DNA from: an uncultured Methanomassiliicoccus sp.
GTDB taxonomy: Archaea > Thermoplasmatota > Thermoplasmata > Methanomassiliicoccales > Methanomassiliicoccaceae
Direction of reading: 5' to 3'
DNA: 36,864 bases
Assembly: GCA_944319735.1 (NCBI GenBank)
Contig: CALUEU010000009.1
Location: forward strand, 1-36,864
Both the position numbers and the translations under genes were made by a program. This document shows, piece after piece, positions 1 through 36,864 of this stretch. Under the pieces are notes generated by a model. It saw only the letters and a program-made list of their open reading frames with translations. It did no database searches and was not told the DNA's origin. How positions within the stretch are numbered: the first letter of the stretch is position 1; each line of letters begins with the position of its first letter.

Positions 1-19
1 AGATAACTATGAATTATCC

Positions 20-1387
20 TTACATCGGAAGTCCAAGGTCCCTGAGTTTTGCTACGGCACCGTTGTAGATCTGTACATACTCGTCAGTGGGTATGACATT
101 CTTGACATCGTAGCATTCCTGGAAGCGCTTTCCTGCAGGAGCTTTGGTGTAGTTCTGCTCGTATTCGCTTACCAGTTTCTCGAGGATCTCGTTGACTTCA
201 GAGACTTTCATTCCGCATGTTGCTATGGCGGCTTCTCCCATGATCCTTGCTTCCATACCAGTGGTCTTGTCTTGGACAACACCCTTGGCGGCAGCTGAAC
301 CGGATAGAAGTTCACGTCCGCTTGCGGTATCACTCATTGCCTGAGCTGCAGTCTCTAGAAGACACATCTCTGTGCAAGGTCCAGCAATTGTGTAGTACTG
401 GTTTGCAAGTAACAGATCTGTGTTAGCATCTATTGCTGCTGCAGCGTGGGCAGCTACCTGTAAAGTCTCTCTTGATGTTGTGATTCCCCACCTGATGTGG
501 ATTGGACCATCTAAGTGGAAGTTTCCTCCAAAGAGTGTGAAGGATGCAAGAGTTGTAGCAATGTCGCAGATTGTTGTTTCTTCAATTCCGCCACAATATC
601 CACCAAAGATAGGCATCTGTTCGATCATGATGGTGTTACCCTGAGCCTGCCATCCAGCAAGCATGTTGAGTCCAGCCATATCTATCTTCAGTTCGTTCAG
701 CTGTGAGCATTCGTGGCTTTCACAAGGCCTCATGGCGTAATCTCCGGCGAGACGTCCCGCTGCGGACAGCGGTGTCTCAGGGCCCTATATAGCCATGTAT
801 GGACGATTAGCCCTGACTCTGGCTTCCTTTACCGCCCTCAGTTCGGCCAATGTGGCTTTGATTTCCCAAGGTGTGTTTGTTGTTGCAGGGTGTCCTTCTA
901 TTGTAGCCATTACACCGTTTACAAGTGTATCGACAGTTGCCTCCTGAGCGTAACTTTGCATTACTTGGATAAATACTTCCTCAGAAACTGGAGCACCTGT
1001 TGGTCCTCCCTGAATGATTGGCTTTGTAGAAGAGTTTCCCTTCCTTGGTTCAAAGCGAGCAGCGTCACGGTATTCTCCTAGAACTAATTTTTTAGGAGTC
1101 TTTTTAATGCCTTCCTTGATTTCTTCTTCGGTTACATATAAGATTCTGCCCATGTCAGCGTTGTAAAATCCGCTGGTAACGAGCATTTCCATACCTGCCT
1201 GGAATAACCTGTTTTTGAGGTCTTTGTCTTCAGGTATGATTTCTTTACCGAATTTGATGTTATATTTCTCTTTCAATGCAGTTGCGTTTGTTGGAATTGT
1301 GACATAATCCCACTCGCTTTCTGCGACTTTTGGTCCCTTTAAGAATCTCTCATATGCGTCATATATTGAGATTGGTCTGGCTGCCAT
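20..1387 (-). CDS. mtmB: Monomethylamine methyltransferase MtmB, copy 1, with in-frame UAG (pyrrolysine)
   Basis: Transfers the methyl group of monomethylamine to the Co(I) corrinoid of MtmC, the first step of methanogenesis from methylamine; cytoplasmic. Two open frames, 200 codons (785-1387) and 237 codons (20-733), are one reading frame joined through a UAG at 785-787; together they give about 455 residues, the usual MtmB length of about 458. Residues around the UAG (RPYMAI-Pyl-GPE) and the later HLDGPIHIRWG and IAGPCTEMCLLE match the MtmB family, in which Pyl sits near residue 202. It follows mtmC1 by 5 nt, and an AAGGGGTGA ribosome-binding site precedes ATG 1387. A stem-loop begins six bases after the UAG. 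The gene ends in TAA. It should not be called a pseudogene or two genes. Confidence 0.96.
749..778 (-). promoter_or_regulatory. Stem-loop just after the mtmB1 UAG (PYLIS-like)
   Basis: On the minus strand GAGAC pairs with GTCTC and CCGCTG with CAGCGG around a TCCG loop, starting six bases after the UAG codon (785-787). The same structure at the same distance occurs in mtmB copy 2. A comparable element called PYLIS is described downstream of the mtmB UAG in Methanosarcina; a role here in UAG decoding is inferred. Confidence 0.6.
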
Positions 1388-1392
1388 TTAGT

Positions 1393-2034
1393 TCACCCCT
1401 TAATTAATTTAGTGACCAATTCTACTGCTTCTGCTCCAGATGGGCAATACACATCTCCACCGATGCTTTCAACCCACTCCGCACTAGCTGGAGCTCCACC
1501 GAAAATGGTCTTTACACTCACATTTTCTTCCTTGATGAGGTCAACAATGTCCTTCTGAACCACTACTGTGGTTGTCATTAACGCAGATGCACCAACGACA
1601 TCGGCATTGTTTTCCTTTACGGCCTCTATGAACTTTTCAGGTGCTACATCTCTTCCAATGTCTACTACATTGAATCCGGCACCTTTCAGCATAGCTGCTA
1701 CCACATTCTTTCCGATTTCGTGAATGTCACCTAGAACTGTAGCTAATACTACAGTACCACGTGAGCTTGTAGTTCCCTTTACCATTACAGGCTCAAAGAC
1801 TTCCAAAGCTTTTTCCATAGCTTTTGAAGCTGCTAAAACCTGTGGGAGGAAGATCTTTGCTTCATCGAAAAGTTTGCTGATAGTTTCCATGCCTTTTCCT
1901 AGACCGTTTTCCACTGCGTCACCAGGGTCTATTCCGGCATCCAAAGCTTGTTTTGCTGCTGTTTCAGCAAGCTTGACGTCCCATGTCTCAATTGACTTCT
2001 TGAGACTTTCCATTATTTCTTCTTTACTGCTCAT
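1393..2034 (-). CDS. mtmC: Monomethylamine corrinoid protein MtmC, copy 1
   Basis: Carries the methyl group between MtmB and the MtbA-type methyltransferase on a B12-type cofactor. It has 213 residues, as expected: an N-terminal helical cap (about 1-90) and a Rossmann B12-binding domain with the DxHxxG motif (GDIHEIGKN), whose His at about residue 105 is the lower axial cobalt ligand. The LATVLGD, SALMTTT and FGGAPAS segments are typical. It is the first gene of a two-gene minus-strand operon with mtmB1 and is transcribed away from pylT. Its TGA stop lies in the ribosome-binding site of mtmB1. The paralogue MtmC2 is clearly divergent, so the two pairs are not a recent duplication. Confidence 0.95.
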   Translation of the reverse strand: MSSKEEIMESLKKSIETWDVKLAETAAKQALDAGIDPGDAVENGLGKGMETISKLFDEAKIFLPQVLAASKAMEKALEVFEPVMVKGTTSSRGTVVLATVLGDIHEIGKNVVAAMLKGAGFNVVDIGRDVAPEKFIEAVKENNADVVGASALMTTTVVVQKDIVDLIKEENVSVKTIFGGAPASAEWVESIGGDVYCPSGAEAVELVTKLIKG

Positions 2035-2055
2035 CTAGACACTTCCATTGTTCTA

Positions 2056-2072
2056 GTATAAAACGTTTATAC
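2056..2072. promoter_or_regulatory. Inverted repeat GTATAAA-ACG-TTTATAC in the mtmC1 upstream region
   Basis: A perfect 7-bp inverted repeat with a 3-base spacer lies 22 bases before the mtmC1 ATG. The word TTCTAGTAT is present twice, at 2051-2059 and 2084-2092, 33 bases (three helical turns) apart, and a TATA-like TTTAAATA (minus strand) lies around 2093-2100. This arrangement suggests a regulator-binding site at the mtmCB1 promoter; no regulator can be named. Confidence 0.4.
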
Positions 2073-2205
2073 GTCCATTCACTTTCTAGTATTTAAAATA
2101 GTAAGTTGTATTAGAAATATTTAAATATGATTAATTTTGAGCTTATAAACAACAACAGTTAGCTTTAAATATAACATATTGAGCCATGATAGTGATTAGG
2201 GAAAT

Positions 2206-2214
2206 CTTTAAATA
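2206..2214 (+). promoter_or_regulatory. Probable TATA box of the pylT leader/pyl operon
   Basis: CTTTAAATA with a purine-rich BRE-like stretch (GGGAAAT) in front is a good archaeal promoter core. It predicts a start near 2237-2241, exactly where the first arm of the long leader stem begins. No TATA-like sequence is found 25-35 bases before the tRNA itself, so pylT is probably processed from this longer transcript. A second weaker candidate, CTTATATA at 2326-2333, would start near 2357. Confidence 0.5.
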
Positions 2215-2240
2215 ATATACAAAAGTTTCACATTCTGTGT

Positions 2241-2363
2241 GAGGAAATGAACTCGTCAACTATACGATTCAAAAACATATCTCATTTTGGAAATGACTCT
2301 GAATTTGAGATGGCTTCTCACTCCTCTTATATACACCCTATACAAGATGAGAATCATTTCCTC
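2241..2363 (+). ncRNA. Structured 5' leader upstream of tRNA-Pyl
   Basis: GAGGAAATGA (2241-2250) and TCATTTCCTC (2354-2363) are perfect 10-base complements and would close a 123-base domain. Inside, TCATTT-TGG-AAATGA (2282-2296) is a 6-bp hairpin, ATCTCA (2278-2283) can pair with TGAGAT (2306-2311), and CTTCTCA (2314-2320) with TGAGAAG (2365-2371). Some of these helices exclude one another, so alternative folds are possible. An open frame across the region (from ATG 2247) runs straight through the tRNA and is judged non-coding. Function unknown; a regulatory RNA controlling pylT/pyl expression is an inference. Confidence 0.4.
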
Positions 2364-2412
2364 ATGAGAAGTCCTGCTGTTCGATCATATCCCCCTGCGA
2401 TTGAATACAGGG

Positions 2413-2453
2413 AAGTGAATAGCCCTGAGATTCTGCGCCTCAGGGCGTCACTT
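2413..2453 (+). ncRNA. Long hairpin 11 bases before tRNA-Pyl
   Basis: AAGTGA (2413-2418) pairs with TCACTT (2448-2453), and GCCCTGAG (2422-2429) pairs with CTCAGGGC (2439-2446), giving 14 bp around a 9-base loop with a small internal loop. It ends 11 bases before the mature 5' end of pylT and could guide processing or act as an attenuator. The 5' word GAAGTG (2412-2417) could instead pair with CACTTC in the 3' acceptor strand of the tRNA (2526-2531), so hairpin formation may protect tRNA folding. Confidence 0.5.
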
Positions 2454-2464
2454 GACCACAATGT

Positions 2465-2535
2465 GGAGTGTTGGTCCGGGACCACCAGGCCTCTACAGCC
2501 ACGGCAGCCGGGTTCAACTCCCGGGCACTTCGCCA
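2465..2535 (+). tRNA. pylT: tRNA-Pyl (anticodon CUA)
   Basis: Amber-decoding tRNA charged with pyrrolysine by PylS. The 71-base gene includes CCA. Acceptor GGAGTGT/GCACTTC forms 7 bp with two G-U pairs; discriminator G; very small D arm GGTC-CGG-GACC; T arm CCGGG-TTCAACT-CCCGG; three-base variable loop CAG. The anticodon loop CTCTACA (2491-2497) has CTA at 2493-2495. The anticodon stem is broken: GGC/GCC next to the loop, then an unpaired A opposite AC, then CC/GG. A broken anticodon stem, small D-loop and short variable loop are known features of tRNA-Pyl in Methanomassiliicoccales. pylS starts 40 bases downstream. Confidence 0.93.
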
Positions 2536-2575
2536 TTAATTTTAATGATATACTTCTAGTGGAGGCCTCTTAAAC

Positions 2576-3403
2576 ATGCCGGTTGAATGGACAGCTTCTC
2601 AAAAACAGAGGCTAAAAGAATTGGGAATATCTGCTGATGCAGATAGAGAGTTTGATAGTGCAGAAGAAAGAGAAGAAGAATTCAAGAATATTACTTCTGA
2701 ACATCTGTCTAAAGTAAGAAAAGATATCAGGCATATGCTGGATTGTCCGGAAAGACATCAGTTGTCACAGATCGAATCACTTCTTGCTCAGGCACTGGTT
2801 GATGCTGGATTTATAGAAGTAAAAACTCCCAGCATAATTTCCCGCAGTGCATTGGAAAAGATGGGTATTGACAGATCTCACCCTTTGCATGAACAGGTAT
2901 TTTGGTTAGACGAGAAAAGATGCCTTCGGCCGATGCTTGCACCTAATCTCTATTTCATGATGAGACATATGTATAGATACAGCAAAGGCCCGCTGAAGCT
3001 CTTTGAAATCGGATCCTGTTTTAGAAAAGAGTCAAAAGGATCCAATCACTTGGAAGAATTTACAATGCTGAATCTTGTAGAGATGGCACCAGATAATGAT
3101 CCATCTGATCAGCTTTTGATGCATATTAAAACTATAATGGATGCTGTTGGATTGGAATACAGCCTTGTAGAATGTGAATCGGATGTTTATGTTAAAACTC
3201 TTGATGTGGAAATAAATGGAGTGGAAGTAGCATCTGGTGCTGTAGGTCCGCATAAATTGGATCCGGCCCATGGAATAACCCAGCCTTGGGCAGGAGTGGG
3301 ATTTGGGCTGGAACGCCTTTCTATGATGAAGTATGGAATGGACAACATCAAAAAGTCTGGCCGCAGCTTGATTTATCTCAGAGGAGTCAGACTGGATATA
3401 TAG
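2576..3403 (+). CDS. pylS: Pyrrolysyl-tRNA synthetase, catalytic domain only
   Basis: Ligates pyrrolysine to tRNA-Pyl. The 275 residues are the class II catalytic core: motif 2 (FEIGSCFRKES, about 143-153), LEEFTMLNLVEM, and motif 3 with GFGLERLSMMKYG near 256-268. The separate N-terminal tRNA-binding PylSn domain of Methanosarcina PylS is absent, and no pylSn gene is seen here; this is the known delta-pylSn type of the order. GGAGG precedes ATG 2576. The gene stops with UAG, the codon its own product reassigns; reading through would add Pyl plus 43 residues inside the start of pylB. It is the first protein gene of the pylS-B-C-D-ramA operon. Confidence 0.96.
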   Translation: MPVEWTASQKQRLKELGISADADREFDSAEEREEEFKNITSEHLSKVRKDIRHMLDCPERHQLSQIESLLAQALVDAGFIEVKTPSIISRSALEKMGIDRSHPLHEQVFWLDEKRCLRPMLAPNLYFMMRHMYRYSKGPLKLFEIGSCFRKESKGSNHLEEFTMLNLVEMAPDNDPSDQLLMHIKTIMDAVGLEYSLVECESDVYVKTLDVEINGVEVASGAVGPHKLDPAHGITQPWAGVGFGLERLSMMKYGMDNIKKSGRSLIYLRGVRLDI

Positions 3404-3413
3404 GAGGCAGCGC

Positions 3414-4496
3414 ATGAGAGATGCAGATATAACACCCATACTTCAGAAATCAGTGGAAGGTCAGGATTTAACTGTTACAGAAATAGAGGCTTTGCTTTCT
3501 GCAGAGGATCAGAGCTCTATAGCGCAGCTGTTTGAAGCAGCTAGAATTGTAAAAAATCAATATTTTGGAAATAAAGTTTTTCTCTACGGTTTTGTGTATT
3601 TTTCAACACACTGCCGTAATAATTGTTCATTTTGTTTTTACAGGAACTCAAATAAAGACAGTGTGAGGTATAGAAAAACAGATGAAGAGGTTCTGGAACT
3701 TGCAACTTCTCTGGAAGATTCCGGTGTTCATGTTATTGATCTAACTATGGGTGAAGATCCTCTGATTCACAATAACAATCACTACGACAGGCTTACAGAG
3801 TTAGTGAAAATGGTTGATGATGCAGTAGACATTCCCCTCATGGTTTCACCTGGTGCGATTCCTGAGCACCTGTTTCCAGCATTAAAAGATAATGGTGCAG
3901 ACTGGATTGCATGTTATCAGGAAACTCACAATGAAGAGTTGTTCAGACGGCTGCGTCCCGATCAGGATTATAATTTCAGGCTTAATCAGAAAAAATGGGC
4001 CGATAAATACGGAATTCTTGCGGAAGAAGGAATAATGGTAGGAGTTGGAGAGTCGGTAAAAGACCGGGCAGACTCCATTGACGTTATGAGAAAACTAAGT
4101 GTAAATCAGGTAAGGGCAATGAGCTTTGTTCCGCAAGATAACACTCCGATGGCTGTCAACTCACCGTCTCCATTCATAGAAGAGCTGAAAGCGATTGCAG
4201 TCATGAGGCTTGTACATCCACACAATCTCATACCTGCCAGTCTCGATGTGGAAGGTGTAGCCGGACTGAAGACCAGACTGGCCGCAGGAGCAAATGTGAT
4301 CACTTCGATAATCCCGCCGTGTAAAGGTCTTGCGGGAGTGGCACAGCACGAACTTGACATAGATGACGGCGGAAGATCCGTGGAGCAGATTGAAGCCATC
4401 TTAGATGAGATAGATATTAAAACGGCAGATAAACATGAATACATTGATCTCATAGAAAGCTGGAAAAGCAGCAAAAAAAGCGGGGCGCTGTCATGA
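3414..4496 (+). CDS. pylB: Methylornithine synthase PylB (radical SAM)
   Basis: Lysine mutase that makes (3R)-3-methyl-D-ornithine from L-lysine, the first step of pyrrolysine synthesis. The 360 residues match the family length. The radical SAM CxxxCxxC motif is CRNNCSFC, with cysteines near 67, 71 and 74, preceded by the GFVYFSTH strand, and the fold is BioB/HydE-like. The start follows the pylS UAG by ten bases and its GGAGG (3403-3407) shares a base with that stop codon. The 3' end overlaps pylC (ATGA), so the genes are translationally coupled. Confidence 0.95.
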   Translation: MRDADITPILQKSVEGQDLTVTEIEALLSAEDQSSIAQLFEAARIVKNQYFGNKVFLYGFVYFSTHCRNNCSFCFYRNSNKDSVRYRKTDEEVLELATSLEDSGVHVIDLTMGEDPLIHNNNHYDRLTELVKMVDDAVDIPLMVSPGAIPEHLFPALKDNGADWIACYQETHNEELFRRLRPDQDYNFRLNQKKWADKYGILAEEGIMVGVGESVKDRADSIDVMRKLSVNQVRAMSFVPQDNTPMAVNSPSPFIEELKAIAVMRLVHPHNLIPASLDVEGVAGLKTRLAAGANVITSIIPPCKGLAGVAQHELDIDDGGRSVEQIEAILDEIDIKTADKHEYIDLIESWKSSKKSGALS

Positions 4497-5665
4497 AACT
4501 TGGAATAGTCGGCGGCCTTCTGCAAGGGATGGAAGCTGTATATCTTGCAAAGAAAGCTGGATATGAAACACTGGTGATAGATCGTAATGAAAAAGCACCA
4601 GCCGTGTCTATGGCAGATAGCTCAGAGATATTAGACATCGAGTTAGAAAAATCAAAAGCTAGAAAAATATTCAGCGACTGTGATGCAATAATACCAGCAA
4701 ATGAGAACATTAAAACTCTGGTTTCCATCAATGAAATAGCTAAGGAAGTTGACACAGATCTGCTTTTTGATCTCAATGCGTATAATATCTCATCATCAAA
4801 AATTCTGTCAAATAATTTGATGAATGATCTTAAAATACCAATTCCCAAGCCATGGCCGGAATGCGGTTTTCCAGTAATTGTAAAACCATCTGGTCAGAGT
4901 GGAAGCATCGGAGTCAGGAAAGCATACAATGCTGAAGAAGTAAACTCTGCAGTGAATGCAATTCAGGAAATGGGAGATGAGGAAGTCATACAGGAATTTG
5001 CAGACGGGCCTAATATTTCCATAGAGGTGATTGGAGATGGAAGTTGTGCAAAATCCATGGTTTTAACTGAAGTAATCTTGGATGACAAGTATGATTGTAA
5101 AATGGTCCGCTGCCCGGTGCAGAATATAGACTCTGAATTATTAGAATTGTTTTCAAAATATGGTGAATCAATGGCTGAAGCACTCAATCTGAAAGGGATT
5201 ATGGATGTAGAAGCAATTTATTCAAAAAAAGGATTGAAAGTGTTGGAAATAGATGCCAGAATACCAAGTCAAACACCGGCTGCAATCGTAAATGCTACCG
5301 GTGTAAACCTCATTAAACACTTGGTTGAAGCTGTAAAAGGCGATCTTTCCGGACCTCAGCCTGCTGATGGATCAGCAATATATGAACATTTGATTTTTGA
5401 AAACGGAGCTCTCAGATCTTGCGGCGAGAAAGTATTCGCCGGAGTTGAGAATCCCAGAATAGAATACGGCCTGTTTGGATCATCAGAAATGATAACAGAC
5501 TATGAACCTGGAAAAGACCTCTGGCATGCAACTATGATTACTAAGGGAAAAACTCCAGATGATGCTTGGAACAGGCGCCAAAACTGCATTGAATGTATTT
5601 TAAAAGAAAATAATATTAAAAAGTATTTAGACCCAGAACCGGAGGTGATGACATTACACGCTTAA
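4493..5665 (+). CDS. pylC: 3-methylornithine-L-lysine ligase PylC (ATP-grasp)
   Basis: Joins methylornithine to the epsilon-amino group of a second lysine using ATP, the middle step of pyrrolysine synthesis. The 390 residues have an N-terminal nucleotide-like fold (MKLGIVGGLLQGMEAVYLAK) and an ATP-grasp core with FPVIVKPSGQSGSIGVRK near 123-140, EEVIQEF, and the metal-binding LKVLEIDARIPSQTP near 250. The start overlaps the pylB stop by four bases. The final codons include GGAGGTGAT, which also serves as the ribosome-binding site of pylD. Confidence 0.95.
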   Translation: MKLGIVGGLLQGMEAVYLAKKAGYETLVIDRNEKAPAVSMADSSEILDIELEKSKARKIFSDCDAIIPANENIKTLVSINEIAKEVDTDLLFDLNAYNISSSKILSNNLMNDLKIPIPKPWPECGFPVIVKPSGQSGSIGVRKAYNAEEVNSAVNAIQEMGDEEVIQEFADGPNISIEVIGDGSCAKSMVLTEVILDDKYDCKMVRCPVQNIDSELLELFSKYGESMAEALNLKGIMDVEAIYSKKGLKVLEIDARIPSQTPAAIVNATGVNLIKHLVEAVKGDLSGPQPADGSAIYEHLIFENGALRSCGEKVFAGVENPRIEYGLFGSSEMITDYEPGKDLWHATMITKGKTPDDAWNRRQNCIECILKENNIKKYLDPEPEVMTLHA

Positions 5666-5673
5666 CACCAGAA

Positions 5674-6513
5674 ATGATAAAAAAGGTACCGTATGCATCG
5701 GTGGAAAGAGACAGAGCCCTTATATCATCAATAGGCACAGACATGAGGGGATTAGCATACGAAGCTGTGGGTGTAATTCCTGACAGTATGCCGCTGGAAG
5801 ATTATTCCACCGCTGTGGTACCAGTCACAAGCGGAAAGGGTGTTACACAGGGATTTACTGAATCAGTCTGCTCAATTCTGCAGCACCTCGGCATGAAATC
5901 GTTCATCACCCAGAGAACGGACATCGCCGGATTGTCAGATGCGCTGGCAGCTAAAGTAGATCTTGTCTTTATGGCGGATGATGCTGAATTCATCGCCCTC
6001 AATACCCGCACAGGAACATTTTCAGACAATATTCGTTCTACAGCCCTTGGATATGTTACAGCACTTAAGATTGCAGCTAAAGGGCTTCAAGGAAAAGAAG
6101 TGCTTCTGATCGGAGCAGGAAGAGTCGGAGACAAAATGGCGGATATGCTGGAAGCAGAAGAAGCCAAAGTCACGATTACAGACATTGATGTCTCAAAATC
6201 ACGGGCACTGCAGAAAAAGCATGTTGACTTTAAAGTATGCGAAGATATAGAAACGGCTGTAAGAAATTCCACATTAATCCTTAATGCTTCACCAGGAAAA
6301 ATACCTGGAGAGTGGATAAATGAGGGAACAATCGTGTCTTCTCCCGGAATGCCTTACTCATTTGATGAAGAAGGGGTTAAAAAAATGAAAATTCTGATTC
6401 ATGATCCGCTGCAGATAGGCGTGTCTGTCATGGCCGTATGGAGTGCCAGCCTTTCACTGTATGAACTCCCTATACCTGTTGAAAGCCACGTCTGCGCGGA
6501 AGTGATCATGTGA
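5674..6513 (+). CDS. pylD: Pyrrolysine synthase PylD (likely true start upstream at ATT 5653)
   Basis: NAD-dependent dehydrogenase that oxidises and cyclises lysyl-methylornithine to pyrrolysine. From ATG 5674 it has 279 residues: an N-terminal domain with VVPVTSGKGVTQGF and a Rossmann domain with VLLIGAGRVGDKMA. The ATG has no ribosome-binding site, whereas GGAGGTGAT (5641-5649) ends just before ATT 5653 in the same frame. Starting there adds ITRLTPE, which resembles the LLTPED start of Methanosarcina PylD as I recall it. No ATG, GTG or TTG lies between, so an ATT initiation codon is likely. The 3' end overlaps ramA (GTGA). Confidence 0.93.
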   Translation: MIKKVPYASVERDRALISSIGTDMRGLAYEAVGVIPDSMPLEDYSTAVVPVTSGKGVTQGFTESVCSILQHLGMKSFITQRTDIAGLSDALAAKVDLVFMADDAEFIALNTRTGTFSDNIRSTALGYVTALKIAAKGLQGKEVLLIGAGRVGDKMADMLEAEEAKVTITDIDVSKSRALQKKHVDFKVCEDIETAVRNSTLILNASPGKIPGEWINEGTIVSSPGMPYSFDEEGVKKMKILIHDPLQIGVSVMAVWSASLSLYELPIPVESHVCAEVIM

Positions 6514-8144
6514 CAGAATATTCAATAGCCTTAGACATTGGAACCAGCGGCTTCAGGACTCAGGCGATAAAACGGGAGAATAACGAAGTTGTGTCGACTG
6601 CCATAACCACAAGACACCCGGTACCCGGAGCCAATGTGATAGATCATGTAAATTTCGCCATGGATGCCGGCGCTGATGTCTGCAACAGGCTGATAATTGA
6701 TACAATAAACAATCTGCTTCCGCTGCTGCAGATTGATTTAGAATGCGTAACAAAGATGGCAGTCTGCGGAAACCCATTCCAATTATCACTTTTCCAGAAT
6801 ATTGAAATTCGCGATCTGGCATATGCTGGGAAAAACCGTTTGGAAGAGCTAAAGATAGTTCCTCCCAAAAGAGAGGGTGAAATTGTTCAGGCATCGGATT
6901 TGGGTCTGGCCAACATGAAAAACGCCTCTGTAGTCATCCCCCCTGCCGTGAGCCACGAGATTGGTGCTGATGCAATAGCCATGATGCTAATGACTGACGC
7001 TCTGAAGCAGGATGAGCCGTGCATGGTGATAGACTATGGTACCAATGCAGAAATGGCTCTGATAGTTGACGGTGAAGTGTATACAGGATCTGCTGCTGCC
7101 GGACCGGCTCTTGAAGGACAGCAGATAGAAATGGGAATGCTGGCTGCTCCCGGCACTCTTTCTGAAGTAAATATCACTGAAAATGGGTGGGAATCGTGGG
7201 TGCTTAATGATGATTATCTGCCCGTTAAAGGAGACGTTGTAAATCCCCAGGACGGCAGAATCATTTCACAAGGAGCTTCTCATGGATGTGCTAAAGGAAT
7301 TACAGGTACAGGCGTAATAGCCGCGCTTGACTGCGGAATATCCAGCGGACTGGTCAAGATGCCTAAGATATCCACCCCTGACGAGAGGCTTCATCTGCAG
7401 GATAACATCTCCATAAATGAGTTGGATGTCGCTGAAGCCGGAAAAGCCATCGGGGCGCTGAGAGCCGGATACTTAACACTCATGAGAGAAGTTGATCTCT
7501 GGGTTGAAGATGTTCCCATATTCTTCATGTCAGGAGCATCTGGACTGTATGTTGATGCTAAAAAAGCCCAGCGCGTAGGTATGGTTTCTCCCGGTTCAAA
7601 GAAAATCATTCAGTTTGGAAACACGTCTCTTGCTATGGCCAGAGAAATTGCCACTGGAAATATTGAGCTGGAAGATCTGAAGGAGTTCGCAAAGAAACTG
7701 AAAGCCAGACACTGCATGTTTGCAACTTCTGAGACTTTCAAGAATCTTTACTCAATTGAGCTGTCTCTCTGGACATATGGAATGCCGATGAGCTCATACA
7801 ATGACATGCTGGATATATATAGTCTGCCTCATCTTCCTATGGAGATCTCTGAACCTCAGGTAGAGAAGAGAATGACAAGAGATATTCAGGACCTTGGAGA
7901 TTTTGGCATGGCAGTCTTGGAAAACCCAGGCACGTTGATCACTAAGGAGCTGATAGGCTGCGTAAGATGCGACAAATGCATCGAAGTATGTCCTGAAAAA
8001 GCACTCTCTATCGATGAAAGCGGATCCAATCCTACAGCAGTTATTAGGTCGGATTTATGCGACGGCGCAGCCTGCAAAAGATGCGAGCTTTCATGTCCTA
8101 GTCATGCAATGTCCCTGAAAAATATGGGAGTTTATAGGAGATGA
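6510..8144 (+). CDS. ramA: Corrinoid protein reductive activase RamA
   Basis: ATP-dependent iron-sulfur protein that reduces inactive Co(II) corrinoid proteins such as MtmC to Co(I). The 544 residues (known RamA about 540) comprise an ASKHA-type ATPase portion (IALDIGTSGFRTQA at 5-18; MVIDYGTNAEM near 172; SGASG near 344) and a C-terminal domain with two 4Fe-4S motifs, CVRCDKCIEVCP near 484-495 and CDGAACKRCELSCP near 516-529. The GTG start overlaps the pylD stop, placing the activase in the pyrrolysine operon and directly before mtmC2-mtmB2. This linkage supports methylamine rather than methanol corrinoid proteins as its substrates. Confidence 0.92.
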   Translation: MTEYSIALDIGTSGFRTQAIKRENNEVVSTAITTRHPVPGANVIDHVNFAMDAGADVCNRLIIDTINNLLPLLQIDLECVTKMAVCGNPFQLSLFQNIEIRDLAYAGKNRLEELKIVPPKREGEIVQASDLGLANMKNASVVIPPAVSHEIGADAIAMMLMTDALKQDEPCMVIDYGTNAEMALIVDGEVYTGSAAAGPALEGQQIEMGMLAAPGTLSEVNITENGWESWVLNDDYLPVKGDVVNPQDGRIISQGASHGCAKGITGTGVIAALDCGISSGLVKMPKISTPDERLHLQDNISINELDVAEAGKAIGALRAGYLTLMREVDLWVEDVPIFFMSGASGLYVDAKKAQRVGMVSPGSKKIIQFGNTSLAMAREIATGNIELEDLKEFAKKLKARHCMFATSETFKNLYSIELSLWTYGMPMSSYNDMLDIYSLPHLPMEISEPQVEKRMTRDIQDLGDFGMAVLENPGTLITKELIGCVRCDKCIEVCPEKALSIDESGSNPTAVIRSDLCDGAACKRCELSCPSHAMSLKNMGVYRR

Positions 8145-8162
8145 CAGAACGAAGAAAAACTA

Positions 8163-8173
8163 AACTTTTTATA
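8163..8173 (+). promoter_or_regulatory. TATA box of mtmC2-mtmB2, overlapping a T-run after ramA
   Basis: CTTTTTATAAA lies about 60 bases before ATG 8232 and predicts a start near 8195-8200. Its T-run may also end the pyl-ramA transcript. The gap of 87 bases contrasts with the overlapping genes upstream, so mtmC2B2 is probably its own transcription unit. Confidence 0.5.
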
Positions 8174-8231
8174 AATTCTTCTTTTATATCCAGCATATAG
8201 ACAACAGAAGTAAAACGGCAGGGGGATTGCG

Positions 8232-8888
8232 ATGGATACTAAGGGGGAAGTGCTTCAAATGCTGAAAAAGGCTGTGGAAACCTGGGATATGGAGTTAGTC
8301 CACGAAGCATCTCAGAATGCTTTGGCTCTGGGGATTACGCCTTATGAAGCTATTGAAAAAGGCTTAGGAAAAGGAATGGTAAATATAAGTGAGAGGTTCA
8401 ACGAAGGGCTGATCTTCTTACCTCAGGTATTGGCAGCATCTAAAGCCATGGAAGAAGGCATGGCGGTTTTTGAACCATTTATTGGGAAAGACTCTCCTCA
8501 CACAACTAAAGGAAATATCGTTATTGGAACGGTACAGGGAGATGTTCATGAGATAGGAAAACACGTTGTGTGTGCCTTCTTGCGTGGAGCGGGATACAGT
8601 GTTTTTGATCTCGGAAGGGATGTACCGCCTGATGATTTCCTAGAAGCAGCCAAAGAGAAAGATGCCTCTATCGTCGCCGCATCTGCACTTATGACAACCA
8701 CACTGATTGGGCAGAAAAAGATAGTAAAGTGTCTTAAGGAAGAAGAGCTGAACGTTAAAACGCTCTTCGGAGGAGCCTGCTGCACCAGAAAATGGGTTGA
8801 AAGCATCGGTGGAGATGAATACTGCTCTTGTGGGTCAGAAGTAGTAGAATGCGTAGACAGGATGTTAAAATTCAATAAAGGAGATTGA
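8232..8888 (+). CDS. mtmC: Monomethylamine corrinoid protein MtmC, copy 2
   Basis: Second methyl-carrying corrinoid protein for monomethylamine, 218 residues. It has the helical cap (FLPQVLAASKAME) and the B12-binding domain with GDVHEIGKH; the axial His is near residue 106. The C-terminal part is unusually rich in cysteine (FGGACCTRKW, EYCSCGSE, VECVD) compared with MtmC1, which has alanine or serine at several of these sites. AGGGGG precedes ATG 8232. It runs directly into mtmB2, with which it overlaps or abuts. Confidence 0.94.
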   Translation: MDTKGEVLQMLKKAVETWDMELVHEASQNALALGITPYEAIEKGLGKGMVNISERFNEGLIFLPQVLAASKAMEEGMAVFEPFIGKDSPHTTKGNIVIGTVQGDVHEIGKHVVCAFLRGAGYSVFDLGRDVPPDDFLEAAKEKDASIVAASALMTTTLIGQKKIVKCLKEEELNVKTLFGGACCTRKWVESIGGDEYCSCGSEVVECVDRMLKFNKGD

Positions 8889-8896
8889 TTGTATTG

Positions 8897-10285
8897 GTGG
8901 CTGAGAAGGCCTTAACGGTCTATGATGCGTTTCTTAGATCTGAAAAAGGTCCAAAAATTACAGAAAATGTTTGGGATAATAACGTAATACCAGTGACAGC
9001 GGTTGAGCTGAAAGAAAAGTATGAAATTGATTTTGGAAACAAATTCATACCTACTGATCCTGACTTAAAGGAGCGTCTCTTCCGCGCCGGAATAGAAATG
9101 CTTGTGACTGTGGGCATTCTCAATGTAGACACCGGACGAGCCATAATGGTTACAGAAGAAGAAATAAGGGCGGGAATCAGAGCCGCTCCGAAACGCATCC
9201 AGTTGGGCGAAAATAAAGACGCGGTGATTTTGGAGCCGAGAAGAAGCGCATCCAGAAAAAAGCCGATAATACAGGGAGGACCTACTGGAGCTACTGTATC
9301 TGAGGACATTTTTGTCCCCATGATCCAGAGTTACGCCCAAGAACCGATTGTAGATACGATCGTGAGCGGTGTGATGTCCACTGTCGACGGAATTCCTGCG
9401 GCTACAAACACGCCTTTTGAAGTCAAAGCAACTCTTGCTGAAATAAGGGCGGTGAGAGAGGCGTGCAGCAGGGTCGGAAGACCTTACCTCAGCATATAGG
9501 GACCTGAGACCCCGCTGTCCGCAGCGGGACGTCTCGCCGGAGATTACGCATGTGGACTAAGGCCATGCGACAGCCATGAAGTATCTCAGCTGAATGAGCT
9601 CAAAATTGACAACTCATCCCTGAATATGATTTCTGGGTGGCTTCATAACGGCAATGTAATAATGGTAGAGCAGATGCCGATATTTGGAGGCTATATCGGA
9701 GGCGTTGAAGAAACGGCGATATGTGATATTGCCACAACTCTGGCGTCATTTACTCTACTCAATGCCAGCTACCATCTTGACGGCCCGATCCACATCAGAT
9801 GGGGCATCACAACTTCAAGAGAGACTCTGCAGATAGCAGGCCACGTCGCAGCTACGCTGGACTCATACACAGACCTGCTGCTTGCTAACCAATACTATCC
9901 GATTGCCGGACCATGTACGGAAATGTGCCTTCTGGAAATTGCAGCCCAGGCGATGCTTGACACAGTCAGCGGCAGGGAGCTTGTTTCAGGCTGTGCTTCT
10001 GCAAAGGGAGTGTCAGAAGACTACACCACCGGAATGGAAGCCAGAATGTTAGGGGAAGTCGCCATGGCCTCAGCAGGCATGGATCCTGAAGATGTCAATG
10101 ATATACTGAACCGCTTAGTCAAAAAGTATGAGAGGCAGTATCTCACAGCACCTCAGGGAAGGACTTTCCAAGAGTGCTACAACGTCCGTAAGATCGTTCC
10201 CACAAAGGAATATCTTAAGGTATATGAGTCCTCGACAGAGATACTTACAGAACTCGGTCTGGATATGAGTTCCATATCCGACTGA
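8897..10285 (+). CDS. mtmB: Monomethylamine methyltransferase MtmB, copy 2, with in-frame UAG (pyrrolysine)
   Basis: Second MtmB; same reaction as copy 1. The frame passes through UAG at 9497-9499 (context YLSI-Pyl-GPETP) and continues to TGA 10285, giving about 462 residues. The GTG at 8897 is chosen because it aligns with the start of copy 1 (MAxxxxxxYDA) and follows AAAGGAG by a suitable distance; TTG codons at 8885 and 8894 are alternatives, the first overlapping the mtmC2 stop. Relative to copy 1 it has two extra residues (CGL instead of M) about 18 residues after Pyl. A T-run (10287-10293) follows the stop. Confidence 0.95.
9506..9535 (+). promoter_or_regulatory. Stem-loop just after the mtmB2 UAG (PYLIS-like)
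   Basis: GAGAC pairs with GTCTC and CCCGCTG with CAGCGGG around a TCCG loop, 12 bp in all with a 2-base bulge, six bases after the UAG. The roughly 50 bases following the UAG differ at only two positions from mtmB copy 1, whereas flanking coding sequence differs widely, which argues for selection on the RNA or DNA as well as the protein. Confidence 0.6.
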
Positions 10286-10286
10286 A

Positions 10287-10293
10287 TTTTTTT
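10287..10293 (+). terminator. T-run terminator after mtmB2
   Basis: A run of seven T residues directly after the TGA stop, in AT-rich sequence, is the usual form of an archaeal transcription terminator. Confidence 0.4.
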
Positions 10294-10360
10294 ATAACTA
10301 TTATTTCTAAAGATAATGCTGGAATTTATAAGATATATCTAATGCACAGCTCTATATTTC

Positions 10361-10537
10361 ATGGTTGAGAGAAAGAGATGTCTGTGGATGGCTGATGACT
10401 TCCGATGCTCCAACTGCAAAGCGCGCCGTATCCGCCTGGATGTACTGAAAATAAAAGACTACGAAGTCTGCGATCCGGAAAAAGACTACGGCGAGTGCGA
10501 GTTCTATCTGGAAAAACCGGTTCCTCCTGCGGAGTGA
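10361..10537 (+). CDS. Small Cys-rich protein (58 aa), possible metal-binding
   Basis: A 58-codon frame starting MVERKRCLWMADDFRC and ending in TGA. Six cysteines are present, including a CSNC pair near 16-19 and two single cysteines near 37 and 46 (EVCDPEK, GECEF), compatible with a small zinc- or FeS-binding fold. A TATA-like TTTATAAGA lies about 35 bases upstream. The stop is four bases before the ATG of the HEAT-repeat gene, so the two are likely co-transcribed. I do not recognise a family; the coding call rests on the regular frame, position and coupling. Confidence 0.65.
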   Translation: MVERKRCLWMADDFRCSNCKARRIRLDVLKIKDYEVCDPEKDYGECEFYLEKPVPPAE

Positions 10538-10541
10538 AGCC

Positions 10542-11033
10542 ATGGAAAATTTAGAAGAGGCGCTTGAGGCTGCTGAAAGAGACTTGCTGTCTAAAAAGGA
10601 TGGTTCTGAATATATCGAATTGATAGAACAGTGCCTGGAATGCCAAGATATGCTCATAAGAAGAAAAGCATCCTGGTGTCTGGCAAAGATGGGGCAGAAC
10701 AAGACTCAAAATTCGTATATATATGAGCTCTTTTTGAGATTAGCCGATGATAATGATCCTGAGACAAAGGAAAATATGCTCTGGGGAATCGGTGAAATTG
10801 CCGGAGCGGGCATCGGAGATGAAAGATCTATTCCGATAATCTGCAACGGCATGTCTGATGAAAATGCAAGGATCCGCGGCATGGCGGCCTGGGCTGCAGA
10901 ACGCATTATATCCAGACTGGAACTGTTCAGCGACGAGCTGATTCTGAAGTTGAATGAAATTGAAGACGACCCGTCGCCGTATGTCAGAAAGAGTGTATCC
11001 TTCGCCAAGGAATGTTTGAAAAAGAAAATGTGA
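10542..11033 (+). CDS. HEAT-repeat-like protein
   Basis: A 163-residue, wholly helical soluble protein. Repeating units such as MLIRRKASWCLAKMG, PETKENMLWGIGEIAGAG and ENARIRGMAAWAAER, each about 35 residues, are typical of HEAT/PBS-lyase-type repeats, with a final RKSVSFAKE unit. Such proteins usually act as protein-binding scaffolds; no enzyme motif is seen. It follows the 58-residue Cys-rich gene closely and converges with the SIMPL-domain gene (3 bases between stops). Its partner and role are unknown. Confidence 0.85.
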   Translation: MENLEEALEAAERDLLSKKDGSEYIELIEQCLECQDMLIRRKASWCLAKMGQNKTQNSYIYELFLRLADDNDPETKENMLWGIGEIAGAGIGDERSIPIICNGMSDENARIRGMAAWAAERIISRLELFSDELILKLNEIEDDPSPYVRKSVSFAKECLKKKM

Positions 11034-11036
11034 AGG

Positions 11037-11693
11037 TTATGAAGACTGCTTCAAACCCCACACGAAGAATACGGACTCTTCAACAATGATCTCTTCCGGA
11101 GTCATATTTACCATGGCTTCGGAACTGCAGCTTCTCAGAACATGCGCCTGAGTCGGAGATTGAATTTTACAACCTTCAATATCGTAGGAAATTTCCTTCA
11201 CACTGCCCAGGGTGGTTCCTGAAGCTTTGGAAATCACTTCTGCTTTGTGCCTGGCATCTTCAGCGGCCATCTTAAGAAGCTTATCTCTCAAAGCATCTCT
11301 ATCTGCCAGCGTGAAGCTTATCGACAGCTCAGGAGAAACATTGCTACATGATATTGAAGAGACTGCTTTGGAAAGCAGATCCATATCCATTGGGAATTTT
11401 ACATTGATCGCCTGGCTGTATGTGTAGCCGACGAACTCTCTTGTCTGTGCACCGTCATCTTTTCTGACATACTCATATCTGGAATCGATTGAAACAGCTC
11501 CGGTTTTCAAGTCTTCTGCAGTAAATCCTGAGGATGTCAGGGAAGCCGTCAGACTCTCCAACTTTTCATTGGCTTCGTCCATCATCAGGTTATAATCTTT
11601 GTTTTCTGCCTTTATTTTTAAAGTTAACTGTATCTGGTCAGGTTTTACTGACAGCCTGCCTATTCCTTTTACAGCAATTGATGGTTTTGTCAT
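11037..11693 (-). CDS. SIMPL (DUF541) domain protein, cytoplasmic form
   Basis: 218 residues starting MTKPSIAVKGIGRLSVKPDQ, the classic SIMPL opening (x-V-x-G-x-G-x-x-x-x-x-P-D). It continues with LxxxGFTAEDLKTGAVSI, VGYTYSQAINVKF, and a C-terminal AAEDARHKAEVISKASG, all family landmarks. Bacterial homologues are often exported, but no signal peptide is visible here, so the protein is predicted to be cytoplasmic. Molecular function of the family is not settled. It is a single gene between convergent (HEAT) and divergent (iorA) neighbours. Confidence 0.88.
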   Translation of the reverse strand: MTKPSIAVKGIGRLSVKPDQIQLTLKIKAENKDYNLMMDEANEKLESLTASLTSSGFTAEDLKTGAVSIDSRYEYVRKDDGAQTREFVGYTYSQAINVKFPMDMDLLSKAVSSISCSNVSPELSISFTLADRDALRDKLLKMAAEDARHKAEVISKASGTTLGSVKEISYDIEGCKIQSPTQAHVLRSCSSEAMVNMTPEEIIVEESVFFVWGLKQSS

Positions 11694-11788
11694 TTGATCT
11701 CATTCTATACACGCATTTTGAAGATTAAATAGTAATTGGAAGTGCAATAGGCTTTTAACTGAATCTTTCGATAAACCGCCCGAAAAAT

Positions 11789-13576
11789 ATGCAGCGGCTT
11801 CTAATGGGAAATGAATGCATAGCACTGGGGGCAATTCATGCCGGAGTAAAGTGCGTATGCGGCTATCCAGGGACGCCTTCTACAGAGATTTTAGAAACTG
11901 TGGTGAAAGAGAACCCTGGAGATATTTACGTGGAATGGTCCGTCAACGAAAAGGCGGCCGTTGAAGTGGCTGCCGGGGCCTCATATTCCGGACTGCGAAC
12001 CTTGGTTACTATGAAACAAGTGGGTCTGAATGCTTGTTCAGACCCGGTCATGTGCCTTGCATACATCGGCATAAAAGGCGGAATGGTGATTGTCGTTGCA
12101 GATGACCCGGGTCCGATATCATCTCAGACTGAGCAGGATACCAGACATTTCGCCGGCTTTTCCAAACTTCCTGTGTTCGATCCGTCAACCCCTGACGAAG
12201 CTTATGAGATGATTAAAGATGCCTATGAGTATTCTGAAAAATACAAAACTCCAGTGATATTCAGACCCACTACCAGAATCTGCCACGGATATTCTTCTGT
12301 TGATCTGAAAGAAGATGTTGAATGCATCAAAGCAGAAGGTTTTGTAAAGGATCCAAAATGGGCCATATTTCCCAAGTTGTCATATCAAAACCACGTCACA
12401 CTGGAAAACAGGATTCCGCAGATTGGTGAAGACTTTTCATCATACAGGTTCAATGAAGTTAACGGAACCGGTTCTGCGGGAATTGCCTCTTCCGGGATAG
12501 GATACGCTTACTCAAAAGAGGCTTTAGAATCATTAGATGCTGAGTGTAAATTTCTGAAGGTCGCTACTGCATATCCATTTCCTGAGAAACTTGCTTTAGA
12601 ATTTTTATCCGGCCTGGAAAAGGTTCTGGTGATTGAAGAACTGGATCCAGTCATTGAAAGAGAGCTTACGTACATCTGTGGAAAATACAATCTCAAAACT
12701 AAGATATTCGGTAAGCTCACAGGAAATATGCCGTTTGCAGGGGAGTATTCTGCAGAGCTTGTGAAGTCTGCAGTCTCATCATTTTTGAATATCCAGCAGA
12801 AAGAAGAAACGATTGCAGTTCCAAATCTTCCGATCCGTCCGCCCGTGCTCTGCGCAGGCTGCCCGCACAGGGCTTCATTCTATGCGGTAAAACAAGCCGC
12901 AAAGGGCCTTGAAGCCATCTTTTCAGGAGATATAGGTTGCTACACCCTTGGAAACGCTAAACCCTTGGAAATGGTGGATACGTGCCTCTGCATGGGTGCC
13001 GGCATAACCATGGCGCAGGGTCTGCAGCGCGCCAATCCTCAGACGGTTAATTTTGCCTTCGTCGGAGATTCCACGTTTTTCCATACTGGAATACCGGGAA
13101 TAGTAAATGCCGTGTATAACCAGACAAAAATCGTCGTGATCATTTTAGATAACTCTACAACAGCCATGACTGGGCATCAGCCGCATCCAGGCACAGGAGT
13201 AATGGCCTCCGGAGCAGTGGCTGAAAAGATAGACATTGCCGGTGTCCTGAAAGCCATCGGTGTGAAGAAGATAATTAAATCGAATCCGCTGGAGCTGGAA
13301 AAAGCCGTCTCGTCTGTAAAAGAAGCTGCAGAATTTGACGGCGTGTCTGCGGTGATTTTTGAAGCTCCATGCATTGCGATTTCAAAGCCTGGGCCGCATT
13401 TGATTATAACAGACAAATGCACAGTCTGCAGGAAATGCATCAAAGAGCTGGGATGCCCGGCGATCGTTTACTCTGATGGAAAGGTGTACATCGACTCTTC
13501 ACTCTGCGTCGGCTGCAATCTGTGCTCCCAGATCTGTCCTTCAGGAGCCATTTCACAGCAGGAGGGGTGCCGGTGA
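11789..13576 (+). CDS. iorA: Indolepyruvate:ferredoxin oxidoreductase, alpha subunit
   Basis: TPP- and FeS-containing subunit that oxidatively decarboxylates aryl pyruvates (indolepyruvate, phenylpyruvate) to aryl-CoA with ferredoxin, or runs in reverse for aromatic amino acid synthesis. The 595 residues are in family order: the pyrimidine-binding N-terminus (GYPGTPSTEI near 25-34), the TPP-binding CAGCPHRASFY and GDSTFFHTGIPG (near 424), and a C-terminal ferredoxin domain with CTVCRKCIKELGCP (near 544) and CVGCNLCSQICP (near 574). It overlaps iorB, and paaK follows. Confidence 0.95.
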   Translation: MQRLLMGNECIALGAIHAGVKCVCGYPGTPSTEILETVVKENPGDIYVEWSVNEKAAVEVAAGASYSGLRTLVTMKQVGLNACSDPVMCLAYIGIKGGMVIVVADDPGPISSQTEQDTRHFAGFSKLPVFDPSTPDEAYEMIKDAYEYSEKYKTPVIFRPTTRICHGYSSVDLKEDVECIKAEGFVKDPKWAIFPKLSYQNHVTLENRIPQIGEDFSSYRFNEVNGTGSAGIASSGIGYAYSKEALESLDAECKFLKVATAYPFPEKLALEFLSGLEKVLVIEELDPVIERELTYICGKYNLKTKIFGKLTGNMPFAGEYSAELVKSAVSSFLNIQQKEETIAVPNLPIRPPVLCAGCPHRASFYAVKQAAKGLEAIFSGDIGCYTLGNAKPLEMVDTCLCMGAGITMAQGLQRANPQTVNFAFVGDSTFFHTGIPGIVNAVYNQTKIVVIILDNSTTAMTGHQPHPGTGVMASGAVAEKIDIAGVLKAIGVKKIIKSNPLELEKAVSSVKEAAEFDGVSAVIFEAPCIAISKPGPHLIITDKCTVCRKCIKELGCPAIVYSDGKVYIDSSLCVGCNLCSQICPSGAISQQEGCR

Positions 13577-14148
13577 ATTACATAATCACAGGTGTCGGAG
13601 GCCAGGGGACCGTATTGGCTTCAAAGCTCATAGCAGACACCCTTATAGAAAGAGGAGAAAAAGTCAGAAGTGCAGAAACTATAGGTATGGCGCAGCGCGG
13701 CGGATCTGTAGTGAGCCATATACGGACAGAGTCTGCATTATCACCAGTAGTGCCCAAAGGTTCTGCCAATGTACTTATCGGGTTTGAGCCTTCAGAAGCA
13801 GCCCGCTGCATGCCGTATCTGAAGAAGAACGGGGTTGCAATAATCAGCATTAACCCGGTCAAACCTGTGACTTCTTCTCTGGAAGACAATTATGATCTCA
13901 ATGAGATTCTGACTTTCCTGAAAAATGCACCGCAGAAGATGCTGATGGTAGACGGCATTAAGCTTTGTACCGAGGCAGGAAGCTCTAAAGTGATGAATGT
14001 CTGCCTTTTAGGTGTGGCTGCAGGATCTGGATATCTCGGAATCACCCTTGATGAGATGCGAGCTACACTTAAACGCCGCCTTCCGCCAAAACTGTTAGAT
14101 CTCAATTGCCGGGCCCTTCAGATTGGGGCGGATGCACCGTTAATATAA
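13573..14148 (+). CDS. iorB: Indolepyruvate:ferredoxin oxidoreductase, beta subunit
   Basis: Gamma-type oxidoreductase subunit, 191 residues from GTG 13573, which overlaps the iorA TGA (GTGA) and is preceded by AGGAGGGG. The protein begins MNYIITGVGGQGTVLAS, the nucleotide-like GxGGQG motif of the family, followed by AETIGMAQRGGSVVSHIR. The frame stays open 17 codons upstream, but a start there would lie deep within iorA and lacks a ribosome-binding site. It forms the functional enzyme with IorA. Confidence 0.93.
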   Translation: MNYIITGVGGQGTVLASKLIADTLIERGEKVRSAETIGMAQRGGSVVSHIRTESALSPVVPKGSANVLIGFEPSEAARCMPYLKKNGVAIISINPVKPVTSSLEDNYDLNEILTFLKNAPQKMLMVDGIKLCTEAGSSKVMNVCLLGVAAGSGYLGITLDEMRATLKRRLPPKLLDLNCRALQIGADAPLI

Positions 14149-14180
14149 TTACTAAGAAGTACATGCCTAGATGACCTAAC

Positions 14181-15413
14181 ATGATGAGTGATGATCAACT
14201 ATGTGCAATAAAAGGGGTTTTAAGCTCCATTAAAGAAAAAAGCCCTTTTTATAACAAAAAATACGAAGGCGTAGATTTAAGCAAAATATGCACAAAGGAA
14301 GATTTTGAAACTCTCCCTTTTACAGACAAATGGGAACTCAGGGATGCATATCCCCTAGGTCTGCAGGCAGTGCCTGATGAAAAGATTGTCCGTATTCATT
14401 CTTCATCCGGAACTACCGGAACTCCCATTGTTATTCCCTATACTGCTAAAGACGTTGAAGACTGGGCGCTGATGTTTGAAAGGTGCTACAGGTTAGCAGG
14501 CGTTTCCGACAAAGACAGGGTGCAGATTACCCCCGGATACGGCCTCTGGACTGCCGGCATAGGTTTTCAGGCAGGAGCTGAAAAACGCGGCGCTATGGTT
14601 ATACCAATGGGTCCGGGAAATACCGACAAACAGATCCAGATGATGTTAGACCTGAAAAGCACCGTGCTGTGTGCAACCTCTTCATATGCTCTCCTTCTGG
14701 CTGAAGAGATCACCCGCAGAGGGTTGAACGGCCAGATACACCTTGAAAGAGCCCTCATCGGATCTGAAAGGTGGGGAGAAAAGATGAGAAAACGCATAGC
14801 CAATGAACTTGGAGTTAAACTCTATGACATATATGGGCTTACGGAAATTTACGGCCCGGGAATAGGCATAAGCTGCGACTATGAGTCCGGAATCCATTAT
14901 TGGGATGATTTTCTTTATTTTGAGATAATCAATCCAGAAACAGGTGAAGTTCTTCCAGACGGAGAGACTGGTGAGTTGGTCATTACTACTCTGAGAAAAG
15001 AAGGAGCTCCCCTCATCAGGTACAGGACACATGATCTGACAAGAATCATTCCAGGAAAATGTTCATGCGGATGCAGTTATCCCCGCATAGATATCTTGGT
15101 AGGACGTACAGATGACATGGTGAAGGTAAAGGGTGTCAACATCTTCCCTGGACAAATCGACGAGGTTTTGAAAGAGGTTGACGGAGTCAGCAGTGAGTAT
15201 CAGGTGATGATCGATCATCTGAACGGCAAAGACATCATGACCATTTTCTTTGAGACAGACTGTGATAAATCACAGCTAGAGAATATTGAGCTGAAGGTAC
15301 GCAACCATTTCAAAGAAAGAGTCGGCGTGACAGTAGTTCCTAAGGCGGTATCAATCGGAGATCTGCCTAGAAGCGAGAAGAAGTCTAACCGCATCTTTGA
15401 TAATAGATATTAA
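14181..15413 (+). CDS. paaK: Phenylacetate-CoA ligase family protein
   Basis: Adenylate-forming enzyme that activates arylacetates to aryl-CoA thioesters with ATP. The 410 residues include the AMP-binding P-loop SSSGTTGTP near 74-82, YGLTEIYGPG near 215, and TGELVITTLRKEGAPLIRYR followed by a CSCGCSYPR segment and GRTDDMVKVKGVNIFP, all PaaK landmarks. It lies 32 bases after iorB on the same strand. With iorAB it gives arylacetate to aryl-CoA to aryl pyruvate, a route for aromatic amino acid synthesis known in methanogens; the reverse, ATP-yielding direction is also possible. Confidence 0.9.
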   Translation: MMSDDQLCAIKGVLSSIKEKSPFYNKKYEGVDLSKICTKEDFETLPFTDKWELRDAYPLGLQAVPDEKIVRIHSSSGTTGTPIVIPYTAKDVEDWALMFERCYRLAGVSDKDRVQITPGYGLWTAGIGFQAGAEKRGAMVIPMGPGNTDKQIQMMLDLKSTVLCATSSYALLLAEEITRRGLNGQIHLERALIGSERWGEKMRKRIANELGVKLYDIYGLTEIYGPGIGISCDYESGIHYWDDFLYFEIINPETGEVLPDGETGELVITTLRKEGAPLIRYRTHDLTRIIPGKCSCGCSYPRIDILVGRTDDMVKVKGVNIFPGQIDEVLKEVDGVSSEYQVMIDHLNGKDIMTIFFETDCDKSQLENIELKVRNHFKERVGVTVVPKAVSIGDLPRSEKKSNRIFDNRY

Positions 15414-15443
15414 CGGCACTTTAATTATTATGGGCGAATTATT

Positions 15444-15791
15444 ATGAAAAAATGGTATGATGAAGAGTATGAGTTCAAAATTGAAGTGACTGGATTCCTT
15501 CGCAGCGACCATACAGAAAGATACTGCCGAAACGGCGAGGAAATCGGAGATGAATACACCTGCACCTACGGCTGTCCTGTGAATGCTGACGGACAGGGTA
15601 TCTGCTCCAAAGTGATGATGATTATGTTTCCAATTATGGAAGCTGTCAGAAGCGGAGGGGATTTAGAGAATGTCGGCGGTGATGGCAGATACAGCAAGGA
15701 CATTGTATGCCCAGATGGCTGTGTCATGTTCAGGCTGACAGCAAAGAAGCTTGGAAATGAGAATTTTTTCAAGGGAAAGTTTTTTGACTGA
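15444..15791 (+). CDS. TIGR04076-like small Cys-containing protein
   Basis: 115 residues, soluble. Short beta-rich N-terminus (EFKIEVTGFLRSD), a CTYGCP pair near the middle, a hydrophobic MMIMFPIMEAVRSGGD helix and a C-terminal CPDGCVMFRLTAKK. This order, with two CxxxCP-like pairs around an ILP/IFP helix, is that of the TIGR04076 family found in many anaerobes; its function is unknown and metal binding is only suggested by the cysteines. It stands alone, 30 bases after paaK and convergent with the DUF1848 gene. Confidence 0.7.
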   Translation: MKKWYDEEYEFKIEVTGFLRSDHTERYCRNGEEIGDEYTCTYGCPVNADGQGICSKVMMIMFPIMEAVRSGGDLENVGGDGRYSKDIVCPDGCVMFRLTAKKLGNENFFKGKFFD

Positions 15792-15861
15792 TTTGATCTG
15801 AATGCAAAACAGAATTAATTGAAGATAAGCACTATGCAAATAATGTTTAATTGCCTATAAT

Positions 15862-16782
15862 CTAAAATAATGTTGTTTGATAGTCTCTGGAAGATGAAAG
15901 TTTTTTGCAGAATATGCTGTCTTCCTCTGATACACTGCCCACAAGCAGTTCATTTTCTGGATTATGATTTTTATAATTGTAAATAGTCTCTCTGAGACTA
16001 TTGGTTGCATAGCAATATGTGCATCCATGGATACAGGTGTTGTATACGCCAACATCAATGCTTTCACAGCATTCACACAGAGCTCTCTGATTTTTATCTC
16101 TGGGAAGTTTGAGCTTATACCCGCAGATTTTTTCCAGATATTCTTTATCGATGCATTTTGATCTTTTGATTCCATACATCTGCGGATCTTCTGGATAACA
16201 GCAAAGCCGGAGATCTAAATCGTGCGATACTGCGATTTGCTTTAATCCCCTCCAGAACCGCTCTTTGTCCTGTCTGGAAAGTTCAAAGCCGAAACTTTTG
16301 TTATGATATGACTGAACAACACTCATATTGACAATTTCAGTATATCCTGAAAGTGAACTGCACATTCTTTCAAAATTTTTGAAATGATATTCCTGTGTGA
16401 AAGTATCATTGAAAATAATAGGATCATAACGCCAGACTACACGTTCAGAACCGATCATATTGCTGAGGCTCCTGAACGTCTTAATTACATCCTCTTTAGG
16501 CCTCATATTCCTCTCAACATCGCTGCCGTAAGGAGTTACTGTGAATTGAAATGCATACTTGTATCCCAGTGAATTAATTTCATCCAGCTTATCCAGGATA
16601 TTTGCAGCATCTTTTGTCCAAAACACTATGCAGTTGACGATTTTAGGGTTTAATTCTATCCTGTACACCGCTGAGCTTATAACTGGATTTCTTATCAAAA
16701 CGTATCCTGCTTTTAACCTGTTTAAAAACCACTCTGAATAATATGCAGGGATATCTGTTCTGCGGGATGCTGAGATTATCAT
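15862..16782 (-). CDS. DUF1848 protein (radical SAM-like)
   Basis: 306 residues. The opening MIISASRRTDIPAYYSEWF, the NCIVFWTKDAANIL segment and C-terminal CIHGCTYCYA are characteristic of DUF1848. The CxxxCxxC-like cluster (C-IHG-C-TY-C) sits near residue 255, with additional cysteines before it (ALCECCES), unlike ordinary radical SAM proteins where it is N-terminal. Function unknown. It starts three bases after the alkD-like stop, as the last gene of the helicase operon. The stop is UAG; readthrough would add only five residues before UAA. Confidence 0.85.
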   Translation of the reverse strand: MIISASRRTDIPAYYSEWFLNRLKAGYVLIRNPVISSAVYRIELNPKIVNCIVFWTKDAANILDKLDEINSLGYKYAFQFTVTPYGSDVERNMRPKEDVIKTFRSLSNMIGSERVVWRYDPIIFNDTFTQEYHFKNFERMCSSLSGYTEIVNMSVVQSYHNKSFGFELSRQDKERFWRGLKQIAVSHDLDLRLCCYPEDPQMYGIKRSKCIDKEYLEKICGYKLKLPRDKNQRALCECCESIDVGVYNTCIHGCTYCYATNSLRETIYNYKNHNPENELLVGSVSEEDSIFCKKLSSSRDYQTTLF

Positions 16783-16785
16783 AAA

Positions 16786-17466
16786 TCATTTCCTTTTCAT
16801 TTTGCGAAGATTATCTTTTGTTTCATTATCCACTCTGCGCGACTCAATTATTTTCTGAATTGATTTGTTATATGTCCAGTCATCAAGGTTGTTGCATTTG
16901 AGATATTTCATAGTTTTATCGGAAAATTTTACAAAACAGACAGAAACGGCCCATGCTACAGCCATTTTTACATAGTAACCGTCATGCTTTACTGAATCCA
17001 ATGCTTCCAAAACTTGATTTATGTAATCTTCACAGATGTAATGATCAAGCATCATGACAACAGCAAACCTCACTTCAAATTCATCAGATGAATGAAGATA
17101 AGGCTGAATGAATTTCCACATAGCATTCATATTCTTTCTGGTGATTTTTAGTCCACTGCAAAAGCAGTCACATACCGCCCAGTTATCCATGCATGGGATG
17201 AATTTTTTCACATATGGAAGAATTGTCTGGATGTCACCGTTTAACTGACCGATTAGCATTCCTTTTATCATCAGTTCCTCTAAAGACTTACAATCATGGA
17301 AGTCAATGTATGACTGTCTGTCTTCCTTCGGCATATCTTTGGCAATTTTTCGAAGCTGAGGGATTTTAACTCCTAAGATGTTACTGTTTGTTGGAATTAA
17401 CTTTAAAGAGAAATTTTTAAATTTCTCATCTGACAGATCTTCAAGAATCTCTCTTACATCATACAT
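16786..17466 (-). CDS. AlkD-like DNA alkylation repair protein
   Basis: 226-residue all-helical protein of the AlkD-like HEAT fold, which recognises alkylated bases without flipping them and excises N3- or N7-alkylpurines. Visible landmarks are GVKIPQLRKIAKD near 33, the MDNWAVCDCFCSG segment (Trp and Asp of the active cleft, near 112-124), and EVRFAVVMMLDHYI (conserved Arg) near 151. It lies between the giant helicase gene (8-base gap) and the DUF1848 gene (3-base gap) on the same strand, so it is probably co-transcribed and functionally tied to nucleic-acid processing or defence. Confidence 0.88.
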   Translation of the reverse strand: MYDVREILEDLSDEKFKNFSLKLIPTNSNILGVKIPQLRKIAKDMPKEDRQSYIDFHDCKSLEELMIKGMLIGQLNGDIQTILPYVKKFIPCMDNWAVCDCFCSGLKITRKNMNAMWKFIQPYLHSSDEFEVRFAVVMMLDHYICEDYINQVLEALDSVKHDGYYVKMAVAWAVSVCFVKFSDKTMKYLKCNNLDDWTYNKSIQKIIESRRVDNETKDNLRKMKRK

Positions 17467-17474
17467 TTAATTCC

Positions 17475-20400
17475 TCAGATTACTGAAATCCTGTCACCAT
17501 CGGATTTTATGTATCCTGCTTTCACAGACAGATCGATGCACTCGCCGATAATTGCCTTGAGATTGTTTCCCAGTCTTGAATATCCAAACACTTTGCCTAC
17601 TTCTCGTACCAGGTCTGATGAAGACAGAGCAAACTGATTGTTTACCACGTCCTTAATGGCATTGATTATCTCTTCAGGAGGGATATCTGTGATGTCCCTT
17701 CTTTCTTTATCAGTGGGAGTCCTGTAGCCTTCATACGTATCTGGATTTTGATCTTCGTTCCATATGAAGATCTTTCCGTTGAAATTTGTCTGTTTTGGAT
17801 TTAAATCATTCACAAGCTTCTCGAAATATTTATTTATTTTAACAATGGGCCTGTAAATTCCCCATGAATTGAGCGTTCTTTTCTGAAGCTGCCTGTAGGA
17901 AATCGGTCCTTCTAAACGGATGATTTCTTTCATCTGCTCAAGTATCTTCTCAATATTCTCTTCTGCCATGAAGTCTTCTGGATTTCCCATGTTCTGAGTG
18001 TCTACGGGATTGTATTCAGGCTTCACTTTATCATCTGCAGTTGTTTCAGGCTCCACAGTCTCCGGCACTTCAACGTTCAGCACGATCTGGGCATTGGCTC
18101 TTAAGTTGCTTTCATCTATCGCTTTCTCTTCCTCTGCTACACGGTTCTTTTTTATTGCAAGCTCTATAGCGTCCTTGATCTTCGACAGTTCTTTTTCTGA
18201 GTCATACCACCAGTCCATTATCCACAGATGATGCAGATTCCAGCCCAAAGATTCCAAAACTGAATTCTGAACGATGTTTCTGTCTCTTGCCGTGCTTGGG
18301 GACTGCTTGTTTTTACCATCGATCATTATTCCCAGAACATATTCATCTTCATTGTCTGGATTTATTATGCCGATATCCATCCTGTATCCAGAGCTTCCTA
18401 TGTCCACATTGGTTTTGTATCCCATCTCTTCGATCTTATGAGCGATTATGTCTTCTATGCCTTCTCCTGCACACTCTTTCTTATCGCGTGGAAGACAGTT
18501 TTTACCGTTCTTTGCAAATTCCAAGAAAGACTTGAGATTGATTATGCCTTCAGAGTTTGTCCTGGTGATGTCTATCTGATCAGGCTGGAGTGTCGAGAAG
18601 ACCATCATTTCCATTCTGGCTCTTGAAACCGCTACGTTCAACCTTCTCCAGCCGCCTTCACGGTTTAAAGGTCCAAAGTTCAAACGGACAATGCCGTTTT
18701 TATCTGGGCCGTATCCGATTGAGAACAATATGACGTCTCTTTCATCTCCTTGGACATTTTCAAGATTCTTGATGAAAATGGGTTCATCCGCCGAGATGTT
18801 TATTGCATCCAGTTCAGGATTTTTATCCAAAGCATCTGACAACATGTCGTCGATTAGATTCTGCTGAGCTATGCTGAAAGCCACAACTCCTATGCTCTGA
18901 TTACATAAAACTGGATCTGCCAGCCTTCTCATTATCTCCGCAACAACAGCCTTTGCCTCAGCCTTGTTCTGTTTTGTCTTACCGCGGTCATAGTAGCCGT
19001 CAACATGTACCAAACTGACTTTTGAAACTATGTCGTTCGGGGACGGGAATGTAAATAGTTTATTGTCATAAAACTGCATATTGCTGAAAGCAATCAGGCT
19101 TTCATGTCTGGACCTGTAATGCCACAGCAGATGTTCCTGAGGCATTGAGAGAGCAAGGCAGTCGTCCAGTATGCTTTCCAGATCCTCTTTTTCAATATTA
19201 TCCTCATCAATGGTGTTTATCGTAAAGAATGAAGTCGGCGGAAGCTGTTTGGGATCTCCGACAACAATGAACTCTTTACCTCTTGCTATAGCCCCTACTG
19301 CATAACAAGTTTGCATCTGAGATGCTTCGTCAAAGATGACAAGATCAAACTTTGGAAACTTTGGATCTATGTACTGAGCGACTGAAATCGGGCTCATCAG
19401 CATACACGGGCAGAGTGTTTTGAGCAGATTGGGTATCTGATCAAAAAGTCTGCGTATGGACAGCCCCCTTCCACCGGTCCTTATTGCTTTTCTCAAAATG
19501 CTTAATTCAGAAGATGAAGCCGCCGAACCGGTTATATCTGGAAGCTTGGATGACAGCTTTGCAACCAGTTCCTCTCTCGTCAGTCTCTCAAATTCTTCCG
19601 TAGCCTCGTGATATTTTTTTATTTCATCCTCGAATATATCCCCGTTGAATGAGGAAAGAGACTGTTCGGTATCAATGACATATTCAGCGTAAGCACGTGA
19701 AAGTGATTTGATAACAGCAGACATTAATTCATCAGACTGAATATTGCCTGACATGTATTCATCAACTACATTTGAAAGCCCCAGCGATCTGGCTTCTTTT
19801 ATGCGGGTGGCAAACAGAGACCAGGCTCTGAGAGATTCTACATTATTTAACCAGACAGATGCTTTCTTAGCCGAGTTTTCAAAGCATGAATCTCCAGCTA
19901 GTACTTCGACATCAAGTGCCAATTTTACTGAAAGATCAAATGTAAGCTTGGAAATTTTTTCAAAGGAGTTGAGATATGCCTGAGCATTTTCTTCATCAAC
20001 GTCTATGATATATTGCCATGTATCTGCACCTAACGACGCAGCCAGAGCTTTTATCTCGATTGATCCTGAATACAAGCTGTTTAAAAGTCTCCAGTCTGTA
20101 TTGTTTATGTTCCATATAGGCCCAAATAATTTATCAAATCCTGCTCCCACTTCCCACATCTTTTCTCCTGCTAAGCGGTAGTCGCAGAGCAGCTGCAAAT
20201 ATGCTGGAACTTTCTCCTTTTCTATAGAACTCCTGGCATGCCCCTTCAGTTCTTTTACAATGTCCCTCTGGCCGATTCTGATTACTTTCCTTTCCAACTC
20301 TTTCCATTTCTCAAAGAGCCTGCAGGCATCTAGTGCAAAAACACTTTCTGAGAATACTCTCAATATTTTCTCATGGATTTCAAATCTTTTACGGCACAGA

Positions 20401-23120
20401 GTATAAATTATATCCAGATTGGATTTAATAGACGGATCGTCACATGAGGCAAGAAGTTCCCTGGAGATCTGTTTTGAATTTATCCTGTTAAGAACGTTGT
20501 AGAGTATCTGATAGTCTGCATACGTTTTTAATTGTATATTTTCACAGGGAGATTTTAGATCTTTTATTGCCTCCAGATATTCATTTAACAATCCTGTGAC
20601 TTCATCTCTAAATGCATAGCTGTATTCGCAGGCGCCCAGATCTTTTAGGGGATGATCTGCAACATTTCCGCAGGCTGCACCTGCAGTTGATATATCCCTG
20701 ACTACACTGATCCAGGAGTCGTATGTAGACGCATCTATGGATTCTATCTGCTGGCGAGTGAAATGGATGTTTTTATCAGAACTGGTTGACTCATACATTG
20801 TGATGATGTCATACAGAGACAGTCCGATGGGTCTTTTTGAATGAATCGCACTTATTACTGAATTCAGTTCTTTTCTGAGTTCAAAAAGCTTCTGAGCACG
20901 TGCAGCATAATCATCTGGATGCATTGCTTTAGGGATGCTTAATACTTCATCCAGTTGACTTAACGCATCTCGCTTTTTAGTTTTATTTGAATGAAGCTCC
21001 AGGCTGAATGGTCCGAGGCCGATGGATTCCAAACGGCGCTGCACTACCGACAATGCCGCCATCTTTTCTGCGATGAACAAAACAGTTTTGCCCTGAAACA
21101 GAGCATTGGCGATAATGTTGGTAATTGTCTGCGACTTTCCTGTTCCTGGAGGTCCGTGAAGGACGAAACTTAATCCGTTTCCAGAAGCATATATTGCTGA
21201 AAGCTGAGAAGAGTCGGCGCTTATCGGAACGGCCATGTCGCTTGGAAGAACTGTGTTGTCTAATGTGTCTGGAGACTGAAATTCGCCCTGCTGTTCCCAC
21301 TCCATTTTGCCGGATATCAGGCTTGCAACAACCTTGTGGTTCATCAGTTCCTCAGAACGATTTCGCATGTCGTTCCACATGATGAACTGATTGAAGGAAA
21401 ACTGACCTAAGACTGAGATGTTCTCCACTTCCCAGCGCGGCTTATCAATAACTGCCTTTCTGAAGGTAGCAAACACCTGTTTTATGTCTATGCCGGATTC
21501 TGCAGTCGGCAGAGGATCGACATCTGTTACATTTATGTTGAAATTCTGCCTGAGCATCTCAACTAATGTGACGTTTACAAGAGAATCCTCATCACGGATT
21601 CTCAGAACATATCCTTTACCAGCGGATTTTCTTACCAATTCTACCGGAACCAGCACTATGGGAGCTCTGCGTTCTTTTTCTGATACGTCAGATTCATACC
21701 ATTTGAGGAACCCAAGCGCAAGGTACAGAGTGTTTGCCCCGTTTTCTTCCATATTTGTTTTTGTAGTTCTGTAAATGTAAACTATCTGCTTTTTCAATTC
21801 GTCCTCTTTCAGATATGTGCGAAGCCTGTGATTGGCATACTCCATGTCAGTCAGATTTCGAACAGACTCCAGATCAACGGGGAAGTTAATGTTGTCTTGC
21901 TGCTTTGTGAGTATGTCAGACGGTTTTGAGAGTATCTGAAACTCTTCTCCGCTGGCAAGAGCTGTCTCTAAGGAATTTAAGTCTGCTGCCATGATCTGTA
22001 TGGAGTTCCTTCTCAGCCTGTAACTGATAAGACTGTTTCTCAGGCTTAGATCAAGAAGTTTATTTTCCCACATGCGCTGCTTTGAGTATGAGGCAGGAGG
22101 GGGATCCAGCTGCTGAGATGGCGAGGTTTTTCTCGGAGTGTATTTCTGCTCATCGCCGAGTCTTTCCGGAACCGGAAATATTCCACTTCCCCTGCATCTT
22201 ATGATATCTACAAAGATATCGAATGAAGATTCAGCCAGATAATATTCTGCTGATTCCTGTGCCTGCTCAAATGATCCTTTATCTGCTAAAATCGAAGCAT
22301 CAACGGCAATTATCTCTTCGACTCCCTCTGCCATCCGCTTCGTTATTAGAGAGATGTCATCTTCAACACATTCAGCAAATGTTCTGTCCTCCAGCCAGCA
22401 GGCGGTGATTACACGGTTGTCCAAGAGGATGATTACTGGATTAAGACCTGCCCTTTCCAGACATGAAGCATAAAAAAGCGAGAATTCTAAGGCCGTTCCC
22501 TGTTTGCGGCTCAACACTTCCATGGCATTGATGGATCCGGCCATTGGGTTCATCTGTGTTACAGTAAACGGTCCTTTTTTCCTGATATTTTCGTAAATCT
22601 CTCTTGCATACTCCTTAGCTTTCTCAGGAAGTCCTGATTGATATGCCGAAGCCTCTTCGGTTATCAGTCTGACTGCATTTCTTCCAGGAGTCACGAAAGA
22701 CGCCAGCAGCTCCGGCATTACATCAGACCCTATCCAGGTATCTCGGGGAAGAATCTTAAGAGGCAGCGATTCCTCTTCTAAGACTTCACCAGTGCTGTTT
22801 GATGTGACAGTGATTGTAAACGACGCATCAGCATTTTTTTCAGTGAGGAAAAATAGTTCTTTTGAGATTTTGAGAGGTATCCGGTCAAAGCTTACATACT
22901 GCCCTGCAGGAATTGATCCAATGCTGGATTCCCATTCTGACTCGTAATTTTCAGTCTGCTCAGCATTTTGTTTGAATGAAACATGTAACTTTATGTTTCC
23001 CAGACTTTCTGAGGAGATGTTTCGTACTTCAATACGCTTAATTAACGGCACCCTGTTGTAAATCATCGAAAAATTTGCAATGGTGCTGTATGATACCCTG
23101 ACTTCTATGATCCCATCCAT
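17475..23120 (-). CDS. Giant DUF4011-type superfamily 1 helicase with C-terminal nuclease and DUF3320-like domain (Hhe-like)
   Basis: 1881 residues. An N-terminal region (1-340) precedes the DUF4011 motif MWENKLLDLSLRNSLISY near 348. Helicase motifs follow: Walker A GPPGTGKSQT near 653, Walker B VIFDEASQ near 1263, VVGDPKQLPPTSF near 1287 and NVAVSRAR near 1500. A predicted nuclease (YRMDIGII...LGIMIDGK...ARDRNIVQ, about 1575-1620) resembles the Vsr/MTES_1575-type domain, and the last 150 residues resemble DUF3320. This architecture matches the single-gene antiphage Hhe helicase-nuclease; the assignment is from memory of that architecture. No truncation or frameshift is seen. It leads an operon with AlkD-like and DUF1848 genes. 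Confidence 0.88.
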   Translation of the reverse strand: MDGIIEVRVSYSTIANFSMIYNRVPLIKRIEVRNISSESLGNIKLHVSFKQNAEQTENYESEWESSIGSIPAGQYVSFDRIPLKISKELFFLTEKNADASFTITVTSNSTGEVLEEESLPLKILPRDTWIGSDVMPELLASFVTPGRNAVRLITEEASAYQSGLPEKAKEYAREIYENIRKKGPFTVTQMNPMAGSINAMEVLSRKQGTALEFSLFYASCLERAGLNPVIILLDNRVITACWLEDRTFAECVEDDISLITKRMAEGVEEIIAVDASILADKGSFEQAQESAEYYLAESSFDIFVDIIRCRGSGIFPVPERLGDEQKYTPRKTSPSQQLDPPPASYSKQRMWENKLLDLSLRNSLISYRLRRNSIQIMAADLNSLETALASGEEFQILSKPSDILTKQQDNINFPVDLESVRNLTDMEYANHRLRTYLKEDELKKQIVYIYRTTKTNMEENGANTLYLALGFLKWYESDVSEKERRAPIVLVPVELVRKSAGKGYVLRIRDEDSLVNVTLVEMLRQNFNINVTDVDPLPTAESGIDIKQVFATFRKAVIDKPRWEVENISVLGQFSFNQFIMWNDMRNRSEELMNHKVVASLISGKMEWEQQGEFQSPDTLDNTVLPSDMAVPISADSSQLSAIYASGNGLSFVLHGPPGTGKSQTITNIIANALFQGKTVLFIAEKMAALSVVQRRLESIGLGPFSLELHSNKTKKRDALSQLDEVLSIPKAMHPDDYAARAQKLFELRKELNSVISAIHSKRPIGLSLYDIITMYESTSSDKNIHFTRQQIESIDASTYDSWISVVRDISTAGAACGNVADHPLKDLGACEYSYAFRDEVTGLLNEYLEAIKDLKSPCENIQLKTYADYQILYNVLNRINSKQISRELLASCDDPSIKSNLDIIYTLCRKRFEIHEKILRVFSESVFALDACRLFEKWKELERKVIRIGQRDIVKELKGHARSSIEKEKVPAYLQLLCDYRLAGEKMWEVGAGFDKLFGPIWNINNTDWRLLNSLYSGSIEIKALAASLGADTWQYIIDVDEENAQAYLNSFEKISKLTFDLSVKLALDVEVLAGDSCFENSAKKASVWLNNVESLRAWSLFATRIKEARSLGLSNVVDEYMSGNIQSDELMSAVIKSLSRAYAEYVIDTEQSLSSFNGDIFEDEIKKYHEATEEFERLTREELVAKLSSKLPDITGSAASSSELSILRKAIRTGGRGLSIRRLFDQIPNLLKTLCPCMLMSPISVAQYIDPKFPKFDLVIFDEASQMQTCYAVGAIARGKEFIVVGDPKQLPPTSFFTINTIDEDNIEKEDLESILDDCLALSMPQEHLLWHYRSRHESLIAFSNMQFYDNKLFTFPSPNDIVSKVSLVHVDGYYDRGKTKQNKAEAKAVVAEIMRRLADPVLCNQSIGVVAFSIAQQNLIDDMLSDALDKNPELDAINISADEPIFIKNLENVQGDERDVILFSIGYGPDKNGIVRLNFGPLNREGGWRRLNVAVSRARMEMMVFSTLQPDQIDITRTNSEGIINLKSFLEFAKNGKNCLPRDKKECAGEGIEDIIAHKIEEMGYKTNVDIGSSGYRMDIGIINPDNEDEYVLGIMIDGKNKQSPSTARDRNIVQNSVLESLGWNLHHLWIMDWWYDSEKELSKIKDAIELAIKKNRVAEEEKAIDESNLRANAQIVLNVEVPETVEPETTADDKVKPEYNPVDTQNMGNPEDFMAEENIEKILEQMKEIIRLEGPISYRQLQKRTLNSWGIYRPIVKINKYFEKLVNDLNPKQTNFNGKIFIWNEDQNPDTYEGYRTPTDKERRDITDIPPEEIINAIKDVVNNQFALSSSDLVREVGKVFGYSRLGNNLKAIIGECIDLSVKAGYIKSDGDRISVI

Positions 23121-23274
23121 TTACATTCCTCAAAAGCTTTAGCTGCTCACGTCAGACAGTGTAAGGTATACAAGGAAATAACAATTACTATGGATAACAG
23201 CCATCTGAAAGCAGATTTTGATGTATTTATAGAATCAATGATACTTTTATGAGAATGTTGTGTACCTAAAAATA

Positions 23275-23322
23275 TAATTGTCCAGATTTTACAAAATCAA
23301 CAGCTACCATTCAGGACAATTA
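23275..23322. repeat. Inverted repeat TAATTGTCC...GGACAATTA
   Basis: Two perfect 9-base complementary arms (23275-23283 and 23314-23322) enclose 30 bases that contain a small ATTTT-AC-AAAAT hairpin. It lies in the AT-rich spacer between the helicase promoter and the debris region. It may be a regulator site or the trace of a mobile element end; nothing decides between them. Confidence 0.4.
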
Positions 23323-23353
23323 ATTAATAATCGACTGATTATTAAAATATATT

Positions 23354-23470
23354 ATGAACAACAATTCTAAGACATGTTTATTTTGCAGTGCTCCTTCTAA
23401 TTATAGCAGAGGGTATATGGATGGCGGTTGTTGGGCCATAGAAGAAGAGTACCGTTGCCCAAAACATTGA
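23354..23470 (+). CDS. Possible 38-aa zinc-ribbon-like ORF or gene fragment
   Basis: A short frame starting MNNNSKTCLFC with a CxxC pair near 8-11 and two later cysteines (GGCWA, YRCPKH). It has a TATA-like TTAAAATATA in front and no clear ribosome-binding site. Two further stretches in the other two frames continue directly after it, so it may be the 5' part of a decayed gene. No family recognised. Confidence 0.3.
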   Translation: MNNNSKTCLFCSAPSNYSRGYMDGGCWAIEEEYRCPKH

Positions 23471-23646
23471 TGTTATATTCTTAGTTTTAAGTGGGTCCAG
23501 AGGAAGAGGATTCGGTCAAAAAATGATTGAAAAATATAAAGTCCCTCTGAGAGGCTATCTATAATCCAATCAATACTGAATTGACTCTGGATACTATTCT
23601 AAAGATGGTTAACGACCCCATCGTTCCAAAAAAGACTGATGAGTAA
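23442..23646 (+). pseudogene. Possible decayed gene fragment
   Basis: Two open stretches in different frames abut: 23442-23564, with protein-like text such as DVIFLVLSGSRGRGFG, and 23551-23646 (EAIYNPINTELTLDTILKMV), both lacking a plausible start. Reading from the 38-aa ORF through these would need two frameshifts. I cannot name the parent protein. Confidence 0.25.
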
Positions 23647-23654
23647 GTACGGTA

Positions 23655-23678
23655 AGACAGGCGGTGGTTAGCCCGTCT
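23655..23678 (+). other. Hairpin AGACAGGC/GCCCGTCT
   Basis: Seven base pairs with one A-C mismatch around an 8-base loop, at the left edge of the GC-rich structured region. It directly follows the debris region and may mark the 5' side of the element described at 23764-23975. Confidence 0.35.
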
Positions 23679-23763
23679 CTACAATCTGTATTTTCTCAGG
23701 TTATCATGATTGATTAAATATCAAAAACACAATCAGAAAAATGCCCGGCAAAATGGGGCGAAG

Positions 23764-23975
23764 CCAGACCCGATGGAGGTGGTTTGGTTGCGATCTCCGT
23801 CGGGCTGGGTCCTCGTCGGGTAGGAGGTGAAAGCATGAAATATGTTCGAGTCTCCGTTTCCCGTCGCAGACTCCAGATAGTGATTGGAAAGCTTACGATC
23901 ACTATCGACTGGTCATAAGGCCAGCAAAGTGTGGTTCACTTTACGAACCCCGTCCCTTCGGGGACGGTCACCTCC
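23764..23975 (+). ncRNA. GC-rich structured RNA element with embedded micro-ORF
   Basis: A chain of hairpins in sequence much richer in GC than its surroundings: CCAG-A-CCCGATGGAG with CTCCGTCGGG-CTGG (23764-23778/23795-23808, 14 bp including one G-U); GAGTCT/AGACTC (23848-23853/23868-23873); GATAGTGAT/ATCACTATC (23876-23884/23898-23906); AAAGTG/CACTTT (23926-23942); and CCGTCCC-TTCG-GGGACGG (23950-23967). TCACCTCC (23968-23975), which copies the 16S anti-Shine-Dalgarno, can pair with GGAGGTGA at 23823-23830 or compete through TGGAGGTG at 23774-23781. I do not recognise an RNA family. Confidence 0.45.
23835..23918 (+). CDS. 27-aa micro-ORF with strong Shine-Dalgarno
   Basis: ATG 23835 lies four bases after TAGGAGGTGA, one of the strongest ribosome-binding sites in the window. 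The 27-residue product is basic then beta-strand-like (MKYVRVSVSRRRLQ... ending TITIDWS) and stops at TAA. Codons overlap two hairpins, so either the peptide or the RNA may be the product. The downstream anti-SD copy could shut off its translation. No family recognised. Confidence 0.4.
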   Translation: MKYVRVSVSRRRLQIVIGKLTITIDWS

Positions 23976-24022
23976 ACCTTAGTTCTCATATTGTTTTTTG
24001 TGCTTATATTATTTGCTTATAC

Positions 24023-24580
24023 TCAGATAAACAAAGGTCTCGTTTCATAACTGACATTGTTTGTGACTGTGATCTTAGTACTGTCGCTCTGCGATCCTAA
24101 GCCACCGCCTTGAGATGTTGCCTTTATTGTAATTTCTTTTGTTTCTCCGTCCAACAGCGACCAGCTAGGATTTAGAGTCCATATCCATGTTTTGCCAGGT
24201 TCTACAGTTCCGCTTGCTTTCTGCTGCCCGTCGATGTATATGTAATAATCAACCGTCTCTGTTATGTGAGTCGAAGTGACTGTTACTTTTACTTCACAGC
24301 TGTAGTAATTATCAATTGCCAGATAGGTAACAGGTATTATCAGTATCAGAGCCAGTAAAACAAATGCTAATTTGACAGTGTTTTTGTTTGTCCGTTTTTT
24401 ACAGTATACTTCAGGCATTGGTCTTAGCCTGTTGCTACAGTTATTGCAGAATGTAGCATCTTTGCTGTTTCTGTGTCCGCATCTTGTGCAGATCACATAT
24501 TGCGAGAATGTAGCACCGCACTGCTGGCAGAAATTATTTTCTTCGGATGATTCAGCGCCGCAGTTGTTGCATCTTATCAT
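24023..24580 (-). CDS. Double zinc-ribbon membrane protein
   Basis: 185 residues. Two N-terminal zinc ribbons (cysteines near 4, 7, 18, 21 and 31, 34, 45, 48) are followed by a basic linker (KKRTNKNT), one transmembrane helix (about 66-88, LAFVLLALILIIPVTYLAI) and a beta-rich C-terminal domain of about 95 residues rich in Thr and Ser. The predicted topology puts the ribbons in the cytoplasm and the tail outside. Such proteins are common in methanogens and in host-associated Methanomassiliicoccales; the role is unknown. It is transcribed divergently from the recombinase operon. Confidence 0.75.
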   Translation of the reverse strand: MIRCNNCGAESSEENNFCQQCGATFSQYVICTRCGHRNSKDATFCNNCSNRLRPMPEVYCKKRTNKNTVKLAFVLLALILIIPVTYLAIDNYYSCEVKVTVTSTHITETVDYYIYIDGQQKASGTVEPGKTWIWTLNPSWSLLDGETKEITIKATSQGGGLGSQSDSTKITVTNNVSYETRPLFI

Positions 24581-24640
24581 GCACGATGTATATCACTCGT
24601 ACGTAATAATAATTCTTAAACAAGCAGTTTCATTATGATT

Positions 24641-24688
24641 AATTGTATAATAATAGAATTGTGTGTAATACCTTTTAATCAATTGTAT
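24641..24688. repeat. Direct repeat AATTGTAT in a divergent promoter
   Basis: AATTGTAT occurs at 24641-24648 and 24681-24688, 40 bases apart, in the 117-base spacer between the zinc-ribbon gene and the recombinase operon. A TATA-like CTTTTAAT at 24672-24679 is close to ATG 24698, suggesting a short or absent leader. The repeats may be operators for element-encoded control. Confidence 0.3.
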
Positions 24689-24697
24689 TAATTAACT

Positions 24698-24985
24698 ATG
24701 TTAGAAAGGATTGCCCCGTTCAGCATAGCTAGCATAGACAAGTGTTTTGAACTTGAACGTGAAATTAGATCAAATACAGGATCGACTAGAGCGTATTTAT
24801 CCTGCAATACACCGCTAGATCTGGTATTATCGAGTTATCATGCAGAAATAATAAAGCTTCGCAGGACTGAACTCCTGATTACAAAAAGTATCATCAAAGA
24901 TCTGAGCAGAGAAATACATGGATTGTGTGCTGAACCTTGGACCCCTGAAAAATATTACACGCACAATGGGAAAGGTGATGAATAA
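24698..24985 (+). CDS. Hypothetical protein, 95 aa, mobile-island operon
   Basis: A 95-residue largely helical, charged protein (CFELEREIRSN; LRRTELLITKSIIKDLSREIHG). No motif or family is recognised. Its stop overlaps the next start (TAATG), making it the first gene of a coupled run that leads to the tyrosine recombinase; this context suggests an element-borne accessory or regulatory protein. Confidence 0.6.
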   Translation: MLERIAPFSIASIDKCFELEREIRSNTGSTRAYLSCNTPLDLVLSSYHAEIIKLRRTELLITKSIIKDLSREIHGLCAEPWTPEKYYTHNGKGDE

Positions 24986-25236
24986 TGGCTGTCTGGACAG
25001 TACAAGATTCAGAATCCCACGCTAAGCAGATCAGAATGAAATGCAGCCTGATTATCTGCTGCTCTGATGCGGACAATTGCACTATGACGGTCGTACCGTC
25101 TTACGGTGACACTGTCAAAATTCGCAGTCCATTAGGTATTGATGAGTATACTATTGTCATCACAGAACCTACAGACCAGCAATTAGAGAGAAAATGCATC
25201 TTACAATATTGGAGAACAAGGGAGTGTGAGAATTGA
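24985..25236 (+). CDS. Hypothetical protein, 83 aa, mobile-island operon
   Basis: 83 residues, predicted mostly beta (MTVVPSYGDTVKIRSPLGIDEYTIVI) with five scattered cysteines. No family recognised. Both ends overlap neighbours: TAATG at the start and TGATG at the end, so translation is coupled across all four genes. Confidence 0.6.
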   Translation: MAVWTVQDSESHAKQIRMKCSLIICCSDADNCTMTVVPSYGDTVKIRSPLGIDEYTIVITEPTDQQLERKCILQYWRTRECEN

Positions 25237-25388
25237 TGCCACTTTGTTCAGTGTGCGGAAGTGATGAATTCATCAACTGGATTGATGAAGAGGTTTATGT
25301 TTGCGAAAACTGCGGAGTATTTGTCAGATGCAATTTAGACCTTGAAGATGAAGACCTCATTCCGAATGATAAAACGGGGGGCAACTGA
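25236..25388 (+). CDS. Small zinc-ribbon protein, 50 aa
   Basis: 50 codons from ATG 25236, overlapping the preceding TGA. The protein has two knuckles, CSVCG near 4-8 and CENCG near 23-27, in the spacing of a zinc ribbon, then an acidic tail (LDLEDEDL). The stop at 25388 lies three bases before the recombinase ATG. A nucleic-acid or protein-binding role is inferred from the fold only. Confidence 0.65.
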   Translation: MPLCSVCGSDEFINWIDEEVYVCENCGVFVRCNLDLEDEDLIPNDKTGGN

Positions 25389-25391
25389 TGC

Positions 25392-26273
25392 ATGCCGTAC
25401 AAGTATCAAGACCAATGGTATGTCAAAATGAGAGCGTACGAACGGTATCAAAGGTCACGTCATCACTCCGAGAATACGATAATAAATCGAAAATACACTC
25501 TGACATCAATTTGGGAAAACCTTGGGGAACCGGAAAATCCACTGAATGTTTCTCTAGAGGATTATTTATTATTAGAAACAACTCTGGAAAAGGTAAATCA
25601 CAAACCCAACACTATCGTAAACGAGTTCAAAATCTTGAGATTATTTCTGAAATTCTGCAAATATTCAGATGCAGAAGAAGTTATTACAAAGTATATACCA
25701 GAGCCGAAAGAAGATCGTGTATTCTTGGAGGAAGAGGAGATTACAGAAGCGCGTCAAATTGCAAACAAAATAAACACTCGATGCGAGTTATTTTACTCCC
25801 TTGCAGTGGACAATTCGCTCCGACGCGGAGACATTATAAATATTACGCTGGATCAAGCAAAGGAGATGATCAAAACTGGCAGAACACGCATCACTCAGAA
25901 AGGTCGTCGAAAACGTCTGCTCGTGATACACAAACGGACAATACCATTGATAGAAGAATATCTTCGGGAGCGAAAAAAGGCATTGGCCAAGAAAGGATTG
26001 ATTGGAGACCCTTATCTTTTTGTAAACTTTCGTACAGGAAGGCATCTGGGTGTACAGGTTGTATACAAAGATATCGTAAAAATGAGCAGGACACAGAATA
26101 TGTATTACAGACCACACGACCTCAGAGCAACGTATGTGCGTCGCCAAGCGCGTGCAGGCACTCCATCACATGTTGTGATGATGAATACGGGACACAAATC
26201 ATGGGGAGTGACGTTCGGGCACTACTATGGACAAGACGAAAGAGAAATGCGCAATGCACAAGACAATATTTGA
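25392..26273 (+). CDS. Tyrosine recombinase/integrase
   Basis: 293 residues, XerA/phage-integrase type. An N-terminal SAM-like core-binding domain (about 10-95) is followed by the catalytic domain with Arg144 (NSLRRGD), Lys170, HDLR (His242, Arg245), His268 (TGHKSW) and Tyr278 or Tyr279 (GHYYG). All catalytic residues are present, so it looks active. A 344-codon frame in another phase over the same DNA is a shadow. It ends a run of small overlapping genes and is followed by a ribbon-helix-helix-like gene, which together look like an integrated element. No att repeat could be identified by eye, including at tRNA-Leu 1.3 kb away. Confidence 0.9.
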   Translation: MPYKYQDQWYVKMRAYERYQRSRHHSENTIINRKYTLTSIWENLGEPENPLNVSLEDYLLLETTLEKVNHKPNTIVNEFKILRLFLKFCKYSDAEEVITKYIPEPKEDRVFLEEEEITEARQIANKINTRCELFYSLAVDNSLRRGDIINITLDQAKEMIKTGRTRITQKGRRKRLLVIHKRTIPLIEEYLRERKKALAKKGLIGDPYLFVNFRTGRHLGVQVVYKDIVKMSRTQNMYYRPHDLRATYVRRQARAGTPSHVVMMNTGHKSWGVTFGHYYGQDEREMRNAQDNI

Positions 26274-26288
26274 TATCCCTGTGCCCTT

Positions 26289-26317
26289 ATCCAGTACATT
26301 TGGTTTACTATCCAGTA
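26289..26317. promoter_or_regulatory. Paired ATCCAGTA repeats before the ribbon-helix-helix gene
   Basis: ATCCAGTA stands at 26289-26296 and 26310-26317, 21 bases (two helical turns) apart, immediately before the TATA-like GTTTATAAG (26324-26332). Tandem half-sites at such spacing suit a ribbon-helix-helix regulator acting on its own promoter; that link is inferred. Confidence 0.4.
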
Positions 26318-26357
26318 GTATACGTTTATAAGTCATGGATTACATTACAAACCAATA

Positions 26358-26576
26358 ATGCCCAAAAAGCTTCCCCCAAAGGTACCAGTAAAGTTGCTAA
26401 TACCCAAAAATTTGATACCTGAAATTGACGAGATAGTCAATGATGAATCATATGACGGTCGGGGCGACTTAGCATTAACACTTATCCGCTGGTATATCTA
26501 TGAACGCAAGCGACTGAAAGGAATAGATAGAGAATTGATCATTGTAAACAGCAAGAATAACAGTCCGAAAATATAG
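26358..26576 (+). CDS. Ribbon-helix-helix-like DNA-binding protein, 72 aa
   Basis: 72 residues: a short strand (VPVKLLIPKNL), then two predicted helices (IPEIDEIVND and GDLALTLIRWYIYER), the CopG/Arc layout. The TATA box lies 26-34 bases before the ATG, so the mRNA is probably nearly leaderless. The stop is UAG; reading it as Pyl would add 28 more residues to UAA. It lies beside the recombinase and may regulate the element. The fold call comes from pattern only. Confidence 0.6.
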   Translation: MPKKLPPKVPVKLLIPKNLIPEIDEIVNDESYDGRGDLALTLIRWYIYERKRLKGIDRELIIVNSKNNSPKI

Positions 26577-26832
26577 AGCTTGGAATGGATGGATAACCGG
26601 GTTGATTGTATTTGTGAAAACAAGTCACAAATTCAACATAATTTCTTATCAATTTTTTTATAACCATCAGAATTGCATTCATATAGTGAATTATTTTCGG
26701 ATTAGATGTTTTAAAATTAATAAATTTCACACATTGTTAATACAAATCACGCCAGCACTGGATTTTAAAAATAAATCTATCTTAGTTTATGGTCAAAATA
26801 TTAATATTTTTAGGTCTATCCCCTGTTAACTA
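26577..26832. other. AT-rich spacer without recognisable gene
   Basis: No frame with a credible start or composition is seen. It contains AATATTAATATT-type sequence near 26795-26810 that could serve as the TATA region for the HdeD-like gene, and is a possible right edge of the mobile island. Confidence 0.4.
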
Positions 26833-26855
26833 AAAAATCCGTTATGCGGATTTTT
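26833..26855 (+). promoter_or_regulatory. Stem-loop at the 5' end of the hdeD-like mRNA
   Basis: AAAAATCCG-TTATG-CGGATTTTT forms a perfect 9-bp hairpin that ends just before the GAGGTGATGAA ribosome-binding site. The nearby TATA-like sequence predicts transcription start about here, so it may be an mRNA-capping structure; its T-rich 3' arm also resembles a terminator of upstream transcription. Confidence 0.5.
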
Positions 26856-26866
26856 GAGGTGATGAA

Positions 26867-27406
26867 ATGGATGTTATGAATAAAATGGTAGCTAATGACT
26901 ACAAAGGAAGATTGATATTCGGCATAATAGCTGTAGTTATTGGTCTAATCGCAATTGCATGGCCTGGAGGAACACTAAAGATTATAATTATCCTGCTTGG
27001 CATATTTGCATTACTGAATGGTCTATCCATCCTGTTTAATGCCTTTTCTCAGAAGTCCAAAGATACCCATAATCTGCTGGTAGGAGTTCTGTATGTAGTC
27101 CTTGGTCTGATTATGATCGTTGCATCATTTGCATTCTTAGATGTGCTCATGTATATCTTAGCTGCATTCCTGATCATATTCGGTCTGTTCCAGCTCTATG
27201 AGATGTGGCCAATCACAAATGACAGCTTAAAAGGAGAAAAGCTGTACAACCTAGTTATTGCCGTCATCGCAATTGTACTCGGTATTGTTATCATTGTCTA
27301 CCCAGGCCTCGCCGCAAATGTAGTAATGATCATCATCGGAGTATTCCTGCTTATCATCGGTATAATAAACTTACTTGGCGCATTCCAGATGAAAAAGTCC
27401 AACTAA
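26867..27406 (+). CDS. HdeD-family (DUF308) membrane protein
   Basis: 179 residues with six hydrophobic helices arranged as three pairs, each with the GIxxVxxGLIxIxxP-type repeat (IIAVVIGLIAIAWPG; VVLGLIMIVASF; IVLGIVIIVYPG) typical of DUF308/HdeD. In Enterobacteria HdeD is tied to acid resistance; the role in archaea is unknown. A GGTGA ribosome-binding site precedes the ATG. It is a single gene with a 5' stem-loop and a strong terminator. Confidence 0.85.
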   Translation: MDVMNKMVANDYKGRLIFGIIAVVIGLIAIAWPGGTLKIIIILLGIFALLNGLSILFNAFSQKSKDTHNLLVGVLYVVLGLIMIVASFAFLDVLMYILAAFLIIFGLFQLYEMWPITNDSLKGEKLYNLVIAVIAIVLGIVIIVYPGLAANVVMIIIGVFLLIIGIINLLGAFQMKKSN

Positions 27407-27416
27407 ACAACATACA

Positions 27417-27451
27417 GTGTGTAGTCGCTTAGGTTACACACTTATTTTTTT
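27417..27451 (+). terminator. Hairpin plus T-run after the hdeD-like gene
   Basis: GTGTGTA (27417-27423) pairs with TACACAC (27435-27441) across an 11-base loop, followed by TTA and seven T residues. It fits a terminator 11 bases after the TAA stop. Confidence 0.6.
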
Positions 27452-27581
27452 ATAAATCAGCAGGTATTTGTTATTGATTTTACAAGAGTTTCTACAATCA
27501 GCTTGATTTCAGATTACTGGTTAGTTTTCAGTTATGCCCAAGGGCATTTTGATATATGAGTTCTGCATTGCTACCTTGTCT

Positions 27582-27668
27582 GCAAGGGTAGCCAAGCCTG
27601 GCCAACGGCGCAGGACTTAGGATCCTGTCCTTAGTGGTCCGAGGGTTCAAATCCCTTCCCTTGCACCA
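27582..27668 (+). tRNA. tRNA-Leu (anticodon UAG), CCA encoded
   Basis: Acceptor GCAAGGG pairs with CCCTTGC, discriminator A, CCA encoded. The anticodon stem CAGGA/TCCTG encloses CTTAGGA, anticodon TAG at 27618-27620. A long variable arm and the T arm GAGGG-TTCAAAT-CCCTT confirm a class II leucine tRNA. GATATATG at 27551-27558 is a well-placed TATA box. No intron. Confidence 0.93.
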
Positions 27669-27696
27669 TTACGAATTATCAAACGGTTGGTGTATC

Positions 27697-28143
27697 ATGG
27701 ACATAGACAGTCTTTCTTTCAGAGCTTTTTCCCATGCTACAGAAAATGAAGACCGTGTTAAAAAAGCCGTTATGAATGCATCAGGGTCTGAAGAGCTCAC
27801 ATGCAGCAAAAGTTATGGATATCATGGAAATCCAATTGTTGTGATTGAGGCTAAGATCACCCGTGCAAAAGAGATAAAAAATGTTTTAAGCCTGCTGTCT
27901 GAAGAAGATGTCAGACAGCTGATTGATACAATTGAACTCAGAGTTGATGATGAGTCATTTTTTTACATGAGACTGGATAAACAAGAGGCATATCTTGGAA
28001 ATCTGAGATTAAGCAGCGGAGAAGATGTAATATCCGTCAGGGGAAAAATAAAATCTTATCCGCAGAACAGGGAGAATGCAGTATTGTCGATAACACAAAC
28101 ACTGCAGACTATTCTAGACAAGAAAGAGCTCAAAAGATCATAA
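27697..28143 (+). CDS. RNA-binding domain protein (COG1325/DUF54-like)
   Basis: 148 residues from ATG 27697; the frame is open further upstream only through tRNA-Leu, so that longer start is rejected. Opening SLSFRAFSHATENEDRVKKAV, then SYGYHGNPIVVIEAKITRAKEI and the later YMRLDKQEAYLGNLRL are landmarks of the archaeal family annotated as RNA-binding or exosome-related. It lies 28 bases after the tRNA and overlaps the 3' end of feoB by 14 bases, convergently. A role in RNA metabolism is inferred from the family. Confidence 0.85.
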   Translation: MDIDSLSFRAFSHATENEDRVKKAVMNASGSEELTCSKSYGYHGNPIVVIEAKITRAKEIKNVLSLLSEEDVRQLIDTIELRVDDESFFYMRLDKQEAYLGNLRLSSGEDVISVRGKIKSYPQNRENAVLSITQTLQTILDKKELKRS

Positions 28144-30046
28144 ATACAAAGTGAGCCAAGCCTCCAAGGAGGAATGACAGGCATATTGAAGATATGCAGA
28201 TTACAGCTGCATTTTTCAACCCGAACTCTTTCAGCAATACAGCCAGCACTGCAATGCAGGGCATGTATGTAGCCATGATTAAGGCAAAGACAAACATCTG
28301 TTCCGGAGACAAAGCAAGGCTGAGATCTATGCCTGCAGTTATCGGGAAGATTACATAAAGAATCTGCAGAGCCATTTCTTTACGCAGAACCCCCATTATC
28401 AGCGCGATTATGATTACAGCAGGCAGTCCTAAAAAGCCAACAGTAAACGGAGCTAATGGATCTACAAGAGCACCGAGGACGTTGTAGACCATGAGAAATT
28501 CCAGAACCAGGCTGCCTACAAGCAGCAGGGGGAAAGCAACAATTATGAAATCTTTGGTCCTCGCCCATGTTTTATACAATACGTTTCTGACTGACGGCAT
28601 AGTCAAGTCTGGTATTTCGATGGTCAGACCGCACGGTTCATCATCCAGGACTTTGTGGAGTACTTTGCCCAAAATAAACACCATGCTGAGTAAGATCAGA
28701 TATATCAGAGCAGCCCAGAATATGCCTGAATAAGTTCCTACTGTTCCAATTATAATAATTGTCTGTGCTGAACAGGGAACTGCCATTACAATAACGGTTG
28801 AAAGAATCAGCCTTTCTCTTTTTGATTCCAAAGTTCTTGTTGCCAGTATGGCAGGGACATTGCATCCGGTTCCGACGATCATCGGAATGATTGCCCTTCC
28901 ATGCAGACCCAGCTTTACCATTATCCCGTCAAGCAGCATTGCCACTCTCGGCAGATATCCAGAGTCTTCAAGAACTCCCAGGATCAGATAGAATACCACA
29001 ATGAAGGGTATTACAATTGCCAGTATTGCTTCGATTGAAAGATAAATACCCTCTGAAATAGCTTCTCCGACATCACCGCCAATGAATGATGCCAGCTGAT
29101 CAAAGAGAGGGCCTATGTACATTTCATAAAGACCGACAAGGAATTCTTCCAAAGCTCCCCCGATATAAATTACAGAAACGAAAATGGTAATGAGTACTAT
29201 TATCAGGATAGGAATTCCGGTAACCGGTTTCAACGTGATGTCTGAGATCTTATCCTTCAAGCTCCGCTTCTGATTGACATTTGCCGAGATTACCTTGGAA
29301 GCTATGTTTCCAGATTCTCCGTATCTGTCTCTGGCGATATGAACTTCAATTGATTCACGATGCTGTTCTTTGAATTCAACTCTGTAATCTTCTACCAGCT
29401 TCTTTGTTTCATCTGAAAATTGTTCTGTAAAATAATTATTTCCTTCAAGGAGCTTGAGTGCTGCTCCCCTCACGGGATATCCTGCATTAGTTTTAGTTTC
29501 TTTAAAATTTTTTTCAAGAAACTGCTCAATATGCCCGTCGTATTTTATTTTATAATTTGAGACATATGATTCTTCAGACACTACGGCATTCATCAAACGG
29601 TCTGTTCCTTCTCCAGTGGTGGCTGTAATCGGAATGACTGGTATTCCCAGCATTGATGACAGCAGGTCCACATCGATCGTGTACCGTTTTTTAGCCTGAT
29701 CCATAAAGTTCAGGGCTAGGACAACGTCGTAGCCAAGCTCAATTAACTGCAAGGTTAGAACTAAACTCTGACTCAGCCTAGTGGCATCAACCACCGAAAT
29801 TACACGGTCTGGGGACTTCTCTTCCAGAAGCTCTATTGCCACCTGCTCGTCTTCAGTGACTCCAGAAAAAGAGTAGGTTCCCGGGAGATCAAAGACAGTA
29901 ATGGGTTTTCCATTGAAAATAACTGTAGCTTCCTCAAACTCAACCGTAGTGCCGGCATAGTTTGATGCTATGACGCCTACCCCGGTCATTCGGGTAAACA
30001 AGACGGATTTTCCTACGTTTGGATTGCCTACAAGAGCGACTTTCAA
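28130..30046 (-). CDS. feoB: Ferrous iron transporter FeoB
   Basis: 638 residues. An N-terminal GTPase (GNPNVGKS at 7-14, DLPGTYSFSG with G3, NFMD for G4) and its helical GDI-like segment are followed by the membrane core with Nramp/gate segments, including PRVAMLLDG, GTGCNVPAILATR (the conserved Cys) and PCSAQTIIIIG. It imports Fe(II) across the cytoplasmic membrane. The start is TTG 30046, six bases after GGAGG, directly abutting the DtxR-FeoA gene (one-base spacing between stop and start), so the pair is one operon. Confidence 0.95.
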   Translation of the reverse strand: MKVALVGNPNVGKSVLFTRMTGVGVIASNYAGTTVEFEEATVIFNGKPITVFDLPGTYSFSGVTEDEQVAIELLEEKSPDRVISVVDATRLSQSLVLTLQLIELGYDVVLALNFMDQAKKRYTIDVDLLSSMLGIPVIPITATTGEGTDRLMNAVVSEESYVSNYKIKYDGHIEQFLEKNFKETKTNAGYPVRGAALKLLEGNNYFTEQFSDETKKLVEDYRVEFKEQHRESIEVHIARDRYGESGNIASKVISANVNQKRSLKDKISDITLKPVTGIPILIIVLITIFVSVIYIGGALEEFLVGLYEMYIGPLFDQLASFIGGDVGEAISEGIYLSIEAILAIVIPFIVVFYLILGVLEDSGYLPRVAMLLDGIMVKLGLHGRAIIPMIVGTGCNVPAILATRTLESKRERLILSTVIVMAVPCSAQTIIIIGTVGTYSGIFWAALIYLILLSMVFILGKVLHKVLDDEPCGLTIEIPDLTMPSVRNVLYKTWARTKDFIIVAFPLLLVGSLVLEFLMVYNVLGALVDPLAPFTVGFLGLPAVIIIALIMGVLRKEMALQILYVIFPITAGIDLSLALSPEQMFVFALIMATYMPCIAVLAVLLKEFGLKNAAVICISSICLSFLLGGLAHFVFMIF

Positions 30047-30709
30047 TCAAGCCCTCCTAACCCACACAAGCGATGCCATCTCTTTGGCCAATGCTATGCG
30101 CCTGCCGTCGATCCTTACAAGCAAAGGGCCGCCTACTGGAACCTTTTCATCAATTTCTATGTCATGACCAGGAACAAACCCCATTGAGATCAATCTTCTC
30201 ACCCTGTCAAGATCCTCGCTTGCAATGTGAGTGATTGATGCCGCTTCTCCCTGGCCGAGCGTGTCGAGCTGGACAGATAAACCGCTGACATCCGGCTGCG
30301 GCAGATCCGGAGGAGGTATGGGATTCCCGTCTGGACACACTACAGGATCTTTCAGAATCTTGGAAATTCTCTCTACCGACTCATCCGATACAGTGTGTTC
30401 AAGCTTCATAGCCTCGTTGTGAGACTCTTCAGTTTTCATTCCGAGAATGTCTACAAAAAAACGTTCCAAAAGTCTGTGGCGCCTTTTGACTCTCCTTGCA
30501 ATTGTCAATCCTTCATCAGTAAGAGATACTCCCCTGTACTGCTCGTATGTCACATACCCGAGGTATGACAGTTTCTTAATCATCTCTGAAACGCTGCCCG
30601 GAGAAATGTTGAGCTTTGATGCTATCTGAGTAGTTTTAACAGTCCTGCCGTCTACCGAAAGATCGTATATGCATGCGAGATAATCTTCGATATTCTCAGA
30701 TATCATCAT
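30047..30709 (-). CDS. DtxR-family metal regulator with C-terminal FeoA domain
   Basis: 220 residues. An N-terminal winged helix (MMISENIEDYLACIYDLS; QIASKLNISPGSVSEMIKKLSYLGYV) and dimerisation/metal helices (RHRLLERFFVDILGM, EHTVSDESVERI) are of the DtxR/IdeR/MntR type. Residues about 145-220 form an FeoA/SH3-like domain (LDTLGQGEAASITHI; MGFVPGHDIEIDEKVP; GRRIALAKEMA). It probably senses Fe(II) or Mn(II) and represses its own operon with feoB. A TATATAG at 30731-30737 is about 25 bases from the ATG, predicting a leaderless mRNA. No separate feoA is seen. Confidence 0.93.
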   Translation of the reverse strand: MMISENIEDYLACIYDLSVDGRTVKTTQIASKLNISPGSVSEMIKKLSYLGYVTYEQYRGVSLTDEGLTIARRVKRRHRLLERFFVDILGMKTEESHNEAMKLEHTVSDESVERISKILKDPVVCPDGNPIPPPDLPQPDVSGLSVQLDTLGQGEAASITHIASEDLDRVRRLISMGFVPGHDIEIDEKVPVGGPLLVRIDGRRIALAKEMASLVWVRRA

Positions 30710-30747
30710 ATCCGAATAGTGGGATGCGATTATATAGTTTGGCGTGC

Positions 30748-31782
30748 CTAAATATCTCTGAAAGGCACGACGTCACAGCATGTGCATTCATGGCACATTG
30801 TTTTAAAAGAAAGAGTAGTGAGATTGTGATTAATGAGTATCTCTTTATATTTCTGCGCAAGCCTCACCATCCTTTCAGGATCCACAGGTTCCAGATGACC
30901 GACGGCTGCCTCCATTTGAGACCGGTTCAGATCATTGAGCCTCAAAGGCCTGAGGGTTGCAACACAGCCCAGCGAGGCTAAGTACTCGCATCCCGCAAGC
31001 ACATTTTCATCCGTCTCGCCCATGCCGTAGATGATGTTTGAGGTTACCTTTCCTCTGCCGAAGACCTCTACTGCAGACTTTATGTTGGCGATGATAGAGT
31101 CTATATCCTGCTCTCCGCATACTTTTTCAAAAATATCTTTGTCATATGTTTCAATGTTTAATTTTATCTCATCGGCGCCGGCACATTTGAGCTGTTCAAT
31201 CTGCTGTCTGTTCTCCACATAAGGCTCTACGCCGATCGGCATTGACGGCAGAGCTTCTCTCACCGTCTTTACAATTTTTGACATCCTGTCTATCGTATCC
31301 TGAGGAGTAGATACTACAGCTGAAGTGAGCGCAACGGCTTTCAGATTGTCACTTTCAGCATAATGTAAAATCATGGAAATGATCTTTTCATCTGTCAGAG
31401 ACTTCGTAGCTCCTCTTTCTTTCAATGCCGGCGAGGTGCAGAACCTGCAGTTGTAGATGCACTCGGTAGCGAGGTTGAAGAATGCCTGTTCCGGAGCATG
31501 AGCCAAGGTATGTCCGATCTTGACTTCATCCAGAAACGGCTTTCCGTTTTTAGTTATGGAATACTTTCCTTCAGAATCTGCCAAGCTGAACTCTTCTTCA
31601 TCCCAGGTAATTGCTTTCTTTACCCGGATGCCTTCGAATTCAATCACCAGCGAGGCTGACCCGGCTCCCGGGCCGGCAGTGGATTTGGAAAGCGGAAAGG
31701 GCGGCTTGAAAGACTTAGAGACGCGGAGAGGCCCTCCAGACAGAAGTTCTGCTTTTTTCAGAGCCCTCAGATACGGATCCAT
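30748..31782 (-). CDS. Radical SAM protein of unknown function
   Basis: 344 residues from ATG 31782, which follows GGAG closely and overlaps the end of cysS; an ATG further upstream at 31821 lies inside cysS without a good site. CIYNCRFC (CxxxCxxC) near 107-114 binds the catalytic cluster, and IGVEPYVENRQ, EIKLNIETYD and IIYGMGETDENV are typical barrel strands of BioB-like members. A C-terminal CHECTCCDV adds cysteines for another cluster or metal. The stop is UAG. Substrate unknown; its coupling to cysS may be only positional. Confidence 0.85.
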   Translation of the reverse strand: MDPYLRALKKAELLSGGPLRVSKSFKPPFPLSKSTAGPGAGSASLVIEFEGIRVKKAITWDEEEFSLADSEGKYSITKNGKPFLDEVKIGHTLAHAPEQAFFNLATECIYNCRFCTSPALKERGATKSLTDEKIISMILHYAESDNLKAVALTSAVVSTPQDTIDRMSKIVKTVREALPSMPIGVEPYVENRQQIEQLKCAGADEIKLNIETYDKDIFEKVCGEQDIDSIIANIKSAVEVFGRGKVTSNIIYGMGETDENVLAGCEYLASLGCVATLRPLRLNDLNRSQMEAAVGHLEPVDPERMVRLAQKYKEILINHNLTTLSFKTMCHECTCCDVVPFRDI

Positions 31783-33161
31783 TTTACTCCTTCCGCAGAA
31801 TCCTGCAGTTCGATTCCGCATTCTTTCAGCCTGTCGCGTATTGAATCTGCAAGAGCATACTGCTTCACCTTTCTCAATTCATTCCTGACATCGATGAGAA
31901 TCTGGATCAGATCTTCAGAATCGTCCTCTGTTTTTGATTCCGGAAGTATCCCGAACACGCTGTCCATATCGTTAAAGGCAGAGAGGATGTTTTCAGCTCC
32001 CTTGTTGCTCAGTTCCCCCGAGGAAAGCAGCCTGTTTGCCTCTCTGACTAACTCGAAAAGTTCAGAGATTGCGGCTCTTGAATTGAAATCCTGATCCATG
32101 GACTCGATGAATTTTTCACGGAATCTGGATGACACATCAGCTGCATCATTGCTTCCAGTGAGCTTTCCTGCAGAATTGCGCAGCTCCCTGACCAGATTGG
32201 AAATCCTTTTGAGACTGGCTGCCGCTTCATCCAAGGCGGCCTCTGAATAAACCTGCGGCCCCCTGTAGTGCGCAGAGAGAACGTAGAAGCGGATTTCCTC
32301 CTTGGAATACTTCTCCATTACATCCCTTAAAGTGAAGAAATTCTTCAGAGACTTGGACATCTTGGCATCCTGAACCTGCAGCATCCCGTTGTGTATCCAG
32401 TATTTAGCCAGAGGTTTTTTATTTGCAGCTTCCGACTGCAGGATCTCATTTTCATGATGCGGAAATATCAGATCATTGCCGCCTCCGTGGATGTCTATGG
32501 TCTCTCCCAGATACTCAGTGCACATTGCTGAACACTCTATGTGCCACCCAGGTCTGCCCTTTCCCCACGGGCTGTCCCATGAAATCTCTCCGGGCTTTGC
32601 TGCTTTCCAGAGTGCGAAATCATACGGGTTGCGCTTAGATTCATTCACATCAATCCTTGCGCCTGCCTGCATGTCTTCTAGCTTCTGTCCCGTAAGGCGT
32701 CCGTAGTCTGATACAGCCTCCACTGAAAAGTAAACGCTTCCGTCGTCTGCTACATAGCCGTATCCGTTGGCGATTATCTTCTCAATCATGCGTATAATCT
32801 GCTGGATGTTCTCCGAAGCCTTCGGATACGCATCAGCCCTTCTCACTCCGAGCTTATCGACATCTTCCAGATAGCGGTCGATATAATTCTTAGACAGCTG
32901 CAGAGGGTCCATTCCCGTCTCGGCAGCCCGGTTGATGATTTTATCATCAACATCTGTGAAATTTGTAAGGTGTGTTACATCATAGCCGCGGTATCGCAGA
33001 TACTTGTCAATCATGTCAAAGACAATGATAGAGCGTGCATGACCCATGTGGATGTCATCATAGACAGTGACTCCGCACACGTACATCTTGACTTTGTTTC
33101 CTTCAATCGGTACGAACTCTTCTTCCTGCTTAGATAATGTGTTGAATATCTTGAGAGCCAC
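31767..33161 (-). CDS. cysS: Cysteinyl-tRNA synthetase
   Basis: Charges tRNA-Cys with cysteine. 464 residues as read from GTG 33161, chosen because GGAGTGA lies just before it; ATG 33179 has no such site and would add MCGVKK. Landmarks: MYVCGVTVYDDIHMGHARS (HIGH), FTDVDDKII, GWHIECSAM (zinc Cys), HHENEILQSEA (zinc His) and KMSKSLKNF. Class I catalytic core and anticodon-binding C-terminus are complete. It lies between cysE and the radical SAM gene, close to tRNA-Cys, forming a cysteine cluster. Confidence 0.95.
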   Translation of the reverse strand: MALKIFNTLSKQEEEFVPIEGNKVKMYVCGVTVYDDIHMGHARSIIVFDMIDKYLRYRGYDVTHLTNFTDVDDKIINRAAETGMDPLQLSKNYIDRYLEDVDKLGVRRADAYPKASENIQQIIRMIEKIIANGYGYVADDGSVYFSVEAVSDYGRLTGQKLEDMQAGARIDVNESKRNPYDFALWKAAKPGEISWDSPWGKGRPGWHIECSAMCTEYLGETIDIHGGGNDLIFPHHENEILQSEAANKKPLAKYWIHNGMLQVQDAKMSKSLKNFFTLRDVMEKYSKEEIRFYVLSAHYRGPQVYSEAALDEAAASLKRISNLVRELRNSAGKLTGSNDAADVSSRFREKFIESMDQDFNSRAAISELFELVREANRLLSSGELSNKGAENILSAFNDMDSVFGILPESKTEDDSEDLIQILIDVRNELRKVKQYALADSIRDRLKECGIELQDSAEGVKWIRI

Positions 33162-33191
33162 TTTTTTCACTCCGCACATAAATGGGAATAG

Positions 33192-33839
33192 TTAGCCCTT
33201 TTTTAGTTTTTCCTCAAGTTCTTCCACTTTTCTCTCAAGCGTGCGTATTGAGTTCATCAAATCCGCTATGGTATCGATCAAAGGATCAGGGAGGTTTTCC
33301 TGAGTTAAATCTAAAACTTTCTCTCTTTCCCCGTTCCGCTTGACGACTCTTCCCGGAATGCCGACTACCGTGGTATTCGGGGGAACATCTTTCACCACTA
33401 CCGAACCGGCACCGATCTTAACATTGTCTCCGATTGTTATATCTCCGAGAACAGAGGCATTTGCACCGATCGTGACGTTATTTCCGATTGTGGGATGCCT
33501 TTTCTTTTTAGAAGTTGAAACTCCGCCTAGCGTCACACCCTGAAAGATTGAAACATTGTCGTGTATGATGGCTGTCTCTCCGATCACCACGCCTGTGGCA
33601 TGATCAATGAAAAATCCCTTGCCGATTGTCGCTCCAGGGTGTATATCGGCACCCGTGAGCACTCTGGACCAGTAATTGATGAGTCTGGCGATCTTATACT
33701 GCCCTCTCGAGTATAAGTTATGAGATACCCTCTGCATCAGAATGGCGTGAAGGCCCTGGCTGAACATGAGAGCTTCTCCAAAAGATCTTGGTGCTGGATC
33801 CCGCTCCAGAACTGTATATACGTCAGCCTTCCAGTCCAT
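33192..33839 (-). CDS. cysE: Serine O-acetyltransferase
   Basis: Makes O-acetylserine from serine and acetyl-CoA for cysteine synthesis. 215 residues: an N-terminal helical part and a left-handed beta helix with hexapeptide repeats (IHPGATIGKG, FIDHATGVVIGE, IFQGVTLGGVS, TIGNNVTIGANASVLGD), the catalytic His of DHATG, and PGRVVKRNG. A C-terminal coiled-coil (TLERKVEELEEKLKKG) ends it. It lies 30 bases before cysS. No cysK is in this window. Confidence 0.93.
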   Translation of the reverse strand: MDWKADVYTVLERDPAPRSFGEALMFSQGLHAILMQRVSHNLYSRGQYKIARLINYWSRVLTGADIHPGATIGKGFFIDHATGVVIGETAIIHDNVSIFQGVTLGGVSTSKKKRHPTIGNNVTIGANASVLGDITIGDNVKIGAGSVVVKDVPPNTTVVGIPGRVVKRNGEREKVLDLTQENLPDPLIDTIADLMNSIRTLERKVEELEEKLKKG

Positions 33840-33892
33840 AGTACGTCATCACACCCGACAATATGTAGATTTGCCTAAGCTTTATAAAAATG

Positions 33893-33989
33893 TGGGGCCG
33901 GGACCGAGATTTGAACTCGGGTGTACGGATAACTGTGAATGCAAACTGCATCTCTGCAGTCCGCCACATGGCCGCTCTGTCATCCCGGC
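33893..33989 (-). tRNA. tRNA-Cys (anticodon GCA) with intron
   Basis: Acceptor GCCGGGA/TCCCGGC; D loop GAGCGGCCA; anticodon stem GCGGA/TCCGT; T arm CCGAG-TTCAAAT-CTCGG; CCA encoded. The anticodon GCA is at 33955-33957, followed at position 37/38 by an intron of about 23 bases (33931-33953) containing an ATGCA-GTT-TGCAT hairpin, with ACTG/CAGT as the likely bulge-helix-bulge centre. The discriminator base is C, whereas U is usual for tRNA-Cys. A TATA-like TAAATATA lies about 25-30 bases upstream (34012-34020) and a T-run follows. Confidence 0.88.
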
Positions 33990-34101
33990 TTTGGACGCTA
34001 ATTTAGCTCCCCATATATTTAGGTTCGCTTTAAAGACGGAAAAAATATAAAGAAAATTGCTCAAAACTCCCTCAATCCAAGATTTCAGGAAGCTTTGAGT
34101 T

Positions 34102-34123
34102 ATATACTGGCTAGTATATTTTT
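34102..34123 (+). terminator. Small hairpin with T-run, between the P1B-ATPase and tRNA-Cys
   Basis: ATATACT-GGCT-AGTATAT forms a 7-bp hairpin followed on the plus strand by five T residues. It lies immediately after the ATPase stop codon (minus strand). Whether it ends plus-strand transcription or belongs to the minus-strand mRNA end is not clear. Confidence 0.35.
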
Positions 34124-36038
34124 ATCCGACCTCCATACTTTCAGGGCTTGGAACAGCGCTGCTCAATTCTGAATTTACAGAATTTCCGACCCATAACGCC
34201 CTGAAGGAGTTGAGGATGGCGATGATCGTAACTCCCACATCGGCAAAGATGGCTTCCCACATATTTGCTACTCCTAGGGCAGCCAGTATCAGCACGGCGA
34301 GCTTTACTGTCAAAGCAAAGGCAATGTTCTGATAAACAATTTTCAGGGTCCTTTTTGAAATGGTGATAGCGTCCACAAGCTTAGATGGTTCGTCTGTCAT
34401 GATGACCACGTCGGCTGCCTCTATCGCCGCATCTGAACCCATGCCACCCATCGCTACTCCGATGTCTGCTCTGGCCAGCACAGGAGCGTCGTTTATGCCG
34501 TCTCCCACGAAAGTAAGCACTCCCTTTGCAGATTTCTGCTTCATCAACTCTTCGACCTTTTCGACTTTGTCTGCAGGCAGCAGCTCAGCATACACCTCGT
34601 CAATGCTCAGCTGCCTGGCAATCCTGGTACCGACAAATTCGGAGTCTCCGGTGAGCATTGCAATCTTTTTGACATGTTTTGATTTCAGCTTTGTTACTGC
34701 CTCGGTTGCGTCTGACTTGAGTCTGTCGGAAATGATTATGTAACCAGCATATTCTCCGTCAACTGCCACATGCAGCGTAGTTCCGAGGATTTCATCACTG
34801 AGATGAGACACGCCGAGCTCATCCATCAGCTTGCTGTTTCCCACTGCAACCGCTCTGCCCTTGACGTCGGCTGTAATGCCGTGACCGGCAATCTCTTTCA
34901 CATTTTCCACTTGCGAAGAATCAATGTCTTTTTCATAACACCGCTTCAGCGACATTGAGATCGGATGTGTTGAGAAATTCTCAGCATAAGTAGCAAGTTC
35001 CAGCAGCTCATCTTCTGTAATGCTGACTGAATGAATTTTCTGAACGTTAAATACTCCTTCCGTCAGTGTTCCTGTTTTGTCAAAGACCATTATTTCTGTT
35101 TTAGCCAGTGCCTCCAGGTAATTGCTGCCTTTGATTAAGATGCCTCTTCTGGATGCTCCTCCCAGTCCGCCGAAGAAACTCAGAGGTATTGAGATAACTA
35201 ATGCGCACGGGCAGGAAACTACCAGAAACGTCAGAGCTCTGTAGAGCCAGTCTGCGAATACAGCATCCGGCAGAATTAACGTCGGAACAACTGCAAGTGC
35301 TAAGGCAATCACCACGACTATCGGAGTGTAAACCCTGGCAAACTTAGTAATGAAGTTCTCTGACTTTGACTTTTTGCTGCTGGCGTTCTCTACCAGATCG
35401 AGAATCTTGCTGACTGTGGATTCCTCGAAACCTTTTATGACTTTTACTGTTAAAACTCCATTGAGATTTATGCATCCGCTGAGAACTTCATTGCCTGCCG
35501 AGACTTCTCTGGGAACGGATTCTCCTGTCAGAGCAGAAGTGTCTATGGAAGATGTGCCGTCAATTACTTCTCCGTCTAAAGGAACTTTTTCTCCGACTTT
35601 TATGATTATTGTCTCTCCGATCTCCACTTCGCTAGGATCTACTGTTATGATATTTTCTCCGCGTTTAACATTTGCATGATCCGGACGGATGTCCATCAGC
35701 TCAGAGATTGATTTTCTGGATTTTGCAACTGCATAACTCTGAAACAGCTCTCCTACCTGGTAGAAAAGCATAACGGCTACAGCCTCTGTGTACTTTCCGA
35801 TGCAGAGCGCCCCTATGGTCGCAATCGTCATCAGGAAGTTTTCATCAAACACTTTTCCGTGCAGGATGTTTCTGACTGCTTTATAAAGAACATTACCGCC
35901 TGCTATGAGATAGCTGGCTATAAACAATACAAGTCCCAGCCAGGCTATGCTGCTGTGGATCAGTATTGCTGCGGCAAATATAACCGCACTGACTATTATG
36001 AGTGGAAGACGATTTTTTATAATAAGCGCCTCCCTCAA
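34122..36038 (-). CDS. P1B-type heavy-metal ATPase (Zn/Cd/Pb exporter)
   Basis: 638 residues. Membrane segments, actuator TGES (TSALTGESVPR), transmembrane CPC (VVSCPCALVIS), phosphorylation DKTGTLTEG, the HP motif (STHPIS), and GDGINDAPVLARAD are all present. The C-terminal helix has FADVGVTIIAILNSFR, with the Asp typical of the P1B-2 Zn/Cd/Pb group, so export of Zn(II), Cd(II) or Pb(II) is expected. There is no N-terminal metal-binding domain; a separate HMA protein is encoded just upstream and overlaps the start. The start appears to be TTG 36038 in a TTGA overlap. Confidence 0.93.
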   Translation of the reverse strand: MREALIIKNRLPLIIVSAVIFAAAILIHSSIAWLGLVLFIASYLIAGGNVLYKAVRNILHGKVFDENFLMTIATIGALCIGKYTEAVAVMLFYQVGELFQSYAVAKSRKSISELMDIRPDHANVKRGENIITVDPSEVEIGETIIIKVGEKVPLDGEVIDGTSSIDTSALTGESVPREVSAGNEVLSGCINLNGVLTVKVIKGFEESTVSKILDLVENASSKKSKSENFITKFARVYTPIVVVIALALAVVPTLILPDAVFADWLYRALTFLVVSCPCALVISIPLSFFGGLGGASRRGILIKGSNYLEALAKTEIMVFDKTGTLTEGVFNVQKIHSVSITEDELLELATYAENFSTHPISMSLKRCYEKDIDSSQVENVKEIAGHGITADVKGRAVAVGNSKLMDELGVSHLSDEILGTTLHVAVDGEYAGYIIISDRLKSDATEAVTKLKSKHVKKIAMLTGDSEFVGTRIARQLSIDEVYAELLPADKVEKVEELMKQKSAKGVLTFVGDGINDAPVLARADIGVAMGGMGSDAAIEAADVVIMTDEPSKLVDAITISKRTLKIVYQNIAFALTVKLAVLILAALGVANMWEAIFADVGVTIIAILNSFRALWVGNSVNSELSSAVPSPESMEVG

Positions 36039-36253
36039 GCCTTTCTTATTTTAACATCCGGTTCTATTTTCCTGATCACTTTTTCCACTTTGGAAATTAA
36101 ATCATCATAGTCCCCGTCTGCTTCTATCGTCAGCTTGGCAGTCATGAAATTAACTGTGGCGGTTTTTACTTCTTCCAGATTGTTAATGGCTTTCTCCATT
36201 TTGGCAGCACAGTTTGCACAGTCTAATCCGTCTAACATATATGATTTTTTCAT
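36035..36253 (-). CDS. Heavy-metal-associated (HMA) domain protein
   Basis: 72 residues from ATG 36253, preceded by GGTGAT; a longer frame starts inside arsR and is less likely. It has the HMA ferredoxin fold with LDCANCAAKMEKAI (GxxCxxC-like metal site near 8-14). It probably delivers Zn or Cd to the adjacent ATPase, whose own HMA domain is absent, so the two proteins look like a split form of a ZntA-type pump. Its stop overlaps the ATPase start. Confidence 0.9.
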   Translation of the reverse strand: MKKSYMLDGLDCANCAAKMEKAINNLEEVKTATVNFMTAKLTIEADGDYDDLISKVEKVIRKIEPDVKIRKA

Positions 36254-36266
36254 AATAATCACCAAA

Positions 36267-36626
36267 TCATTTTTCTCTAATATGCTCATGGCCTGTTTCA
36301 AAAATAGCCTTTATATGATCATCCGCTAGAGAGTAGAATATTACCTTTCCTTCACGTCGGGATTTGACAAGATTGGCAATTCTCAGCAGACGCAGCTGAT
36401 GCGAAACTGCAGATTTTGTCATATTGAGAAGAGTAGCTAAATCGCATACGCACATCTCGTTTTTATCCAAAGCCCATAGGATCTTGGTTCTTGTATAATC
36501 CCCGAGAATCTTAAAAAAGGCAGATAAGTCTACAAACTCATCATCATCTGGCATATGTTTTTTCACCAGATCTACTACATCAGCGTGGATTACATCACAA
36601 TCGCAGGTGAATTCATCGTTCGACAT
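36267..36626 (-). CDS. ArsR/SmtB-family metal sensor (CadC-like)
   Basis: 119 residues from ATG 36626, which has AGGGAG before it; the TTG at 36665 lies within the operator. The winged helix (YTRTKILWALDKNEMCVCDLATLLNMTKSAVSHQLRLLR) carries the CVC of the alpha3N thiolate site, completed by N-terminal CDCD. The alpha5 site is also intact: Asp-x-His, His 11 later and Glu 14 later (DDHIKAIFETGHEHIRE). CadC is known to hold both sites. It should repress the operon until Cd, Pb or Zn binds. Confidence 0.93.
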   Translation of the reverse strand: MSNDEFTCDCDVIHADVVDLVKKHMPDDDEFVDLSAFFKILGDYTRTKILWALDKNEMCVCDLATLLNMTKSAVSHQLRLLRIANLVKSRREGKVIFYSLADDHIKAIFETGHEHIREK

Positions 36627-36647
36627 ACTCTCCCTCTTAATAACTAC

Positions 36648-36667
36648 AGTTGAGTATCTATTCAACT
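36648..36667. promoter_or_regulatory. ArsR-family operator 1
   Basis: AGTTGAGTATCTATTCAACT is an imperfect palindrome of the TTGA-N-TTCAA type bound by ArsR/SmtB sensors. It lies between the TATA box and the arsR ATG, near the predicted start point. Confidence 0.75.
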
Positions 36668-36678
36668 GTTATATAGAT
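36668..36678 (-). promoter_or_regulatory. TATA box of the metal-resistance operon
   Basis: ATCTATATAAC (minus strand) lies exactly between the two operators and about 45-50 bases before the arsR ATG. Sensor binding at either operator would block TBP or polymerase. Confidence 0.6.
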
Positions 36679-36681
36679 TAC

Positions 36682-36701
36682 GGTTGAACATCTATTCAAC
36701 T
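36682..36701. promoter_or_regulatory. ArsR-family operator 2
   Basis: GGTTGAACATCTATTCAACT is a second copy of the operator palindrome, 34 bases from the first, upstream of the TATA box on the arsR side. Confidence 0.75.
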
Positions 36702-36819
36702 AAAATACTTATTTGTAAGATTCAAACGAAGAATGTGTGAATATCTGAGATGTGATGAGTGAAGTCTATATTCATCCATGAAGTGAGAAATTCTAAAAAA
36801 AGAAAAAAGAAAGGAAACA

Positions 36820-36864
36820 TTACTGTTTCCTGAAGAAGAACAAATACAGAATCAATGCTGCTGC
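36820..36864 (-). CDS. C-terminal end of a membrane-anchored protein (partial)
   Basis: The last 14 codons before TAA read AAALILYLFFFRKQ: a hydrophobic segment ending in basic residues, as in the C-terminal anchor of archaeal surface proteins. Pyrimidine/T-rich sequence follows the stop. The rest lies beyond the window edge, so the protein cannot be named. Confidence 0.45.
   Translation of the reverse strand, partial: AAALILYLFFFRKQ

Follow-up and report, generated by a model that had tools for sequence, protein, structure and literature searches.

A shared reading frame through the tRNA-Pyl gene up to the pylS start codon in one family of Methanomassiliicoccales

The RNA fold that precedes the tRNA-Pyl gene (pylT) of an uncultured Methanomassiliicoccus sp. 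is real, yet it is not conserved, and the feature shared with related loci is a reading frame, which the preliminary description of the region does not mention. In the window, i.e. the whole stretch of 36,864 nucleotides that we analysed, this frame begins with an ATG at position 2247 and remains open for 108 codons across the leader, the whole of pylT and the trailer, with its TAA (2571-2573) placed 2 bases before the ATG of the pyrrolysyl-tRNA synthetase gene pylS at 2576. That the frame ends at the pylS start suggests a passage of ribosomes over the tRNA that couples enzyme production to the leader. Sequence comparison of the loci shows conservation of an open frame, of start signals and of an end point, without conservation of the peptide or of the RNA structure. 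From this pattern we infer translation of the leader ORF, its coupling to pylS and a competition with tRNA processing.

Locus organization and the leader reading frame

According to the ORF list, the gene order rightward from the divergent mtmCB genes is leader, pylT, pylS, pylB, pylC and pylD. The divergent neighbour mtmC (1393..2034, minus strand) codes for the monomethylamine corrinoid protein and is followed by mtmB (20-1387), which harbours an in-frame TAG. On the plus strand, the leader ORF (2247..2573) spans the entire tRNA-Pyl gene (2465..2535), which has the anticodon CTA and an encoded CCA. The tRNA was recognized from its sequence and from the pylT genes of relatives, to which it is 92-97% identical, and a genome search found it only once in the window genome, as in most relatives. 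Both ARAGORN and the Rfam tRNA model missed the tRNA-Pyl at 2465-2535, and automatic annotation may thus overlook it. The junction TAA-AC-ATG (2571..2578, plus strand) separates the leader ORF from pylS (2576..3403, plus strand), which codes for the catalytic domain only.

A consensus scan identified a TATA-like box, TTTAAATA, at 2207..2214 on the plus strand, 40 nt 5' of the leader ATG, and a second one at 2164-2171; a transcription start at ~2237-2240 is plausible. No TATA-like box was detected near the tRNA in the same scan of the window, as had been claimed in the preliminary description, according to which pylT has no proximal promoter. In the relatives likewise, a TATA-like box is found 5' of a leader of ~165-230 nt; with the window included, boxes are located at -39 to -64 from the leader ATG in 9/9 readable loci (L003 is unreadable at that position). 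Because no promoter-like box lies close to pylT and the relatives have such an upstream box, the pyl transcript probably begins with the leader; the earlier assignment of the leader to that transcript is thereby supported as probable. Of note, the leader ORF is preceded by two TATA-like boxes at a distance of exactly 43 nt from each other in the window and in L004, L005, L006, L008 and L011, possibly reflecting tandem promoters or binding-site spacing.

The comparison drew on 147 genomes of the order, from which we extracted pylS loci plus the sequence upstream of them. Ten loci including the window, from four genera of one family, have the same surroundings, namely a divergent mtmC (detected by tblastn 5' of pylT in 10/10), ~400 nt, pylT and pylS; the mtmC-pylT distance is above ~400 nt in two loci that contain stretches of N, and the upstream region is cut by N in L002 and L003. 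In all ten, an ATG located ~40-65 nt past the TATA box is followed by 54-76 stop-free leader codons, and the tRNA is read through, making a leader ORF of 93-113 codons in total. Its stop is found from 2 nt before to 11 nt inside the pylS start, with offsets of -4 (five loci), -1, +1, +2, -11 and -11 nt, and with a stop/start overlap of the NTGA type in five loci and TGATG in one. As in coupled gene pairs, the upstream stop therefore overlaps the downstream start or lies within a few nucleotides of it. The pylS start codon, inside the overlap with the leader ORF, is apparently CTG in L003 and L004 and TTG in L006 and L011.

Among the other pylT-pylS loci whose upstream sequence was long enough, a comparable frame was found in only 3 of 76 (L010, L014 and L097; Fisher p = 8e-11 against 10/10). 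The group of ten corresponds to the best pylS matches and to the mtmC context instead of being delimited by the frame, although the context was recognized after the frames had been seen. One of the three, L010, belongs to another family and was left out of the ten; its frame is open, but it has no mtmC context, and all its trailer frames are open. Five further loci of the family to which the ten belong, i.e. L012, L013, L053 and the second cassettes of genomes G015 and G018 (L039 and L066, respectively), are located away from mtmC and have no leader ORF. Two genomes of this family, G010 (98% complete) and G021, yielded neither a full pylS nor a tRNA-Pyl match and seem to have lost the pyl system.

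In each leader, 2-10 stops interrupt the other two frames, as compared with none in the ATG frame. In dinucleotide shuffles, the probability of an open ATG frame is 0.003-0.21 per leader (0.011 for the window), and the product for one locus per lineage (L001, L002, L005, L007, L008 and L011) is ~1e-8 if independence is assumed. Between the tRNA and pylS, one of the three frames is open in five loci and two in four, and the leader frame always joins an open tRNA/trailer frame, with a chance expectation of ~8e-4 over loci and ~0.01 by lineage. Since the ten loci share ancestry, p-values that assume independence are too small. When the observed substitutions were placed at random in three sister pairs, the frame stayed open with probabilities of ~0.12, 0.17 and 0.03 (ranges 0.11-0.21 for two pairs and 0.006-0.055 for the third), which are modest values taken alone.

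The leader ORF of the window is preceded by a Shine-Dalgarno-like GAGGAA (2241..2246, plus strand), with a spacing of only 2 nt, which aligns with GGAGGAGAATGARCTTGC in two relatives. Matches of this type of 5 nt were found in 4/9 readable loci, compared with 5% of other ATGs, and matches of at least 4 nt in 7/9, compared with 21%; L004 and L011 have no clear Shine-Dalgarno sequence at the leader ORF. In all ten loci, codon usage is tilted in favour of the ORF frame (z above 0), though far more weakly than in real genes. The Shine-Dalgarno-like matches, the upkeep of the frame and this codon bias suggest that the leader ORF is probably translated.

The leader peptides are homologous within genera, with L003/L004, L005/L006 and L007/L009 aligning far above shuffles. 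However, their pN/pS ratios are 0.96, 0.63 and 0.90, respectively, versus ~0.1-0.2 for pylS, and the start codon is the sole invariant codon 5' of the tRNA in the leader ORF alignment. The leader ORFs contain no in-frame UAG and no conserved run of regulatory codons. The tRNA is entered as GAG GGT TGG in most loci and as GGA GTG TTG in L002-L004, and because this phase differs among groups, conservation is also lacking in the peptide segment coded by the tRNA. Searches of Pfam and NCBIfam returned no match above noise, and we rejected membership of a known protein family. Because the peptide drifts and its frame within the tRNA varies, selection seems to act on the passage of ribosomes rather than on their product.

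The RNA fold upstream of pylT

The fold that first drew attention to this region was confirmed in the window. Its helix, previously described as a perfect long-range pairing of 10 bp between GAGGAAATGA (2241-2250) and TCATTTCCTC (2354-2363), in fact comprises 11 bp, owing to one further pair between 2240 and 2364 (arms at 2240..2250 and 2354..2364, plus strand). Inverted repeats of at least 10 and at least 11 bp occur in 2.4% and 0.4%, respectively, of dinucleotide shuffles of the leader. The RNA fold of 2241-2371 has an energy of -32.2 kcal/mol (z -3.81, with 0/200 shuffles as good), and z-scores of -4.56 and -4.70 were obtained for the leader alone and for 2236-2575, which includes the leader, the tRNA and the trailer. 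The 5' arm of the helix, as was not reported before, coincides with the Shine-Dalgarno-like stretch and the ATG of the leader ORF. The long helix would thus hide the ribosome site, and it is possible that the fold tunes leader translation in the window species alone. However, the predicted accessibility of the start site in the window, 0.30, falls inside the 0.15-0.57 of relatives without special structure, and the 3' arm is transcribed ~100 nt after the site that it would hide.

Closer to the tRNA, a strong hairpin (2413..2453, plus strand; AAGTGA...TCACTT with GCCCTGAG/CTCAGGGC) directly precedes pylT; in the leader comparison it is not conserved among the relatives. We also observed that the anticodon arm of tRNA-Pyl, AGGCCUCUAC (2488-2497), can pair along 10 complementary bases with the Shine-Dalgarno region of pylS, GUGGAGGCCU (2559-2568), and that this pairing (-19.4 kcal/mol) beats all 200 shuffles in the window. 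It is strong only there and in L006 and not in the other relatives, and it was rejected as a conserved switch.

No DNA relative of the leader was found in 15 genomes of the family, and its own genome has one copy of it, for which reasons a MITE or another mobile inverted-repeat element was rejected. No Rfam family matched it, and the T-box covariance model gave no match at the gathering score or at E values up to 5. The leaders of ten relatives yielded no consensus structure (the alignment fold was empty), and hence no conserved mutually exclusive hairpins. When the 10-bp helix of the window was projected on the alignment, the pairing amounted to 58.7%, compared with 55.4% in shuffled columns, and its covariation level was equalled by 71/500 shuffles; as the leaders align poorly, this test is weak for distant relatives and compatible with analogous structures at other positions. 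The comparison of mtmC-pylT regions that had been proposed as a check of the helix revealed neither excess pairing nor excess covariation over shuffles, an outcome that had been set beforehand as counting against the regulatory RNA. Only 2/11 leaders fold clearly better than chance, those of the window (z -4.6) and of L003 (z -4.5), and the value for L004, the sister of L003, is z -0.9. If used at all, such a leader structure would be specific to single species.

Putative coupling of pylS translation to the leader

We consider it reasonably probable that a translated leader ORF couples the translation of pylS to the leader across the embedded tRNA gene, with tRNA excision as a probable competitor. 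The leader would be the 5' part of a pylT-pylS-pylB-pylC-pylD transcript and would carry a translated ORF with an irrelevant product. Ribosomes would load just past the transcription start, read 54-76 leader codons, cross the tRNA-Pyl sequence before its excision, using any frame that is open, and terminate on or beside the pylS start codon, where they would re-initiate or uncover that start. Occupation of the tRNA sequence by a ribosome and folding into an excision-ready tRNA would be mutually exclusive. Translation of the leader would thus favour synthetase synthesis and protect the transcript, and excision of the tRNA would be favoured in leaders that are not translated. As the same RNA must also yield tRNA-Pyl, the two processes should compete, and continuous translation of the leader would be costly, a point against this reading.

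In coupled genes of archaea and bacteria, -4 and -1 are the commonest spacings, and in Haloferax and E. coli coupling is almost lost at a distance of ~20 nt (PMC10666635, PMC12548453). An ORF that ended before pylT, more than 100 nt from pylS, could therefore not couple, and coupling needs a frame that runs through the tRNA to the pylS start. The weak pylS start codons of four loci also fit with coupling. Against it, pylS has its own Shine-Dalgarno sequence in most loci and could be translated uncoupled. The tRNA does not appear to be an intron joining the leader ORF to pylS, since the pylS frame of the window trailer contains stops, and its excision would generate no fusion.

Other explanations account for parts of these observations. 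A rather unlikely one is that the leader ORF is translated only to provide ribosome cover against FttA-dependent termination before pylS, the coupling to the pylS start being incidental. It is helped by the attribution of archaeal polarity to the termination factor FttA (PMC12548453), and it would account for maintenance of the frame without conservation of the peptide. However, it provides no reason for the frame to reach the pylS start, at NTGA or adjacent positions, rather than an earlier stop in the trailer, and other pyl cassettes manage without such an ORF. The homology of the leader peptides within genera and the tilted codon usage would also be expected of a genuine small, fast-evolving protein gene that overlaps pylT and has a tRNA-coded segment in its C-terminus. 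We find this improbable given pN/pS values of 0.9-1.0 in two pairs, the lack of Pfam or NCBIfam matches above noise and the reading of the tRNA part in different frames in different groups.

The structured RNA sensing Pyl, lysine or uncharged tRNA that had been suggested, and that would control the pyl operon, is in our opinion equally improbable, even though the fold of the window is very stable, its helix covers the ribosome site and ATG of the leader ORF, and the L003 leader is also strongly folded. The arguments against it are the missing consensus structure, a helix pairing at shuffle level, folding that is not clearly better than chance in nine of the eleven leaders, and the lack of both an Rfam match and a DNA homologue in the family; moreover, the leader start region of the window is no less accessible than those of several unstructured relatives. 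That an untranslated leader merely happens to be open in these species is highly improbable. The single loci are indeed only mildly improbable and all descend from one ancestor, but chance would hardly explain the difference from the 76 other loci, the agreement of the leader frame with both the open trailer frame and the pylS start, and the enrichment in ribosome sites.

The coupling that we favour has partial counterparts among known systems. T-box and other tRNA-sensing leaders are structured leaders 5' of aminoacyl-tRNA synthetase genes; the pyl leader shares this arrangement and differs in that it has no Rfam match, its fold is not conserved and the tRNA lies in cis inside it. The trpL-type attenuators have a short translated leader peptide ahead of an amino-acid-related operon. 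The pyl leader is similarly short and probably translated, but it has no conserved codon run, in-frame UAG or alternative hairpins. The pyl arrangement may also be compared with the termination-reinitiation pairs of archaea and bacteria with NTGA or TGATG motifs (PMC6728339, PMC10666635), in which the genes are on the same strand and the upstream stop touches or overlaps the downstream start, as with the -4 and -1 offsets of 6/10 loci here. Unlike in those pairs, no conserved protein is specified by the upstream pyl frame, within which lies an entire tRNA gene that must be excised from the same RNA. Bacterial leader genes that boost translation by reinitiation (PMC4833913) also end near the start of the structural gene and have an apparently irrelevant product, but the pyl leader is archaeal, has 93-113 codons and crosses a tRNA gene.

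The searchable literature on the pyl genes of Methanomassiliicoccales describes gene order and tRNA shape, and we found in it no leader ORF or leader RNA; nor did we find an account of any conserved frame that crosses a tRNA gene, most subscription papers being outside the search. As the 22nd amino acid depends on a tRNA that reads a stop codon, the cell must balance this tRNA with its synthetase, and the papers found contain no description of how Methanomassiliicoccales do so. If the proposed coupling is true, a conserved frame that guides ribosomes over the tRNA gene as far as the start of the synthetase gene would offer a simple means of keeping this balance, and would be an unusual case of a tRNA gene wholly within a maintained reading frame, in cassettes that are widely used tools. 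More tentatively, a single RNA might have two exclusive fates, serving as the pyrrolysyl-tRNA synthetase mRNA when the leader is translated through the tRNA, and otherwise letting the tRNA fold and be cut out; in this cassette for genetic code expansion, the leader ORF would then determine how much synthetase is made relative to the suppressor tRNA. In M. luminyensis, methylamines strongly induce mtmBC1, and contig 4 has two mtmBC copies split by the pyl cluster (PMC5688252). Locus L011 appears to be this contig-4 cassette. Given that induction of mtmBC1, the leader transcript may be produced at times of high demand for synthetase.
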